64,000 bases of DNA from the NCBI RefSeq assembly GCF_010119205.1, contig NZ_WRXM01000001.1, positions 1,426,001 to 1,490,000 on the forward strand, read 5' to 3'. The notes below the pieces were generated by a model, which was not told the DNA's origin, ran no database searches, and saw only the letters and a program-made list of their open reading frames with translations. Below are positions 1-64,000 of this stretch, one piece after another (position 1 is the first letter of the stretch; every line of letters starts with the position of its first letter). The position numbers were made by a program, and so were the translations under genes. Origin of the DNA: Haloarcula limicola. GTDB taxonomy: Archaea > Halobacteriota > Halobacteria > Halobacteriales > Haloarculaceae.

Positions 1-144
1 GGCGACGACGCCGACCAACTTGACGCTCGGCGCGACGGCCTGCAGGAAGCCGGACCGTTCGGGCACGTCCTCGGCGAGCAAGAACCAGCGGGCCCGGGCC
101 GCGATCGCCGCGACGGTGCGGTCCAGCAGGTCAGTGCGCGCCAT
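1..144 (-). CDS. cbiQ: CbiQ-like ECF transporter T component, 5' end only
   Basis: The window starts inside this gene, so only the first 48 codons are visible (MARTDLLDRTVAAIA...). The ATG is the complement of 142-144 and overlaps the end of the upstream PDGLE gene by 14 bases, which implies one mRNA and coupled translation. In ECF nickel/cobalt importers the order CbiM, CbiN-like, CbiQ, CbiO is usual, and CbiQ is the membrane protein that couples the substrate-binding part to the ATPase. The visible residues are mostly the pre-membrane N-terminus, so the call rests mainly on gene order. An ATPase gene would be expected beyond the window edge. Confidence 0.6.
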   Translation of the reverse strand, partial: MARTDLLDRTVAAIAARARWFLLAEDVPERSGFLQAVAPSVKLVGVVA

Positions 145-436
145 CGGAGTCGGTACCGAGCAGCCGACCGAGACCGGCCGCCGCGAGCAGCGTCAGCGCC
201 GTCCCGACGATCGCCGAGACGAGGGTCCCGCTCGCGCCACCGAGGCCGGGGACGCCGTAGTCGGGGAGCGGTGCGACGCCGCTCGATTCGGCGTGGTCGG
301 TCGCGCCGGTCGCTTCGGCGGCGTTCTCGAGCGGCTCGGCGTAGCCGACCGCGCCGGCCGCCCACCCGAACACCGGAGCCAGCAGCGTGAGGACGAGCAG
401 CGCCGCGAGAGCACGCGGGAGCCAGTCGGGGGCCAT
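131..436 (-). CDS. PDGLE-domain (CbiN-like) subunit of nickel/cobalt ECF importer
   Basis: This 101-residue protein has a hydrophobic N-terminal segment (about residues 8-28), a loop, a PDYGVPGL motif resembling the PDGLE signature (about 58-65), and a second membrane segment near the C-terminus (about 70-92). That two-helix layout fits the small CbiN/NikL-type accessory subunit that works with CbiM in metal uptake. Its ATG overlaps the cbiM stop codon (ATGA), and its own end overlaps the next gene, so the three genes form a tight operon. Whether the metal is nickel or cobalt cannot be read from this protein; the neighbouring nikR points to nickel. Confidence 0.75.
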   Translation of the reverse strand: MAPDWLPRALAALLVLTLLAPVFGWAAGAVGYAEPLENAAEATGATDHAESSGVAPLPDYGVPGLGGASGTLVSAIVGTALTLLAAAGLGRLLGTDSDGAH

Positions 437-1074
437 CAGACGCTCGCCTCCCCCGCGGCGGTCGGTCGGAGGTCCGGCCGAGCGTCGGCGAGATACCGAT
501 AGACGGCGGCCGTGATCGCACCTTCGACGAGGCCGAGGACGAGGTGGCCGACGCCCATGATGGCCAGCGTGGTGAGCAACTGGTACTCGAACGCCGACGA
601 GAGGCCGAGCTGGAGGCCGGCCGAGAGCGCGCCGGCGGTGATACCGAGCCAGCCGGCGGCGAAGGCCGCGCGGAATTCGCCGTAGGGCGCGACCGCGCGA
701 TAGACGGCGTAGCCGACGTACACCTCGACGATGGCCATGTTGAAGACGTTCGCGCCGAGGACGACGAGGCCGCCGTCGCCGAAGACGAGGGCCTGGATCG
801 TCACGACGGTGGCCACGCAGAGCGCGCCGAGATGTGGACCCAGCAGGATGGCGGCGAACGCGCCGCCGACGAAGTGAGCGCTCGTCCCGCCCGGGATGGG
901 CCAGTTGAGCATCTGGGCAGCGAAGACGCCGGCGGCGACGACGCCGACGAGCGGCGCGCGGGCGTCGGAGATCTCCCCGTCTATCCGCTTGGCGGCGTAA
1001 CCGAGCACCGCGGCGGAGAGCGCGCCGAACAGCAGCGCGAGGGACAGGTCGACGTACCCGTCTGGAATGTGCAT
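436..1074 (-). CDS. cbiM: CbiM nickel/cobalt-binding membrane subunit of ECF importer
   Basis: The 212-residue protein begins MHIPDGYVD, the hallmark N-terminus of CbiM/NikM, in which the amino group, His2 and nearby residues hold Ni2+ or Co2+. Several hydrophobic segments follow, with a conserved-looking GGTSAHFVGGA stretch in the middle. CbiM is the substrate-specificity (S) component in the cytoplasmic membrane and works with CbiN-like, CbiQ and CbiO proteins. It is the first gene of a leftward operon and is divergent from nikR across 106 bases that hold a palindrome, so repression by NikR under high nickel is likely. The start is fixed by the need for His at position 2. Confidence 0.9.
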   Translation of the reverse strand: MHIPDGYVDLSLALLFGALSAAVLGYAAKRIDGEISDARAPLVGVVAAGVFAAQMLNWPIPGGTSAHFVGGAFAAILLGPHLGALCVATVVTIQALVFGDGGLVVLGANVFNMAIVEVYVGYAVYRAVAPYGEFRAAFAAGWLGITAGALSAGLQLGLSSAFEYQLLTTLAIMGVGHLVLGLVEGAITAAVYRYLADARPDLRPTAAGEASV

Positions 1075-1100
1075 GTCACTGCGTCCCCGCCCGGCCGGGA

Positions 1101-1126
1101 TAATACTTTCTCATCGCGCAGTATTA
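1101..1126. promoter_or_regulatory. Candidate NikR operator between cbiM and nikR
   Basis: A perfect inverted repeat TAATACT-N12-AGTATTA lies in the divergent cbiM-nikR intergenic space. NikR is a tetrameric ribbon-helix-helix repressor known to bind paired half-sites separated by roughly 12-16 bases, so spacing and position fit. The site is only 27 bases from the cbiM start codon and could cover its promoter. The assignment is inference from position and symmetry. Confidence 0.55.
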
Positions 1127-1180
1127 CTGTCGGTCCGACGGTAGCCACGCATATTACCCCCACTCGCCTACGCCCGGGGT

Positions 1181-1591
1181 ATGAGCGACGACATCGACCG
1201 GATCAGCCTGACGCTGCCGTCGGCGATGGTCGAGCGGCTGGACGGGATCGTCGACGACTGGGAGTACGCCAGTCGCTCCGAGGCGATCAGGGATTCGCTG
1301 CGGGACTTTTTCGCCGACTACGAGTGGGAGACCGCCGGCGACGAACAGCACCACGGGACGATCGTCATCGTTCACGACCACCACGTCTCGGGCATCGCCG
1401 ACGACCTCCAGACCATCCAACACGAGATGGCCGACGCCATCACCTCCGTCCAGCACATCCACCTCTCGCACGACACCTGCATGGAGACGCTCGTCGTCGA
1501 GGGGGCGGCCGGCGACATCACCGAACTCGCCAACCGCCTCCGCGCGCTCGGCGGCGTCCAGCAGGTGAAAGTCGTCCTCGTCGGCCAGTAG
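1181..1591 (+). CDS. nikR: NikR-type nickel-responsive transcriptional repressor
   Basis: The 136-residue protein has an N-terminal ribbon-helix-helix DNA-binding part (RISLTLPSAMVERLD, about residues 7-45) and a C-terminal ACT-like metal-binding domain. His81, His92, His94 and Cys100 occur with the spacing 11-2-6, identical to the Ni-binding His76/His87/His89/Cys95 set of Escherichia coli NikR, so the square-planar nickel site is intact. It lies back to back with the cbiM importer operon and a few hundred bases before the urea importer. It should repress nickel uptake, and perhaps its own gene, when nickel is sufficient. Confidence 0.92.
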   Translation: MSDDIDRISLTLPSAMVERLDGIVDDWEYASRSEAIRDSLRDFFADYEWETAGDEQHHGTIVIVHDHHVSGIADDLQTIQHEMADAITSVQHIHLSHDTCMETLVVEGAAGDITELANRLRALGGVQQVKVVLVGQ

Positions 1592-1921
1592 TCGGCCGCG
1601 CGACGCGAACGAACCGTCTACAGAAGTCTTTCAGCCGCGCCGACCCCTCTCGAAGTTGGATAGTTGATCTTCTCGTATTATCCACTATATTGGGACGAAT
1701 ATCTGGTAAAATCACCTTCTCCTTTCAGACCCTAATACACGTGGGTAGATGGTTGGACATCTATAAGATAGAATTGCAAACCCTTATTTACCATCTCGGA
1801 AATCGAAGGAACGTCAACAGATGATGGACGAATACCCACATATCTCGCGTAGTTCGTACACGATAGCTGGATATCTCGCAGAATTTAGCTCTGATTGTAA
1901 ACTTAACTCGGGTGATTTCGC
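1592..1921 (+). promoter_or_regulatory. AT-rich leader region before the urea importer operon
   Basis: This 330-base gap is clearly richer in A+T than its surroundings. A TATA-like element (GTAAACTTAA, 1897-1906) sits about 20-25 bases before the GTG of urtA, which fits leaderless transcription from close to the start codon. A 34-codon open frame (1821-1925) ends by overlapping the urtA GTG by 4 bases; it may be chance. No tRNA or convincing terminator was seen. Confidence 0.45.
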
Positions 1922-3232
1922 GTGAGTCGGAAGGGCGTTAGTCGGCGGCGCTTCGTCACCGCTGGCGGTGCCGCACTCGTCGCGGGGCTCGCCGGCTGTT
2001 CACAGAGCAGCGGGAGCGGCGCGTCGACTGACGGAAAGAGCAGCGGCGAGACGGTCAAGATCGGCGTCCTTGAGGACCGCTCGGGCACGTTCGCGCTCAA
2101 CGGCACCCCGAAGTGGCAGGCCAGCAAGCTCGCCATCGAGGAGATCAACGCCGACGGCGGCATCGACGGCGCGCAGATCGAGCTGTTCGATCCGGACCCC
2201 CAGTCCGACAACTCCCGGTACAAACAGCTCACCCGGAAGATGATCCAACAGCGCGGCGTCGACGCGCTGTGGGCCGGCTACGCGTCCTCGACGCGGGAGG
2301 CGATCCGCCCCATCGTCGACCGCCAGGACCAGCTCTACTTCTACACCACCCAGTACGAGGGCGGCGTCTGTGACAAGAACGTCTTCGCGGTCGGGCCGAC
2401 CGCCCGCCAACAGCTCGGCAGCGTCCTGCCGTACCTGCGCGAGGAGTACGGGCCGAAGATCTACACCATCGCCGCCGACTACAACTTCGGTCAGCTCTCG
2501 GCGGACTGGGTGAAGGTGCTCGCCGACGAGAACGACGCCGAGGTGATCGGCGAGGAGTTCATCAGCCTCGACACCTCGCAGTTCAGTTCGACGATCAACA
2601 ACATCCAAGAGGCGGACCCGGACTTCGTCATGTCGATGCTCGTCGGGAAGAACCACACCGCCTTCTACAAGCAGAAGGCCTCGGCCGGGCTGGACGTGCC
2701 CATCGGCACCTCGACGGCGATGGCACAGGGCTACGAGCACCGCCGCCTCGAACCGCCGGCGATGGAGAACATCTACGCGGGCGTCAACTACATGGAGGAG
2801 ATCCCGAGCGAGAGCAACACCAGAGACGGCGGCTTCGTCGACCGGTTCTACGAGATGTTCCCAGACGCCCCGTACATCAACGAGGAGGCCCAGACGAACT
2901 ACTTCTCGACGTACATGTACAAGAAGGCCGTCGAACAGGCCGGCACGTTCGAGCAGCCGGAGGTCAAGGAAGCGCTCGAATCCGGCATCAGCCTCGGTCC
3001 GGAACACGCCCCGGAAGCGCCCGAGGGCGGCTCGATCGAACTCGACGGGGCGACCCACCACGTCGACCACCACATGTGGGTCATGAAAGCCGACGCCGAG
3101 CACAACGTCGAAGCGGTGAAAGACGAGAAGATCCCCGAGAAGTTCCTCTCGGAGACGGTCGGCTGTGACCTCACGCAGGAGGACGAGGAGACGCAGTACA
3201 CCCCGCGAGACTACTTCGAGGAGGCCGAGTAG
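1922..3232 (+). CDS. urtA: UrtA-like urea ABC transporter substrate-binding lipoprotein
   Basis: The 436-residue protein starts at GTG and carries a twin-arginine motif (SRRRF, residues 7-11) followed by a lipobox ending at Cys26 (LAGC), so it should be exported folded by Tat and lipid-anchored. The rest is a type I periplasmic-binding fold. The stretch YFYTTQYEGGVCDKN resembles the QYEG region typical of UrtA urea-binding proteins rather than of leucine-binding proteins. It is followed by two permeases and two ATPases in the urtABCDE order, with the next start only one base after its stop. An amide or branched-chain amino acid ligand is possible but less likely. Confidence 0.85.
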   Translation: MSRKGVSRRRFVTAGGAALVAGLAGCSQSSGSGASTDGKSSGETVKIGVLEDRSGTFALNGTPKWQASKLAIEEINADGGIDGAQIELFDPDPQSDNSRYKQLTRKMIQQRGVDALWAGYASSTREAIRPIVDRQDQLYFYTTQYEGGVCDKNVFAVGPTARQQLGSVLPYLREEYGPKIYTIAADYNFGQLSADWVKVLADENDAEVIGEEFISLDTSQFSSTINNIQEADPDFVMSMLVGKNHTAFYKQKASAGLDVPIGTSTAMAQGYEHRRLEPPAMENIYAGVNYMEEIPSESNTRDGGFVDRFYEMFPDAPYINEEAQTNYFSTYMYKKAVEQAGTFEQPEVKEALESGISLGPEHAPEAPEGGSIELDGATHHVDHHMWVMKADAEHNVEAVKDEKIPEKFLSETVGCDLTQEDEETQYTPRDYFEEAE

Positions 3233-3233
3233 G

Positions 3234-4121
3234 ATGGTCAACGGGCTGAACCTCGCCTTTCAGTACCTCCAGCAGTTCTCGGTGCTGGTGCTCGCGGCCG
3301 TGGGGTTGGCCATCATCTTCGGTATCATGGGCGTCATCAACCTCGCACACGGGGAGTTCATCATGGTCGGCGCGTACGCCACCGTCTTCGGCTACCACGA
3401 CCTCGGACTCCCGCTGCTCGCGTCGATGGGACTCGCAGTGGTCGTGACGGCCGCCTTCGGATTCGTCGTCGAACGCCTGCTCATCAAGCGGACGTACGGG
3501 CGGCTGTTCGACTCCATGGTCGTCACGCTGGGCCTCAGTCTCGTCCTGTCACAGGGGATGCTCGTCCTGCGGGGGACCTCCGAGCCGTCGATCCCGACGC
3601 CCTTCGGGACCATTACCTACGGGGCGTTCTCCCAGTCGCTGTACAAGGTCGCGCTCGCGCTGGTGGCCGTCGGCGTCCTCGCGGTCGTCTACTGGCTGTT
3701 CACGCAGACGGCGTACGGCGTCCGGGCCCGCGCGACGATTCAGAACGAAGAGATGTCCCGCGCGCTGGGCGTCACGACCGAGCGAGTCTACAGCCAGACG
3801 TTCGCGATCGGCTCGGCGCTGGCCGGGCTGACCGGCGCGCTGCTCGCGCCGCTGGTCTCGGTCAACCCGACGATGGGCGGCACCTACCTGGTCAAGTCCT
3901 TCGTCGTCGTCGTGGTCGGTGGCCCGTCGGTCGTCCTCGGAACCGGACTGTCCGGCGGGCTACTCGGTGCCGTCGACGCCGGCGTGACGTACTTCTACGA
4001 CCAGACGATGGGGAGCATCGTCCTGCTGGTCGTGACGGTGTTCGTCATCCGGTTCTTCCAGGACGGGATCACCGGATTCGTCGAGCGCGCCCGCGACCGC
4101 CTCGCGGCGGAGGGGGCGTAG
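3234..4121 (+). CDS. urtB: UrtB urea ABC transporter permease
   Basis: The 295-residue integral membrane protein belongs to the LivH/UrtB permease family. It has about eight hydrophobic segments and the family motif GIMGVINLAHGEFIMVGAY near residues 25-45, plus a cytoplasmic ATPase-contact region around ARATIQNEEMSRALGV. The ATG at 3234 gives a start one base after the urtA stop, and a longer in-frame reading would overlap urtA for no reason. The urtC start follows its stop directly. It forms half of the membrane channel for urea import. Confidence 0.88.
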   Translation: MVNGLNLAFQYLQQFSVLVLAAVGLAIIFGIMGVINLAHGEFIMVGAYATVFGYHDLGLPLLASMGLAVVVTAAFGFVVERLLIKRTYGRLFDSMVVTLGLSLVLSQGMLVLRGTSEPSIPTPFGTITYGAFSQSLYKVALALVAVGVLAVVYWLFTQTAYGVRARATIQNEEMSRALGVTTERVYSQTFAIGSALAGLTGALLAPLVSVNPTMGGTYLVKSFVVVVVGGPSVVLGTGLSGGLLGAVDAGVTYFYDQTMGSIVLLVVTVFVIRFFQDGITGFVERARDRLAAEGA

Positions 4122-5276
4122 ATGGCCGACGACCACGCGCTGGCCGGCCTCGGCGAGCGCTTCGAGGGGCCGAACACGGTCGGGAGCGGCCGCGGCTTCT
4201 GGGTCGCGCTCGCGGTCGCCGCCGCGGCGCTGTTCGCGTACCCGTCGCTCACGAGCATCTATCAGGCGACCCAGCTATCGCGGTATCTCGTCGCCGCGTT
4301 CCTCGCGCTGTCGCTGGCGTTCGTCTGGGGGTACGCCGGGATACTCAGTTTCGGACAGAACGCCTTCTACGGCCTCGCGGCGTACGCCTTCGCCGTCACC
4401 GTCGGCAACCTCGCCTCGCCGCTCGGGACGACGGCCGCGGCCGCCGTCGCCGTCGGCTTCGGCGCGCTCGCGTCGCTCGTGCTGGGCTACTTCATGTTCT
4501 ACGGCGGCGTGCGCGACGTGTACGTGACGATCACGACGCTGGTCGTCACCGTCGTGTTGAACACCTACGGGACGACCGCCAGCCAGGTGTTCGTCGGCTC
4601 GGTCAACCTCGGGGGCGACACCGGGGTCGGCATCTCGGACGTCGTCCTCGGTGCCGGGCCGGTGACGGTCACCCTCGTCCAGCCGCTCACCTACTACGTC
4701 ATCGCCGGGCTCCTCGTGGCGACGTACCTCGGCCTGCGCGTCTTCGTCAACTCGGACTTCGGCCGCGTGATGGTCGCGATCCGCGAGGACGAGGACCGCG
4801 CCGAGATGTTCGGCTACGACGTGAAGTTCCGGAAGCTCGTCGTCTTCACCATCGGCGGCGGGCTGGCCGGGCTGGGCGGCGTCCTCTACATGTTCCAGTC
4901 GTACTCGGTCACACCCGAGACGGTCTTCAGCGCCGCCGCCGCGGCGCTCCCGGTCGTCTGGGTCAGCGTCGGCGGCCGGAAGACGCTGCTCGGGCCGATC
5001 ATCGCCGCCGTCGCCATCGAGTGGGTCCGCACCGCGGCCGCCGTCCAGTTCCCCGAAGTGGCCCGGATCGGCGTCGGTCTCCTGATGATCGTCTCGATCC
5101 TGCTGCTTCCGGAGGGGGCCGTTCCGGGCGTTCGGAGCGTCTACGGCTACTTCGACCGACACGGCCTCGTCGACGGGAGCCGGCGGGCGACCGAACGGGT
5201 CAGACACACGCTCAGGCGGACTCTCCTCGGGTGGCTCCCTGGTGCCGAGAACGGACCGGAGGTGGCCCGGGAATGA
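4122..5276 (+). CDS. urtC: UrtC urea ABC transporter permease
   Basis: This 384-residue polytopic protein is of the LivM/UrtC type. It has the characteristic GYAGILSFGQNAFYGLAAYA motif (about residues 67-86) and an ATPase-contact segment with MVAIREDEDRAEMFGYDV near residues 217-235. It starts directly after the urtB stop and its own stop overlaps the urtD start (ATGA at 5273-5276). With UrtB it forms the heterodimeric translocation path. An extension of about 45 charged residues at the C-terminus is probably cytoplasmic. Confidence 0.88.
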   Translation: MADDHALAGLGERFEGPNTVGSGRGFWVALAVAAAALFAYPSLTSIYQATQLSRYLVAAFLALSLAFVWGYAGILSFGQNAFYGLAAYAFAVTVGNLASPLGTTAAAAVAVGFGALASLVLGYFMFYGGVRDVYVTITTLVVTVVLNTYGTTASQVFVGSVNLGGDTGVGISDVVLGAGPVTVTLVQPLTYYVIAGLLVATYLGLRVFVNSDFGRVMVAIREDEDRAEMFGYDVKFRKLVVFTIGGGLAGLGGVLYMFQSYSVTPETVFSAAAAALPVVWVSVGGRKTLLGPIIAAVAIEWVRTAAAVQFPEVARIGVGLLMIVSILLLPEGAVPGVRSVYGYFDRHGLVDGSRRATERVRHTLRRTLLGWLPGAENGPEVARE

Positions 5277-6064
5277 GTGAGAGCGCATCCGGCGACCCGA
5301 ACGTCAGGGAGACCGCCGCGCAACTGGCGACCGGGACGAACACCGAGACGCTGTTGCAGACCGACGACGTGGTCAAGCGCTTCGGCGGCTTCACCGCGAC
5401 GGACCACGTCGACTTCGGCGTGAAGGCCGGCGAGATACGGTGTCTCATCGGCCCGAACGGCGCGGGCAAGAGCACGCTGATGAAGCTCATCACGGGCCAG
5501 CACCCCGTGACCGAGGGAAGCGTCTACTTCAACGGCTCCGACATCACCGACGACGACCCCCACGAGCGCATCGACCGCGGCCTCAGCATGAAGTTCCAGG
5601 TCCCGAGCGTCTTCGAGGAACTGACCGTCCGCGAGAACGCGCGGCTCCCGGTCCAGCGGTTCGCGAGCGGCGACGACCGCCGCCGGCGCGTCGACGAGTC
5701 GCTCTCGGCCGCCGGTCTCGACGGCGAGGGCGAGACGCGCGCCGGCGACCTCTCGCACGGCCAGCAACAGCAACTGGAGATCGCGATGGCCGCCTCGCTG
5801 GAACCCGACCTCCTCCTGCTCGACGAACCGGTCGCCGGGCTCTCGACGGCGGAGCGACGGGCCATCGCCGAGCGGATCGAGACGCTCAACGAGGAGCGGG
5901 GCATCGCCTTCATCGTCATCGAACACGACACCGACTTCGTCGAGCGGATCTCCGAGCAGGTGACCGTCCTCCATCAGGGGTCGGTGTTCCGGGAGGGCAC
6001 CATCGACGAGATAAAGGCCGACCCGGAAGTTCAGCGGATCTACCTCGGAGGTGACGCGGAGTGA
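5273..6064 (+). CDS. urtD: UrtD urea ABC transporter ATPase
   Basis: The 263-residue ATPase has Walker A GPNGAGKST (60-68), Walker B LLLLDEP (180-186) and the switch His in VIEHD. Its signature motif reads LSHGQ (160-164) instead of LSGGQ, a feature typical of UrtD proteins, which supports a urea rather than amino acid role. The start ATG overlaps the urtC stop; the longer reading frame upstream runs through urtC and is spurious. About 30 residues precede the first beta strand, somewhat longer than usual. It hydrolyses ATP with UrtE to drive uptake. Confidence 0.9.
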   Translation: MSESASGDPNVRETAAQLATGTNTETLLQTDDVVKRFGGFTATDHVDFGVKAGEIRCLIGPNGAGKSTLMKLITGQHPVTEGSVYFNGSDITDDDPHERIDRGLSMKFQVPSVFEELTVRENARLPVQRFASGDDRRRRVDESLSAAGLDGEGETRAGDLSHGQQQQLEIAMAASLEPDLLLLDEPVAGLSTAERRAIAERIETLNEERGIAFIVIEHDTDFVERISEQVTVLHQGSVFREGTIDEIKADPEVQRIYLGGDAE

Positions 6065-6765
6065 CGCTCCTGTCGCTCTCCTCGGTGACCGTCGGTTACG
6101 AGTCGACGCCGATCCTGCGAGACGTGGATTTCTCCGTCGACCGCGGCGAGATCGTCGGCGTCATGGGCAAGAACGGCGTCGGGAAGACGACGCTGATGAA
6201 GACGGTCATCGGCCTCCTCGAACCGTGGCAGGGGACGATAACCTACGACGGTACCGACCTCACGACCAGTAGCGCGGACCAGCGCGCCCGCGCCGGGATG
6301 GGGTACATCCCGCAGGGCCGGGACGTCTTCCCCGACCTCTCCGTCGAGCAGAACCTCGAGATGGGCGAACACGTCAACGCCGGCTCCGACGACTACCGCT
6401 ACGACGAGATATACGACTTCTTCCCGGTCCTCGAAGAGCGGGCGAGTCAGGACGCGGGGACGCTCTCGGGCGGCGAGCGCCAGATGCTCGCCATCGCCCG
6501 CGCGCTCGTCTCGAATCCCGACTTGCTCTTGCTCGACGAACCGAGCGAGGGCGTCCAGCCCTCCATCGTCGACCAGATCAGCGCCGACATGCGCACCATC
6601 AACGACGAACTCGGCACGACCATCCTCTTCGTCGAACAGAACCTCGGCGTCATCCGCGAGATGGCCGACCGCTGCTACGCGATGGAGCGGGGGGAAATCG
6701 TCGACGAACTCGAAGGAACGCAACTGGACGACGAGGACGCGATCGCCAGCTATCTGGCGGTGTAA
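6061..6765 (+). CDS. urtE: UrtE urea ABC transporter ATPase
   Basis: The 234-residue ATPase has Walker A GKNGVGKTT (36-44), signature LSGGE (135-139) and Walker B LLLLDEP followed by SEGVQPSI. The EG(I/V)QPSI stretch after Walker B is typical of UrtE and LivF. It starts at GTG overlapping the urtD stop (GTGA), completing a five-gene operon without gaps. It pairs with UrtD at the cytoplasmic face of the importer. No sixth gene continues the operon; the next gene has its own promoter. Confidence 0.9.
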   Translation: MTLLSLSSVTVGYESTPILRDVDFSVDRGEIVGVMGKNGVGKTTLMKTVIGLLEPWQGTITYDGTDLTTSSADQRARAGMGYIPQGRDVFPDLSVEQNLEMGEHVNAGSDDYRYDEIYDFFPVLEERASQDAGTLSGGERQMLAIARALVSNPDLLLLDEPSEGVQPSIVDQISADMRTINDELGTTILFVEQNLGVIREMADRCYAMERGEIVDELEGTQLDDEDAIASYLAV

Positions 6766-6829
6766 CCGTCGGCCGTTTCGCCTCTTTCGAGACGGACGCG
6801 CTTTTAAATGGTCGTCCCGAACACGGGGT

Positions 6830-8710
6830 ATGGAAATCGTACCGGACACGAGCGTGGTCATCGACGGCCGCGTGTCCGAGCAGATAGAGGCCGACGCCGA
6901 CCCGGATTCGGACGTGGACGGCATGGGCTTCGCCGGCGCGACGGTCGTCGTCCCCGAAGCCGTCGTCGGCGAACTCGAAGCACAGGCCAACGACGGGCGA
7001 GAGACCGGCTGGGAGGGGCTCGAAGAGCTCCAGCGACTCGTCGACCTCGCCGACGACGGCACCGTCGACCTCGAATACGTCGGCCGACGACCGGACGCCG
7101 TCGAGAAGCGCGACGCCGGCGAGGGCGAGATCGACGCGCTCATCCGCGACGTGGCCCAGAACCGCGAGGCGACGCTGGTGACGAGCGACGACGTGCAGGC
7201 CGAGGTCACCCGCGCGAAGGGCCTCGACGTGGAGTTCATCGAGCCGCGCGGTCGGACGATCGACCGCCTCCAGATAGAGAACTTCTTCGACGAGGGGACG
7301 ATGAGTGTCCACCTCAAGGTCGGCGTCAAGCCCTACGCGAAGAAGGGCTCCATCGGCGACATGCACTACCAACCGATCCGGGACGACCTCGCCACGGAGG
7401 AGGAGCTCCGGCAGTACGCCGACGACATCGAGGAGGCCGCCCGCTCCTCGCCCGAGGGCTTCCTCGAACTCGACGAGCCGGGCATGAGCATCGTCCAGTT
7501 CAAGGACATGCGGATCGCCATCGCCCGACCGCCGTTCTCGGACGCCCGCGAGATCACGGCCGTGCGACCCATCGTCAAGACGGAGCTAGACGACTACGAA
7601 CACGCCGACGAACTGCGCGAGCGCTTCACCGAGCACCAGCGCGGCGTCCTCATCTCGGGGTCGCCCGGAGCCGGGAAGTCGACGTTCGCACAGGCGGTCG
7701 GCGAGTTCCTCGTCGACGCCGACTACGCGGTCAAGACGATGGAGAAGCCGCGGGACCTGCAGGTCGGCCCGGACATCACCCAGTACACCGCGCTGGGCGG
7801 GTCGATGGAGAAGACCGCCGACTCGCTGTTGATGGTCCGGCCGGACTACACCATCTACGACGAGGTCCGGAAGACCGACGACTTCGAGGTCTTTGCGGAC
7901 ATGCGACTCGCGGGCGTCGGGATGGTCGGCGTCGTCCACGCGACGCGGGCCGTCGACGCCCTCCAACGGCTCATCGGCCGCGTCGAGTTGGGCCTCATCC
8001 CGCAGATCGTCGACACCGTCGTCTACATCGAGGCCGGCGAGGTCCACACCGTCTACGACGTGACGACCGAGGTCAAGGTCCCGCAGGGGCTGATGGAGGA
8101 GGACCTCGCGCGCCCGGTCATCGTCGTCCGGGACTTCGAGACCGGCCAGCCCGAGTACGAGATCTACACCTTCAACCGCCAGGTCGTCACCGTCCCGCTG
8201 AACGAGGACGACGACGACCAGGACTCCGGCGTGGACCGCCTCGCGAAGCAGGAGGTCGAGCGCGAGATCCGCGCCATCGCCCGCGGCCACGTCGACGTCG
8301 AACTCCGCGGGCCGAACAACGCCGTCGTCTGGGTCGAAGACGACGATATCCCGCAGGTCATCGGGAAGGGCGGCGGCCGCATCACCGACGTGGAGAACCG
8401 ACTGGGCATCGACATCGACGTGCGGACGCTCGAAGAGAAACCCACCGGCCCCTCCGGCGGCCCCCAGACCGACAGTGGCGGCAGCCAGCAGGGCGAGATC
8501 GTCCAACCCGAGGTCACCTCACGGCACGTCATCGTCCCCCTCGACGGGCACGCGGGCGACACCGTCGAAGTGCAGGCCGACGGCGAGTACCTCTTCACCG
8601 CCACGGTCTCCCGCGGCGGCGAGATCCAGGTCTCGCGCGGGTCGGGCATCGCCGAGGAGCTGGAGCGAGCCATCGACCGCGGCATGACGATCACCGTCGT
8701 CCCGTCGTAA
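6830..8710 (+). CDS. PINc / VirB11-like ATPase with KH domain
   Basis: This 626-residue protein joins three parts. Residues 1-140 form a PIN nuclease-like domain with acidic residues near D6, E46, D102 and D120. Residues 240-430 form a secretion-type (VirB11/PilT-like) ATPase with Walker A GSPGAGKST (277-285). Around residues 495-530 is a KH-type nucleic-acid-binding segment with the GKGG loop (VIGKGGGRI), followed by a C-terminal tail. This architecture is widespread in archaea and is usually annotated as a PINc/VapC-family ATPase; its biological role is unsettled and probably concerns RNA. A TTTAAA-like box lies about 25 bases before the ATG. Confidence 0.85.
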   Translation: MEIVPDTSVVIDGRVSEQIEADADPDSDVDGMGFAGATVVVPEAVVGELEAQANDGRETGWEGLEELQRLVDLADDGTVDLEYVGRRPDAVEKRDAGEGEIDALIRDVAQNREATLVTSDDVQAEVTRAKGLDVEFIEPRGRTIDRLQIENFFDEGTMSVHLKVGVKPYAKKGSIGDMHYQPIRDDLATEEELRQYADDIEEAARSSPEGFLELDEPGMSIVQFKDMRIAIARPPFSDAREITAVRPIVKTELDDYEHADELRERFTEHQRGVLISGSPGAGKSTFAQAVGEFLVDADYAVKTMEKPRDLQVGPDITQYTALGGSMEKTADSLLMVRPDYTIYDEVRKTDDFEVFADMRLAGVGMVGVVHATRAVDALQRLIGRVELGLIPQIVDTVVYIEAGEVHTVYDVTTEVKVPQGLMEEDLARPVIVVRDFETGQPEYEIYTFNRQVVTVPLNEDDDDQDSGVDRLAKQEVEREIRAIARGHVDVELRGPNNAVVWVEDDDIPQVIGKGGGRITDVENRLGIDIDVRTLEEKPTGPSGGPQTDSGGSQQGEIVQPEVTSRHVIVPLDGHAGDTVEVQADGEYLFTATVSRGGEIQVSRGSGIAEELERAIDRGMTITVVPS

Positions 8711-8885
8711 CGTAGCGGCCCGGCCGCGGCGGCCGTCGCTGTTCGCGGGCGAGGCGGTCTTTTCGTCGGGTTTCCGACTCGAAAGTGACGACTACGGTTG
8801 TCCCCAGGGCGTCGTTCGTGACCGTTTCGGACGCGCGTCTCGAAAGCACGTGCGTCAACAATCAGTAGACAGAAATTGACGTTCG

Positions 8886-8900
8886 GGCCAAATATTGGCC
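8886..8900. promoter_or_regulatory. Perfect palindrome upstream of the zinc micro-protein genes
   Basis: The sequence GGCCAA-ATA-TTGGCC is a 6-base-arm inverted repeat lying in an A+T-rich gap between the PINc ATPase and the small zinc-protein genes. A TATA-like run (ACTATATAAGG) follows about 20-30 bases downstream. The arrangement fits an operator placed just upstream of a promoter, but no regulator is identified. Confidence 0.35.
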
Positions 8901-8986
8901 ATCAGTTGTATTATGTAGCACTATATAAGGTATCTATACGACGTTCGCCCATAGCTATTTAGTGCTGCTGCAGTGTTACTCGTGAT

Positions 8987-9154
8987 ATGGACCTACCCGA
9001 TGCCACCCCCGGTTCGGAACGCCATCTCGACACCGACAGCCACCGCTCGGCCCGCGACGGCGACAGGTACTGTCGCCACTGCCGGGAGATCGCGCTCGCG
9101 TTCGATCCCCACGCCGACCGGGCACGCTGTCGCGCCTGCGGCGAACTGGCCTGA
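8987..9154 (+). CDS. Zinc-finger micro-protein, 55 residues
   Basis: This short frame encodes 55 residues with two CxxC knuckles, CRHC (residues 29-32) and CRAC (48-51), separated by 15 residues, which fits a single zinc-ribbon-like site. The N-terminal 28 residues are polar and acidic. Haloarchaea carry many such two-knuckle micro-proteins of under 70 residues, some linked to stress adaptation and biofilm formation, but the specific role here is unknown. A TATA-like run sits upstream, and a second zinc micro-gene starts five bases after its stop. Confidence 0.65.
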   Translation: MDLPDATPGSERHLDTDSHRSARDGDRYCRHCREIALAFDPHADRARCRACGELA

Positions 9155-9159
9155 GAACG

Positions 9160-9294
9160 ATGGGCCTCCGACAGCGGCTCCGCGGAAGCCTCCGACGCGA
9201 ACCGACCTACGAGTGTGCGTTCTGTCGGCTGACCTTCGACGAGGAGCGGGACCACTGTCCGGCCTGCGGCTGGACGGTCAGAGAAGCCAGCTGA
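9160..9294 (+). CDS. Zinc-ribbon micro-protein, 44 residues
   Basis: This 44-residue frame begins five bases after the preceding zinc micro-gene and was probably co-transcribed with it. It contains CAFC (19-22) and CPAC (33-36) knuckles separated by ten residues, followed by a tryptophan, a compact zinc-ribbon layout. The N-terminus is basic ([13 protein letters not shown]), which is unusual in this acidic proteome and could bind nucleic acid or membrane. It converges on the HTH gene, ending one base before that gene's stop codon complement. The function is unknown. Confidence 0.65.
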   Translation: MGLRQRLRGSLRREPTYECAFCRLTFDEERDHCPACGWTVREAS

Positions 9295-9295
9295 A

Positions 9296-9562
9296 TCAGT
9301 CGGAGACGGCCGCGTCGGCCTGTTCTGCGGGCTGTTCGGTGATCTCGTAGAGGTTCTGTCGGGCGTCGGCGAAGTAGACGTCCTCTTCGATGACACCGAC
9401 CTCGTCGAGGCGTTCGAGGGCGTAGCGGACCGTGCGTGCAGATAGCATCGACTCCTCGACGATGCCCTTCTGGGTGAGCGGCCCGTCGTATTCCAGCACC
9501 TTGTAGACGAGCTTCGCGCTCGGTGGAAGGTCTGCGATGGCCTCCCCATCGGATTCCGTCAT
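9296..9562 (-). CDS. Small winged-helix (MarR-like) transcriptional regulator
   Basis: This 88-residue protein is nearly all one winged helix-turn-helix domain: helices in LPPSAKLVYKVLEY and GPLTQKGIVEES, then a recognition-helix region LSARTVRYALERLDEVGVI and a short wing, then a tail. It lacks an evident ligand domain. Similar small MarR-type regulators are common in haloarchaea. A TATA-like CTTTATGC lies about 30 bases before the ATG. It is convergent with the zinc micro-genes and divergent from the EMC6-like gene; its target is unknown. Confidence 0.75.
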   Translation of the reverse strand: MTESDGEAIADLPPSAKLVYKVLEYDGPLTQKGIVEESMLSARTVRYALERLDEVGVIEEDVYFADARQNLYEITEQPAEQADAAVSD

Positions 9563-9735
9563 TACCTGTTACGAATGTCGCCGGATGCATAAAGATTGAG
9601 GAGTCAGTTCGCCAGACGGGCGTTCACGGGAAACGGCGCTCCGTTCGCTATCGACGTCCGTCCCGCCGCCGTCACGGGCCGACGTGGGGTACTGGAACCG
9701 CGTCCCTTTTGGTGACGGGTAGTTCAGTATTCGGT

Positions 9736-10032
9736 ATGGCAACGGAAACGGCGGGCGGTATGAGTTCCCATATGCGGGGACTCACTGTCACGACGATAAC
9801 GGCGGTCGCGGGGATCGCGGCGGCGTTGGTCTCGGACGCCGTGGCGACGGGTCCCGGCGACGTCACCGGCATCGTCGTCGTCGCAGTCGCCGTCCTCGCA
9901 CAGTTCCCGATACTTCGGGTCATCGGCATCGGTCCGGACGACCTCTCGACGAAGGACGTCCTCTACGTCGCGTTCATGACCTTCGCGCTCTGGTTCGTCT
10001 CGTGGGGCATCCTGCTGACCGCGGGGGTGTAA
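9736..10032 (+). CDS. EMC6-like small membrane protein
   Basis: This 98-residue protein has three hydrophobic segments (about residues 16-38, 44-62 and 76-96) after a short polar N-terminus. Its position directly before the ABCE1 gene, with a three-base gap, matches the haloarchaeal EMC6-like membrane protein. EMC6 is a core subunit of the eukaryotic membrane-protein insertase complex, and the archaeal relatives may help insert membrane proteins. The ATG at 9736 was chosen because it lies just ahead of the first hydrophobic region; ATG codons nine and thirteen codons inside are alternatives. Confidence 0.7.
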   Translation: MATETAGGMSSHMRGLTVTTITAVAGIAAALVSDAVATGPGDVTGIVVVAVAVLAQFPILRVIGIGPDDLSTKDVLYVAFMTFALWFVSWGILLTAGV

Positions 10033-10035
10033 TCG

Positions 10036-11874
10036 ATGGCGGAGGACAGCATCGCGGTCGTCGACTTAGAACGGTGTCAGCCCGACCGCTGTAACTACGA
10101 GTGCATGAACTACTGCCCGCCCAACCGGAGCGGGAAGGAGTGCATCGTCAAGCGCGGCGACGAACACGAGGAGGACGAGGAGTTCGACGGGAAACCCGAC
10201 CAGGTACGGATCTCCGAGGAGATCTGTCTGGGCGAGTCCTGCGGTATCTGCGTCAACAAGTGCCCGTTCGACGCCATCGAGATCATCAACCTCCCGCAGG
10301 AACTGAACGACGAACCCGTCCACCGCTACGGCGAGAACGCCTTCGCGCTGTACGGACTGCCAGCGCCCCAGGAGGGACAGGTGACGGGGATCCTCGGCCC
10401 GAACGGTATCGGGAAGACGACGGCTGTCCGCATCCTCGCCGACGAGATGTCGCCGAACCTCGGTCGCTACGGCGAACAGGTCGGCTGGGACCAGGTGTTA
10501 GACGAGTACCGCGGGACCGCGCTGCAGGACTACCTCGAACAGCTGCGCGACGGCGACGTCGACGTGGCCCGCAAACCGCAGTACGTCGACCGCATCCCCG
10601 ACCAGTTCGACGGGAAGGCGCGCGAGCTGCTCGAACAGACCGACGAGCGCGGCGAACTCGACTACCTCATCGACCGCACCGATATCGGCCCGGTCGTCGA
10701 CAGTAATCTCGACGACCTCTCGGGCGGCGAACTCCAGCGCGTGGCGCTGGTGGCGACGCTGGCTCGCGACGCCGACTTCTACTTCCTCGACGAGATCACG
10801 CCGTATCTGGACATCGGCCAGCGGATGACCGCCGCGCGGCTGATTCGAGAGCTCGCCGAGGAGGGCGACCGCTCGATGCTCGTCGTCGAGCACGACCTCG
10901 CCATCCTCGACCTGCTCGCGGACAACATCAACGTCGCCTACGGGTCCCCCGGCGCGTTCGGTATCATCACCTCGCCGAAGTCCACGAAGAACGGCATCAA
11001 CGAGTACCTCTCGGGGTATCTGGAGAACGAGAACATGCGCATCCGCCAGACGGAGATCGAGTTCGAGGAACACGCGCCTCGAACGGCCTCCACCGGCGAC
11101 GTGGTCATCGAGTACCCCGACCTCACCAAGAGCTACGGCGACGGGGAGTTCTCCCTCGACGTGGACGCGGGCACCATCCGCGAGAGCGAGGTCCTCGGCG
11201 TGGTCGGCCCGAACGGCATCGGAAAGTCCACGTTCGCGAAGATGCTCGCCGGCCGGCTCGAACCGAGCGAGGGGAGCGTCGAGTCCGACCTCGACATCGC
11301 CTACAAGCCCCAATACATCGAGATCGACCAGCCGATGCGCGTCGACGCCTTCCTCTCCTCGATCACGGACGACTTCGGCACCTCCTACTGGGACACCGAG
11401 ATCGCCCAGCCGCTCCAGCTCGACGCCGTGATGGAGCAGCAACTCACCGACCTCTCGGGCGGGGAGCGCCAGCGCGTCGCCATCGCGGCCTGCCTCTCGA
11501 AGGACGCGGACCTCTACTTACTCGACGAACCGTCGGCGCACCTCGACGTCGAACAGCGGGTGCTCGCCACCTCGGCCATCCGCCGGTACGCCGAGAACCA
11601 CGACGCGACGGCGATGGTCATCGACCACGACATCTACATGATCGACTTGCTCGCCGACCGCCTGCTCGTCTTCGAGGGCGAACCCGCGAAACACGGGTAC
11701 GCGACCCCGCCGCAGGGCATGCGCGAGGGGATGAACGAGTTCCTCTCGAACCTCGACATCACGTTCCGCCGCGACGAGCGAACGTCTCGACCGCGCATCA
11801 ACAAGCCGGGGTCCCAACTCGACCGCGAGCAGAAGAACTCGGGCGAGTACTACTACTCCCCCGACGAGAGCTGA
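10036..11874 (+). CDS. ABCE1 / RLI ribosome-recycling ATPase
   Basis: The 612-residue protein has an N-terminal iron-sulfur domain with cysteines at 14, 19, 23, 27, 36, 64, 69, 72 and 76, the pattern for the two [4Fe-4S] clusters of ABCE1. Two ATPase domains follow, each with Walker A GPNGIGK[T/S]T (about 121-129 and 391-399) and an LSGGE signature. ABCE1 splits ribosomes into subunits after termination and is essential in archaea and eukaryotes. It is preceded by the EMC6-like gene in a likely operon. The family length is about 590-610 residues, so it is intact. Confidence 0.95.
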   Translation: MAEDSIAVVDLERCQPDRCNYECMNYCPPNRSGKECIVKRGDEHEEDEEFDGKPDQVRISEEICLGESCGICVNKCPFDAIEIINLPQELNDEPVHRYGENAFALYGLPAPQEGQVTGILGPNGIGKTTAVRILADEMSPNLGRYGEQVGWDQVLDEYRGTALQDYLEQLRDGDVDVARKPQYVDRIPDQFDGKARELLEQTDERGELDYLIDRTDIGPVVDSNLDDLSGGELQRVALVATLARDADFYFLDEITPYLDIGQRMTAARLIRELAEEGDRSMLVVEHDLAILDLLADNINVAYGSPGAFGIITSPKSTKNGINEYLSGYLENENMRIRQTEIEFEEHAPRTASTGDVVIEYPDLTKSYGDGEFSLDVDAGTIRESEVLGVVGPNGIGKSTFAKMLAGRLEPSEGSVESDLDIAYKPQYIEIDQPMRVDAFLSSITDDFGTSYWDTEIAQPLQLDAVMEQQLTDLSGGERQRVAIAACLSKDADLYLLDEPSAHLDVEQRVLATSAIRRYAENHDATAMVIDHDIYMIDLLADRLLVFEGEPAKHGYATPPQGMREGMNEFLSNLDITFRRDERTSRPRINKPGSQLDREQKNSGEYYYSPDES

Positions 11875-12034
11875 ACGCTACCGCCTCTTCTCCGTAGTTA
11901 GCGACGGTAGTGATTCGTCGAGCGGTTACCATTTAGTTACTAGATACAGTCCACGTACTCCCGCCTACAATTTAACCACGTACGACCCAAATATACAAAA
12001 TATATTAAGTAAGTGTGCGGTCATATTCAGGTCT

Positions 12035-12439
12035 GTGACAGGTTCTGGTCCCACGAAGCCGATCCCCGACGGGGCAAAAGAACTCACCGCCCACCTCCAA
12101 GACAGCCTCGGTAACCGACTCCGGAGCGTCATCTGGTACGACAAGGGAGACCACGACGTACTCTACGCTCGGAGCGACGTGGCGGCCGCGTACACCGAAG
12201 CGGAAATAGAGGACGTCGTAGACGAACTCTCGATGGAGTCGTTCGCGCGACCCATCAAGGAAGACCTGTACCCCCACGGTGACCTCCGGTGTACCGTGGA
12301 ATGCTACGAAGACGGCGTCGAGATGCACTTCTGTATCGCCGACGGCGAGGGCGTCGCCGTCGGGATCGAGCCGACCGCGTTCGTCGAGGAGGGGACGTTC
12401 ATCGGTAACTGTCTCGAAGCGGCGGAACTCGTCGAATAA
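12035..12439 (+). CDS. Conserved haloarchaeal protein of unknown function (DUF7522-like)
   Basis: This 134-residue soluble acidic protein is not recognised by any catalytic motif. It has an alpha/beta pattern, with likely strands around VIWYDKGDHDVLYA and CTVECYEDGVEMHFCIADG. It resembles small haloarchaeal proteins grouped as DUF7522. An A+T-rich promoter region with ATATATTAAG (about 12000-12010) sits about 25 bases before the GTG, which argues for a leaderless transcript and for this start. It stands alone on its strand. Confidence 0.65.
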   Translation: MTGSGPTKPIPDGAKELTAHLQDSLGNRLRSVIWYDKGDHDVLYARSDVAAAYTEAEIEDVVDELSMESFARPIKEDLYPHGDLRCTVECYEDGVEMHFCIADGEGVAVGIEPTAFVEEGTFIGNCLEAAELVE

Positions 12440-12522
12440 ACGGTGGTCGTCGCGTCGGTAGATAGCAGTCGCTGCCGAGCGCTGCCCACCTATCGAAAAG
12501 AGAACACACTCCCGGGAACCGC

Positions 12523-12738
12523 TTACGCGGCGGGGTCGCTGGTGTCGCCGGTCTCGGACCCGGCGACGGCGTCGTCGAGTCCGTCGGCGACCTCCTCTGG
12601 GTCGAACTCCTCGTCGGGTCGGAGCTCTCGGTCGGGGGAGTCGCCGTCCTGTCGTTCGGTGACCGATTCGTCGCCGGTGACCGAGACGAAGATGTCACCC
12701 AGTTCCTCGGCTCGGTCGCCTGACTGACTCTTGCTCAT
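12523..12738 (-). CDS. Small acidic haloarchaeal hypothetical protein
   Basis: The 71-residue protein begins MSKSQSGDRAEELGDIFVSVTG and is extremely acidic in its second half (RPDEEFDPEEVADGLDDAV). The N-terminal DIFVSVTGDESVTERQ block looks like a short conserved haloarchaeal motif. No known domain, cysteines or membrane segments are present. The ATG at 12738 is preferred over a TTG two codons earlier. Its function is unknown. Confidence 0.6.
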   Translation of the reverse strand: MSKSQSGDRAEELGDIFVSVTGDESVTERQDGDSPDRELRPDEEFDPEEVADGLDDAVAGSETGDTSDPAA

Positions 12739-12804
12739 TTGCAATCGCCTATAACGGGTAGAGGGGGTTAGCTCCGCGGCCTAACTCGTTAGGGGCAGCG
12801 CAGT

Positions 12805-12820
12805 CGGGCGATTTCGCCCG
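12805..12820 (-). terminator. Hairpin directly after amzA
   Basis: CGGGCGA-TT-TCGCCCG is a perfect 7-base-arm inverted repeat that begins one base beyond the amzA stop codon. On the transcript it would form a very stable stem. Archaeal termination usually depends on U-runs, and none follows here, so it could instead protect the 3' end. Confidence 0.4.
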
Positions 12821-12821
12821 T

Positions 12822-13343
12822 TCAGAGGACGCTTCGCTGGCAGGAGCCACACAGCGACGGCTCCTTGACGTCCACCTGTCGGACGGTCGGCGAGAAGTTC
12901 ATCACGCAGCGCTTGTTGTCACAGTGTTCCAGCCCGAGCGTGTGGCCGATCTCGTGGACGACCTCTTTGCGAACGCGGGCAGCGAAGATGTCGCTGGCCG
13001 ACTGGTTCGAGAAGCCGCCGTCGGAGGAGGTCTGGAGGCGATACGTCGAGATGACACTTCCCGAGCCGCCGAGGTAGGCGAGGCCGAACACGTAGTTGCG
13101 GCGGCGGTAGAAGAGGTCCTTGGGGGTGATGGCGATGTTCTTCTCGCCCGCGCCGACGCGCCGTGCGAGGTCGATGAACTCCTCGGCGCGGTACTGGTCG
13201 CGGTCGCCATCGTACGCACCGGCGGGAATCGACTGCGGTTCGTGCATGGAGACGTCGCAGTCGTAGGTGGTGCGAAGGCCCTCGGAGGCCTCGCGTTTCA
13301 CCTGGGCAGAGACGTCGCCCACCGGGACGATGTCGACATGCAT
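12822..13343 (-). CDS. amzA: Archaemetzincin-family zinc metalloprotease
   Basis: This 173-residue protein contains the archaemetzincin signature: HEIGHTLGLEH (residues 130-140) supplies His130, Glu131, His134 and His140, followed by Cys141, Cys146, Met148 (the Met turn) and a CxxC at 165-168 that forms a structural zinc site. The family comprises cytosolic metzincin-fold peptidases of unclear substrate. The length matches archaeal members. A GTTTAAG box at about 13369-13375 lies 26-32 bases before the chosen ATG, which supports leaderless transcription from 13343. It is divergent from the UPF0146 gene. Confidence 0.93.
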   Translation of the reverse strand: MHVDIVPVGDVSAQVKREASEGLRTTYDCDVSMHEPQSIPAGAYDGDRDQYRAEEFIDLARRVGAGEKNIAITPKDLFYRRRNYVFGLAYLGGSGSVISTYRLQTSSDGGFSNQSASDIFAARVRKEVVHEIGHTLGLEHCDNKRCVMNFSPTVRQVDVKEPSLCGSCQRSVL

Positions 13344-13382
13344 GAGAATGCATATGAGACGGTGGCGCTTAAACATCCCGAC

Positions 13383-13787
13383 GTGAGCGACGCAGAACGG
13401 ACCCTCGTCGGCCGATTGGCGACCGCCGATAGCGTGGTGGAGGTCGGCATCGGCAACCGCCCCGACGTGGCCGCGGCGCTGGCCGACCGCGGCGTCGACG
13501 TGACGGCGACGGACATCACGCCGCGGTCGGTTCCCGACGGCGTTATCTTCGTCGAAGACGACGTGACCGACCCCGAGTTGACCGTCTACGAGGGAACCGA
13601 CGTCGTCTTCGCGCGGAACCTCCCGCCGGAGCTCCACGGGCCGGCGCGCGAAGTCGCCCGACGCGTCGGCGCGGACTTTTGGTTCACGACGCTGGGCGGC
13701 GACCAGCCGGCGGTGCCCGTCGAGCGCGAGCAACTCGACGGCCGCGTGACGCTGTTCCGGGCCGTGGACGGTCCCGGCGGCCGATAG
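13383..13787 (+). CDS. UPF0146 family protein
   Basis: This 134-residue protein resembles the archaeal UPF0146 family. It has a methyltransferase-like Rossmann beginning ([20 protein letters not shown]) followed by [26 protein letters not shown] and [10 protein letters not shown], like a reduced SAM-dependent methyltransferase that lacks a full catalytic part. GTG at 13383 is taken as start, since the longer reading frame overlaps the divergent amzA start. The HAD phosphatase gene follows 50 bases downstream. Function is not established. Confidence 0.7.
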
Positions 13788-13837
13788 CGAGTGGCCGACA
13801 TAGCAAGGCGCTTCAAGGGCGACGACCAGAAGCGAGT

Positions 13838-14704
13838 ATGCAAGTCGACGCGGTCGTCTTAGACATCGACGGCGTCCTCGTGGACGTCGCCGATTCCTAC
13901 CGGCGGGCCGTCATCGAGTCCGTCCAGCGAGTGTACGACGACACCATCGAACGGGCCGACATCCAGCGGTTCAAGGACGCCGGCGGGTTCAACAACGACT
14001 GGGAACTGACCGACGCGGCGGCGCTGTACGTACTGGCCGACCGCGAGGGGAGCGCGGGCGACGTGGCGAGTTTCACCGACGCGATCGCCGAGCGGGGCGG
14101 CGGCCTGTCGGCGGCCGAAGCCGTCGTTCGGGACCGCCTCGACGAAGGGGCCGCCGAACGGGTGTTCGACGCGTGGGACCCCGACGAACTCCGCGACGTG
14201 TTCCAGACGCTGTATCTCGGGAGCGATCTGTACCGCGACCTCGAAGGCGGCGATCCGGCGTTCGACGCGCCCGGCTACATCAACGACGAACCGGTGCTGG
14301 TCGACGCCGAGACGCTGGCGGCGTTGCGGGACCGCTACGCCGTCGGCGTCGTCACCGGCCGTCCCGCCGCGGAGGCCGACATCGCGATGGAGCGCGTCGG
14401 GTTGGACCTGCCCGAGGATCACCGGTTCACGATGGACGACTGGGCGGAGGGGAAACCCCATCCGGCCGCCCTCGTGACGTTGGCCGAGCGCTTCGACGCC
14501 GAGCGAGTGGCCTTCGCGGGCGATACGCTCGACGACGTGAAGACCGCCGTCAATGCCGACGCCGCGGACGACGACCGAGTGTACTACGGCGTCGGCGTCC
14601 TGACCGGCGGGCTGACCGGCGAGGACGGTCGCCGGAAGTACGCCGCCGCCGGCGCGAGCGCGGTGGTCGAGACGGTCAACGACCTGCCGGACCTGCTGGG
14701 GTAG
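13838..14704 (+). CDS. HAD-superfamily phosphatase (TIGR01548-like)
   Basis: The 288-residue protein begins with the HAD motif I LDIDGVL, in which Asp9 is the nucleophile and Asp11 the general acid. Motif II is in VGVVTGRP, and the motif III/IV region is around EGKPHPAAL and [12 protein letters not shown]. The long cap between motifs I and II, with the [10 protein letters not shown] segment, matches the TIGR01548 group of archaeal and bacterial HAD proteins. It presumably dephosphorylates a small metabolite, but the substrate is unknown. It stands just after the UPF0146 gene and may share its transcript. Confidence 0.8.
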
Positions 14705-14771
14705 CACGTTCCGGCCGACAGTCGGCACGAGAACGGCAGGGATTTCCCGGCCGAGGTGGAAACCCGGCGAC

Positions 14772-15161
14772 ATGGGACGGAAGGCGATGGTCGCGTGGGC
14801 GCTGCTGGTGAGCGTCTGGGCCGGTCTCGTGGGCGGGGCGGCGGTGTTCGAACCGTCTATCGACTACGTGCAGCTGTACGCCGTCGGCTTCGCCGTCGTC
14901 GCGTTCCCGGCCGCGTACTGGACGATCTCGTCGAACCGGGCGATATTCGACTCCGCGCACCGGCCCGGCCGCATGGCCATCTTCATCCTCGTCATCTTCC
15001 TCGTCACGGTGGTCCTGGCCACGCCGTCGGCGCTCCTGCTGGGACACACCGGGCCGCTCGGCATCGTCGTCCAGTTGCTCGCCTACGTCGTCGGCCTCGC
15101 CGCGGCGCTGTACGTCGCCTACGGCGGCGGCTTCGACCTCGCGTGGGACCGCTACACGTAG
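14772..15161 (+). CDS. Four-helix membrane protein of unknown function
   Basis: The 129-residue protein is mostly hydrophobic, with four predicted membrane segments near residues 6-26, 32-50, 67-88 and 93-117. Between helices two and three is a short basic loop (SSNRAIFDSAHRPGRM). No conserved catalytic motif is seen. It lies between a HAD phosphatase and the F420 reductase on the same strand; nothing in it shows a functional link to either. Confidence 0.65.
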   Translation: MGRKAMVAWALLVSVWAGLVGGAAVFEPSIDYVQLYAVGFAVVAFPAAYWTISSNRAIFDSAHRPGRMAIFILVIFLVTVVLATPSALLLGHTGPLGIVVQLLAYVVGLAAALYVAYGGGFDLAWDRYT

Positions 15162-15215
15162 GCAAGCACCACCGGTCGCACAACGCTTATTCACCGGTCG
15201 GCCCACCGCGTAGAC

Positions 15216-15881
15216 ATGGATATCGCGTTACTCGGCGGCACCGGCGACATCGGCGAGGGCCTCGCCCTCCGCTGGGCGTACGACACGAACCACGACGTCA
15301 TCGTCGGGTCGCGGGACCCCGAGAAAGCCGAGAACAAGGCCGAGGAGTACGAGACCGAACTCGCCAGTCGCGGCACGGACGTCACCGTCGAGGGACTGGG
15401 CAACGAGGACGCCGCCGCCCGCGCGGACGTCGTCGTCGTCGCCGTCCCCGCTTACCACCTCACCGATACCATCGAGGCCGTCGCCGACCATCTCGACGAC
15501 GCCATCCTCGTCTCGCCCGCCGTCGGCATGAAACGCGACGAGGACGGCTTCCACTACAACCGCCCCGGCGTCGGCAGCGTCACGGAACTGGCCGCACAGG
15601 CCGCCCCCGAGGGGACGCAGGTCGTCGGCGCGTTCCACAACCTCGCGGCGGGTCGGCTGGCGAACTTAGACGCGGAGATCGACTGGGACACCATCGTCGT
15701 CGGCGACGAGACGGACCCGAAAGACACCGTCTGTGAACTCGCCGACGGCATCGAGGGGCTCCGACCGCTCGACGGCGGCCCGCTCTCGAACGCCGCCGAG
15801 ATCGAGGGACTGACGCCGCTGCTCATCAACGTTGCCCGCCACAACGACGGAATGCACGACCTCGGTGTCACGTTTCAGTAG
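15216..15881 (+). CDS. npdG: NADPH-dependent F420 reductase
   Basis: This 221-residue protein has an N-terminal Rossmann motif LLGGTGDIGEGLALRWA (GGTGDIG at 7-13) and SRDPEKA, typical for NADP binding. The central VVVVAVPAYHLTDTIEAV, the SPAVGMKRDEDGF segment and the C-terminal EGLTPLLINVARHN are characteristic of archaeal Fno/NpdG enzymes, which move hydride between coenzyme F420 and NADP. The length is normal for the family. In haloarchaea it links F420-dependent redox reactions to biosynthetic NADPH. Confidence 0.9.
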   Translation: MDIALLGGTGDIGEGLALRWAYDTNHDVIVGSRDPEKAENKAEEYETELASRGTDVTVEGLGNEDAAARADVVVVAVPAYHLTDTIEAVADHLDDAILVSPAVGMKRDEDGFHYNRPGVGSVTELAAQAAPEGTQVVGAFHNLAAGRLANLDAEIDWDTIVVGDETDPKDTVCELADGIEGLRPLDGGPLSNAAEIEGLTPLLINVARHNDGMHDLGVTFQ

Positions 15882-15974
15882 CCCCGTTCGGACCGGTCCG
15901 CGGAAAGCCGTCCCGTGGGCCGAGTTCACACGCCTGAAGGAGCACTTTTCCCGACCGAGTCCTATCGCTCGTGT

Positions 15975-16664
15975 GTGGCGTCTCCATACGAAATTCTCGG
16001 TGTCGACCCCGACGCGGACGAGGACGAAGTCTCCGACGCCTACCGAGAACTGGTCAAAGAGGTTCATCCCGACCAGGGCGGCTCCACCGAGGAGTTTCGT
16101 GCCGTCCAGCGTGCTTACGAACGCATCCAGAGCGGCTACGAACCCGGCGAGGAGATCAGCCCGGCCGGGGCGACGACGGCCCGAACCGGACGGCCGACGG
16201 CCGGCGGAGATGCAGGAGAGAAGGACGAGCAGCCGGAACCCGAAGGCGTCAAAGTCGAGTTCCTCGACTACGAGGCGATGGAGTCCCGCGGCTGGCAACT
16301 GACAGACGACGACCTCTTCGAGAAGGCGGCCGACGACGAACTCGGCGGTGAGACCCACGGTTACTTCTACGTCGAAGAGAACGAGACGCTGCTCGAAGCC
16401 GCCGAAGACGAGGGGTACGCCTGGCCCTTCGCCTGTCGAGGCGGGGCCTGTACGAACTGCGCCGTCGCTATCGTCGACGGCGAGATGCCCTCGCCCGCGA
16501 GTCACATCCTCCCGAAGGAGCTCCACGACCGCGGGATCCGCCTCTCCTGTATCGCCGCGCCGACGACCGACGCGAGGATCGTCTACAACGTCAAGCACCT
16601 GCCGGCGATCCGCGACCTCCTCCTGCCCGCGAGTCGGTTCGAACAGACTTCCTCGACGGACTGA
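15975..16664 (+). CDS. fer: J-domain plus 2Fe-2S ferredoxin fusion protein
   Basis: The 229-residue protein starts with a DnaJ-type J domain (YEILGVDPDADEDEV..., HPD at residues 31-33), then an acidic linker, then a plant-type [2Fe-2S] ferredoxin domain with Cys154, Cys159, Cys162 and Cys192 (C-x4-C-x2-C...C). Haloarchaeal ferredoxins are plant-type and carry electrons from 2-oxoacid oxidoreductases; the version fused to a J domain is a distinct haloarchaeal paralogue. The HPD tripeptide suggests it can stimulate a DnaK partner. GTG at 15975 is chosen because MASPYEILGV begins the J domain exactly. Confidence 0.85.
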   Translation: MASPYEILGVDPDADEDEVSDAYRELVKEVHPDQGGSTEEFRAVQRAYERIQSGYEPGEEISPAGATTARTGRPTAGGDAGEKDEQPEPEGVKVEFLDYEAMESRGWQLTDDDLFEKAADDELGGETHGYFYVEENETLLEAAEDEGYAWPFACRGGACTNCAVAIVDGEMPSPASHILPKELHDRGIRLSCIAAPTTDARIVYNVKHLPAIRDLLLPASRFEQTSSTD

Positions 16665-16736
16665 ATCGCGGACGCACCGCTCGCGACAGCGAGCGGTCGA
16701 CCGGCGGCGAACCCGAGCGCGAAAAGAGTAGTCGCC

Positions 16737-17003
16737 TTACGCTCCGGCCTGCGAGAGGGCGTCCTCGATATCGTCGGCCTGCGTGACGCCGACGAAGCGC
16801 TCGACGACGCCGTCGTCGTTCTCGACGATGAGCGTCGGCAGGGAACGTACCTGATACTCGTTCGCGACGTCCTGCTCTTCGTCGACGTTGATCTTCTCGA
16901 ACGTCACGTCGGTCCACTCATCCTCTAAGTCCTCGAGGATGGGGTCTTGGGTCTTGCAGGGGCCGCACCAGTCAGCGTAGAAGTCCTTGAGCGTGACCGT
17001 CAT
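16737..17003 (-). CDS. trxA: Thioredoxin
   Basis: This 88-residue protein ([17 protein letters not shown]) has the classical active site WCGPC with Cys13 and Cys16 and the cis-proline in VRSLPTLIV. It is a minimal, N-terminally short thioredoxin, used as a cytosolic disulfide reductant. The start at 17003 begins directly with the first strand; an in-frame start 15 codons earlier adds a polar extension and is an alternative. It diverges from the Sec61-beta gene and converges with the ferredoxin gene. Confidence 0.9.
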
Positions 17004-17107
17004 GGTTCCCTTCGAGATTGTCTGTGGGGTCTGATAAGGGTTATCCATGTGGGTGCGTCGCGAACGAACCCGAAAAGCTTACTCCGCGCGAACGGGGAGG
17101 GAAAGAT

Positions 17108-17263
17108 ATGAGCAGTGACAGTGGCGGGCTGATGTCGAGTGCCGGGCTAGTCCGGTACTTCGACGCCGAGGACAGCAACACTATCCGTATCGACCCGCGA
17201 ACCATCGTCGCCTTCGGCGTCCTGTTCGGCGGCCTGATCTTGGTCCTGAACGCGATGGTCTAA
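17108..17263 (+). CDS. Preprotein translocase Sec61-beta subunit
   Basis: The 51-residue protein has the archaeal Sec61-beta layout: a polar N-terminus with [15 protein letters not shown]-type residues, the [11 protein letters not shown] segment just before the membrane, and one C-terminal helix (about residues 33-50). It is the small, non-essential subunit of the SecYE-beta channel. Its length is typical for haloarchaea, where the protein is close to 50 residues. The start is the ATG at 17108, and the longer open frame upstream lacks similarity to the family. Confidence 0.9.
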
Positions 17264-17405
17264 GCGTAGCGAACCATCTTCTACTGCTGAGACGCCGGAG
17301 TCGAATCATTCGCAGGAACACAGACACGCTATGCTGGCTAGTCGTACTACATCTCGCAAGAATCAGCGCAGCAGGAAAAGAGAACGGTCAGAAACAGGTC
17401 TCCGC

Positions 17406-18440
17406 TTACTCCTCTATCACGTCGTAGCCCACCTCGGTTGTAGAGTTGTCCGCGCCCTCAACGTAGTCCGAATCAGCGGGGCCTTTTCGCATGGTAGCGA
17501 GGTACCGAAACAGATACTGATCGAGTTCGTCCGTCTCGACCATCTCCTTTGCCCACTTAGTTTTGATGAAGGTAGTTCGATACAATTCGCCGTCCGGCGT
17601 CACCGCGCGGTGATATACCCGGTCGGGAATCCATGTCTCATCAGTGAAAGAGGCATTCTCGTCTGAATAATCTTCATAGAGGTTCTCATAGGTGAGCAGG
17701 AGAGTCGCGTCTATTCCGGCGCGGTCATCACCGGACACATTTGAGTCCATTACGTAAGTCACGACCACGTAGTCTTGTTCTGTATTAACTGAATAGTCCC
17801 GGAACACGGCCTCATCTGGCGTGGTCGTGTCCGCGGCAACGTCACGGTAGTCGTGTGCGAACTCTCTGTACCGTTTGTACTCGTTCCAGTTAGCCGGGAT
17901 TTCATCAGTAATGTCTTTGACTGTCAAGATGTAGTCGAACGTCGCATTGGGGGTGCTGGACGTTGCTATGATAGTGTACTGCCCCGTCTCTGGGATTTCG
18001 ATTTTCTTGAACTTGGCGGCGTTGTCCATTCCGCCGTCGTCGTTACTACCGAGGGTGGTCCCGTTGGGGGCAACCAATCGCATCTTCGGATTGCCTATAG
18101 ATGACCCCATCGTAATGTTGAGCGTCGTGTTCGCTTCTGCTGCGAACTCTACCCGCTCATAGTATCTACCTCCATCTTGCGGGTCACCACTATCCAGTTC
18201 ACCGACACCGGATTGTCCGACTGTGACACTACGGAGGTCGGTGCCGTTCTCGGGCACGGTCGGTGTCGGCGTCGCTGTTGGTGCCGTCGGCGTTCCGGTG
18301 ACAGGTGTGCCTGTCGTTCTATCAGGGCCAGTGTCACTCGGGTCGACGTCGATGCCGTTACATCCTGCGGTAATCAGGAGAAACGCTACCAGTAGCGTCG
18401 ACAGTAGGTTTCGAGAGCGAGTAGAAGTCGTTCGTAGCAT
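17406..18440 (-). CDS. Exported lipoprotein with PPC-like domain, accessory
   Basis: This 344-residue protein has a signal peptide with a lipobox ending at Cys27 (LLITAGC) and a Thr/Pro-rich linker (residues 40-65), so it should be anchored outside the membrane. Residues about 75-180 (GRYYERVEFAAEANTTLNITMGSS..., PETGQYTIIATS) resemble a beta-sandwich pre-peptidase C-terminal (PPC) fold. The C-terminal half (FRDYSVNTEQDYVVVTYVMDSN...) is unrecognised. Base composition is less GC-rich than the flanks, which suggests a more recent arrival. The ATG at 18440 is chosen over one ten codons upstream because it directly precedes the basic signal-peptide start. Confidence 0.7.
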   Translation of the reverse strand: MLRTTSTRSRNLLSTLLVAFLLITAGCNGIDVDPSDTGPDRTTGTPVTGTPTAPTATPTPTVPENGTDLRSVTVGQSGVGELDSGDPQDGGRYYERVEFAAEANTTLNITMGSSIGNPKMRLVAPNGTTLGSNDDGGMDNAAKFKKIEIPETGQYTIIATSSTPNATFDYILTVKDITDEIPANWNEYKRYREFAHDYRDVAADTTTPDEAVFRDYSVNTEQDYVVVTYVMDSNVSGDDRAGIDATLLLTYENLYEDYSDENASFTDETWIPDRVYHRAVTPDGELYRTTFIKTKWAKEMVETDELDQYLFRYLATMRKGPADSDYVEGADNSTTEVGYDVIEE

Positions 18441-18593
18441 ATGAGATTTCCTATATTTCATTGTAATCAACTTCAGATGCGATAGTATATAAATACGAAG
18501 AAAATCGAATAATGTTACGGGCTGGAAACACTCTCACTTCACGCCACTCGCCCTCCAGAGAATGAGGAGCGGCCGTCTTGACGAGAGAGGTCT

Positions 18594-19748
18594 CTATCCA
18601 CTCACCACCACTAGACCAAGAGTCGTCGCCGCTGGACTCGCCAGCCGACAATAGAGGCAGGCCCCCGCTCCGCTGTTTTCCGCTGCGTCTGAATCACTAG
18701 AGTCGTCGTCTCCATAACCAGCATATCCGCCAGTACAATAGGCACAACCGCCCGCCCCACTGGTATCATCAGAGTCCTCGTCGGAGGAATCTGAACCGCT
18801 ATTACTGTCTGAAGAAGAATCGTCGTTGCTACTCTGACGGCGTTTACGTTCAGACATCACATCGGACTCAAGTTCGTCTAGGTTGTACCCATATCCGCCG
18901 TTATCTTGGGCGTAGTCCTCCGTATTCACGTAGTCACCCGCATCTACCGGCTGGCCATCGATCCACAGCGTGATTTTCCCGTCGCCGTTGGCGTCCATGA
19001 TGGTCCGCTCGCCAGTATTCACGTTTCGGAACGTGGCGTCCGTGAGACAGTTCTGTTCCCAGAAGTGACAGTTGTTCGAAGACGCATCGCTGCTACCTCT
19101 ACCAGTGGCATTGACGACCCGAACGCTCTCCATCGCTGTCCCGCGCCGGCCGAGTTGGTCGTAGGCGACGACGCGCACGGTTCGAGAGCCAGTGGCGTCG
19201 AACGAGTGAGTCGTGTTCACCGTCGCGTTCTCGCGGGACAGCGACGTGTGGTTCGTGGCGCGTCCGTCGACCAACCAGTCGACGGTCGAGATGGGGACGT
19301 CGTTTCCGGCGACGGTCGCCGTGAGGCGCACGTTGGAACGTCGGTCGACCGTATCGGGTGCGGTGAGAGAGACGGCCGGCCCGTTCGACGGCGTGACCGT
19401 GACGTACAGCGTATCCGCGCGAGTCGCGCCGTCGTCGTCGGTGGCGCGAACCGTGACGGCGTACCGGCCGGTCCCGTCGGGGCGGAACTCGGTCTGGCGG
19501 CAGGTCGGACACGCCGGCGTGATGGCGTCGCCACCGGGCGTCCGGATCGACCACTCGACGCGGGTGATAGTCCCGTCCGGGTCCCGCGAGCCGTTCGCAT
19601 CGAGATACACCGTCGTATTGGCCGTGACCGTCTGGTCGAGTCCCGCGTCGGTCAGCGGCGGCCGATTCTCGGCAGCGGCGGCCGCACTAGCCGTAGCCGC
19701 TACTGCGAGCACCGCGAGCGCGGCGACGACCACCCCCGTCGTTCGCAT
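18594..19748 (-). CDS. Secreted PKD-domain protein with cysteine-rich tail
   Basis: The 384-residue protein has a Sec signal peptide (about residues 1-26) and two PKD-like beta domains (about 30-120, with GSRDPDGTITRVEW, and about 125-215). A middle region holds NNCHFWEQNCLTD and a calcium-loop-like DANGDGKI. The low-complexity Ser/Asp tail then carries two related motifs, GAGGCAYCTGG and GAGACLYCR. It could be a surface adhesin or structural protein. No membrane anchor ends the protein, and the last 15 residues look unlike the rest, so a late frameshift is possible. Confidence 0.7.
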   Translation of the reverse strand: MRTTGVVVAALAVLAVAATASAAAAAENRPPLTDAGLDQTVTANTTVYLDANGSRDPDGTITRVEWSIRTPGGDAITPACPTCRQTEFRPDGTGRYAVTVRATDDDGATRADTLYVTVTPSNGPAVSLTAPDTVDRRSNVRLTATVAGNDVPISTVDWLVDGRATNHTSLSRENATVNTTHSFDATGSRTVRVVAYDQLGRRGTAMESVRVVNATGRGSSDASSNNCHFWEQNCLTDATFRNVNTGERTIMDANGDGKITLWIDGQPVDAGDYVNTEDYAQDNGGYGYNLDELESDVMSERKRRQSSNDDSSSDSNSGSDSSDEDSDDTSGAGGCAYCTGGYAGYGDDDSSDSDAAENSGAGACLYCRLASPAATTLGLVVVSG

Positions 19749-19898
19749 CGTTTCCTGCTGGAGAGGGTTTCGGGTATAAAATTATGTATTCGTATCGGAG
19801 GAATCACCTCGGTCGAGGGGATAGCTGCGGTAGTGGTCGCCGCCGCCGTCAGCATCGGAGTCCGCGACGTTTTCTACCTCCCGCTAACAATGGTCGGT

Positions 19899-20273
19899 AT
19901 GCACTTCACGCAGCGCGAACAGCGCGCGCTTCGACAGGCAGGCGTCGAGCAGGAGACCATCGAAGCGGCCTCGGAGGCCGTCGTCGCCGCGACGGACGCG
20001 GCCGCCACCGACCTCGAAGCGTTCTTCGCCGACCGCGAGACCGTCTACTCCGACATGGACCGCGCACACAGCGCCTCGGAGATCCAGACCCACGCCGTCG
20101 AGTACCTCGATCTGTTCACCCACGCCGACGACATCCGCGGCTATCTCCGCTTCGATTCGTGGGGCGTCCCCGTCGAAGGTGGGCGCGTGCTCTCCGACGA
20201 CGTGGTCGAGCTGCGGTTGGGGCCGACCGTGAACGGTCGGGTCCGCTTCGCGGCGGACGAGGACGCCCTATGA
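19899..20273 (+). CDS. Conserved haloarchaeal protein (DUF7532-like)
   Basis: This 124-residue soluble protein is mostly helical, beginning MHFTQREQRALRQAGVEQETIEAASEAVVAATD, and ends in a short beta part (VVELRLGPTVNGRVRFA). It resembles the haloarchaeal DUF7532 family. Its stop codon overlaps the start of the FAU-1 gene (ATGA), so the two are almost certainly translated from one mRNA and may act together in RNA metabolism. An ATG three codons upstream (19890) is an alternative start; the long upstream frame is antisense to the PKD gene and is spurious. Confidence 0.7.
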   Translation: MHFTQREQRALRQAGVEQETIEAASEAVVAATDAAATDLEAFFADRETVYSDMDRAHSASEIQTHAVEYLDLFTHADDIRGYLRFDSWGVPVEGGRVLSDDVVELRLGPTVNGRVRFAADEDAL

Positions 20274-21676
20274 GTGTCCGGGTCAGGGGCATCTACGCGA
20301 CGGCGCTGACCCGGTTGCTGAGCGATGCCGGCCTCGACGTGGTGCAGGCCTCCGGACCCATCGAGGAGCGCTTCGACGCAGACTTTCCGACGGAGCGAGC
20401 GGCGGCGACGGTGGAGACCACCGACGACCGACAGGGCGTCGGCGTCAGCGGCGATAGCGAACCCGTCGAGCGCGTCCTCGATCACCTCGGCGACCTCGGT
20501 CGGGACACGCTCCACTGGGCCGACCCGCTGCCCGCGGAAGCGGTCTACGACGGCGAGGTGACCGAGACGCGCGGGAGCGGTGCGGTCGTGGACTGCGGCG
20601 ACGGCGAGGGGTTTCTCCCTTACGCGAACGCCGACGACCGCGTCGAGGCCGGCGACTGCCTTCGTGTGCAAGTCGTCGAGGGGAGCGCTCCGTGGACCGA
20701 CGGTCGACCGGTCCTCGATACCACGATCGCGGTGCGCGGCGAACTCCTGACGCTGGAACGTGGGGGGTCGAACAGCACGACGGCCGGTGGGCCGGCGATG
20801 CTGGACGTCATCGCCGCCGACCCCCGCGAGGGCTGGGGCGTCTCGTGGGAGCGCGAGAGCGACGACGCGAGCTTCGACGGGCTCGCGGACGCCCTCTCGG
20901 CGGCCAACGAGCGGGCGGAAGCGATCGACGCGGCGCTCGACGGGGTGGGAATCGCTTCTGAGGACGCGCCGGCGCGGCGCTACGACGGCGGCGCGACGAC
21001 GTGGATCTGGTTCGGCCGCGAGAGCCGGTTCGCGCTGGACGAACAGCGACGGGCAGTTACGACAACGATGACCGGACACCACCGCGTGAAGGCGGGCGAC
21101 GACGCCGCGAGCGCGGCCGTCGACTACGTCGAGGCGCTCTGTGCCGACCCCGGTGCGGACGACGAGACGGACTTCCCCTTCGCCGTGACCGCTCGACAGT
21201 TCGGCCCGCGAGCGGGCGGCTCGATCGCGCTCGGCCACGGCAAACCCGACGGCCGACTCATCACGCTCGGTCGAGCCGACGTGCAGTCGGTCGGCGCGGA
21301 CGGGACGGTCACGGTCGAGCGCGAGATGTCGCCCGGCGGGGAGTACGATGCGCTGGGCGTCCCGAAGGAGGGCGGCGATATCGCGGAGACGAAATTGAAG
21401 GAGGGACGCTGGTGGTACCCGACGGTGTATCGCGACGGCGACGGCGAGAAGAAGGGGACCTACGTCAACGTCTGTACGCCCGTCGAGATATTTCCGGACA
21501 CCGCTCGGTACGTCGACTTACACGTCGACGTTATCAAGCACGCCGACGGGCGCGTCGAGCGGGTCGACGACGACGAACTCGATGCCGCCGTCGAGGCTGG
21601 AGACATCCCCGAGGACCTCGCCGAGCGCGCCCGGAGCGTGGCCGCGGCGGTGGCGAACGCGCTGGACCCGAAATAG
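20270..21676 (+). CDS. FAU-1 family RNA-binding protein / putative ribonuclease
   Basis: The 468-residue protein resembles archaeal FAU-1, an AU-rich RNA-binding protein with reported RNase E/G-like activity. An N-terminal S1-like RNA-binding region (about residues 80-165, EAVYDGEVTETRGSGAVVDCGDGEGFLPYAN...) is followed by a C-terminal DUF402 domain (about 310-440). The DUF402 domain includes the KEGRWWYPTVYRDGDGEKKGTYVNVCTPVEIFPD stretch (positions about 21400-21500) and the YVDLHVDVIKHADG block with conserved acids. It overlaps the upstream DUF7532-like gene by four bases. Confidence 0.85.
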   Translation: MSVRVRGIYATALTRLLSDAGLDVVQASGPIEERFDADFPTERAAATVETTDDRQGVGVSGDSEPVERVLDHLGDLGRDTLHWADPLPAEAVYDGEVTETRGSGAVVDCGDGEGFLPYANADDRVEAGDCLRVQVVEGSAPWTDGRPVLDTTIAVRGELLTLERGGSNSTTAGGPAMLDVIAADPREGWGVSWERESDDASFDGLADALSAANERAEAIDAALDGVGIASEDAPARRYDGGATTWIWFGRESRFALDEQRRAVTTTMTGHHRVKAGDDAASAAVDYVEALCADPGADDETDFPFAVTARQFGPRAGGSIALGHGKPDGRLITLGRADVQSVGADGTVTVEREMSPGGEYDALGVPKEGGDIAETKLKEGRWWYPTVYRDGDGEKKGTYVNVCTPVEIFPDTARYVDLHVDVIKHADGRVERVDDDELDAAVEAGDIPEDLAERARSVAAAVANALDPK

Positions 21677-21719
21677 TTAGGCACGTCGGATATACTCCCT
21701 CTCGATAACTGATGGTTGT

Positions 21720-22082
21720 ATGTCCACATCAAACTGGAAACTATACGTAGAAGACAACGTCCTCGTCGCGGACTTCGCCGAGGGGATGCCGAGCGACGCC
21801 GAGGAGTACAGGCGCGTCAACGAGCAGTTCGAGCGGCTCGCCACCCGCGGCGAGGTCGACGCGCACATGTCGGTGCTGAACATGTCGGCGTCGCTCAACA
21901 GCGACGTCTTCGAGAAGGCACAGGAGGCCGCGGAGGTCGGCACCGAGTACGGCATCACGAAGTGGGCCATCGTCTCGGAAGGGATCAAGAGCCTCGCGCT
22001 CAAGGGGAAGGTCGAGGAGATGGGCGTCGAGACGATGACCTCCGACGACGAGGCGGAAGCGCTCGACTGGGCGCGGAACTAA
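21720..22082 (+). CDS. STAS-like single-domain protein
   Basis: This 120-residue acidic protein has the alternating strand-helix pattern of the SpoIIAA/STAS type: NWKLYVEDNVLVADFAEGM, then SVLNMSASLNSDVFEKAQEAA, then KWAIVSEGIKSLALKGKVEEMG. No membrane segment or metal site is visible. Similar small haloarchaeal proteins are uncharacterised. A TATA-like segment in GTATATCC-type sequence (opposite strand) sits about 30 bases before the ATG. Its stop codon overlaps the stop of the convergent LVIVD-repeat gene. Confidence 0.55.
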   Translation: MSTSNWKLYVEDNVLVADFAEGMPSDAEEYRRVNEQFERLATRGEVDAHMSVLNMSASLNSDVFEKAQEAAEVGTEYGITKWAIVSEGIKSLALKGKVEEMGVETMTSDDEAEALDWARN

Positions 22083-23470
22083 CTGTCGCGTTTTCGACCG
22101 GCCACTCCAGCGAGACCGACGCCCGCGAGCGCCGCGGCGACTCCGAACCCGTCGCCGGCGGCACCGACGAGGCTGCTGTCGCCGCCGACGGCTCCGGGCG
22201 TCTCCGATGGCGGTTCGATTCTGGGGTCGGGGAAGGCGTAGACGCCCGGCTGCGCCTCGCTCCCCGCGTTGGCGTTCGTGTTCGAGGCGAGGAAACAGCC
22301 GGCGGCGCGCTGGGCGGTCCAGAACGACGCGGAGTCCGAGTCGCGCCACGAGAACACCTCCCGAGGGTGAGTCGGATCCGAGAGGTCGTGAACCCGGACC
22401 CCGCCCATGTACCACGCCGAGTAACACCGGTCGTCCGCGAGTTCGAAGTTGTGCGCCGTCGTCAGCACGCCGCCGGGCGTCGGATCGTCGGTCGGCGGCG
22501 GGTCGATGGTGGCGAGCGATTCGGGTTCGGTCGGCTCGGCGATATCGAACAGTTCGATGCCGCTCGGTCCGCCGGACCCGTCGTCGCCGCGGTCCCACGA
22601 CTCCCCGCCGACGCCCAGCAGCGTGGCGTCGTCGTTCACGGTCACGAAGTGGTCGTTGCCCGGCGGTTCTGTGCGCTCCAGTCCCGGGTCGTCGATGACC
22701 GACAGTTCGGCTGGCTCCCGGCCGCGGACCCGCGAGACGAGCGAGGGGTCGGCGGGGTCGGCCACGTCCAGAATCCACGTTCCGGCGTCCCAGTACGCGA
22801 GGTACGCCCGTCCGTCCTGTACCCACACGTCGTGGAGCGGTCGGAGGCCCGCCGGCACCTCGGTCCAGGCCTCGTCGGCGTCGAACAGCGACCACGTCCC
22901 GACCTCGCGCTCGCGGTCGGTGTCGATAACCAGCAGCGGGTTCCCGGTGCGCCCGTTGGCGGTCAGGTAGGCGTAGCGGCCGTCGAAGTCGCAGTTGTGG
23001 ACGCGCGTGTCCGTCTCGTAGCCGAGGACGCGCTCGGGGTTCTCCCGGTCGCTCACGTCGAAGACGACGAAACCGTGAGCGCCCTCCGTCGGGTGGGCCG
23101 GGCCGGCGACGAGCAGTCGGTCACCGGCGACGGCGACGTCCTGGACGATCCGCATCGGCCCGTCCTCGCTCTCGGCGAGCAAGTCGGTCCGGTGCTCGAT
23201 GAGACGCGGCGCGGTCGGCGAGACGACGTCGACGAAGGCGACGCCCTCGCCGGTGGCGACGTAGGCCGTGTGGCCGTCGGGGCTGGTGACGAGTTCGCGG
23301 GCACCCGGCAGGTCGAGCGTTCCAAGCACGTCGCTCCCGGTCGGCGTGCCGCCGGGCGTCGCTGGCGTGCCGTCGTCGGTCGGTAGCGGATGGGCGCCAG
23401 CGGTGCCCGTAGCGGTGGCGATCCCGCCGGTTCCCGCACCGAGCGCTCGGAGAAACGTCCGACGGCGCAT
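22079..23470 (-). CDS. Exported LVIVD-repeat beta-propeller protein
   Basis: The 463-residue protein starts MRRRTFLRALGAG, a twin-arginine signal, and contains six or more LVIVD-type repeats (VAFVDVVSPTAP, FVVFDVSDRENP, LLVIDTDRERE, TWILDVADPADP, IELFDIAEPTEP, VRVHDLSDPTHP), which should form a beta-propeller. The C-terminus (GDGFGVAAALAGVGLAGVAGRKRD) is a tripartite motif-helix-basic tail like a variant PGF-CTERM sorting signal. It is probably a cell-surface protein after Tat export. The ATG at 23470 is selected because it places the twin arginines at the N-terminus. Confidence 0.85.
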   Translation of the reverse strand: MRRRTFLRALGAGTGGIATATGTAGAHPLPTDDGTPATPGGTPTGSDVLGTLDLPGARELVTSPDGHTAYVATGEGVAFVDVVSPTAPRLIEHRTDLLAESEDGPMRIVQDVAVAGDRLLVAGPAHPTEGAHGFVVFDVSDRENPERVLGYETDTRVHNCDFDGRYAYLTANGRTGNPLLVIDTDREREVGTWSLFDADEAWTEVPAGLRPLHDVWVQDGRAYLAYWDAGTWILDVADPADPSLVSRVRGREPAELSVIDDPGLERTEPPGNDHFVTVNDDATLLGVGGESWDRGDDGSGGPSGIELFDIAEPTEPESLATIDPPPTDDPTPGGVLTTAHNFELADDRCYSAWYMGGVRVHDLSDPTHPREVFSWRDSDSASFWTAQRAAGCFLASNTNANAGSEAQPGVYAFPDPRIEPPSETPGAVGGDSSLVGAAGDGFGVAAALAGVGLAGVAGRKRDS

Positions 23471-23520
23471 ACGCGCAATCGGGGAGCGACGGCAAGAAGC
23501 CTTCCGGTGGCCGGGGTCGC

Positions 23521-24936
23521 TCAGACGTTCATCGCGCCGACCCACAGGAGCGGGCCGAGGACCAACAGCAACATCGGGCCGACGACGGCACCCAGCAGGG
23601 CCACCTCTCCGATGGGGATTCCGGCCGAGACGACCATCCCGACGGGGATGACCAGAAACGTCAACGCGATGCCGACCGCCGCAGCGAAGACGGCGCGGTT
23701 CGGTTCGCGCTCGGTCGTCTCGCGGACGGGGAGCCCCAGCCGGCTCGCGGCGTCGTCCACGTCATCGAACGGACCGAGCACCTTCGTCGTCGTGCCGTCG
23801 CGACCCTCGCCCCACCGGACCGTGATGACGTCGGTTCCCGACAGCCGGCCGGCGAGCCGCCGGGGGACGTCTCGGTCGGTGAGGTCGGCGCGCTCGATGC
23901 GCCACTGGGGTTCGTCCAGCCAGCGGTCGTACGCGACGATGGCGTCGCCGTAGCGCCGGTACTCGACGGTACCGTAGACGGCGTAGTGGACCGCTATCTT
24001 CCCGGCGACGAGGAGGGAGACGAGCGCCAGCACGGCGACGGCGAGCGCCGGGAGCCAGAACAGCCCGAAGACGGCCGCGATCACGGCGACGTAGCCCGGG
24101 CGACTCGCCAGTACCGAGAGGCCCGGGAGAACGCCGCCCACGAGGACTCCCGGCGTCGAGGGTCGGACGGTGTCGTCAGGCGTTCCCGCGGGCGTCTCGA
24201 CTACCGGCGGCGGGGCACTGGTGTCGCGCGGCCCGAACACGCGCGCCCAGAGTCCGCTCGTTCGGTCCCCGACGCGGTCGGCCCGGTAGTTGAACACCTC
24301 GTAACCGAGTTTGGCGACGACCACGAGGGCAGCGGCGACGAACAGGCCCGTCGACTCCAATCCGTCGGCGCTGCCCAGGACCGGCATCAATAGTATCACG
24401 AGCAGCGCGTGTCGGGCCGGCGTCGCCACGACCATCCGCCCCGAGACGTCTTCGTATTCCGCCTCGCCGAGATAGGACTGGACGAACTCGACGCCGCGCC
24501 CGACGAACATCGCGATCCCGCCGAGCGCGACCGTCCGGACGAGTCGCCCGGTCGGCGCCACCGCGAGGTCGAACTGCAACAGCAGGAAGCCGCCGTAGCA
24601 CAGCCAGATGAACAGGAAGACGCCCGCGAGCCCGACGGTGAAGGGGACGTTTCGGAGATACGCCGGCGGGCCGCCAGACCACAGGGTGACGCCGCCGCGC
24701 TTCTCGCGGAGTTCGCGCAGCGGCGTCCGGTGGTGCGAGACGCCCGCCGACTGCCGCTCGGCGAACAGCGCCCTCGCGCCGGCCCAGACGGCGACGACCC
24801 CCATCTCGACCCAGTAGAGGACGAGAACGGTGCCGAGAGACCAATCGAGGGCGGCGACGCCGACGAGCGGATAGAGGTTCGCGACGAGGATCGACAGCAG
24901 GCCGCCGGCGTGGCGGAAGCGGCGACGGCCTGTCAT
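23521..24936 (-). CDS. DUF6498-type polytopic membrane protein
   Basis: The 471-residue protein has about ten hydrophobic segments split into two blocks by a cytoplasmic region. The N-terminal block has LYPLVGVAALDWSLGTVLVLYWVEMGVVAVWAG, a sequence typical of the DUF6498 family. A charged central domain (about residues 330-410, with VRWGEGRDGTTTKVLGPFDDVDDA) sits before the last membrane segments. No transport or catalytic motif can be recognised. It lies 50 bases before the LVIVD gene on the same strand and may share its transcript. Confidence 0.7.
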   Translation of the reverse strand: MTGRRRFRHAGGLLSILVANLYPLVGVAALDWSLGTVLVLYWVEMGVVAVWAGARALFAERQSAGVSHHRTPLRELREKRGGVTLWSGGPPAYLRNVPFTVGLAGVFLFIWLCYGGFLLLQFDLAVAPTGRLVRTVALGGIAMFVGRGVEFVQSYLGEAEYEDVSGRMVVATPARHALLVILLMPVLGSADGLESTGLFVAAALVVVAKLGYEVFNYRADRVGDRTSGLWARVFGPRDTSAPPPVVETPAGTPDDTVRPSTPGVLVGGVLPGLSVLASRPGYVAVIAAVFGLFWLPALAVAVLALVSLLVAGKIAVHYAVYGTVEYRRYGDAIVAYDRWLDEPQWRIERADLTDRDVPRRLAGRLSGTDVITVRWGEGRDGTTTKVLGPFDDVDDAASRLGLPVRETTEREPNRAVFAAAVGIALTFLVIPVGMVVSAGIPIGEVALLGAVVGPMLLLVLGPLLWVGAMNV

Positions 24937-25062
24937 CGATCACGGACGCGAGCGGGGTGAGCGGACGAGCGACTCGGAGCGGAGGGAGGGCTGAGACCGG
25001 CCATCTCGGCCGGCGATAGCGAACCGAGAGAGATAGCCGTTGCGCTCGGTCGCCGGCCGGGC

Positions 25063-25644
25063 TCAGTTGCCCTGGATCGCGTCGATGACCATCGCCGCGG
25101 CGACGATGGGCTCTTTCGGGACGGAACTGGCGTCGTCGATGGTGATCTCGTAGCGGTCGCGGAAGGAGAACTGGCCGTCGATGTTGCCGACGTGACCGCC
25201 CTCGGCGTCGGTGATCTCGTACTTGTGGGGGATCCACGCGCCGAACGGGAGGTACTTGCGAGCGAGCGTCACGAGCGCGCCGCGGGAGTCGATCTGCGCG
25301 AGTTTCTCGCCCGTCTCGGCGTCCCGGATTCGCCACGTGTCCTGCAGGATGGAGAAGTCGTTGTCGAGGACGACGACCTCCTCGCCCGTCTGGGAGTCGG
25401 TGAGGACGTAGTTGCCGGCCACGTCGAGGTAGCCGGCGGCGTCCACCTGGAAGGCGTCGTCGCCGTCGCCGTCGACGAACGGGAACGACTCCTTGAGCTT
25501 GAACATCTTCTGTTTACCTCGGAGGACGACGTTACCGTCGGCGTCGAGCGCCTTGTACTTGTTTCGGACGAGGCTCTGCTCGACGGTGTAGCTGTCGTCG
25601 GTGAGTTCGACCGCGCGAATGTCGTACTTCTGGGCGGTACTCAT
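25063..25644 (-). CDS. LURP-one-related / Tubby-C2-like protein
   Basis: The 193-residue protein is predicted to be all beta with a single helix near the C-terminus, and repeats a pattern of YDIRAVELTDDSYTVEQSLVRNKYKALDADGNVVLRGKQKMF then YVLTDSQTGEEVVVLDNDFSILQDTWRIRDAETGE. That matches the LURP1-related beta-barrel fold found in scramblase-like and stress proteins. The final helix (EPIVAAAMVIDAIQGN) fits the central helix of the barrel. The start ATG at 25644 is followed by STAQKYDIRA, and the upstream in-frame residues look non-coding. Confidence 0.75.
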   Translation of the reverse strand: MSTAQKYDIRAVELTDDSYTVEQSLVRNKYKALDADGNVVLRGKQKMFKLKESFPFVDGDGDDAFQVDAAGYLDVAGNYVLTDSQTGEEVVVLDNDFSILQDTWRIRDAETGEKLAQIDSRGALVTLARKYLPFGAWIPHKYEITDAEGGHVGNIDGQFSFRDRYEITIDDASSVPKEPIVAAAMVIDAIQGN

Positions 25645-25761
25645 GTGCCCCACTCCCGCGGAAAGTGACTTGAACCTTTCCACGAGCGTTCATATCAGAT
25701 TGGGCGACACGAATACGCAACCGACAGGGTTTCACGGGTCCCCGCCTTGGGGAACCCATAG

Positions 25762-28731
25762 ATGAGCAAGGACGTCATCGAGGTCAGGGGTGCAGAGGAA
25801 CACAACCTCAAGGACGTCGACGTGGAGATTCCGCGCGAGGAACTCACCGTCGTCACGGGGCTGTCCGGGTCGGGCAAATCCTCGCTCGCCTTCGAGACGG
25901 TGTACGCCGAGGGCCAGCGGCGCTACATCGAGTCGCTGTCGGCGTACGCCCGGAACTTCCTCGGTCAGATGGACAAACCGCAGGTCGAGAACGTCGAGGG
26001 GCTCTCGCCGGCTATCTCCATCGACCAGAAGAACGCCGCCAACAACCCGCGCTCGACGGTCGGGACCGTCACCGAACTGCACGACTACCTCCGACTGCTG
26101 TACGCCCGCATCGGCGTGCCCCACTGTCCCGAGTGTGGCCGCGAGGTCGGCGAGCAGTCGGCACAGAACATGGTCTCGCGCATCCTCGAACTCCCCGAGG
26201 GGACCCGCGCGAAGCTCTGTGCGCCGGTCGTCCGCGACCAGAAGGGCGCCTTCGAGGATCTCTTCGACGACCTCGTGAGCGACGGCTACGCCCGCGTTGA
26301 GGTCGACGGCGAGAGCTACGACCTGACGATGGACCGCCCCGAGTTAGACGAGAACTACGACCACACCGTCGACGTGGTGGTCGACCGCGTGAAGATAGCG
26401 GACGACGCCCGATCGCGCATCAACGACTCCGTCGAGACCGCCCTGGAAGAAGCGGACGGCACGCTGAAGGTCGTCCTGCCGGACCCACCGGAAGGTGCCG
26501 CAGACACTCTCGGCGGGTCGACGGCGCGGGCGACGGGCGACCTGGCGGACGCCGAAACCGACGAGACGACCGACGACGACCGGCTCGTCGTCGAACTCTC
26601 CGAGGAACTGGCCTGCACGCACTGCGGCATCGACATCTCCGAGATCGAGACGCGCTCGTTCTCCTTCAACTCCCCGCACGGGGCCTGTCCGGCCTGTGAG
26701 GGCCTGGGCGAGACCAAGGAGGTCAGCGAGGACCTCGTGATTCGGGACGCCTCGAAGCCGCTGAAACACGTCTTCGAGCCGTGGAGCTACGACCGGACCT
26801 ACTACTCCCGGCAACTGGACAACGTCGCCGACCACTTCGGCGTCAGCCTGCAGACGCCGTTCGAGGAACTGGACGAGGAGATCCGCCGGCAGTTCCTCCA
26901 CGGCACCGACGGCGTCGTCCACTTCGAGTGGCGGACGAAGAACGGCACGCGCGAGAAGACCGAGCGCTTCGAGGGCGTGATCCCGAACCTCGAACGCCGC
27001 CACGTCGAGACGGACTCCGACCGCGCACGCGAACACATCGAGGAGTTCATGGCGACGACGACCTGCCCGGTCTGTGAGGGGACGCGCCTGAAGGCCGAAT
27101 CGCGGGCGGTGCTCGTCGACGGGACCTCGATCACGGCGGTCAACCGGATGTCCATCGGCGACGCGCTCGCCCACTTCGAGGGCCTGGAGGCGAACCTCTC
27201 GGCCCGCGACACGAAGATCGCCGAGGAGATTCTGAAGGAGATTCGCGCCCGCCTGGGCTTCATGAAAGAGGTCGGTCTGGAGTACCTGACGCTGGATCGC
27301 GAGGCGGCGACGCTCTCCGGCGGGGAGAGCCAGCGTATCCGACTGGCGACCCAGATCGGCTCGGGCCTCGTCGGCGTGCTGTACGTGCTCGACGAGCCCT
27401 CCATCGGCCTCCACCAGCGCGACAACGACCGCCTGTTGAACACCCTAGAGGAACTGCGCGATCTGGGGAACACGCTCATCGTCGTCGAGCACGACACCGC
27501 GACGATGCGGCGGGCCGACCAGATAATCGACATGGGTCCCGGCCCCGGCAAGCGCGGCGGCGAAGTCGTCGTCAACGGCCCCCAGGAGGAACTGATGGCG
27601 ACCGAGGAGTCGGTCACCGGCGAGTACCTCGCCGGCGAGCGGTCGATCCCGGTCCCCGGCGACCGCCGCGAGGGCGACGGCCACCTGACGGTTCGCGGCG
27701 CGCGCCAGCACAACCTCGCGGACCTCGACGTGGAGTTCCCGCTCGGGACCTTCACCGCCATCACGGGCGTCTCCGGGTCCGGGAAGTCGACGCTGATGCA
27801 CGACGTGCTCTACAAGGGACTGGTCCGCCGGATGAACGACACCGACGTCTACCCCGGCGAGCACGACGACATCGAGGGCATCGACCAGATAGAGACCGTG
27901 CGATTGATCGACCAGTCGCCCATCGGCCGCACGCCGCGTTCCAACCCGGCGACGTACACCAACGTCTTCGACCACGTCCGCGAGCTGTTCGCCGAGACCA
28001 GCCTCGCGAAACAGCGCGGCTACGAGAAGGGACGGTTCTCCTTCAACGTCAAGGGCGGCCGCTGTGAGGCCTGCGGCGGACAGGGGACGGTCACCATCGA
28101 CATGAACTTCCTCTCGGACGTGGAGGTGCCCTGCGAGGAGTGCAACGGCGCGCGCTACAACGACGAGACGCTGGACGTGGAGTTCAAGGGCAAGACCATC
28201 GCCGACGTGCTCGACATGACCGTCGAGGAGGCCTACGACTTCTTCGAGAGCCACACCGGTATCCGCCGCCGGCTGAAGCTCCTGAAGGACGTCGGCCTGG
28301 ACTACATGCGGCTCGGCCAGCCCTCGACGACGCTCTCGGGCGGCGAGGCCCAGCGCATCAAACTCGCCGAGGAACTCGGCAAGAAGGACTCCGGCGAGAC
28401 GCTGTACCTGCTCGATGAACCGACCACCGGACTCCATCCGGAGGACGAGCGGAAGCTCATCGACGTGCTCCACCGCCTGACCGACAACGGCAACACCGTC
28501 GTCGTCATCGAACACGAACTCGACCTTGTGAAGAACGCCGACCACGTCGTCGATCTCGGACCGGAGGGCGGCGAGCACGGCGGCGACCTCGTCGCCGCGG
28601 GGACGCCCGAATCGGTCGCCGAGAACGAGGATTCCCACACCGGGCGGTACCTCCGCGACCTGCTCCCCGACGTGGACTTGGAGGGACCGCGCGCCGACAG
28701 CGACGTGGCCGCGCCCGCCGCGGACGACTGA
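25762..28731 (+). CDS. uvrA: UvrA, excinuclease ABC subunit A
   Basis: The 989-residue protein contains the full UvrA architecture: two ATPase modules with Walker [10 protein letters not shown] (33-41) and GVSGSGKST (about 670-680), and two LSGGE/LSGGEAQ signatures. Zinc knuckles are seen in CPECG, CTHCG...CPACEG and the C-terminal CEACGGQG...CEECNGARY. It recognises bulky DNA lesions and loads UvrB in nucleotide excision repair. An acidic stretch near residues 250-280 and a polar tail of about 30 residues make it slightly longer than bacterial UvrA, which is usual in haloarchaea. No uvrB or uvrC is adjacent. Confidence 0.97.
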
Positions 28732-28832
28732 GAGCGCCTTTGTCGGCGTTCGCGCGGAGGGGTGTTCCCGGAGAGTATCACGCGTGATAGCCGACGGGTC
28801 GAACATAAGGACGCTCCCGTCAGTTCACGAGT

Positions 28833-30668
28833 ATGCCTCTCGTCTTCGCCGCGTACGCGGTCGCCCTCTCGGTGACCATCGTCATCGGCGGGGCGCTCGC
28901 CGTCTGGGTGTACGTCCATCACAGGAGCGTCCGCGGGTCGGACTGGTTCTTACTCCACCTGATATCTGGCGTGGCGTGGCTGGCCTGTTTTCTGGCGCAT
29001 ATCCTCGTAAAGGACGCGGATCTCCAGATCCTGGCGGCCATCTTCACCGCGAAGTTCACCGCCGTGACGTTCGTCGCCGTCGTCGTCTTCACCGCCGTCT
29101 ACTCCGAGGCGAACTTCCACCGTCACCCGGTCGTCGGGACGGTACTGGGCGGTATCGTTCTGCTCGCGCTACTTCCGACGTGGGTAGAGCCGTTCCGGAG
29201 CCTCTTCTATCGCGGTTTCGAGGCCCATACCGAACCATTTCATTACGTGATCGTCGAGAAGACGCCGCTCTACGAGACGCTGGGCCTGCTGCTCATGGCC
29301 GTCGCCGCGTACGGGCTCTACTGTGTCACCAGATACATGCTCTCGACGCCCCAGCGGTCGCGGAACCAACAGGCGCTGTTCGTCCTCGGAGTGCTCTCGG
29401 TGATGCTCGCCATCGTTCTGGACAGCGGCGGCCTGTCACTCGTCGACGGACTCTCTATCGTCGAGTTCGGCGTGTTGCCCTACCTGGTGTTCGTCTCGCT
29501 GGCGCTGTTTCGCTTCCGGCTGTTCGACGTGTTGCCGGTCGCCAGAAACGCCGTGGTCGAAGAGCTCCGCGACCCGGTGTTCGTCCTCGACGACGAGCGC
29601 CGGCTCGTCGATTTCAACGACGCGGCGCTGGCCGTCCTTCCGAGAGCGGGCGACCGCATCGGAGAGGCGTTCGTCGACGTTCACCCGACGCTCGCGGCCG
29701 GGATCGACCTCGGACCCAAAGCCGGCGACGCATCCGCGCGGTTGACGCTCGACGTCAGCGGGGACACCCGCCACTACTCCGTGAACGCCTCGCGCGTGGG
29801 CGACGACGGCGGCGGGGCGGACTGGTACTCGATTCTGCTTCGGGACGTCACCGACCTCGAACGCTCGCGGTGGCAGTTGGCCAAGCAGAACGAGCGGCTG
29901 GAACAGGTCGCGAGCGCGATCTCTCACGACCTGCGAAACCCCATTAGCGTCGCCGACGGCCACGCCGAACTGCTCGCCGAGCGACTCGCCGCCGACTCGC
30001 TCTCCGGCGACGAACTCGAATCGGCGCGGGCGGACCTCGCGAAGACCCGGGACAGCCACGAGCGGATGGGCGAGATAATCGAGGACCTCCTCACCCTCGC
30101 TCGGGGCGGCAAGACCGTCGAGGAGACGGAACCGGTGTCGCTCTCGACGACCGCCTGGGAAGCCTGGGGAAACGTCGAGACCAGCGGCGCGACGCTGTCG
30201 CTCACCGGCGAGCGAACCGTCGAAGCCGACCGGAGCAAACTCCTCTCCATCTTCGAGAACCTGTTTCGAAACGCTGTGGAACACAGTTCCACGAGCAGTC
30301 GGCTGCAACCTGACGACGCCGTGGAGCACGGCTCTACGAGCGGCCGAACGCGGTCCGACGACGCCGCAGAACACGGCCCCGCCGACGTAACCGTCACGGT
30401 GGAAGCGACCGACGACGGGTTCGCCGTCGCCGACGACGGCCCGGGCATCCCGGAAGTCCACCGCGAACGGGTCTTCGAGGACGGCTACACCACCGACGAA
30501 GAGGGGACCGGACTCGGCCTCTCTATCGTGCGGACGATGGCCGAATCGCACGGCTGGACGGTCGAACTCGACGGCGACGCCGACGGCGCGCGGTTCGTCT
30601 TTTCGACGGACGGCGGGGCGTCAGCCTCGTCGGTGACGCGTTCGAAACCGCCCGCACGCGCCCGCTGA
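28833..30668 (+). CDS. Sensor histidine kinase, 7TM N-terminal domain with PAS
   Basis: The 611-residue protein has seven hydrophobic segments in the first 230 residues, resembling the histidine-kinase N-terminal 7TM domain. A PAS-like domain (about 240-345), a HisKA domain with phospho-acceptor His365 (AISHDLRNP) and a HATPase domain with DDGPGIP and GTGLGLSIV follow. It should sense a signal at the membrane and phosphorylate an unlinked response regulator, as none is encoded nearby. In the ATP lid region the N box is expanded by a 15-residue repeat (see 30270-30380). A CATAAGG box lies about 25 bases before the ATG. Confidence 0.88.
   Translation: MPLVFAAYAVALSVTIVIGGALAVWVYVHHRSVRGSDWFLLHLISGVAWLACFLAHILVKDADLQILAAIFTAKFTAVTFVAVVVFTAVYSEANFHRHPVVGTVLGGIVLLALLPTWVEPFRSLFYRGFEAHTEPFHYVIVEKTPLYETLGLLLMAVAAYGLYCVTRYMLSTPQRSRNQQALFVLGVLSVMLAIVLDSGGLSLVDGLSIVEFGVLPYLVFVSLALFRFRLFDVLPVARNAVVEELRDPVFVLDDERRLVDFNDAALAVLPRAGDRIGEAFVDVHPTLAAGIDLGPKAGDASARLTLDVSGDTRHYSVNASRVGDDGGGADWYSILLRDVTDLERSRWQLAKQNERLEQVASAISHDLRNPISVADGHAELLAERLAADSLSGDELESARADLAKTRDSHERMGEIIEDLLTLARGGKTVEETEPVSLSTTAWEAWGNVETSGATLSLTGERTVEADRSKLLSIFENLFRNAVEHSSTSSRLQPDDAVEHGSTSGRTRSDDAAEHGPADVTVTVEATDDGFAVADDGPGIPEVHRERVFEDGYTTDEEGTGLGLSIVRTMAESHGWTVELDGDADGARFVFSTDGGASASSVTRSKPPARAR
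30270..30380 (+). repeat. Triplicated AVEH module inside the kinase N box
   Basis: The N box of the HATPase domain reads AVEHSSTS..., then AVEHGSTSGR..., then AAEHGPAD, three copies of a 15-residue (45-base) unit, of which the third is truncated. Only one Asn (RNAVEH) precedes the first copy, so the later copies are insertions after the ATP-contacting residues. The DNA repeat is imperfect, so it is not a very recent duplication. Confidence 0.8.
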
Positions 30669-30729
30669 TGGAGGTGTCGAGAGCCCCGGCAGAACAGTTA
30701 CAAACGCGTCGCCCGACACCACGGACGGC

Positions 30730-32619
30730 ATGTCCGACTCCGAGACTGACGACGTACTCGACGCGCTCGCCGGCCTGCCGACGCTGGCCCATCCGACGGC
30801 GTCGCCGGACGGCACCGAAGTCGCGTTCTACTACGACGGCAGCGGCCGCAACGAGCTGCACGTCTTAGACGTCGAGAGCGGCGAACACGAACGGTGGAGC
30901 GACGGCGAGGTGCCGCGCAACGCCCGCTGGTTCCTCGAGTGGGGAGCCGACGGCGACCGCGTGTTCTTCCACCGCGACGAGGGCGGCGACGAGCAGAACG
31001 ACGTCTACGCGATCGACCGCGAGGGAGCGGTCGAACCGGTCGTCGAGCTGGACGGGCAGGTCCAGATCATGGACGTGAGCGAGGACGGCGAGACGCTGCT
31101 GGTCGGGTCGACGCGCGACGGGCAGATGAACCTCTACGGCCACGACCTGTCCGGCGGCGAGACGGCGAAGCTCACCGACTACGAGCGGGCGGTTTGGACC
31201 GGCCTGCTCTCGCCCGACGGCGACCGACTGGCGTTCACGACCAACGAGGCCGACGATTTCGAGAACATGGACGTCTACGTGTCCGAGGCAGACGGATCGG
31301 ACCCGCGAAACCTCGACGTGGGCGAGACCGGGTCCGAGACGGGCGTGGTCGAGTGGGGGCCGGACGGCGACCGCCTGCTGCTGACCGACAACAGCGAGGA
31401 CATCCCACGTTCGGGGGTCTACGACGTTGAGCGCGAGTCGGTGACGTGGTACGGCGGCGAGTTCGTCGAAGCCCCCCAGTGTTTCCTGCCCGACGGCGAC
31501 CGATTCCTCGCGCTCCGCACGCGCGAGGCGTCGAAAGTACCGGTGGTCTACGACGCCGAGTCGGGCGAGTCGCGCGAACTCGACCTCCCCGACGGCGTCG
31601 CCGGGCTCGGCCGGGCGGGCGACGACCTGCTGGCCGATGGCCGGATCCTGCTGACCCACACCACGCCGACGCGTCGGCCGAGCCTCCTGGCGTACGACCT
31701 CGAAACGGACGAGACCGAGACGTTGCTGGAAGCCGAATACGGTCCCTTCTCGCCGGAAGACTTCGCCGACGCGGAGTACTTCACCGTCGAGTCCGACGGC
31801 GTCCCCGAGACGCGGCAGGCCGCCGTGGAACACGACCCCTACGAGACGCTGGAGATCGGCGCGCTGCTGTACGACTCCGGCGAGCGGCCCTCGCCGCTGG
31901 TCGTCAACCCGCACGGCGGCCCGCGCGCGATGGACACGAAGTCCTTCGACCTCTACACGCAGTTTCTGGCCCAGCGGGGCTACTCGGTGCTGCAGGTGAA
32001 CTACCGCGGGTCGACCGGTCGCGGCCGCGCGTTCGTCAGGGCGCTGTACGGCGACTGGGGCGGGGCCGAACAGGGCGACGTGGCGACGGCCGCCGAACGC
32101 GTCCTCGACGGCCGCGAGTGGATCGACGACGAGCGGGTCGCCGTCTTCGGCGGCTCCTACGGCGGCTACTCGGCGTACTGGCAACTGGTCCAGTACCCCG
32201 ACCTCTACGACGCGGGCGTGGCGTGGATCGGGCTCACCGACCTCGTCGAGATGTACGAGACGACGATGCCGCACTTCCGCACCGAGCTCATGGAGAAGAA
32301 CCTCGGGACGCCCGAGGAGAACCCCGAACTGTACCGCGAGCGCTCGCCCGTCGAGTACGTCGAGAACCTCGCGGCCCCGCTGTTCATGCTCCACGGCGTC
32401 AACGACCGCCGCGTCCCCGTCTCGCAGGCCCGACTGTTCCGCGACGCGCTGGAGGAAGCGGGGTACTCGCAGGGAGAAGACGGCGGTTTCGAGTACGAGG
32501 AACTCGGCGAGGAGGGCCACGCCTCCTCGGACATCGACCAGAAGAGGCGGCTGTTCCGCCTGCTCGACGACTTCCTCGACCGCCGCATCGGCGTCGGCGT
32601 GGCGGCGGCCGACGACTGA
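30730..32619 (+). CDS. S9-family serine peptidase (prolyl oligopeptidase type)
   Basis: The 629-residue cytosolic enzyme has an N-terminal beta-propeller of WD/TolB-like repeats (SPDGTEVAFYYDG, SEDGETLLVGST, SPDGDRLAFTTNE; about residues 1-370) and a C-terminal alpha/beta hydrolase domain. The catalytic triad can be placed at Ser476 (GGSYGGY), Asp559 (HGVNDRR) and His597 (EEGHASSD). It probably cleaves short peptides or acylaminoacyl peptides. No signal peptide is visible, consistent with intracellular peptide turnover. Its 5' neighbour is the sensor kinase and its 3' neighbour a BNR-repeat protein, without evidence of a shared operon. Confidence 0.92.
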   Translation: MSDSETDDVLDALAGLPTLAHPTASPDGTEVAFYYDGSGRNELHVLDVESGEHERWSDGEVPRNARWFLEWGADGDRVFFHRDEGGDEQNDVYAIDREGAVEPVVELDGQVQIMDVSEDGETLLVGSTRDGQMNLYGHDLSGGETAKLTDYERAVWTGLLSPDGDRLAFTTNEADDFENMDVYVSEADGSDPRNLDVGETGSETGVVEWGPDGDRLLLTDNSEDIPRSGVYDVERESVTWYGGEFVEAPQCFLPDGDRFLALRTREASKVPVVYDAESGESRELDLPDGVAGLGRAGDDLLADGRILLTHTTPTRRPSLLAYDLETDETETLLEAEYGPFSPEDFADAEYFTVESDGVPETRQAAVEHDPYETLEIGALLYDSGERPSPLVVNPHGGPRAMDTKSFDLYTQFLAQRGYSVLQVNYRGSTGRGRAFVRALYGDWGGAEQGDVATAAERVLDGREWIDDERVAVFGGSYGGYSAYWQLVQYPDLYDAGVAWIGLTDLVEMYETTMPHFRTELMEKNLGTPEENPELYRERSPVEYVENLAAPLFMLHGVNDRRVPVSQARLFRDALEEAGYSQGEDGGFEYEELGEEGHASSDIDQKRRLFRLLDDFLDRRIGVGVAAADD

Positions 32620-32692
32620 GAGAGAGAGGACGACCGACGACCGAGAGCGGACCGGCCGACACGTTTCTTCCGTCCGAGCGCGTAGCGCGGGT

Positions 32693-33679
32693 ATGGACAC
32701 CTGCTACGCCGCGCTGGACGACCGCGTACTGGTCGGCGACGGGTCGTCGTGGACCGAGCGGCTTCGCGGCCGCGACATCGAGTGCGTCGCCGCCGCCCAC
32801 GAGGCCCCCGACCGCGCGTTCGTCGGGACGGTCGGTTCGGGCCTCCAGCGGACCACCGACGGCGGCGAGACGTGGCGGAGCGTCGAGCCGCCCTCGACGG
32901 AGCGGGCGCTCGGCGGCGGCGACCGCGTGACCAGCGTCACCGTCAGCCCGCACGACCCCGACGTGGTATGGGCGGGCACGGAACCGAGCGCCGTCTACCG
33001 CTCGATGGACGGCGGCGAAACGTGGACCGAGCGCGAGGGTCTCACCGACCTCGATTCCGAATCGAATTGGGCGTTCCCGCCCCGCCCGCACACCCACCAC
33101 GTCCGCTGGATAGCCCTCGCGCCGGACGACCCCGAGCAGTTGTACGTCGCCATCGAGGCCGGCGCGTTCGTCCGGAGCCCCGACGGCGGCGAGACGTGGA
33201 TAGACCGCCCCGACGGTGGTCGCCGGGACAATCACACGTTAGCGGTCCACCCCGACGCGCCGAGTCGGGTCTACACCGCCGCCGGCGACGGCTACGCGCA
33301 GTCCGAGGACCGCGGCGCGACGTGGACCTACCCGCAGGGGGGGCTGGACCACCGATACGTCTGGGGGCTGGCGGTCCATCCCGACGACCCCGACTGCGTC
33401 GTCGTCTCGGCCGCCCACGGCCCCCAGTCGGCTCACTCGACCAGCGGCCAGAGCTACGTCTACCGCCGGACCGGCGACGAGTGGGACGTGGCGATGGACG
33501 GGCTCCCCGACCCGAACGGGCTGGCTCGCCCGGTGCTCTCGGCCGACAGCGACGGCGACGGGTTCCTCGCGCTGACGAATCGCGGGCTGTTCCGGTCGGG
33601 AGACGGCGCGACGTGGGAATCGATCGGGTCGTGGGACGACGACTACGAGCAAGTCCCGCGCGGCCTCGCGGTGGTCTAG
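32693..33679 (+). CDS. BNR/Asp-box repeat beta-propeller protein
   Basis: The 328-residue protein has repeated Asp-box motifs of the S-x-D-x-G-x-T-W form: TTDGGETW, SMDGGETW, SPDGGETW, SEDRGATW and SGDGATW. These mark turns in a sialidase-like or VPS10-like beta-propeller. The N-terminus has no signal peptide, so the protein is likely cytosolic, and sialidase catalytic residues are not evident. Such proteins in haloarchaea are of unknown function and may bind ligands. It lies 73 bases after the S9 peptidase gene on the same strand. Confidence 0.8.
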   Translation: MDTCYAALDDRVLVGDGSSWTERLRGRDIECVAAAHEAPDRAFVGTVGSGLQRTTDGGETWRSVEPPSTERALGGGDRVTSVTVSPHDPDVVWAGTEPSAVYRSMDGGETWTEREGLTDLDSESNWAFPPRPHTHHVRWIALAPDDPEQLYVAIEAGAFVRSPDGGETWIDRPDGGRRDNHTLAVHPDAPSRVYTAAGDGYAQSEDRGATWTYPQGGLDHRYVWGLAVHPDDPDCVVVSAAHGPQSAHSTSGQSYVYRRTGDEWDVAMDGLPDPNGLARPVLSADSDGDGFLALTNRGLFRSGDGATWESIGSWDDDYEQVPRGLAVV

Positions 33680-33746
33680 CGGGGCGTCTCGGTCTGTTCT
33701 CCCCTCCGAAGGTAAATTTATGTTCCCGAGGTGAGAACGTTGTGCT

Positions 33747-34187
33747 GTGACCCGAATTGGTTCCCTCCCCCGCGGCCTCAGTCCGACGTGGGCGTACGCC
33801 CTGTTAGGCGGACTCCCGATAGCCCCGCTGACGCTGTGGGGCTACTGGCAGTCCGGGACCTCCCTGGAACCGGCGGGGCTCTGTCTCGCGGCGCTGATCG
33901 CGGGCTATCTCGCGAAACGCCGCGGTATCGACGCGACGCCGGTCGGGTTCCGCGCCGGCGTCGTCGCAGTCGTGCCCGCGACGCTGTGGGCCGCCATCGA
34001 CCTGCTCCGGTTCGCGCTCGGCCTCTCTCAGCCCGCCTGGTTCACGGGCCTCCAGCTGCTGTTGGTGGTGGCGTTCGTTCCCCTCCTCGCGGTCGTCGCG
34101 GGCTTCTTCGGGGGGTTTTCGGCACGGATCGGCGGCTGGTTCGCGGAGCGAGGCGGTCGCCAGGGACCGCCCGCGGCCGGTAGCTGA
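33747..34187 (+). CDS. DUF5518-type small membrane protein
   Basis: The 146-residue protein has four hydrophobic segments (about 14-32, 42-56, 68-86 and 96-122) and resembles the haloarchaeal DUF5518 family of membrane proteins. The second segment ends in a basic YLAKRRGIDA loop, which sets that loop on the cytoplasmic side. It starts at GTG, preceded by a TAAATTTATG stretch that could serve as a TATA element. Its function is unknown. Confidence 0.7.
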   Translation: MTRIGSLPRGLSPTWAYALLGGLPIAPLTLWGYWQSGTSLEPAGLCLAALIAGYLAKRRGIDATPVGFRAGVVAVVPATLWAAIDLLRFALGLSQPAWFTGLQLLLVVAFVPLLAVVAGFFGGFSARIGGWFAERGGRQGPPAAGS

Positions 34188-34247
34188 GGCCGCCCGCTCC
34201 CGCGCGAATCGAGAAAGTACTTGGCCCGTGACGCCGAGAACAGGTGT

Positions 34248-35330
34248 ATGTACGACGTCGTCGTCGTCGGGGCCGGCCCCGCCGGGTCGCGGTACGCCCG
34301 GCGAGCGGCCCAGCAGGGATTCGACGTGCTCGTCTTCGAGCAGGGCACCGTCGGCGAGCCGCTGGCTTGTTCGGGCCACGTCAGCACCGACATCTGGGAG
34401 TACACCGAAGGCGCTCGCGGGGAACTGCTCCAGAACGAGGTCTCCGGCGCGCGGTTCTACACCGACGGCCCGGGCGGCGACGCCCATCCCTTCTACAAGG
34501 ACGAGGTCATCTCGAACGTCATCGACCGCGTGGGACTGGACCGCCACCTGGCCGATCTCGCTCGCGGGGCCGGCGCGGACGTCCGCGAACAGCACACCGT
34601 CGTTGCCGTCGAGGAAGACAGAGACGGGGTCACCGTCGAGGCGAAGGGGCCCGACGGCGTCGAGAGCCACCGCGCGAGGATGGTCGCCGGCTGCGACGGC
34701 CCGAAGAGCCGCGTCCGCCGGGAGCTGGAACTGCCGGAGCCAGACGAACTGCTCCACGGGGTGCTGGGTTTCGACGAGACGGCGGATCACGGCGACTTCG
34801 TGGACGTCCACCTCACCGTCCCGCGCTTCTTCGCCTGGCGCATCCCGCGGGGCGAGGCCGGCGTCGAATACGGACTGGCGGTGCCGCCGGGCGACGACGC
34901 CCGCGCGCGCTTCGAGGCGTTCACCGACGGCTACGGCGCGGACGTGACCCGCCGCTGTTCCGGTCTCATCCCCATCGGCCCGCCGAAGCGCGTGACCGGC
35001 CGGCGGTCGTTCCTCGTCGGCGACGCCGCCGCCCAGACGAAACCGTTCACCGGCGGCGGCATCCTCTACGGCATGACCGCCGCCGACCACGCCGCCCGCG
35101 AGATCGACCCCGACGACCCGTCTACGCTCGGCGACTACGAGCGGGCGTGGCGCGAGGACCTCCGACGAGAGATTCGCCTCGGCCACGCGGTCAGAGCCGG
35201 GTACTCCGTCCCCAAACCGCTGCAGAAAGCCGGCATGAAGGCCTTCGAGGGCGAGATCGGCGTCCACATGGACCGGCCGAGCACGCTGTTCTCGCGCGAG
35301 CAGCTGAAGGCGCTGCTGTCGCGGTCCTAA
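34248..35330 (+). CDS. Geranylgeranyl reductase family flavoprotein
   Basis: The 360-residue protein begins with the dinucleotide-binding motif VVVVGAGPAGSRYARRAAQQG (GAGPAG at 8-13) and carries GCDGPKSRVRRELEL and the later FAD motif FLVGDAAAQTKPFTGGGILYGM. These fit the geranylgeranyl reductase family, which saturates the isoprenoid chains of archaeal ether lipids, menaquinone or related prenyl groups. Haloarchaea encode several paralogues, and this one may not be the main digeranylgeranylglycerophospholipid reductase. The start at 34248 is nine codons inside the longest frame and begins exactly at the Rossmann strand. Confidence 0.85.
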   Translation: MYDVVVVGAGPAGSRYARRAAQQGFDVLVFEQGTVGEPLACSGHVSTDIWEYTEGARGELLQNEVSGARFYTDGPGGDAHPFYKDEVISNVIDRVGLDRHLADLARGAGADVREQHTVVAVEEDRDGVTVEAKGPDGVESHRARMVAGCDGPKSRVRRELELPEPDELLHGVLGFDETADHGDFVDVHLTVPRFFAWRIPRGEAGVEYGLAVPPGDDARARFEAFTDGYGADVTRRCSGLIPIGPPKRVTGRRSFLVGDAAAQTKPFTGGGILYGMTAADHAAREIDPDDPSTLGDYERAWREDLRREIRLGHAVRAGYSVPKPLQKAGMKAFEGEIGVHMDRPSTLFSREQLKALLSRS

Positions 35331-35377
35331 CTAAACCGTCGGGAGCCGCGAGAGCCGTCGAGAACGAGTCTAACCGG

Positions 35378-35626
35378 TCAGTTCGGTGCGGCCCGGCTCA
35401 GCATCGGAGCGAGCACGCGCCGGTAACCGAGCATGTAGACGCCGGCGTACAGCAGTATCGCGCCCATCCAGAGCTCCCACGCGCCGAACGTCGACTGACC
35501 GGCGAGCAGGTTGGTCAGGCCGGCGCTCTCCGTGAGCGCACCGACGACGGTCAGTAGGCCGGCGACGAACGCCGACGCGACCAGTCCGAGTAGTTCGACG
35601 AGCGACTCTGAGAGTAGTGCTGTCAT
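35378..35626 (-). CDS. Small haloarchaeal membrane protein, 82 residues
   Basis: This short protein has two hydrophobic segments (about residues 10-34 and 46-64) joined by a polar turn containing NLLAGQSTFGAWELW, and ends with a basic segment YRRVLAP. No family with known function is recognised. It is convergent with the geranylgeranyl reductase gene and divergent from the next small membrane protein gene. Confidence 0.6.
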   Translation of the reverse strand: MTALLSESLVELLGLVASAFVAGLLTVVGALTESAGLTNLLAGQSTFGAWELWMGAILLYAGVYMLGYRRVLAPMLSRAAPN

Positions 35627-35710
35627 CGCCGCCTGTTTCGTCGAAGCGGATTATAGCTTTTTCGACCGGAAAACGCAAAGCGTTAGTCAAACCGCGGACA
35701 GAAGGAGTGT

Positions 35711-35938
35711 ATGGCACAGTATCGAAGCATGGATCATGCGGCACTCGCAAAGCGAGGGTTCCTCCTCGGCGTCGGCTTGTTCGTCCTCGGCATCCTCGGC
35801 GAGTTCGTCGCTCCCGCCGTCGTCGGCCCGCTGCCGGGATGGGGCCATATGGTACTGACTGACATGGAAGGAATCGGCATCTTACTCGGCCTCTTCTCGC
35901 CGCTCGTCTTCGGGATCATCCTGCCGCTCATCGAGTGA
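35711..35938 (+). CDS. Small two-helix membrane protein (DUF7860-like)
   Basis: The 75-residue protein has a short basic N-terminus (MDHAALAKR), a first membrane segment (about 16-40) and a second at the C-terminus (about 54-74), joined by a loop with PGWGHMVLTDMEG. It resembles a family of small haloarchaeal membrane proteins called DUF7860, of unknown function. An ATG six codons inside (Met7) could also be the start. It is convergent with the YihY gene. Confidence 0.6.
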   Translation: MAQYRSMDHAALAKRGFLLGVGLFVLGILGEFVAPAVVGPLPGWGHMVLTDMEGIGILLGLFSPLVFGIILPLIE

Positions 35939-35969
35939 GCAGGGAATCGCGGCGACGACCGGCGTTCGG

Positions 35970-36758
35970 CTATCTGTTTCTCCGCAGCGGGGCGATCACG
36001 TCCGAGAGCGTCGCGTTGACGACGTGGCCGATCATGAGGAGCGCCGCGGCGGCGTAGAGGCTCGTGAGGATGAGGATGATGCCGCTGAGGACGCCGAAAA
36101 TAGCGTACGACCCCGCGTTCTCGGCGTAGAACCGGATGCCAGCGAGCAAGACCGTCCAGCCGACGGCGGCCGTTACCGCGCCGGGAGCGGCGGTCGACAG
36201 CGAGTCGATGTCCCGCGACGGGAGATAGTACAAGGGGAGAAAGGAGACGGTGAGCGCGACGGGCAACGCGACGAGCCCGCTCGTCAGTACGAACGGCGCT
36301 TCGGGCAGCAGAACGAACAGCGCGCTGACGAGGAGCACGGAGACGATGCCGAAGACGAGCGAGCCGAGGACGCCGACGCCGTCGCGGAGGTGTCCGGCCA
36401 GCGACCGGTCGATCTCCCCCTCGACGTCCTCGACGACCGTCTGGAAGCCGGCGGTGATGTTCGCGCCGCTCCAGAGGAGGACGCCGAGCGCGAACAGCGT
36501 CGCGCCGACCCGTCCCCGCGAGTCGGTGAGCGCGTCGAGGACCAGTTCCTGCGCCGCGGGGGTGAGATACTCGAGCGTCACGAGCTGGACCTCCGACGCG
36601 GCCGACTCGCCGAGGACCGCGAGCAGGATGACCAGCAGCGGCAGGAGCGAGACGAAGCCGTAGTACGCGAGCGCGGCCGCTGGATACTGGATGTCCCGCT
36701 TGATGGACGTCCGAGCGATATCGAGGACGGTCCCGAACGCGCTGCGCCAGTCGGCCAT
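35970..36758 (-). CDS. YihY/BrkB-family membrane protein
   Basis: This 262-residue membrane protein has six hydrophobic segments and the family features AAALAYYGFVSLLPLLVILLAVLGE near residues 27-51 and the GANITAGFQTVVEDVE segment in the middle. YihY/BrkB proteins are widespread and were once called ribonuclease BN by mistake; their function is unknown and may be envelope related. The N-terminus MADWRSAFGTVLDIA is short and cytoplasmic. The gene ends tail to tail with the small membrane gene and is followed upstream by the YgfZ-like gene on the same strand. Confidence 0.88.
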   Translation of the reverse strand: MADWRSAFGTVLDIARTSIKRDIQYPAAALAYYGFVSLLPLLVILLAVLGESAASEVQLVTLEYLTPAAQELVLDALTDSRGRVGATLFALGVLLWSGANITAGFQTVVEDVEGEIDRSLAGHLRDGVGVLGSLVFGIVSVLLVSALFVLLPEAPFVLTSGLVALPVALTVSFLPLYYLPSRDIDSLSTAAPGAVTAAVGWTVLLAGIRFYAENAGSYAIFGVLSGIILILTSLYAAAALLMIGHVVNATLSDVIAPLRRNR

Positions 36759-36851
36759 AGCGGTCGTAGCGTTCTGCGTCGGATAACGCTGTGTTTCTCG
36801 GCTCCCGGTCGGACCGGAACCCAGCCTGACGCGAGAACCGACGCGTCGCCG

Positions 36852-37934
36852 TCAGTACGTCGGCAGCCGCGCCGAGGGCGCCGATCCCTCGACGAAGGGG
36901 AGCGCCGTTCGCTCGGCTGCTGCTCCGTCGCCGTCGACGCGCACCGTCAGTGCCGCTTCGGGCAGCTCCCAGTCGACGGCGGCCAGCGCCAGCGGGGCCT
37001 CGCGCATCGGGCTGTCGACGGCGCGGGTGACCTCGCCGACGTGTTCGTCGCCCGCGAAGACCGCCGCCCCGGGTTCGGGACGCGCCTCGACGGTCAGACC
37101 GACGAGCCGCTGCGTGGGATGGCCGCGGTTCTCGATGCGGGAGACGACCTCCTGGCCGACGTAACACCCCTTCTCGAAGTCCAGCGCGTTTCGCAGGCCG
37201 AGGTCGTTCGGGAGGCGGCCCTCGATCTCGGTGTCGAACAGCGGCGACCCGGCTTCGAGCGTGAGCGTCTCCCACGTCCGGTAGCCGAAGGGGACGGCGT
37301 TCAGGCCGCGGTTGACCAGCGTATCGAAGACCGGTTGGGCGTCCTCGGCGGCACAGACCACGTCGTAACTCTCCTCGCCGGAGAGGTTGTCCGTTCGGAC
37401 GACGGTCACGCCCGCGTCGCCGAGTTCGCCGCGATTGAACGACAGCAGTTCCTCGGGCGAGGACGCCTGATGCAGGACGCTGGCGATCTTCTCAGTGGAC
37501 TTCGGCCCGTGGACGCCGAAGACGGCGAAGTCGTCGGTCGCCAGGCGGACGTCGACGTCCTGGATGAACGTCTTGTCGCTCCACTCCGTCGCCAGCGGCT
37601 CGGCCCGCTGTGGCGGCGTGAACACCAGCAGTCGCTCGCCGGCGTTGTAGACGTACATGTCCGTCTCGACGCGACCGTCCGGGTCGAGTAACAGCGCGTA
37701 ACAGCCGTGGCCGTCGTCCTCGGGCACGTCGTTCGAGACGGCGTTGTCGACGTACTCGACGCGGTCCTCGCCGGTGACGACGAGGACGCCGTAGCCGAAC
37801 TCGCAGACGCCGACGACGTTGCGGACCGCGCGGTGGGTCCGCTCGGAGCGGCCGTAGTGGTCGACGACGCGGCGGCCGCCCACCTCGCGGAACGTCGCCC
37901 CGTGGGCTTCGTGGACCTCGGAGAGAACAGTCAT
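36852..37934 (-). CDS. YgfZ/GcvT-like tetrahydrofolate-binding protein
   Basis: The 360-residue protein has the aminomethyltransferase (GcvT) fold and the YgfZ signature KGCYVGQE (around residues 255-262), with the conserved cysteine near 257. YgfZ (IBA57) proteins help assemble or repair certain iron-sulfur clusters and bind tetrahydrofolate. The N-terminal segment GVCEFGYGVLVVTGEDRVEYVDNAVSNDV is GcvT-like. No glycine cleavage system genes are nearby, which supports the YgfZ rather than the GcvT role. Confidence 0.82.
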   Translation of the reverse strand: MTVLSEVHEAHGATFREVGGRRVVDHYGRSERTHRAVRNVVGVCEFGYGVLVVTGEDRVEYVDNAVSNDVPEDDGHGCYALLLDPDGRVETDMYVYNAGERLLVFTPPQRAEPLATEWSDKTFIQDVDVRLATDDFAVFGVHGPKSTEKIASVLHQASSPEELLSFNRGELGDAGVTVVRTDNLSGEESYDVVCAAEDAQPVFDTLVNRGLNAVPFGYRTWETLTLEAGSPLFDTEIEGRLPNDLGLRNALDFEKGCYVGQEVVSRIENRGHPTQRLVGLTVEARPEPGAAVFAGDEHVGEVTRAVDSPMREAPLALAAVDWELPEAALTVRVDGDGAAAERTALPFVEGSAPSARLPTY

Positions 37935-37972
37935 TGCCCACGGATGGGGGCCTCGCGCTGAAAAGCGTCCCG

Positions 37973-39217
37973 CTACCGACGCCGGAGCGCGAACGCGGTG
38001 AAGAGCGTCAACGCGATCAGAACCGCGGCCGCGGTGAATCCGGGACCGTCGCCGCCGGTCGTCTCCGTCGGCGTGGTGGCCGGCGTCTCCGTCGCCGTTT
38101 CCGTGGGCGAGGGCGTTTCGGTCTCGGTGTCCGCATCGGCCGCCTCGACGCCCTCGACGGTGGCCGTCGCCGAGCGGTCGCCCTCCTCGACGGTGAACGT
38201 CACGTTCCCGACCGAGGAGACGGGCGCGGCGACCGCGCCGGAGGCGTCGGTCGTCCCGACCTCCTCGCCGTCCCGGCTGACGGTGGCGTTCGGAACGGGG
38301 GAGCCGTACTCGTCGGTCACCCGGAGCCGGACCGTCTCGCCGACGACGACGCGCCGGTTGTCCGGCGTGAGTTCGAGCGCCGGCGTCCGCTGGATGGAGA
38401 CCTCGGCCGACGCGTCGGATTCGCCGAAGCGGAGGCGCTGCTCCGCGGTCTCGTAGCCGTCTTTCGTCACCGTGAGGTCGTACCGGTCGTTGACCGGCAG
38501 CCGGATGGTCGCCTGCCCGTTCGACAGCGTCTGGACGGTGCCGACCGACGGCACCCGGACCGTCGCGTTCTGGACGGCCCGCGGGTCCTCGAAGTGGTCG
38601 TCGGCGACCGTGACGGTCAGGAGCGCCGACCCCTGTTCGATTGCGCTCCGCGCCTGCGTCTCGCCGGTCACCTGTATCCGGGTCCGGTTCCAGTAATAGC
38701 CCTCCTTGCCCACGGTGAGGCGGTACTCGCCGGCCTCGACCGACGGCGTGGTGACGGTGCCGTCGGAGCCGGTCCGCTGGTCGGTGACGAACTCGCCGTC
38801 GCGGTAGAGGAGGACGCGCGCGTTCGAGACCGGGTCCCCGCCGCCGTCGACGACGGTGACCGCCGCCGTCGCGATCTCCGAGACGGGGACCTCGACGCTT
38901 CGGGCGGACGCGTCTGTCACGCGGAACGGTCGGTTACGGACGTACTCGTCGCCGTGGACCCGAATCGTCACGTTCGCTCCCGCGGGGACGTCGACGAGGG
39001 CCTGCCCGTTCGCCCGCGTCGTCTCGTTGACCGGCCCGCCGTCGCCGTCGTCCCACGTCGCCGAGATCGGTACGTCGCTGACCGGATCGCCGTCCTGATC
39101 GACGACGGAGACGGTCAGCGTGACCCGCTCCTGTTGTGCGATAGCGCCGCCGGGGACGGCGGCCACACCCACGAGCGCCACGATACAGAGGACGAACGCC
39201 GACCGAGACGGAGCCAT
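37973..39217 (-). CDS. PGF-CTERM surface protein with carboxypeptidase-regulatory-like repeats
   Basis: The 414-residue protein has a Sec signal peptide (cleavage likely after about residue 27) and three or four beta-sandwich repeats of the carboxypeptidase regulatory / PEGA type: TLTVSVVDQDGDPVSDVPISATW, TVVDGGGDPVSNARVLLYRDGE and VTDEYGSPVPNATVSRDGE. A Thr/Glu/Pro-rich stalk follows. It ends with DGPGF, a hydrophobic helix and RRR, the PGF-CTERM sorting signal that archaeosortase ArtA cuts before lipid attachment. It is therefore a likely surface protein. A GTTAAGG box lies about 30 bases before its ATG. Confidence 0.85.
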   Translation of the reverse strand: MAPSRSAFVLCIVALVGVAAVPGGAIAQQERVTLTVSVVDQDGDPVSDVPISATWDDGDGGPVNETTRANGQALVDVPAGANVTIRVHGDEYVRNRPFRVTDASARSVEVPVSEIATAAVTVVDGGGDPVSNARVLLYRDGEFVTDQRTGSDGTVTTPSVEAGEYRLTVGKEGYYWNRTRIQVTGETQARSAIEQGSALLTVTVADDHFEDPRAVQNATVRVPSVGTVQTLSNGQATIRLPVNDRYDLTVTKDGYETAEQRLRFGESDASAEVSIQRTPALELTPDNRRVVVGETVRLRVTDEYGSPVPNATVSRDGEEVGTTDASGAVAAPVSSVGNVTFTVEEGDRSATATVEGVEAADADTETETPSPTETATETPATTPTETTGGDGPGFTAAAVLIALTLFTAFALRRR

Positions 39218-39297
39218 AGTGAAATGATAACGTGGACGAACCTTAACAGTATGGTCAGCTTACACACGATAACGGACACTATAAGAGGGAAGTCGTG

Positions 39298-40251
39298 TCA
39301 GCGGCCGCGGTCGTCGCGGTCGGCGACGAGGCGTTCGACCTCGTCGGCTTCGAGGGGGGTGAGCGGGCCGGGCATCGTCCGGGCCAGCGCCGCGGCGGCC
39401 GCGCCGTGAGCCAGCGCCTCGTCGGTCGGCGCGCCGGCGACGAGCCGTTGGAGGACCGCTCCGACCAGCGTGGCGTGCTGGCCGGAGCTATCGGTCGCGT
39501 CCGTCGCGTCGGTCTCGAAGGCGTCCTGCTCGTGGACGACGTTGTCGTGGTAGCCGACGACGCCGCGCTCGTTTCGGGTGAGGACGACCCGCGAGAAGTC
39601 GTAGTCCGCGGCGATGGTGTGAACCAGTTCCCGGGGCGACCCCGTCCGGTCGAAGACGGCCTTGGCCTGCTCCTCGCTGGCGAACAGCAGATCCACCGCG
39701 CCGAAGAGGTCTTCGAGCGTGTCGTGTGCCGCCTCGGCGCTCCAGAGCCCGGGGTGGAAATCGAGGTCCAGCGCCCGGATTCCCGGCGACGCGCGGAGCA
39801 GCGCGCCGGTCGTCTCCGCCGCCGTCTCCGAGAGGGCCGCCGTCGACCCGGCGGCGAAGACCACGTCGGCTTCTTGCAGGCGTCCCATCGGGAGTTCGCC
39901 GGGCGTGAGCGTCGCCATCGCGGTGTCTGCGCGGTCCTGTAGCAGCCGGTCCTCGCGGGGGGCGGCCGCGTCCTCGTAGAAGGTCAGGCCCTGCCGGCCC
40001 ACGTCGGGGTCGGCCCAGACCACGTCGGTCTCCAGCCCGTGTTCGTGCAGTTCCGCGACGACTCGGCGGCCCAGCGGCGTGTCCGGCAGTTTCGAGAGCC
40101 AGACCGCGTCGCCGCCGAGCCTGCTCGCCACCGCCCCGACGGTGCTCGCCGCGCCGTCGGCCCGCATCCCGACCTCGCGTGCCGTCTCGAATCGCTGTCC
40201 GTCCGGCGGCGAGAGCCGAAGGGCCGTCTCACCCAGTGTCACCAGTCCCAT
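39298..40251 (-). CDS. PfkB-family carbohydrate kinase with atypical active site
   Basis: The 317-residue protein has the ribokinase (PfkB) fold. The N-terminal sugar-binding part includes LVTLGETALRLSP and AASTVGAVASRLGGDAVWLSKLPDTPLG, as in 2-keto-3-deoxygluconate kinases, and VDLLFASEEQAK and VVLTRNERGVVGYHD are typical of the later domain. The catalytic GAGD motif, normally with the base Asp, is replaced by SGQHAT (residues 256-261), placing His259 near the usual Asp. It may therefore have a changed activity or use another residue. Some haloarchaeal relatives may share this change. A TTAAACTAAACC box lies about 30 bases before the start. Confidence 0.78.
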   Translation of the reverse strand: MGLVTLGETALRLSPPDGQRFETAREVGMRADGAASTVGAVASRLGGDAVWLSKLPDTPLGRRVVAELHEHGLETDVVWADPDVGRQGLTFYEDAAAPREDRLLQDRADTAMATLTPGELPMGRLQEADVVFAAGSTAALSETAAETTGALLRASPGIRALDLDFHPGLWSAEAAHDTLEDLFGAVDLLFASEEQAKAVFDRTGSPRELVHTIAADYDFSRVVLTRNERGVVGYHDNVVHEQDAFETDATDATDSSGQHATLVGAVLQRLVAGAPTDEALAHGAAAAALARTMPGPLTPLEADEVERLVADRDDRGR

Positions 40252-40509
40252 ACCCGGCCATCGGGAGACTACGGTTTAGTTTAACCGGTGGTTTCGACTG
40301 TACGTATCGTATACGGACACTAGTGGAATTAGCCGACGGATGACGGTTCGCAGCAAGCGCTGTCAGAGCGGCTTCGCCGGGGGACGGACGCGCTCACCGA
40401 AGACGCGTCGTCAGTAGGATTCGTCGGACCGATCGAATAGTCGAGCGTCACCTGCCACGGGAGAGCTGCCGGCCTGCCATATTAGTGGCTCCAGGGACAA
40501 CCCAGGCGT

Positions 40510-40680
40510 GTGTCCCAAGACTCGCTCTCCGAATGTCCGTTCTGTGAGTTCGAACCTGACGTCCCGGACGAGGACGTGAAAACCGCGCCCGAGCAGGCCA
40601 CGCATCGCGTCCACAGACACGTCGAGAACGAACACCCAGACCGAACCGACGAACTGTCGACCTATACGAGCCCCGAGTGA
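40510..40680 (+). CDS. C2H2-like zinc micro-protein, 56 residues
   Basis: This short frame starts at GTG and encodes MSQDSLSECPFCEFEP..., with CPFC (residues 9-12) and histidines at 32, 35, 37 and 42. A Cys-x2-Cys-x(19-22)-His-x(3-6)-His arrangement could form one zinc finger of the C2H2 type, unlike the C4 type seen elsewhere in the window. The body is acidic and helical. A GC-poor CCATATTAGTG segment lies about 30 bases upstream. No neighbour on the same strand points to a partner. The function is unknown. Confidence 0.55.
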   Translation: MSQDSLSECPFCEFEPDVPDEDVKTAPEQATHRVHRHVENEHPDRTDELSTYTSPE

Positions 40681-40924
40681 AACCTCGGGGTCACTCGGTT
40701 CGAAATGGCGACGTTTCCCCGCCACCACAAGACCGCTCCGCCTTCAGTCATTCTCGACGGAAAGTAAATCCGTGTAACCGAGACGAGTCCGCGTTCGGCA
40801 ACGGTCCTGAAACGGCTCACCGCTCGCGGGATTCGACGCGGTCGTCTGAACGGGAGACTGTGACCGACAGTAGCAGTCGCCCTAAACGAGAATCAAGCCC
40901 GCCACCGCGTATCGGCGTAGCGAA

Positions 40925-41719
40925 TCACAGATATGCGCCGTCGTAGTCGTCGTCCGGCTTGCGAGTGTTCCCACAGTCGCCGCAGCGAACCCGTTCCATG
41001 TTGTCCATAGCGACGTCCGGCGACCCGCAGTTCAGGCAGCAGTAACCGTACTGCTCCGAGCGGTCAGCGTCGGAGAACGTTTCCACGAACCAGCCCTCCG
41101 TTCCTTGGAACGGATCCCCTCCGAGGTAGAGTTCAGTACCGTCCGTCGCCGTCGTCGTCTCGGGAATCTCGGGTGGTCGGTCGGCGTCCGACGCATCCGA
41201 TTCGGAGTCGCCTTGTTCGGCCTCCTCGCCCGTCTGTTCGGCGAACACGTACTCGACGGACTCCCGGCCGCCGATGTCGGTCGTTCGTTCGGCGACCTGC
41301 TCGAAGCCGAAGCGCTCGAGGAACGTCCCAGCGGACGTGTTCGCCGCGAGCGTGACTGCGCGGGGCTCCTCGATGCCTTCGTCCGCGAGCGCCGACTGAA
41401 TGCGCTCGAGCAGTGCGGTTCCGACGCCAGCACCCCGCCGTTCGGGGTCGACGTGGAGCCAACGAATCTCGCCTTCGGCGTCTTCGAATTCGGCTTCGGC
41501 GACGCCGGCCACGACACCGTCGAGTTCGGCGAGCACGACGATCGTCTCGGACGCTTCGATTCGGTCTCGGACGGGATCCGCGTCGAACACGGCCTCGGAG
41601 ATCGTCTCGATGTCCTGGGGGCTAAGTGCGTACGACGCAGTCATCGAACTCTCGACGAGCTCTTCGACCCGCTCGGCGTCGTCGGGCTCCGCGAGGCGGA
41701 GCGTCGGATCGGGGCTCAT
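40925..41719 (-). CDS. GNAT acetyltransferase with C-terminal zinc ribbon
   Basis: The 264-residue protein has a GNAT N-acetyltransferase domain (about residues 3-155), with the acetyl-CoA loop VDPERRGAGVGTALLE (R-x-x-G-x-G/A). An acidic linker of about 45 residues follows, and then a C-terminal C4 zinc ribbon (CCLNCGSPDVAMDN...VRCGDCG, about 228-252). The zinc ribbon probably provides nucleic-acid or protein contacts. The ATG at 41719 lies four bases after the stop of the rubredoxin-like gene, so the two genes are co-transcribed. Confidence 0.82.
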   Translation of the reverse strand: MSPDPTLRLAEPDDAERVEELVESSMTASYALSPQDIETISEAVFDADPVRDRIEASETIVVLAELDGVVAGVAEAEFEDAEGEIRWLHVDPERRGAGVGTALLERIQSALADEGIEEPRAVTLAANTSAGTFLERFGFEQVAERTTDIGGRESVEYVFAEQTGEEAEQGDSESDASDADRPPEIPETTTATDGTELYLGGDPFQGTEGWFVETFSDADRSEQYGYCCLNCGSPDVAMDNMERVRCGDCGNTRKPDDDYDGAYL

Positions 41720-41723
41720 CCGA

Positions 41724-42110
41724 TCAGTCCTCCCGTTGTTTGTGGACGGCATCTGATCCGCAGGCCGGACACTCGGTCGGCAACCCGTCGTCGAGTTCGT
41801 CCATCTCGCCGCAGTTCTCACAGCGCCACATGATGTACCCCTCCCCGAACTCGCCGCCGGGGTTGTCCTCCTGCTCGGATTTGTGAAGGCCCTCCTCGGT
41901 GGTCGTCACCGCTTGATCGCGCTCGTCGTCCGGCGATGCGAGTATCGCATACCCGTCTTCGCCGACGTCTTCGATCTCGGCTTGCATCGAGACCTCGAAG
42001 CCTCTGCTCGTCATGTCCGTGACGACTCCGAGTTCGTTACCGTCCGGGTCGTACACCACCAGTCCGGATTCGATAGCCGTGGATGCTTCCGACGGACTGT
42101 CTTCGCTCAT
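41724..42110 (-). CDS. Rubredoxin-like zinc-ribbon protein (DUF7130-like)
   Basis: The 128-residue protein has an N-terminal PRC-barrel-like beta part (GLVVYDPDGNELGVVTDMTSRGFEVSMQAEI) and a C-terminal rubredoxin-like or zinc-ribbon knuckle pair, CENCG...CPACG (about residues 97-119). That combination resembles the haloarchaeal DUF7130 family. The metal could be zinc or iron; sequence alone does not decide. It is the first gene of a two-gene operon with the GNAT gene. The start at 42110 (MSEDSPSEAST) begins the acidic N-terminus. Confidence 0.75.
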   Translation of the reverse strand: MSEDSPSEASTAIESGLVVYDPDGNELGVVTDMTSRGFEVSMQAEIEDVGEDGYAILASPDDERDQAVTTTEEGLHKSEQEDNPGGEFGEGYIMWRCENCGEMDELDDGLPTECPACGSDAVHKQRED

Positions 42111-42339
42111 ATTCCGCCTTGCAGCGCACGACTGTTTACTCTGATGGCTGAAGCGGGCCCGAAGAGCGAGGCAACAGGTGCGGGATGAGCAGTAGCTCAC
42201 CGAGACGGACTCTGCAGCGGGCGAGACGCGGATTTATCCGGCGCTCTGGCTATCACTGGTCTCTGAGAAGGCGGCCCGTAGTCGGGACCGCACCGACCGG
42301 GTAGCTCGCTCTCTCTGCGGGAACTGACGTTCTCCAGAT

Positions 42340-44460
<2,121 letters not shown>

Positions 44461-44591
44461 GGCGTCCCCCGCATAGTCTTGCCGTGCGGTAGCGGGCGCG
44501 GCGACTTGAGGCTGTCTGCTATCGAGTCGCGGCCGAACATCATGGAAATAGTTAACACGGCACAGCATAGACGTTCGATAGGTGAGGCGCC

Positions 44592-44780
44592 ATGTGTCAC
44601 CACAGAGGCTACACACCGGAGTGGCGGAGAGAGCGCACCGAGACGACAGCGGACGAGAGAGCGGCGAGAGCGGATGCCGACGACGAACTGCCGTCGTTCC
44701 TGAACGAGGAAGCGCCTGCGGACGCGGAGGTGCTGACCGACGGCGGCGAGGGCGACGACGGCGACGGCCGTGACGACTGA
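44592..44780 (+). CDS. Small haloarchaeal hypothetical protein, 62 residues
   Basis: The 62-residue protein begins MCHHRGYTPEWRRERTETTADERAARADADDELPSFLNEEAPADAEVLTDGG. The Cys-His-His start could bind a metal, and the central LPSFLNEE part looks conserved in small haloarchaeal proteins. The C-terminus is a run of Gly and Asp (DGGEGDDGDGRDD), encoded by a DNA segment that is duplicated just after the gene. Function is unknown. Confidence 0.6.
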   Translation: MCHHRGYTPEWRRERTETTADERAARADADDELPSFLNEEAPADAEVLTDGGEGDDGDGRDD

Positions 44781-44803
44781 GAGCGGCGACGGCCGTGACG
44801 ACT
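44760..44803 (+). repeat. 19-base tandem duplication across the end of the small gene
   Basis: The sequence GGCGACGGCCGTGACGACT occurs at 44760-44778 and again at 44785-44803, a 25-base offset. The first copy is the end of the 62-residue gene, so the second is a non-coding copy downstream of its stop. It looks like recent slipped-strand duplication. Confidence 0.75.
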
Positions 44804-44899
44804 AACGGCGGCGACTCGGCGTAGCGATCATCCCGTCTTTTCGCCGGTGTACCGCACAGTGAAGTGCGCGCGGGGCGACGGGACGACCAACCCCGACAG

Positions 44900-46156
44900 A
44901 TGGAACAGTACGACCAGCTCTACCGACTGTACGAGACCGCGGACACGGAGACGCTGCGGGCCTACCAGGAGTTCGTGGACCTCTTCCCGCCGCTTCGGAC
45001 CCGCGTCGCGCTGGACCGCTGGGAGAACGTCCGCGAGGAACTCGACGAGCAGAAAGCCGCCATCGCCGAGGAGTTCCCGGCGACGGGCGAGACGTACGCC
45101 GAGATCGCCGCCCGGCTGACGCGCGAGGAGGCCTTCACCGCGCTGGACCTCTACGCGAAGTACGGGCGGTCGGTGAACGTCCTCGTCCTGGACGTCGACG
45201 AGACGCTCCGGTCGGCCGGCGACACCGACAACGAGATCCCGCGCGAGACGCTGTATCTCCTCACCGAGTTCCACGAGCGGGGCGTCCCGATCGTGGTCTG
45301 TACCGGCCAGACGCTGGAGAACGTCAAGGGGTTCCTGATTCAGGGACTGGGCAACGAGGTCGTCTCCTCCGGGTCGGTCAGCATCGTCTACGAGTCCGGC
45401 AACGGCGTCTTCACGCCGAAGCACGGCTCCGAGACCAAGCAGTTACTGTACGAGGACCTCGATTCGACCGTCGTGGACATGTTCGACGCCGTCCGCGGCC
45501 GCGTGCTCTCGGAGGCACCCGACAGCGTCCGGCACGGCTGTCACCTCCAGGGCAACGAGTTCAACGTCACGCTCAAGCCCAACGCCGAGGTCGGCAGCGA
45601 GACGGCCGTCGAGATAATCGACGAGGCGCTCGGTTACCTCTGCGGATTGGTCGGTGAAGTCGTCGTCGAGGCCGTCGACGCGTCCGTCGCGGACCCCGCC
45701 GCGCTCGCCCGGACCTACTTCGCCCGCGACCCGGAGATAGCGTCCGTGCTGGACGACGCCGGGCTCTCGACGGACGCCGACACCGACGACGCACCGTCGG
45801 CCGTCCTCGACGTCTTCGAGCGCATCGACATCGGCTACTACGAGGGCGACGCCGCCGAACTCGTCAGTCTGGAGCTCGACAAGTCCGCCGGCGTCGAGCA
45901 GGCCTTCGAGGTGCTCGACATCGACGACCCGTTCGCGCTGGTGATGGGCGACAGCAAGAGCGACCTCCGCGTGATGGAGTGGGTCGCCGAGAACGACGCC
46001 GGGATCGCCGCCGCGCCGCATCACGCCTCGACGGCCGTCTTAGGCCACGTTCGGAACCGCGACGACCTCGTCTACGAGGCCGGAGAAGCCAGTTCAATCC
46101 TGAACGTCGTCTACGGACTGGCGCTGCTCGCCGAGCTGGGCGAGCGCCGCTCCTGA
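44900..46156 (+). CDS. HAD-family hydrolase with N-terminal helical extension
   Basis: The 418-residue protein begins with about 90 helical residues, then the HAD motif I VLVLDVDETLRSAG (Asp98 nucleophile, Asp100 acid). Motif II is in VPIVVCTGQTLEN and motif IV in VMGDSKSDLRVME (around residues 348-360). The later motifs resemble Cof-type and sucrose-phosphate phosphatase-like HAD proteins. A long insert that includes HGCHLQGNEFNVTLKPNAE forms the cap. It probably dephosphorylates a sugar phosphate, but the substrate is not evident. The start at 44900 (MEQYDQL) follows an AT-poor leader. Confidence 0.75.
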   Translation: MEQYDQLYRLYETADTETLRAYQEFVDLFPPLRTRVALDRWENVREELDEQKAAIAEEFPATGETYAEIAARLTREEAFTALDLYAKYGRSVNVLVLDVDETLRSAGDTDNEIPRETLYLLTEFHERGVPIVVCTGQTLENVKGFLIQGLGNEVVSSGSVSIVYESGNGVFTPKHGSETKQLLYEDLDSTVVDMFDAVRGRVLSEAPDSVRHGCHLQGNEFNVTLKPNAEVGSETAVEIIDEALGYLCGLVGEVVVEAVDASVADPAALARTYFARDPEIASVLDDAGLSTDADTDDAPSAVLDVFERIDIGYYEGDAAELVSLELDKSAGVEQAFEVLDIDDPFALVMGDSKSDLRVMEWVAENDAGIAAAPHHASTAVLGHVRNRDDLVYEAGEASSILNVVYGLALLAELGERRS

Positions 46157-46241
46157 CTCGCTCGCCGCGGATTCGACGGATACCGTTCCTTGTGACTCGT
46201 CACCACACAACAGTTAGACGGCTCCGCGTCGAACGCCACCT

Positions 46242-46748
46242 ATGGCGCTCGAACAGGTCTTCAAGCAGGTCCCGGACCCGCGCTCGCACTCGTTCCCGGA
46301 GTACTCGCTCGGACAGGGCGACCCCGTCCGCCCGATCGCGGTCACCGCCGACGAACTGACGGCGCTGCTCGACCTCTACGAGCGGTTCGCCGCCGTCGAC
46401 CCGAGCGGCTTCGACAGCAACCCCTTCCTCCGGGCGACCAGCGACTTCCTGAACCAGACCTTCGGAACGACGCTCAAACGGCCCGACGAACAGCTACACG
46501 ACGACATCGCGGCGATGCTCAACGACTTCTCCGACGACCTCGGCGGCCGCCCGCTCGGCGTGGTCGACGCGACCCCCGCGCACCACCGCACGCTCTACTT
46601 CTTCCTGACCAGCTGCAAGGCCTACCACCTCGCGCCGCACATCCGCTTCTCGCCGGACGAATCGGCCGTCCAGACGCTGTACGACGTCTACGAGCGCGTC
46701 AGCGACCAGGAGTTCTACCTGAAGCGGCCCGAGACGGTGCTGGAGTGA
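46242..46748 (+). CDS. Conserved haloarchaeal protein of unknown function, 168 residues
   Basis: This mainly helical soluble protein starts MALEQVFKQVPDPRSHSFPEYSLGQGDPVRPIAVTADELTALLDLYERF and has TTLKRPDEQLHDDIAAMLNDFSDD and LYFFLTSCKAYHLAPHIRFSPDESAVQTLYDVYERV. No known domain or catalytic motif is recognised. A second unknown gene follows 61 bases downstream on the same strand, and both lie between a HAD gene and the origin-adjacent eIF1 gene. Confidence 0.6.
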   Translation: MALEQVFKQVPDPRSHSFPEYSLGQGDPVRPIAVTADELTALLDLYERFAAVDPSGFDSNPFLRATSDFLNQTFGTTLKRPDEQLHDDIAAMLNDFSDDLGGRPLGVVDATPAHHRTLYFFLTSCKAYHLAPHIRFSPDESAVQTLYDVYERVSDQEFYLKRPETVLE

Positions 46749-46809
46749 CCGTCTCCGAGCAGTGGCGAAGCCCCCGACACATATCAGCGTGGACGGCGAA
46801 CGACACGGT

Positions 46810-47310
46810 ATGCCACTCGACGTGCCGGTTCCGGACCCGCCGTCGCTGCGCGGGCCACAGCCGCGAGGCGACTACGAAGCGATCGACAACCCGGTGGAGG
46901 ACCCCGAAGACGACTACCGCCGAGAGGAGATCGAGGGGTTCCTCGAGTCGGGCGCGTGGGCCGACGCCTTCGAGGAGTGGACGACACAGACCACGCTGAC
47001 CGAGGAGGACTTCGCCGTCGTCACGGAGTACGACCTCGTCGAGAAACTCGACTTCTACTGGGACCCCGGCGTCGACGAGGTGGGGTATCGAGCGCCGACG
47101 CTCCCCGAGGAAGCCGAGGACGAGACCGACCTCGACTCCGGCGAAGCCGACGAGATCGAGATCGAGATCGACTCGCTGGGCCGCGTCGTCACGGAGATGC
47201 TCGAGAACGACTACCTCCGTCGAGACGACGAGACGTTCGGGTTCTTCGCCGACGACGCGCCGGAGGAGACCTTCGACTACGAGGACGACGACTTGGGCGA
47301 GGGACTGTAG
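46810..47310 (+). CDS. Highly acidic haloarchaeal hypothetical protein, 166 residues
   Basis: The 166-residue protein begins MPLDVPVPDPPSLRGPQPRGDYEAIDNPVEDPEDDYRREEI and is very rich in Asp and Glu, especially around EADEIEIEIDSLGRVV and the end YEDDDLGEGL. Predicted helices such as EIEGFLESGAWADAFEEWTTQ point to a soluble folded protein. There is no recognisable domain. It may be co-transcribed with the preceding 168-residue gene. ATG at 46810 is taken in place of one 16 codons upstream, which would overlap a proline-poor unrelated stretch. Confidence 0.55.
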   Translation: MPLDVPVPDPPSLRGPQPRGDYEAIDNPVEDPEDDYRREEIEGFLESGAWADAFEEWTTQTTLTEEDFAVVTEYDLVEKLDFYWDPGVDEVGYRAPTLPEEAEDETDLDSGEADEIEIEIDSLGRVVTEMLENDYLRRDDETFGFFADDAPEETFDYEDDDLGEGL

Positions 47311-47413
47311 ATGACTGACCGTTCACAGTATCCCCGCTGAAAACGCAGATCGTGTGGCAACTACCGGATTGTATTCGTAAGTGATACCTAGGGGTGTGCC
47401 CTCGCCTCGGATA

Positions 47414-47812
47414 ATGGACGGCGAACGCGGCCGCAGAGAGATAGAGAGGGTATTGGCCGACCGGCGGCGGCGCTACCTGCTTTACTGCCTCCACCTCCAC
47501 TCGACGCCGCAGCCCCTCCCCGATATCGCGGATCAGGTCACGGTCTGGGAGACCAGTGACCCGGCGACCGAGCGCCTCGACGAGCGGCTGGAGATCTACC
47601 TGTCGCTCTATCACGATCACCTCCCGGAGCTCGTCGAAGCCGGCGTCGTGACGTATCGGCAGACCGAGGACGACGTGGACTGGGACGGGCGCGTCACCCC
47701 GGAACGGCTCGACTCGCGCCTCGAACGCCGACTGTGCGAGGAACTCGACGCGCTGCTGGACGCCGAGACCTGTACGTTCGACTGCGACGACGGCGGGGAC
47801 ATAGAGCCGTGA
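47414..47812 (+). CDS. DUF7344-like winged-helix protein
   Basis: The 132-residue protein starts MDGERGRREIERVLADRRRRYLLYCLHLHSTPQPLPDIADQVTVWE, the pattern of haloarchaeal DUF7344 helix-turn-helix domains: an opening helix with RRRYLLYCL, a second helix PDIADQV, and a recognition helix with LDERLEIYLSLYHDHLPELVEAGVVTY. Proteins of this group are assumed to be transcription factors. The C-terminus adds about 45 residues with CDDGGD. The gene precedes eIF1 by 38 bases on the same strand. Confidence 0.7.
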   Translation: MDGERGRREIERVLADRRRRYLLYCLHLHSTPQPLPDIADQVTVWETSDPATERLDERLEIYLSLYHDHLPELVEAGVVTYRQTEDDVDWDGRVTPERLDSRLERRLCEELDALLDAETCTFDCDDGGDIEP

Positions 47813-47850
47813 CAACGTTCTTTCGGCTTCATCCCCTATCCGAATACACA

Positions 47851-48141
47851 GTGTCAGACGAAGACCCGTTCGACGACCTCGACATCCCGGAAGACCCGAC
47901 GGCGGACCTCGACCGCGCGACGCAGCGGCTCACGGTCCGCACGGAGGAGCGCCGCTACGGCAAGAAGATGGTGCTCGTCGAGGGGTTCGAAGACGAGGGC
48001 GACGTTCAGGACCTCGCCTCGGACCTGAAGTCCTCGCTCGGCACCGGCGGAACCGTCAAAGACGGACGCATCGAGCTGCAGGGCGACCACGCGGAGCGCG
48101 TCCGGGACCTCCTCGAATCGAAGGGGTACCAGATAGCCTGA
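47851..48141 (+). CDS. Translation initiation factor eIF1 (SUI1)
   Basis: The 96-residue protein has the SUI1 fold and key segments: ATQRLTVRTEERRYGKKMVLVEGFEDEG, then LASDLKSSLGTGGTVKDGRIELQGDHAERVRDLLESKGYQI, with the Gly-rich GTGGTVKDG loop typical of eIF1/SUI1. It binds the small ribosomal subunit and helps select the start codon. GTG at 47851 gives MSDEDPFDDLD, and the upstream longer frame overlaps the DUF7344 gene and is implausible. Its 3' end faces the orc1 gene across the ORB array. Confidence 0.92.
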   Translation: MSDEDPFDDLDIPEDPTADLDRATQRLTVRTEERRYGKKMVLVEGFEDEGDVQDLASDLKSSLGTGGTVKDGRIELQGDHAERVRDLLESKGYQIA

Positions 48142-48198
48142 CAGCCGACCGGTAGCCTCTCGAGAAGTGCGATACAGCGGACGAGCCTTCGCGATTCG

Positions 48199-48345
48199 TA
48201 ACAGCGGAAGCGGTGGGGTAGAAAGTCAGTAACAGCGGAAGCGGTGGGGTCGTGAGAGTGTCACTAACGCCGGGACCAGTGGGTCGAGACGTACGCCGGA
48301 ACCGGTGGGGCCACGAAGCCGGCGTTACCATCGGCGTCAGTGGGT
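48199..48345 (+). repeat. Array of five direct ORB-like repeats between eIF1 and orc1
   Basis: Two identical 21-base copies (TAACAGCGGAAGCGGTGGGG plus T) at 48199-48219 and 48230-48250 are followed by weaker copies at 48265-48284, 48292-48310 and 48326-48345. All point the same way, with the G-rich end on the right. Start-to-start spacings are 31, 35, 27 and 34 bases, about three helical turns. The last copy touches the orc1 stop codon. The same core occurs on the other side of orc1, so these are Orc1/Cdc6 binding sites. Confidence 0.85.
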
Positions 48346-49532
48346 CAGGGCGTCGTCTCGAGGAGTTCGGATAACCCGGTCTTCACCGACGAGATGGACT
48401 GCTCGAGTTCGTGCTCTTTGTACTTGCCCCCGCCTTTGCCGCGGTTGTACTCAGTCGAGGAGATGATGCCGAGCTGATCGAGTTCGCCCAGGTAATCGCG
48501 AACGGACCGTTCCGAGACGGGGTCGACGCCCTCCTCGATGGCGACTCGTTCGTACGCGCTGAGGATGTCCTTCGTTCGCGCGGGCGTGTCGCCCCGTTCG
48601 GCGAGCAGCGTCACCGCGTAGAGGACGAACTGACCGTGGTTGGAGTAGTTCCGAATCCCCTCGACGACCTGGTCCGTCTGGAGGCGCTGTCGGGCGCGAC
48701 GGACGTGCGACTCCGTGACGAGCTCCCCGTTGTTCTCGCGGGCCAAGTCGCCGGCCTCAAGTAGCAGGTCCAGCGCCTGCCGGGCGTCCCCGGAGTCCTT
48801 CGCGCCGTAGGCCGCGCACATCTCGACGACGCCGTCGTCCAGCACGTCGTCTCTGAACGCCACGGCCTCGCGCTGCTGGAGCACCAGTTGCAGTTCTCGC
48901 GCGTCGTACGCCGAGAAGGAGACTTCCTTCTCGCAGAGGCTGGAGCGGACCTTCGAGGAGAGCTGGTTGCGGAAATCGAGGTCGTTCGAGATCCCGATCA
49001 CGCCGAGTTTGGCGTCGGTGACGTCGCCGTTGGAGCGGGCGCGCGGCAGTTTGTAGAGCAGCGAGTCGTCCCGGATGTGATCGACCTCGTCCAGGACGAT
49101 CAAGACGGTTCCCCCCACCCGGTCGAGTTCGTCGAACAGGAACTGGTAGACGGACGCCTGCGGGTAGCCGGTGTTGGAGATCTGGTCGGCCGGGTCCCGG
49201 AGTTCGTTGACCAGCGCGACGGCGACCTGATAGCTCGAGTTGAGCCCGTCGCAGTTGATCTCGATCGTGTGGAGGTCCAGTTCCGGGACCGGTTCGGCGT
49301 CGCGTTCGAGCGCCTGGAGGAGATAGCGCGTGGCGGCGGTCTTGCCGACGCCGCTCTTCCCGTACAGAAAGATGTTCGAGGGGCTCTCGCCGTTGATCAC
49401 CGGCTGGAGCGCCGCGTGGAACCGTTCGAGTTCCTCGTCGCGGCCGACGAGTTCGTCGGGCGTCCACTCCTCTAAGAGGGCCTCTCGCCGCTCGAAGATC
49501 GCAGACGTCGGTGAGAAGGTGATATCCGTCAT
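48345..49532 (-). CDS. orc1: Orc1/Cdc6 replication initiator
   Basis: The 395-residue protein has an AAA+ ATPase domain with Walker A GKSGVGKTA (58-66) and Walker B VLIVLDEVDH (around 143-152), a sensor-1 stretch LGVIGISNDLDF, and a C-terminal winged-helix domain (about 300-395). These are the features of archaeal Orc1/Cdc6, which binds ORB sites, melts the origin and loads MCM. The AT-rich leader carries a TATA box (complement of 49600-49608), and an ORB (49613-49633) sits right next to it, so it may regulate its own expression. It is flanked by ORBs on both sides. Confidence 0.96.
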   Translation of the reverse strand: MTDITFSPTSAIFERREALLEEWTPDELVGRDEELERFHAALQPVINGESPSNIFLYGKSGVGKTAATRYLLQALERDAEPVPELDLHTIEINCDGLNSSYQVAVALVNELRDPADQISNTGYPQASVYQFLFDELDRVGGTVLIVLDEVDHIRDDSLLYKLPRARSNGDVTDAKLGVIGISNDLDFRNQLSSKVRSSLCEKEVSFSAYDARELQLVLQQREAVAFRDDVLDDGVVEMCAAYGAKDSGDARQALDLLLEAGDLARENNGELVTESHVRRARQRLQTDQVVEGIRNYSNHGQFVLYAVTLLAERGDTPARTKDILSAYERVAIEEGVDPVSERSVRDYLGELDQLGIISSTEYNRGKGGGKYKEHELEQSISSVKTGLSELLETTP

Positions 49533-49599
49533 CCACCACAGGGTGAGCGGCGTAGCTGTATTAACCTTCGGTTCCGCTGTTTCCGTTGTTACTCTTGTC

Positions 49600-49608
49600 T
49601 TATATATG
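49600..49608 (-). promoter_or_regulatory. TATA box of orc1
   Basis: On the minus strand the segment reads CATATATAAG, a strong archaeal TATA element, about 68-76 bases before the orc1 ATG, giving a leader of roughly 45 bases. ORB sites lie immediately on both sides of it. Confidence 0.6.
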
Positions 49609-49612
49609 ACCG

Positions 49613-49633
49613 ACCCCACCACTTCCGCTGTTA
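49613..49633 (-). repeat. ORB site next to the orc1 TATA box
   Basis: Read on the minus strand it is TAACAGCGGAAGTGGTGGGG followed by T, differing by one base from the two array copies beyond the orc1 stop. It begins five bases from the TATA element, so Orc1 binding there could repress its own promoter. Confidence 0.8.
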
Positions 49634-49687
49634 GTGGGTTGACAGGGCGTACGTCGCGAGAGAGCGAGGGAAAGTCGGCACACACCC

Positions 49688-49708
49688 ACCCCACCACTTC
49701 CGCTGTTA
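49688..49708 (-). repeat. ORB site, left arm of the inverted origin pair
   Basis: On the minus strand it is identical over 21 bases to the copy at 49613-49633, and begins 75 bases from it. Its G-rich end points away from the AT-richer stretch, mirroring the plus-strand copy at 49864. Confidence 0.8.
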
Positions 49709-49828
49709 GCGGGAACGGAGGCGGTATCCGGAATCGGCTCGCAGCCGGCTATGTTTTCGTGTCGAATAGGTAAGTTCAAGTGACTGCTTTAGAAACGATA
49801 TCCGTACGTCGTTCTCCACTGAACGATG

Positions 49829-49845
49829 CCACCCCACAGGGGTGG
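49829..49845. repeat. Half-ORB hairpin inside the origin
   Basis: CCACCCC-ACA-GGGGTGG is a perfect 7-base-arm inverted repeat. Each arm matches the G-rich end of an ORB, so it may be two head-to-head half sites or a G-rich element. It lies 19 bases before the plus-strand ORB. Confidence 0.6.
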
Positions 49846-49863
49846 GGTTACTCGTTCCCTCCC

Positions 49864-49884
49864 TAACAGCGGAACCAGTGGGGT
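49864..49884 (+). repeat. ORB site, right arm of the inverted origin pair
   Basis: TAACAGCGGAACCAGTGGGG followed by T matches the ORB consensus of this locus. With the minus-strand copy at 49688-49708 it brackets about 155 bases including the AT-richer stretch. Confidence 0.8.
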
Positions 49885-50087
49885 GGGAGGGTGGTCCGTC
49901 ACCTAATTCTGTCACCGGTGCTCGCCTACTACCGGGCGGCCGAATGGACGGGCACAGACCAGATCGCGCCTGACCGAGTGCGAGAGTCGTCACGACGCGC
50001 GACGCTACCGATGCTCGGCGTGAGTCCGACCGTCGGCGCGAAGGAATCAGCGCGGCTCGGCCGAGCCGCGCTCGAACGAGACCCGCG

Positions 50088-52784
50088 TCACGCCTCGTCG
50101 AGTTCCTCTTGCCACTGTTGGACCGTCGCCATCAGTTCGACGGGCGGGGTCTCGTTGACGTCGAGGTCCCGTAACTCGTCGAGAACTGACCGTGTCTCGG
50201 CGTCGATGGCCGCCTCGGCCGATTCGTCGGCGGCGGCCGCCTCCGGACTCCCGTCGGTCTCGACTCGCTGTGTCTCCCCGCCGGGAGCGAACTGCCCCGA
50301 CCCCAGGTCGAAGACGGCCTGCGTGGTCCCGGCGTCGCCGGCCGCGTCGCTCCCCCGGACCTCGATGGCCTTGTCCTCGCGCAGGCGGTCGAGCACCTGC
50401 CGTGAGCGGGCGACGACCGGGTCGGGGATCCCCGCCAGATCGGCGACGTGGACGCCGTAGGAGCGGTCGGTCGGACCGTCCCGCACCGTCCGCAGGAAGG
50501 TCACGTCGCCGTCGGTCTCGTCGGCGGCGACGTGGACGTTCTGGACGGTCGGCAGCTCCTCGCCCAGCGCCGTCAGCTCGTGGTAGTGGGTGGCAAAGAG
50601 CGTCTTCGATCCGAGCGTGTTGACGACGTACTCCGTCGCCGCCCACGCGATGGAGATGCCGTCGAACGTCGCCGTCCCGCGGCCCACCTCGTCTAAGATT
50701 ATCAGCGAGTCCTCGGTCGCCGAGTGGAGGATGTTCGACAGCTCCTGCATCTCGACCATGAACGTCGAGCGGCCCTGTGCGAGTTCGTCCAGGGCCCCGA
50801 CGCGGGTGTAGATGCCGTCGACGAGGCCGACGGTCGCCGCTCGCGCGGGGACGAAACTGCCGGTCTGGGCCAGCAGCGTGATCAGCGCCGCCTGTCGCAT
50901 GTACGTGGATTTGCCGCTCATGTTCGGCCCGGTGACGACGAGGAACCGCCGGTCGCGGTCCAGGTGGAGGTCGTTGGGGACGAACTCGGTGGTCTGCTCG
51001 ACGACCGGGTGTCGGCCGGCCTCGATGGCGAGTTCGTCGCCCTCGGTGACCTCGGGGCGCGTCCAGTCGTTCTCGACGGCGTGGACGGCGAACGAGGCCA
51101 GCGCGTCCACCTCGGCGAGCGCTCGGCCCACGTCCTGCATGAGCGTCGCGCGCTCGGCGACGCGCGCTCTGAGGTCCTCGAACAGGTCGCGCTCCATCTC
51201 GTGGCGGCGCTCCTCCAGACGGAGGACGTCCCGTTCCTTCTCGTCGAGTTCGGGGATGGTGTAGCGTTTCGAGTTCTTCAGCGTCTTTATCTGCTCGTAC
51301 TCGTCGGGGACGTCGCCGGTCTCGCTCTTCCCCACCTGGATGTAGTAGCCGTCGGTCTTGTTGCGGTCCACCGAGAGGTGGGTGATGCCGGTGCGCTCTT
51401 TCTCCCGCTCCGGCAGCGTCTCCAGCCACGAGAGCGCCCCCTCGTGTTCGTCGATGAGTTCGTCCAGCTCGTCGTCGTACCCCCGGCGGAAGAGCCCGCC
51501 CTGCGTGACGGTGCCGGGCGGGTCCTCGACGAGCGCCTCGTCCAGTTCCGCAGCGAGAGAGGCGGCGGCCTCGCGGTCGGCCCCCGAGAGCGCGTCGGCG
51601 AGCGGCGAGTCGGCCAGCCGCTCGGTCTCGGCGACCGCGTCGGCGACCTCGGAGAGGAGCGCGAGCGTCTCCTGTGCCGCCCGCAGGTCGCGGGCGTCGG
51701 CGCTCCCCGAGGTCGCCCGCGACGCCAGCCGTTCGAGGTCGTAGGCCGCGGAGAGCGTCTCCCGGATCGCCTCGCGGGCCATCGCTTCGCGGGCCAGCGC
51801 CGCCACGGAGGACTGCCGACGCCGGAGTTCCCCCCGGTCTCGGCGCGGTCGCTGGAGCCACCGCCGGAGGAGTCGCCCGCCGGCGGCCGTGACGGTGTGG
51901 TCGACGGTGTCGAACAGCGACCCCGAACTGTCGCCCTGCATCGTCTCGGTGAGTTCGAGGTTGCGCTGGGTCGTCGCGTCCAGCGCGACGTGTTCGCGCG
52001 CGCCGTAGACCTGCAGCCGCGTGACCGCCGCGAGCGTCCCGACGCCCGTCTCCTCGACGTAGGAGAGCACCGCCCCGGCGGCGGCGATGGCGGCTTCGTC
52101 CCCCTCGATACCGACGCTCTCCAGGGTCTCCGCGCCGAACTGCTCGCGCACCCGGTGGCGGGCGCGACCCGGTTCGAACGACTCGGTGGCGTGGAGGGTG
52201 AGCGCGGCGTCGGAGCGCTCCCGGAGCCGCTCTAGGAAGTCGTCGTCGTTCCGGAGGTCGGGGCCGGGCAGGACCTCCGCCGGCGCGAACGTGTACAGTT
52301 CCGAGAGCACCGAAGCGGGGTCGGCGCCGTCGAGTTGCGTCACCTGAAATCGGCCCGTCGTCACGTCGGCGAAGGCCAGCCCGTAGGTGTCGCCCTCGCC
52401 GCGGGACGTCTGTCGGACCAGCGCCGCGAGATACCGGGCGCTGGCGTCGCTGCTCTCCAGATGGGTCCCGGGCGTCACGACCCGCGTTATCTCGCGGGCG
52501 TGACCGTCGGCCGTCTCGTGTTGGTCCGCGACGGCGACCCGATAGCCGCGTTCGACCAGCGCGGAGACGTACGGCGTCAGGTCGTCCACCGGAACGCCGG
52601 CCATCGGATACGACGAGCCGTGCGAGGACTTCTGCGAGACCTTCAGGTCCAGTTCCTCGGCCACCCGCTCGGCGTCGTCCGCGAAGAACTCGTAGAAGTC
52701 ACCACACTGCATCGCCAGCAAGTCGGCGTCGGTCTCCTCCTTGAGCGAGAGGAACTCCCCGACGATGCCCGTCGCCTCTGTCAT
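50088..52784 (-). CDS. mutS: MutS, DNA mismatch recognition ATPase
   Basis: The 898-residue protein has the mismatch-binding N-terminal domain with CGDFYEFF (the Phe-x-Glu wedge, near residue 30), then connector, lever and clamp domains. The C-terminal ATPase has Walker A GPNMSGKST (around residue 620) and ILDEVGRGTATFDG. A C-terminal tail of about 90 residues ends in the small tetramerisation-like segment. It starts at 52784 (MTEATGIVGEF), excluding an unrelated upstream extension. It reads towards the origin, with MutL on the other side of orc1. Confidence 0.96.
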   Translation of the reverse strand: MTEATGIVGEFLSLKEETDADLLAMQCGDFYEFFADDAERVAEELDLKVSQKSSHGSSYPMAGVPVDDLTPYVSALVERGYRVAVADQHETADGHAREITRVVTPGTHLESSDASARYLAALVRQTSRGEGDTYGLAFADVTTGRFQVTQLDGADPASVLSELYTFAPAEVLPGPDLRNDDDFLERLRERSDAALTLHATESFEPGRARHRVREQFGAETLESVGIEGDEAAIAAAGAVLSYVEETGVGTLAAVTRLQVYGAREHVALDATTQRNLELTETMQGDSSGSLFDTVDHTVTAAGGRLLRRWLQRPRRDRGELRRRQSSVAALAREAMAREAIRETLSAAYDLERLASRATSGSADARDLRAAQETLALLSEVADAVAETERLADSPLADALSGADREAAASLAAELDEALVEDPPGTVTQGGLFRRGYDDELDELIDEHEGALSWLETLPEREKERTGITHLSVDRNKTDGYYIQVGKSETGDVPDEYEQIKTLKNSKRYTIPELDEKERDVLRLEERRHEMERDLFEDLRARVAERATLMQDVGRALAEVDALASFAVHAVENDWTRPEVTEGDELAIEAGRHPVVEQTTEFVPNDLHLDRDRRFLVVTGPNMSGKSTYMRQAALITLLAQTGSFVPARAATVGLVDGIYTRVGALDELAQGRSTFMVEMQELSNILHSATEDSLIILDEVGRGTATFDGISIAWAATEYVVNTLGSKTLFATHYHELTALGEELPTVQNVHVAADETDGDVTFLRTVRDGPTDRSYGVHVADLAGIPDPVVARSRQVLDRLREDKAIEVRGSDAAGDAGTTQAVFDLGSGQFAPGGETQRVETDGSPEAAAADESAEAAIDAETRSVLDELRDLDVNETPPVELMATVQQWQEELDEA

Positions 52785-52936
52785 AGCCCACCCTCTGTCC
52801 GTCCTCGGCGTAAGGATTGCGGGAGCGCGGCGGGCGGCCACGGGGCGGGCGGCGACTCCCTCGGGGGACCCCGGCGATGGATTACGTTCAGTATAACCGG
52901 ACAATTATATGAACCGGGGGCCGTTAAGAGGTCACA

Positions 52937-55084
52937 ATGCGCGTGGCGCAGCGAGGGTGGGCCGCGGTCGCCGTCGCTATACTGCTCGTTCTCACGTCCG
53001 TGGGCTCCGCAGCGGGAACAGCCGACGCTACGGGGCGGGCGCCACCGGCCGAAACGTCGTCGCTGGTCCGACCGCAGGGACAACCGACCATCGCCAGCGG
53101 ACAGGTCTTCCAGGTCGCAGACGACGACAGCATCAACCAGACCCAGACGTACTCGTTGACCCCCGACCGGCCCGGCGAGGTGGCCGTGACGCTGACCTAC
53201 GAGATTCCGGACCGGGTGGTTTCACTGGAAACGGCGGTGCCACGGAACGCGACGGTGCGAGACATCGGCGGGTTCAACCGGATCAACGAGACCACGTTCG
53301 TCTGGGACGAGGAGACGGAGACGGCGACCATCGACTACCGAATCGACCCCAACGAGACGGCGCAGAAAGCCGGGATCGAGGGGTCGGAAGGACGGTACGT
53401 CGCCGCCGACGCGGGCGAGTGGGCGCTCATCAGTCGGTCGCAGACGCCGACCCGATGGCGCTATACCGGCCGCGACCGGATGACGTTCGAACAGGAGGTG
53501 ACGACGGACGGACCGGGCGCGGCGGGCGACCAGATCGTCTACCTCGGCGAGGTCGAGACCTTCCGACGCGAGGCCAGCGACCAGACGTTCCGTCTTGTCG
53601 TCCCCGAGCGAGCGGACCTCGCCGAGTCGCCCGAGGAGATACTCGACTCGCTGGCCGCGGCGTCGGACTCGCTCCGGGTCGGCGACCGCGACGCGGAGGT
53701 GTTCGTCGTCGCCGCGCCGACCGACGGCGTCGACTGGGGCGTCCGCGGGCTCGAACGGGGCGGGTCGGACATCTGGGTACAGGACGACGAGCCGCTCGAT
53801 ACGCCCGAGAGCGTCTGGCTCCACGAGTACACGCACACGAGACAGTCCTTCAAAACCACCCAGCGAACCCGCTGGCTCACCGAGGGGACGGCGGTGTACT
53901 ACGCGGCGTTCCTCTCGCTCGAACAGGACCGCATCGACTTCGACGCGTTCCGGGACGCGCTCGACGACGGCGAGCGCTCGGTCTACGACTCCGTGGTGTT
54001 GGCCGAGCCGGCCACGTGGGAGGACAACGCGAACTACGTCAAGGGGTCGCTGGCGGCCGGTCGCATCGACGAGGAGATCCGCGTCCAGACGGCGAGCGAG
54101 GCGACGTTCCAGGGAACCGTCCGAGAGCTGAACGGGATGAACCAACCGGTGACGCAGGCGGACCTGCTCACCGCCGTCGAGCGGACCGCCGGCAACGCCT
54201 CGCGGGCGAAAGCGTCGGCGTACACCGAGACGCCCGCCGATCTGCAGATGTGGAACCAGAGCGTCCACGCCCGCGTCTTCGGTCAGTTGCCCGCCAGGAT
54301 CAGCTACTCGCTGCCGTCGGACAGCGAGTCGGGGACTTACCGGGTGAGCGGCCCGTATCGGTCCGCGAACGTCACGGAGACGAGTCCGATACGGCTGGCG
54401 ACGGGCGAGACGCTCACCGTCGAGGCCCTGGTGAGCAACGCCGGCGGCACCGAGGGAACCTACAACGCGACGCTCGACATCAACGGGACCGCCGTCACGA
54501 CCGAGCGCGGACGCATCGAGCCCGGCGAGGAGCTGGTGGTGCCGCTGTCGCACACGTTCGCGACGCCGGGCCGTTACACCGCCAGCATCGACGGGGCCAA
54601 CGTCACCGTCGTCGTCGAGCGACCGGCCCGGACGCGGGTGACGGACGTGCAGGTCAGTTCCGAGACGCTCACGCGGGGCGATTCGGTCGTCGTGACCGCG
54701 ACGGTCGTCAACGACGCCGAGGTCCCGGCGACCGGGACCGTCGTCTTCACGCGGGACTATCAGGCCGTCGCCACGCGGGAGGTCTCGCTCCCGCCGGAGA
54801 ACACGACGCGAGTCGCCAGCGGGGTCCCGCTTCCCGAGGCCGGCAGCGTGGTCGTCTCGGCGGGCGGCGCGAACCCGGTCCGGATCACCGTCATGCCCTC
54901 GAACGGGTCGATGGCGACGCGCACGCCGACCGGTGAAACGGCGACGCCGAATCGATCGACGGGAACGGCGACGCCGGATCGGTCGGCAGGGACGACGGCG
55001 GCCGACGGCCCCGGCTTCACCGTCGTCGGGACGCTGCTCGCGGCGCTCCTCACCGCGTTCGCGGCCGGCCGTCGTCGGGCCTGA
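52937..55084 (+). CDS. Secreted PGF-CTERM gluzincin-like metallopeptidase
   Basis: The 715-residue protein has a Sec signal peptide, then beta-rich sequence, then the zinc motif WLHEYTHTRQ (HExxH near 296-300) followed by WLTEGTAVYY with a third ligand Glu near 316, as in gluzincins of the M1/M61 kind. Two CARDB-like beta domains (about 470-570 and 580-660) and a Thr/Pro stalk follow. It ends in DGPGF, a hydrophobic helix and GRRRA, a PGF-CTERM signal for archaeosortase. It should be a surface-anchored peptidase facing outwards. It is near but not co-oriented with mutS. Confidence 0.8.
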   Translation: MRVAQRGWAAVAVAILLVLTSVGSAAGTADATGRAPPAETSSLVRPQGQPTIASGQVFQVADDDSINQTQTYSLTPDRPGEVAVTLTYEIPDRVVSLETAVPRNATVRDIGGFNRINETTFVWDEETETATIDYRIDPNETAQKAGIEGSEGRYVAADAGEWALISRSQTPTRWRYTGRDRMTFEQEVTTDGPGAAGDQIVYLGEVETFRREASDQTFRLVVPERADLAESPEEILDSLAAASDSLRVGDRDAEVFVVAAPTDGVDWGVRGLERGGSDIWVQDDEPLDTPESVWLHEYTHTRQSFKTTQRTRWLTEGTAVYYAAFLSLEQDRIDFDAFRDALDDGERSVYDSVVLAEPATWEDNANYVKGSLAAGRIDEEIRVQTASEATFQGTVRELNGMNQPVTQADLLTAVERTAGNASRAKASAYTETPADLQMWNQSVHARVFGQLPARISYSLPSDSESGTYRVSGPYRSANVTETSPIRLATGETLTVEALVSNAGGTEGTYNATLDINGTAVTTERGRIEPGEELVVPLSHTFATPGRYTASIDGANVTVVVERPARTRVTDVQVSSETLTRGDSVVVTATVVNDAEVPATGTVVFTRDYQAVATREVSLPPENTTRVASGVPLPEAGSVVVSAGGANPVRITVMPSNGSMATRTPTGETATPNRSTGTATPDRSAGTTAADGPGFTVVGTLLAALLTAFAAGRRRA

Positions 55085-55145
55085 CCGAAATAGCTCGCTC
55101 CTCGACGGGGCCACCGATTAGTACCACGGCGTAGTACGTCTCGCT

Positions 55146-56168
55146 ATGGCAGACCTCGGCAAAGTAGACCGCGAGTTCTTCGACGAGTACATCTACCCGA
55201 ACCTCGGCGCCGACCGCGAGGACGTGACGCTCGGCCCGCAGCACGGCGTCGATTTCGGCGTCATCGACGTGGGCGACCGAGCGGTCGCGATGGCGACCGA
55301 CCCCGTCTTCGTGATGCCCTCGCTGGGCTTCGAACGGGCCGCGTGGTTCGCCTTCCACATCCTGCTGAGCGACGTGGCCGTCTCGGGGCTCGCGCCGACG
55401 CACCTCTCTATCGACTTCAACCTCCCGCCGGAGATCACGGACGAGGAGTTCCGAACCGTCTGGGAGACGTTCGACGCGGAGGCCCGCGAGTTCGGCGTCT
55501 CCGTCGTCACCGGCCACACCGGCCGCTACGCCGGGTGTAACTACCCGATGGTCGGCGGCGCGACGAGCGTCTCGGTCGGGTCGTTCGACGAGTTGGTGCG
55601 CCCCGACGGCGCGCGGGTCGGCGACCGCGTCGTGATAACGAAGGGACCGGCCATCGAGGCGACCGGCCTGCTCTCGATTCAGTTCGAGTCGCTCATGGAA
55701 GGGGAACTGGACGGCGACGCTATCTCGGACGCCACCGACCGGTTCTACGACATGAGCCCCGTCAGGGACGCGCTGACGGCCGCCGCGGCCGGGCCGGTGA
55801 ACGCGATGCACGACGCCACCGAATGCGGCATCTACGGCGGCCTCTACGAGATGGCGCGGGCCGCGGGCGTCGGCATCGAGTTAGAGACCGAGCGGGTGCC
55901 GATGCAACCGGGCGTCCGCGAAGCCTGCGACTTCTTCGGTATCGACCCGTGGATCTCCATCAGCGAGGGGACGCTGCTGGCGGCCGTCGACCCCGACGGC
56001 GTCGAGGACGTGCTGGCCGCGCTCGAATCGGAGGGAATCCCCGCGGCCGACGCTGGCGAAGTCACCGAGGAAAGCGGATTGGTCGTCGACGGCGAACCCA
56101 CGGACCACCCCGGGGTCGACCCCTTCTGGGGGACCTTCGAGGAGTACATGGGAAAGCTACAGGAGTGA
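55146..56168 (+). CDS. AIR synthase-family protein (PurM/HypE-like)
   Basis: The 340-residue protein has the PurM-like ATP-binding fold: MATDPVFVMPSLGFERAAWFAFHILLSDVAVSG is the N-terminal ATP-binding and dimer region, and VNAMHDATECGIYGGLYEMARAAGVGIELE is the typical glycine-rich C-terminal part. HypE, ThiL, SelD and PurM share this fold, and the sequence is closest in layout to a group of archaeal HypE-like proteins. No hydrogenase or hyp genes are present, so a role outside hydrogenase maturation is likely. Its substrate is unknown. Confidence 0.8.
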   Translation: MADLGKVDREFFDEYIYPNLGADREDVTLGPQHGVDFGVIDVGDRAVAMATDPVFVMPSLGFERAAWFAFHILLSDVAVSGLAPTHLSIDFNLPPEITDEEFRTVWETFDAEAREFGVSVVTGHTGRYAGCNYPMVGGATSVSVGSFDELVRPDGARVGDRVVITKGPAIEATGLLSIQFESLMEGELDGDAISDATDRFYDMSPVRDALTAAAAGPVNAMHDATECGIYGGLYEMARAAGVGIELETERVPMQPGVREACDFFGIDPWISISEGTLLAAVDPDGVEDVLAALESEGIPAADAGEVTEESGLVVDGEPTDHPGVDPFWGTFEEYMGKLQE

Positions 56169-56169
56169 G

Positions 56170-56334
56170 TTACGCGCTCGTTCGTTCCGACGAGGGGCCT
56201 ACTTCGACGGCATAGCTGGACTGGAGCCACGCCTCCGGGTTCTGCGTGTCGTAGACGACGGTGTCGCCGCCGCCGGTGGTGAAGGTGCCGTACTGCTCGG
56301 TCGCGTCGTCGGAATCGTTCGATGCCGGTTCCAT
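56170..56334 (-). CDS. Small haloarchaeal protein (DUF7331-like)
   Basis: This 54-residue protein begins MEPASNDSDDATEQYGTFTTGGGDTVVYDTQNPEAWLQSSYAVEVG. The VVYDTQNPEAWLQSS motif resembles the haloarchaeal DUF7331 family of tiny proteins, which carry this segment near the C-terminus. The start at 56334 is preceded at about 28-35 bases by CGCTTATGTG, a plausible TATA element. Its stop is two bases from the AIR synthase stop, in convergent orientation. Function is unknown. Confidence 0.65.
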   Translation of the reverse strand: MEPASNDSDDATEQYGTFTTGGGDTVVYDTQNPEAWLQSSYAVEVGPSSERTSA

Positions 56335-56381
56335 CGTACACCGGTTTTCAGTGGGTTCGAACACATAAGCGTTTCCCAGGA

Positions 56382-56404
56382 ATGCTTAAGAGTATTATTA
56401 GCAT
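56382..56404. promoter_or_regulatory. Candidate operator/promoter palindrome upstream of thiD
   Basis: ATGCT-N13-AGCAT lies in an AT-rich stretch between the divergent DUF7331-like and thiD genes, about 120 bases before the thiD start. It overlaps a CTTAAG TATA-like element. It could be a thiamine-related regulatory site, but symmetry is short. Confidence 0.25.
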
Positions 56405-56522
56405 ACTAGGACAGCGCCCGGATTGCCGGTTTGTCCGTCCCGTCTCCGTCTTCGCCTCCCGACAGAGCGGCGATCCCCGCGAGACCAGCACCGCTTTGGG
56501 GCCGCCGGTCGACGGCACGCGT

Positions 56523-57875
56523 ATGCCACGAGCGGACGCACCGGTTTCGCCGCCGGTCGTGCTCACCATCGCGGGCAGCGATTCCGGCGGCGGAGCCGGG
56601 ATTCAGGCCGATCTGAAGACCATCGAGGCCGGCGGCGCGTTCGGGACGAGCGCCGTCACGAGTGTCACGGCACAGAACACGACCGGCGTGCGGGGCCAGC
56701 ATCTCCTGCCGACCGAGGAGATCGAGGCCCAGATTCGGGCTGTCCGCGAGGACTTCGAGGTCGCCGCCGTCAAGACCGGGATGCTCGCCGCCAGCGAGGT
56801 CGTCGACCTCGTGGTCGAGGCCGCCGCCGACCTCCCGAACCTCGTCGTCGACCCGGTGATGGTCGCCACGTCCGGCGACCGGCTACTCGAACCAGAAGCC
56901 GAAGCCGCCTACGAGCGGCTCGTCGCCGAGGCGGCGCTCGTCACGCCCAACGCCGACGAGGCCGAGGTGTTGACCGACCGCGAGATCGCGGATCCCGACG
57001 ACGCCGAGGCGGCGGGGCGGGACCTCGTCGAGATGGGAGCCGACGCGGCGCTCGTCAAGGGCGGGCACGTCCCCGGCGACGAGATCGTCGACACGCTCGT
57101 CACCGCCGACTCGGTGACGACGTTCCGCCACGACCGGGTCGACACCGAGGCGACCCACGGGTCGGGGTGTACGCTCTCCTCGGCCGTCGCGACGCGACTG
57201 GCCCACGGTGACGACCTCACCGCGGCCGTCGGCAGCGGCATCGACCTGCTCTCGCGGGCGGTGCGGTACAACCTCGACGTGGGCGAGGGGCCGGGCGCGG
57301 TCCACCACATGGTCGAGGTCCGCAACGAGGCCGCCCGCCACGAGACGAGCGAAGCCGTCGAGGGAATCGTCTCGGCGCTCGCGGAGGGCGGGGCCGCACC
57401 GCTGCTTCCCGAAAGCGGTGCCGCCGTCGCCGGCGCGACGCCCTACGCCGAGACGCCCGGCGAGGTCGCGGGTGTCGAGGGCGTGCCGCCGGAGTCAGCG
57501 GGCGACGGCCGCTCGAACCGCTGCGTGCGTTTCGGCGCGTCAGCGGCCCTCGGGGCGCGCCTGTTGGCCGCCCGCGAGTGCGACTCCGAACTCCGGTTCG
57601 CGGTCACCTGGCGAGCGAGCGAGCGCGTCGAATCGGCCCTCGAAACCCTCGACTGGTCGGTCGCGACGGTCGACGCCGCGGACCGTCCGGGGGACGTACC
57701 GGAAGACGAGACTGCCACGTGGAGCGTTTCGCGAGCGTTCGAGACGAGCGGGGAGTCGCCGGTCGCGCTCGTCGCTCGCGACGAGGGCGTCGCCGAGGAG
57801 GTCACTCTTTTCGCGCCGTCTGTCGAGGGGCTACTGGACCGGGTCGAGCGACTGACCGACGCGGTCGAGAACTGA
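56523..57875 (+). CDS. thiD: ThiD-ThiN: HMP(-P) kinase fused to thiamine-phosphate synthase
   Basis: The 450-residue protein has an N-terminal ThiD domain (about 1-270): AGSDSGGGAGIQADLKTIEAGG binds the hydroxymethylpyrimidine substrate, GHVPGDEIVD and HGSGCTLSSA carry the later motif with Cys216. The C-terminal domain (about 285-450; RCVRFGASAALGARLLAARECDSELRFAVTW) is ThiN, which joins HMP-PP and thiazole phosphate where the usual ThiE is absent. The ATG at 56523 places the ThiD strand near the start; the upstream in-frame part is unrelated. It makes thiamine phosphate in the cytosol. Confidence 0.92.
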   Translation: MPRADAPVSPPVVLTIAGSDSGGGAGIQADLKTIEAGGAFGTSAVTSVTAQNTTGVRGQHLLPTEEIEAQIRAVREDFEVAAVKTGMLAASEVVDLVVEAAADLPNLVVDPVMVATSGDRLLEPEAEAAYERLVAEAALVTPNADEAEVLTDREIADPDDAEAAGRDLVEMGADAALVKGGHVPGDEIVDTLVTADSVTTFRHDRVDTEATHGSGCTLSSAVATRLAHGDDLTAAVGSGIDLLSRAVRYNLDVGEGPGAVHHMVEVRNEAARHETSEAVEGIVSALAEGGAAPLLPESGAAVAGATPYAETPGEVAGVEGVPPESAGDGRSNRCVRFGASAALGARLLAARECDSELRFAVTWRASERVESALETLDWSVATVDAADRPGDVPEDETATWSVSRAFETSGESPVALVARDEGVAEEVTLFAPSVEGLLDRVERLTDAVEN

Positions 57876-57903
57876 GCGGGGTTCGGAACTGCGAGCGGCG
57901 ACG

Positions 57904-58149
57904 CTACAGGTCCGATTTGAGTCGGACCTCGTCGTCGTCGATGCTCGCCACCTGCGAGGAGTCTAGTTTGTAATCGTCGTCGTCGACGTTCTCCCAGCCG
58001 AGCGTCGACATGATCTTATCCGTGATCCCCGGGTCCGGGTCGACGTACGCCGCGCCGCCGCGGAACCCCGAGATGACGCCGACCTCGTCGCCGCGGTTGT
58101 TCACGACCCGCTTGCCCTCGTCCTCTTCGGTGAGGTTCGTTCGTGCCAT
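57904..58149 (-). CDS. PRC-barrel-like small protein, 81 residues
   Basis: This 81-residue acidic protein (MARTNLTEEDEGKRVVNNRGDEVGVISGFRGGAAYVDPDPGITDKIMSTLGW...) matches the small PRC-barrel domain fold, with the characteristic opening KRVVNNRGDEVGVI. Such domains occur in ribosome maturation protein RimM and as stand-alone haloarchaeal proteins. The end has no extra domain. It converges with thiD, its stop being about 28 bases from the thiD end, and it lies ahead of the ferritin-like gene on the same strand. Confidence 0.75.
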   Translation of the reverse strand: MARTNLTEEDEGKRVVNNRGDEVGVISGFRGGAAYVDPDPGITDKIMSTLGWENVDDDDYKLDSSQVASIDDDEVRLKSDL

Positions 58150-58286
58150 TGCAGTAACTCGTGTCCAGAGAGACGGCATTGTTATATTGGCGCAACCGCG
58201 GGCCGAGCGGAGACGAATTGCACCTACTGCTCGATAAGAAGACGTTACAGCGGCGAAAAATCGCGTTCGCGCCCGTCTCGGCGGCG

Positions 58287-58742
58287 TCAGTCGTTCCGAT
58301 ACTCCTTGCGGAAGCCCCGGAACTCAGTCCGGTGGGCCTCCTCGTCGGCGAGGATGGTCACCGCGAGGTCCTCGGTGACCGGGTCGTCGGCCGCCTCGGC
58401 GGCGTCGACGAGGTCGCGGTACGTCTGGATGGCGTCGTTCTCGGCGTCGAGGACGCCCTCGATGACCGCCAGCACGTCGGTGGTGTTCTCCGGCGGCTGC
58501 AGGGAGTCCTGCCGAGCGACGAACTCCGAGGACCCCGGTATCTGGGCGTCGAGTTGTTTGAGCCGCTGTCCGAGCTGTTCGGCGTGGCCGAGTTCCTCCT
58601 GGATGTCCTCCCGGAGACTCTGTTTTATCTCTTCGGCACGCACGCCGTCGAGCGCGATGGCGTTCGTCTGGTAGTTCATGACCGTCTCCATCTCGTCGCC
58701 GTAGGCCTGTCGCAGCAGGTCGATGACGGTGTCGTCTGCCAT
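58287..58742 (-). CDS. Ferritin-like di-iron protein
   Basis: The 151-residue protein is all helical and shows a four-helix-bundle pattern with carboxylates and histidines at helix positions expected for a di-iron site: EMETVMNYQTNA, EELGHAEQLGQRL, ENDAIQTYRDLVDAAE and LADEEAHRTEFRGF. The EExxH pairs (EELGH, DEEAH) are typical ligands. It resembles bacterioferritin-like or Dps-related proteins of haloarchaea and could act in iron storage or oxidant defence. Heme-binding Met cannot be assigned. Confidence 0.78.
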   Translation of the reverse strand: MADDTVIDLLRQAYGDEMETVMNYQTNAIALDGVRAEEIKQSLREDIQEELGHAEQLGQRLKQLDAQIPGSSEFVARQDSLQPPENTTDVLAVIEGVLDAENDAIQTYRDLVDAAEAADDPVTEDLAVTILADEEAHRTEFRGFRKEYRND

Positions 58743-58929
58743 ACAGCCGTCTTTCGCGACCGAGACTTAAACAAACCCGGTGGTTAAATCGAGGAACCAA
58801 TCGCCTACCGGGAGATGGCGATGCGTACCGCCGCCCCGTCGCGTGAACACGCCCCGGGAGCTGTCAGTAAGCCATCTGGAGCCGGAAGCGTAATCAAGCC
58901 GTTCGATCCGATACAGTAGTATTACCGCC

Positions 58930-59661
58930 GTGCAGTCGAGCGACGACGACGTGACGGACCCCCGCCTCCGCGAGGAGTGTCTCGAACGGATCCCGGGAGC
59001 GACGAGCGACGTCCTCCTCGTCGGCGTCGTCCACGACCACCCCGCGAGCACGTACCGAATCAGGACCGTTCTCGACCGCGAGGCGCCGGCGACCCTCGCA
59101 CTCGAACTCCCGCCGCTCGCCGTGCCGCTGTTCGAACAGCACGCGGCCGACGAGCGGACGCCGCCGCCCTTCGGCGGCGAGATGAGCGCGGCGATACAGG
59201 CCGCGGACGCCGCCCGGGTCGTCGGCATCGACGGCCCGACGCCGACGTTTCTCCGTCATCTCGTCGGCTGTCTGTACCGGGAGCGAGCGACGCTCTCGGC
59301 CGTCTGTGACACGGTGCGAGCGCTCCGCTCGGCGACGAGGGAGGCAGCGACCTGCCGAGTGGCCGCCGCCGTCGCCGCACGGACTGGGCTACGGGTCGCC
59401 GTCGACGCGCCGGCGACGTACGACGTGGGTTCGGACGACGAACCCGACAGGCAGGCCACAGACGAACGCGAGCGGATTCGAGCGGCGAACTCGATGTTGT
59501 CGGCGTTCGAGCCGCCGACGGCCGCCGCGGTTCGCACAGCGGCGCGCGAGCGACACATGGCCGAGCGGCTGGCCTCGCTCCGAACGGCCGGCGACGTCGT
59601 GGCCGTCGTCGGGATGGCGCATCTTGAGGGCGTACGGGAGTGTCTCGTCGACGCCGAGTGA
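58930..59661 (+). CDS. TraB-like protein
   Basis: The 243-residue protein shows the TraB/GumN-type pattern: VLLVGVVHDHPASTYRIRTVLDREAPATLALELPPLAVPLF near the start and RERHMAERLASLRTAGDVVAVVGMAHLEGVRE near the end. The paired motifs with conserved Glu and His residues (VHDHP, ALELPP, GMAHL) have led to suggestions of a metal-dependent enzymatic fold, including pheromone shutdown. It starts at GTG (58930). No membrane segment follows, unlike larger archaeal TraB proteins. Confidence 0.7.
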   Translation: MQSSDDDVTDPRLREECLERIPGATSDVLLVGVVHDHPASTYRIRTVLDREAPATLALELPPLAVPLFEQHAADERTPPPFGGEMSAAIQAADAARVVGIDGPTPTFLRHLVGCLYRERATLSAVCDTVRALRSATREAATCRVAAAVAARTGLRVAVDAPATYDVGSDDEPDRQATDERERIRAANSMLSAFEPPTAAAVRTAARERHMAERLASLRTAGDVVAVVGMAHLEGVRECLVDAE

Positions 59662-59765
59662 CTACCATCGGCACGAAGATAACCGAGTCACAGCAGGGTC
59701 GGGATGTGCGCGGGTCGAACACGACCGGCCCTCTCTCTTTAGGGGCCGACCGATAGAGTCGGGAC

Positions 59766-60401
59766 ATGAGCGAGACATCGACCGACGAACGCATCACGGT
59801 CTACTCCGACTACGTCTGTCCGTTCTGCTACCTCGGCCGCGAGTCACTCAGACAGTATCAGGCGGACCGTGAGGACGAACTGGAGATCGACTGGCACCCC
59901 TACGACCTGCGGAGTCAGAAGCGCGGTCCGGACGGGAGCATCGACCACTCCGTGGACGACGGGAAGGACGAGGAGTACTACGAGGAGGCCAAACAGGGCG
60001 TCCGTCGCTTACAGGAGCAGTACGACGTGGAGATGGACCTCGATATCGCCACGGACATCGACTCGCTGCCCGCGCAGGTCGTCTCCTACGCGGTGAAGGA
60101 GCGCGAGGACTACGAGACGTGGCTGACCTTCGACAGAGCCGTCTTCGACGCGCTCTGGCAGGAGGGACGCGACATCGGCGACGCGGACGTGCTGGTCGAA
60201 CTCGCGACCGAGGCCGGCGTCGACGCCGACGCGGTCCGGGACGCGCTCGACGACGCTTCGCTCCGGGAGCAGATCCACGAGCAGTTCGCGGCGGCCCGAC
60301 GGCAGGGCGTCACGGGCGTCCCGACGTTCGCGTACGACGGCCACGCCGCCCGCGGGGCGGTGCCGCCCGAACAGCTCGAGCGGCTGGTCGAAGGCACCTG
60401 A
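59766..60401 (+). CDS. DsbA/FrnE-like thiol oxidoreductase
   Basis: The 211-residue cytosolic protein has a thioredoxin fold with CPFC (Cys18, Cys21) and a large helical insertion, and the cis-proline loop GVTGVPTFAYDG near residue 183. That matches the FrnE branch of DsbA-like proteins, including 2-hydroxychromene-2-carboxylate isomerase relatives. It has no signal peptide, so it probably acts in the cytosol as a thiol-disulfide oxidoreductase or isomerase. It ends three bases before the convergent dehydrogenase gene. Confidence 0.87.
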   Translation: MSETSTDERITVYSDYVCPFCYLGRESLRQYQADREDELEIDWHPYDLRSQKRGPDGSIDHSVDDGKDEEYYEEAKQGVRRLQEQYDVEMDLDIATDIDSLPAQVVSYAVKEREDYETWLTFDRAVFDALWQEGRDIGDADVLVELATEAGVDADAVRDALDDASLREQIHEQFAAARRQGVTGVPTFAYDGHAARGAVPPEQLERLVEGT

Positions 60402-60404
60402 GAC

Positions 60405-61355
<951 letters not shown>

Positions 61356-61447
61356 TTAGTCGTTTCGCCGAGCGATTCGAGCGCGCTCCGGTCGGGAGAG
61401 CGGCCGCTCGCCGGGGTACACACGAAGAAGATCCGCTGAACGCGGCG

Positions 61448-61627
61448 TTACTTCCGACGCGGGGAACGGGCTTCGACGCGCATCTCGACGTAGCGGCCCG
61501 GCCACGTCGCCACGTGCTTTCGAACGGCCCGAGCGACCCCCGCGACGAACCCGTCCGTCGGGGCAGGATCGACCGCGTCGTGACTGTCGTCCTGCTCCGT
61601 CTCGATCGGTCCCTCGGGAAAACTCAT
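61448..61627 (-). CDS. Small hypothetical protein, 59 residues
   Basis: The 59-residue protein begins MSFPEGPIETEQDDSHDAVDPAPTDGFVAGVARAVRKHVATWPGRYVEMRVEARSPRRK, and is acidic at the start but basic at the end. A hydrophobic-basic middle (GFVAGVARAVRKHVATW) could be an amphipathic helix. No family was recognised. The start at 61627 precedes an AT-rich, possible promoter region with GGTACAATAAACG. It could also be a chance frame, hence the moderate confidence. Confidence 0.45.
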   Translation of the reverse strand: MSFPEGPIETEQDDSHDAVDPAPTDGFVAGVARAVRKHVATWPGRYVEMRVEARSPRRK

Positions 61628-61820
61628 TGCGTCACGGACTAGCACGGTCGGTACAATAAACGTTAGGGATTCGAGAGCGCGCACGCGAGCGGGACCGAAC
61701 CTCGTTTACTCAGATTATTCCGCGACAATTGCGACATCTTGCACTATTGTTGAGTGAAAAACGGAAACACAGACAACAACGCACTTATACTCGAGTTTCC
61801 AAAACAGGGCTCACGCTTCA

Positions 61821-62918
61821 ATGACCTCGTCGTCACCCACGGGAAGCATCCAAAAGACGTTTCTGAAGTACCAGCACGTCTTCGTGTTCCTCGCGCCGCT
61901 GGCGTTCGTGGTGGGCGTTTACTTCTTCGCGCCCACGTCGCCCGCCGACCCCGGAACCGGCTACTGGCTGGAGTACTGGTGGCTGTTCCTCGCGTTCATC
62001 GTCGGCGCGACCATCGTCAACACGGTCGGCATCAGCGGGTCGGCGCTGTTCGTCCCCTTCCTCATCTTCGTCTTCCCGGTCGTCGCCGGTGAGACGCTCA
62101 CGCCGGAGACGCTCGTGAAGATCGGCCTCATCAGCGAGTCGTTCGGCCTGTCGAGTTCGGCGCTCGCGTTCATCCAGTACGGACTGGTGGACCGACGATT
62201 GGCGCTCACGCTGGTCGGCGGCGGCATCCCGTTCGTCGTCGCCGGAGCGCTGCTCTCCTTCGTCATCCCGGCGCCGGTGTTCCACGCGATGCTCGGGCTC
62301 GCACTCATCGCGGCGTCGTACCTGCTGTTCAAGGCCGATCTCGCACACGAAGAGCCGGAGTCGAGTGGCGACGAGTCGAGCGTCTCGGCCGACGGGGGTA
62401 CCGACGACGGTCTGCCCAACGACGACGACAAGCTCGGCCCGGCCGGCGTCGAGAAGGACGACTCGGGGACCGTCACGCGCGTCGACCGCGACGGAAACGA
62501 CTACGGCTACTCCCACGGCGGCTACCTCGAACGGTTCGCCAACTACAGCATCGGTGGCGTCTTCCAGGGGCTGGCCGGGTTCGGTATCGGCGAACTCGGT
62601 ATCATCTCGATGCTCCGCACCGACGTGCCGGTTCGCGTCGCCATCGGGACCAACCACATCGTCGTCGCTACGACGGCCATCCTCGCGTCGCTCGTCCACG
62701 TCTTCGGCGGTAGCCTCGTCCCCGGCGCGCACAGCATCAGCCTCGCGTCGACTCCGTGGAACATGGTCGTCTGGACGGTCCCCGCCACCGCGACGGGCGG
62801 GCAGATCGCCCCCTACGTCTCCGCTGCACTGGACACCGAGATCATCAAGAAGGGCGTCGGCGCGCTGTTCGCTATCATCTCCGTCGCGCTGTTCCTGATG
62901 GCCGGCGGTGCTTTCTAA
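61821..62918 (+). CDS. TauE/SafE-like (TSUP) membrane transporter
   Basis: The 365-residue protein has eight to nine hydrophobic segments and the TSUP family pattern of two related halves: GATIVNTVGISGSALFVPFLIF in the first half and the GVFQGLAGFGIGELGIISML segment in the second. A polar acidic loop of about 70 residues (about 178-240, PESSGDESSVSADGG...) lies between them and is unusual in length. TSUP proteins move sulfite, sulfonates or other anions. A universal stress protein gene follows 24 bases later, a common haloarchaeal pairing. An AT-rich promoter region with ACTTATACTC lies about 30 bases upstream. Confidence 0.83.
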   Translation: MTSSSPTGSIQKTFLKYQHVFVFLAPLAFVVGVYFFAPTSPADPGTGYWLEYWWLFLAFIVGATIVNTVGISGSALFVPFLIFVFPVVAGETLTPETLVKIGLISESFGLSSSALAFIQYGLVDRRLALTLVGGGIPFVVAGALLSFVIPAPVFHAMLGLALIAASYLLFKADLAHEEPESSGDESSVSADGGTDDGLPNDDDKLGPAGVEKDDSGTVTRVDRDGNDYGYSHGGYLERFANYSIGGVFQGLAGFGIGELGIISMLRTDVPVRVAIGTNHIVVATTAILASLVHVFGGSLVPGAHSISLASTPWNMVVWTVPATATGGQIAPYVSAALDTEIIKKGVGALFAIISVALFLMAGGAF

Positions 62919-62942
62919 CCTCCGGGCGTTCTCCGTCCGGGC

Positions 62943-63380
62943 ATGTATGACGATATCTTGCTCCCGACCGACGGCAGCGACGGCATCGCCGCGGCCGCCG
63001 AGCACGCCGGGAACTTCGCCGAGTCGTTCGACGCGACCGTCCACGTCCTCTCGGTCGTCGACACGCGTAACCGCTTCGAGAGCCCGACCAGCGGGCTCTC
63101 GGCAGAGGCGTGGACAGAGGCCGAAGAGGACCGTGCGACGGAGGCCGTAGAAGACACCGTCGCCGAACTCTCCGACGATATCGCGGTGGAGACGGTCGTC
63201 AGAGAGGGCGTCCCTCGGACGGAGATCCTGGAGTACGTCGGAGACGAGGCGATGGATCTCATCATGATGGGTACGCACGGTCGAACTGGTATCGACCACT
63301 ACCTCATCGGCAGCGTCGCCGAGAAGGTCGTCCGTCGCTCACCGGTCCCGGTGACGACCGTGCGGGTGGGCAACGAGTAG
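62943..63380 (+). CDS. Universal stress protein (UspA family)
   Basis: The 145-residue protein has the UspA fold: MYDDILLPTDGSDGIAAAAEHA at the N-terminus with the ATP-binding GTHGRTGIDHYLIGSV (GxHG-x9-G-S) near residues 109-124. The GxxG motif suggests nucleotide binding. It lies 24 bases after the TSUP gene and presumably shares its transcript, so it may regulate or sense the state of that transporter. Haloarchaea have many UspA paralogues with diverse stress roles. Confidence 0.92.
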   Translation: MYDDILLPTDGSDGIAAAAEHAGNFAESFDATVHVLSVVDTRNRFESPTSGLSAEAWTEAEEDRATEAVEDTVAELSDDIAVETVVREGVPRTEILEYVGDEAMDLIMMGTHGRTGIDHYLIGSVAEKVVRRSPVPVTTVRVGNE

Positions 63381-63438
63381 CGAGGGGCCGCCGGAACGAA
63401 GTGACGGTGACTCTTCGAAACGGAGACAGAGATACCAC

Positions 63439-63771
63439 TCAGCTCGATTCGACGAACGCGACGAGCTCCGCCGTCGGGACGAACCCGTCGGCGCGGCGGT
63501 CGACCAACTCCCCGTCGACGAAGAGCAGGAACGTCGGGACACTCCGGACGTCGAACGCCTCGACGGCGTCTAAGTCCTCCTTCGGGTTGAAGACAACGAC
63601 GGCCGCGTCGGTCGCTCGGGCGACGTTGTCGAGGATCGGCTCCATCGATTGGCAGATGGTACACCCCTCGGTGCGGACCATCGTCAGCACGCGGTCGCTG
63701 TCCGCCAGTACGTCGTCTAATTCCGCGCGCGTTCGGACCGTGACCGGCCGGTCGTGGTCGGAAGCAGCCAT
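63439..63771 (-). CDS. Thioredoxin-family protein with CTIC motif
   Basis: The 110-residue protein has a thioredoxin fold: the active site EGCTICQSME (Cys37, Cys40) replaces the usual WCGPC, and the cis-proline loop is VRSVPTFLLF. The lack of Trp and the CTIC dipeptide suggest a different redox potential or a specialised partner. No signal peptide is visible. It converges on the universal stress protein gene. Confidence 0.85.
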   Translation of the reverse strand: MAASDHDRPVTVRTRAELDDVLADSDRVLTMVRTEGCTICQSMEPILDNVARATDAAVVVFNPKEDLDAVEAFDVRSVPTFLLFVDGELVDRRADGFVPTAELVAFVESS

Positions 63772-63837
63772 GTGGGGCGTACGGTCCGCGGCGGGGTAAG
63801 GGTTTCAGGCAGCGGTGGTCGTTCGCTCGGCCGTGAC

Positions 63838-64000
63838 TTACGCGGCGGACGAGCAGTCGACCCGATACTCGACCGTTCGATTCTCGGTCGTCTCAGCGAA
63901 GACGCTCTCGCCCTCGGCCCGCGCGCCGAACTCGACGGTCGCGTTCTGCTGGCCGCTCCCGGTGCAGTTGAACTGCACAGTGACATCGCGCTCCTCGCCG
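63838..64000 (-). CDS. Unidentified gene, 3' end only
   Basis: The last 54 codons of a leftward gene run in from the right edge (GEERDVTVQFNCTGSGQQ... to DCSSAA, stop at 63838-63840). The sequence is beta-rich with two cysteines and several Asn-x-Thr sites, which fits an exported or cell-surface beta-domain. Family and start are not visible, and no clear anchor is at the end. The stop lies 66 bases from the thioredoxin-family gene. Confidence 0.55.
   Translation of the reverse strand, partial: GEERDVTVQFNCTGSGQQNATVEFGARAEGESVFAETTENRTVEYRVDCSSAA

Follow-up and report, generated by a model that had tools for sequence, protein, structure and literature searches.

How initiation is limited in archaeal cells that carry several origins is poorly understood. 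The locus described here raises a related question, namely, what origin recognition boxes (ORBs) are doing on the far side of an initiator gene. In a 64,000-nucleotide stretch of the Haloarcula limicola genome (contig NZ_WRXM01000001.1; hereafter the window), ORBs lie both upstream of an orc1/cdc6 gene and beyond its stop codon. An initial annotation of the sequence implied that two-sided arrangements of this kind are rare; in fact, they are documented for about ten haloarchaeal orc/cdc6 genes (PMC3528665), and three further orc genes of this genome have them (loci L018, L019 and L021, on contigs C6, C4 and C3), with ORBs of different sequences on both sides of the gene and at least seven downstream copies in the case of C3. 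The layout is typical and already known from related haloarchaea. What is added here is an extended G-string rule, which sets sites that probably fire apart from sites that probably act as decoys.

Layout of the cassette

The initiator gene (48345–49532, minus strand; ATG at 49532, TGA at 48345–48347) encodes a protein of 395 aa that matches profile TIGR02928 (E 8.8e-127) and the Pfam domains Cdc6_lid, Cdc6_C and AAA_16. Ortholog alignments begin at residue 1. With its AAA+ domain, lid and C-terminal winged helix, and a length above 300 aa, Orc1 is of the kind expected at an origin. The gene is part of a cassette (48142–50087) bordered by two convergent genes, sui1 (SUI1/YciH-family translation factor; 47854–48141, plus strand; profile and Pfam match) and mutS (50088–52787, minus strand; profile match). 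A gene for a 143-aa DUF7344 protein (window 47381–47812) adjoins sui1, and the same neighbour is found in H. amylovorans, the nearest relative. Read in the orientation of orc1, the elements of the cassette are the distal core ORB, about 155 bp that include the most AT-rich stretch, the proximal core ORB, the promoter ORB, the TATA box, tandem half-ORBs at the expected transcription start, orc1 itself and the downstream array.

The ORB is a 21-bp sequence with the consensus TAACAGCGGAA[GC][CT][GA]GTGGGGT. A search of the whole 3.9-Mb genome, allowing up to three mismatches, returned exactly five sites, all of them at the orc1 locus; a reversed control returned none. Three of these near-perfect ORBs are upstream of orc1 (49613(-), 49688(-) and 49864(+)) and two are downstream (48199(+) and 48230(+)). 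The downstream copies were scored with a matrix built from the three upstream ORBs only. Copies 1 and 2 (48199–48219 and 48230–48250), which are identical, each score 32.7; copies 3 (48265–48285) and 4 (48291–48311) are degenerate yet above chance, with scores of 12.6 and 11.5 for which 0.002 and 0.003 occurrences are expected in the 206-bp gap; copy 5 (48326–48346), which overlaps the orc1 stop codon, is marginal when taken alone (6.3), and its counterpart in H. amylovorans is better preserved (TAACATCGGAACCCGTGGGGT at +3). All copies are on the plus strand and in register, and there is no inverted ORB pair among them.

Genome-wide search and upstream-only matrix thus agree with the initial annotation that ORBs flank orc1 on both sides and that five direct copies, progressively degenerate, lie downstream, the fifth being marginal and the decay running towards orc1. 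The spacings between copies had been given as 31, 35, 27 and 34 bases and read as helical turns indicative of cooperative binding. Measured start to start, they are 31, 35, 26 and 35 bp, that is, 2.95, 3.33, 2.48 and 3.33 turns, and helical phasing is rejected: 45 spacings from nine related arrays depart little from uniformity (Rayleigh p = 0.37 for all spacings, 0.13 for short ones).

The core, upstream of orc1, consists of two divergent ORBs, about 180 bp apart, each of which runs into an extended G-string. The gene-proximal arm occupies 49681–49708 (minus strand, with the 21-bp box at 49688; GGGTGTG) and the distal arm 49864–49891 (plus strand; GGGAGGG); inverted ORBs with G-strings, a hallmark of an origin, are thereby found adjoining the gene. 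The earlier assignment of an orc1-associated origin is supported, as is that of an upstream inverted pair with additional copies (49613(-) and weak half-copies at 49561–49591). The probable unwinding region, assigned by reference to known oriC anatomy, lies between the two arms (49709–49863). Its best 40 bp are 65% AT, compared with 33% for the window, and constitute the AT-rich element expected of an origin; this AT richness is among the lowest of the orthologs, along with that of loci L044 and L048. Just inside the distal core ORB is a G-rich inverted repeat, CCACCCC-ACA-GGGGTGG (49829–49845), reminiscent of the one, likewise G-rich, that acts as an enhancer of oriC1 in H. hispanica; Haloarcula orthologs have a related G-rich motif at the equivalent position. 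GC, AT and keto skews over 800 kb of contig C1 amounted to noise, with no clear inflection around the locus.

The orc1 promoter has its own boxes. A TATA box (49600–49607, minus strand), recognized by its sequence and at a position conserved in orthologs, is directly preceded by the promoter ORB (49613–49633, minus strand), of which 25 of 27 orthologous loci have a counterpart. Lying between the TATA box and the ATG, in the probable transcription start region, is a tandem half-ORB element (ACAnCGGAAnCAnCGGAAcCnAAGGTTAA; 49561–49591, minus strand) that is conserved in the 14 aligned orthologs, to a protein identity as low as about 74%. Few noncoding features of the ortholog alignment are as well conserved as these two, the promoter ORB and the half-ORB element. 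Their presence at the promoter suggests autoregulation, with the pair as a candidate operator. A search of mostly open-access literature found no direct report of Orc autoregulation via ORBs in haloarchaeal promoters.

Two classes of ORB

In order to compare the boxes across loci, core ORBs were defined by geometry alone, as neighbouring divergent ORBs 120–600 bp apart, and the extended G-string was scored as GGG directly after GTGGGGT. In the family of orthologs to which the window's locus belongs, 49 of 52 core ORBs and 33 of 36 other upstream ORBs have the extended G-string; the 25 promoter and 77 downstream ORBs (satellites) all lack it. Dereplication leaves the picture unchanged (core, 20/22; other upstream, 9/10; promoter, 0/10; downstream, 0/32). 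The difference between core and downstream ORBs is highly significant (Fisher's test, 2e-32; after dereplication, 7e-13), bearing in mind that neither loci nor tandem copies are independent. Base composition alone predicts GGG in about four of the 102 satellites, where none was observed; lack of selection, rather than avoidance, could explain this absence. In the window, the promoter ORB and downstream copies 1 and 2 accordingly lack the extension. The absence from all 77 downstream ORBs, 76 of which share one orientation, also supports the initial annotation in placing the distal array outside the core.

The division extends beyond this family. By inspection, the sister cdc6K family has the extended G-string in about 11 of 12 core ORBs (with one extended core pair) as against 2 of 42 satellites, and in the satellites the G-string itself is often broken to GTGGTG. 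The two-class pattern is clear in two further cases, the orc gene at 151 kb on the H. hispanica minichromosome and the C3 orc gene of this genome; oriC2 and the C6 orc gene give a mixed picture and the C4 orc gene lacks the pattern, which rules out a universal rule.

In H. hispanica, oriC1 loses its function when either extended G-string is mutated (PMC3936714). Together with the distribution described above, this leads us to infer that satellites bind Orc1 without supporting firing; downstream arrays, judged by their sequence, may thus bind initiator without supporting initiation. A broader statement, which we offer tentatively and hold at somewhat less than even strength, is that in several haloarchaeal replicator-initiator systems boxes with the extended G-string flank the unwinding region and would support initiation, while G-less boxes, at the promoter and downstream, would bind but be unable to fire, and would serve as decoys and autoregulatory operators.

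Orthologs, relatives and an empty site

Orthologous loci, with Orc proteins 70–97% identical, were compared by scanning their flanks for ORBs. Each of the 19 Haloarcula loci examined has downstream ORBs, one to nine in number, the first usually 2–3 bp past the stop codon, and the core pair is spaced 176–197 bp apart in most orthologous loci. In every pair of orthologs compared, downstream ORBs are more conserved than the spacers around them (82–95% identity versus 47–71%), which shows that the sites are maintained. The arrays nonetheless turn over, with five units in the window versus three in H. amylovorans. The related arrays run in one direction and have neither a set spacing nor a phase; variable copy number, uniform direction and free spacing are what is expected of a sink.

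More distant relatives depart from this arrangement. Six non-Haloarcula loci, from genera of Natrialbales and from Halalkalicoccus (L008, L009, L010, L012, L016 and L017), have the divergent core pair downstream of orc, with a spacing of about 180–197 bp, and mostly retain the promoter ORB; core and gene are therefore able to exchange sides. The Halosimplex pelagicum ortholog (L011/L054) has no downstream ORBs and, instead, five or six ORBs repeated in tandem upstream, at a period of exactly 32 bp.

In some genomes the cassette is missing from this site. In three of them (G018, G016 and G024) sui1 and mutS are adjacent, with 12 to 65 bp between the matched segments and no orc. Two of the three, G018 and G024, have the ortholog elsewhere, in G018 (Haloarcula marina) on a 364-kb plasmid. 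In G022 it resides on a 248-kb plasmid that has no other TIGR02928 gene, and in G015 on a large contig at a distance of 950 kb from mutS, hence at a different site; overall, orthologs are mostly plasmid-borne. According to a published model, extra chromosomal origins arise when plasmid-type replicator-initiator pairs integrate (PMC4010727, PMC4441112), and the empty site and the plasmid orthologs are consistent with it. A comparison of the cassette borders, made to look for att repeats or a target-site duplication, found no common word of 9 bp or more, and one inverted 8-mer that is likely due to chance. H. amylovorans shares the sui1 side, and its contig ends in an IS240-type DDE transposase gene (L006, 3–530) beside the distal core ORB.

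One of the closest characterized systems is on the minichromosome of H. hispanica. Orc1 is 85% identical to the Orc encoded there at 383 kb, which places the two in one family by the threshold of at least 80% used by Wu 2012. The H. hispanica minichromosome has orc genes at 0, 108, 151 and 383 kb, of which the one at 0 kb is truncated at the N-terminus and the one at 108 kb at the C-terminus. These truncations match the published defects of Cdc6G and Cdc6H, and from them and the gene order the 383-kb ortholog is expected to be Cdc6J. The oriC7-cdc6J locus replicates autonomously (ARS activity), and a double deletion of oriC6 and oriC7 is not possible (PMC3936714). On the assignment by gene order, oriC7-cdc6J (L048) shares with the window the same 21-bp ORB, the promoter ORB, the half-ORBs, a core pair (181 bp in H. 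hispanica) and two downstream ORBs. It differs in that it is on a minichromosome and has six full upstream ORBs, with the core about 570 bp upstream; the locus described here is between mutS and sui1 and has three upstream ORBs.

The ORB published for 'Origin II' of Hla_3512 and Hwa_HQ2959A (TAACAGCGGAAACAGTGGGGTGGGGGGGT; Wu et al. 2012, PMC3528665) matches the core ORBs, although those loci have two ORB types beside one orc gene, and there is one type here. Identity with oriC1 (cdc6A) is rejected because this genome encodes its oriC1 Orc elsewhere, at C2:916 kb (a protein 88.6% identical to that of H. hispanica). Identity with oriC2-cdc6E is likewise rejected: no Orc of this genome has Cdc6E as its best match, and a search for a Cdc6E ortholog at E<=1e-120 found no match in the genome.

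The downstream array and its possible role

The only experimental precedent for such an array is oriC2D of H. hispanica, a set of 11 downstream ORBs that was shown in 2013 to exert negative control over oriC2, probably via titration of Cdc6E. It has no origin activity, is undeletable unless oriC2 is removed and causes a dose-dependent drop in the copy number of oriC2 plasmids (Wu et al., PMC3936714). Both systems have an origin upstream of cdc6 and, right behind the gene, a unidirectional ORB array for which initiator titration is proposed; as at oriC2D, the cluster in the window has the sequence of the origin ORBs, with all copies on one strand and no inverted pair. The two differ in Orc family and ORB sequence, in array polarity relative to the gene, which is opposite, and in size, with 11 ORBs in 722 bp at oriC2D compared with two strong and two to three weak ones in about 150 bp here. 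The same source draws a parallel with datA of Escherichia coli, an initiator-box cluster that is no origin; if the titration model is right then datA is alike in role, although its sequence and protein (DnaA) are unrelated.

On the strength of the oriC2D precedent, titration is the best explanation of the downstream array: the extra ORBs beyond orc1 probably soak up initiator and restrain firing. Given that only two strong copies are left, the effect may be small. Of the two functions that the initial annotation had allowed, titration or enhancement, the first fits the precedent. The second, in which the array acts positively, as an enhancer or as an additional part of the origin with cooperative recruitment of Orc1, we consider improbable. 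Several Natrialbales orthologs do have their inverted core pair downstream of orc, and that side is thus able to host an origin; in the window, however, the downstream copies are all direct, without divergent partner, extended G-string or helical phasing, and oriC2D acts negatively. No better are the prospects of a decaying remnant without present function. Copies 3–5 are degenerate and copy number is unlike that of the nearest relative, but two copies are still perfect and ORBs are better conserved than spacers throughout the ortholog pairs.

Slightly more credible, while still unlikely, is that the array and the promoter ORB form a pair concerned with gene regulation, in which Orc1 bound at both ends of the gene would loop the DNA or block transcription that enters from convergent sui1, so that the array would influence orc1 expression instead of serving as a bulk sink. 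The promoter ORB and 76 of 77 downstream ORBs in the window's family point their G-strings at the gene, the promoter ORB sits directly next to the TATA box and the first downstream ORB is usually found immediately behind the stop codon. The orientation is not general, however: in oriC2D and at the C4 and C6 orc genes it is reversed, with downstream ORBs that face away from the gene. Moreover, chromosomal oriC2D acts in trans on an oriC2 plasmid, which local looping explains less simply than titration does.

We therefore return to titration as part of an explanation that, taken as a whole, we consider probable: a mobile, plasmid-type replicator-initiator cassette of the oriC7-cdc6J family, resident on the main chromosome, that constitutes a self-contained origin with its own initiator, the core serving initiation, the promoter self-repression and the downstream array as a sink. 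Orc1 would bind the two extended-G ORBs at 49681–49891 and unwind the AT-rich stretch between them, whereupon replication would start. ORBs without the extended G-string would be regulatory sites. At the promoter, the ORB beside the TATA box and the half-ORBs over the presumed transcription start would allow Orc1 to repress its own gene; behind the stop codon, the direct array would reduce free Orc1 and thereby restrain origin firing, much as oriC2D does for oriC2.

If the explanation is correct, then a simple sequence criterion – the presence or absence of an extended G-string – serves to predict whether an Orc1 site fires or does no more than sequester or repress. The empty mutS–sui1 site, in turn, documents a plasmid-type origin living in a haloarchaeal chromosome without oriC2.
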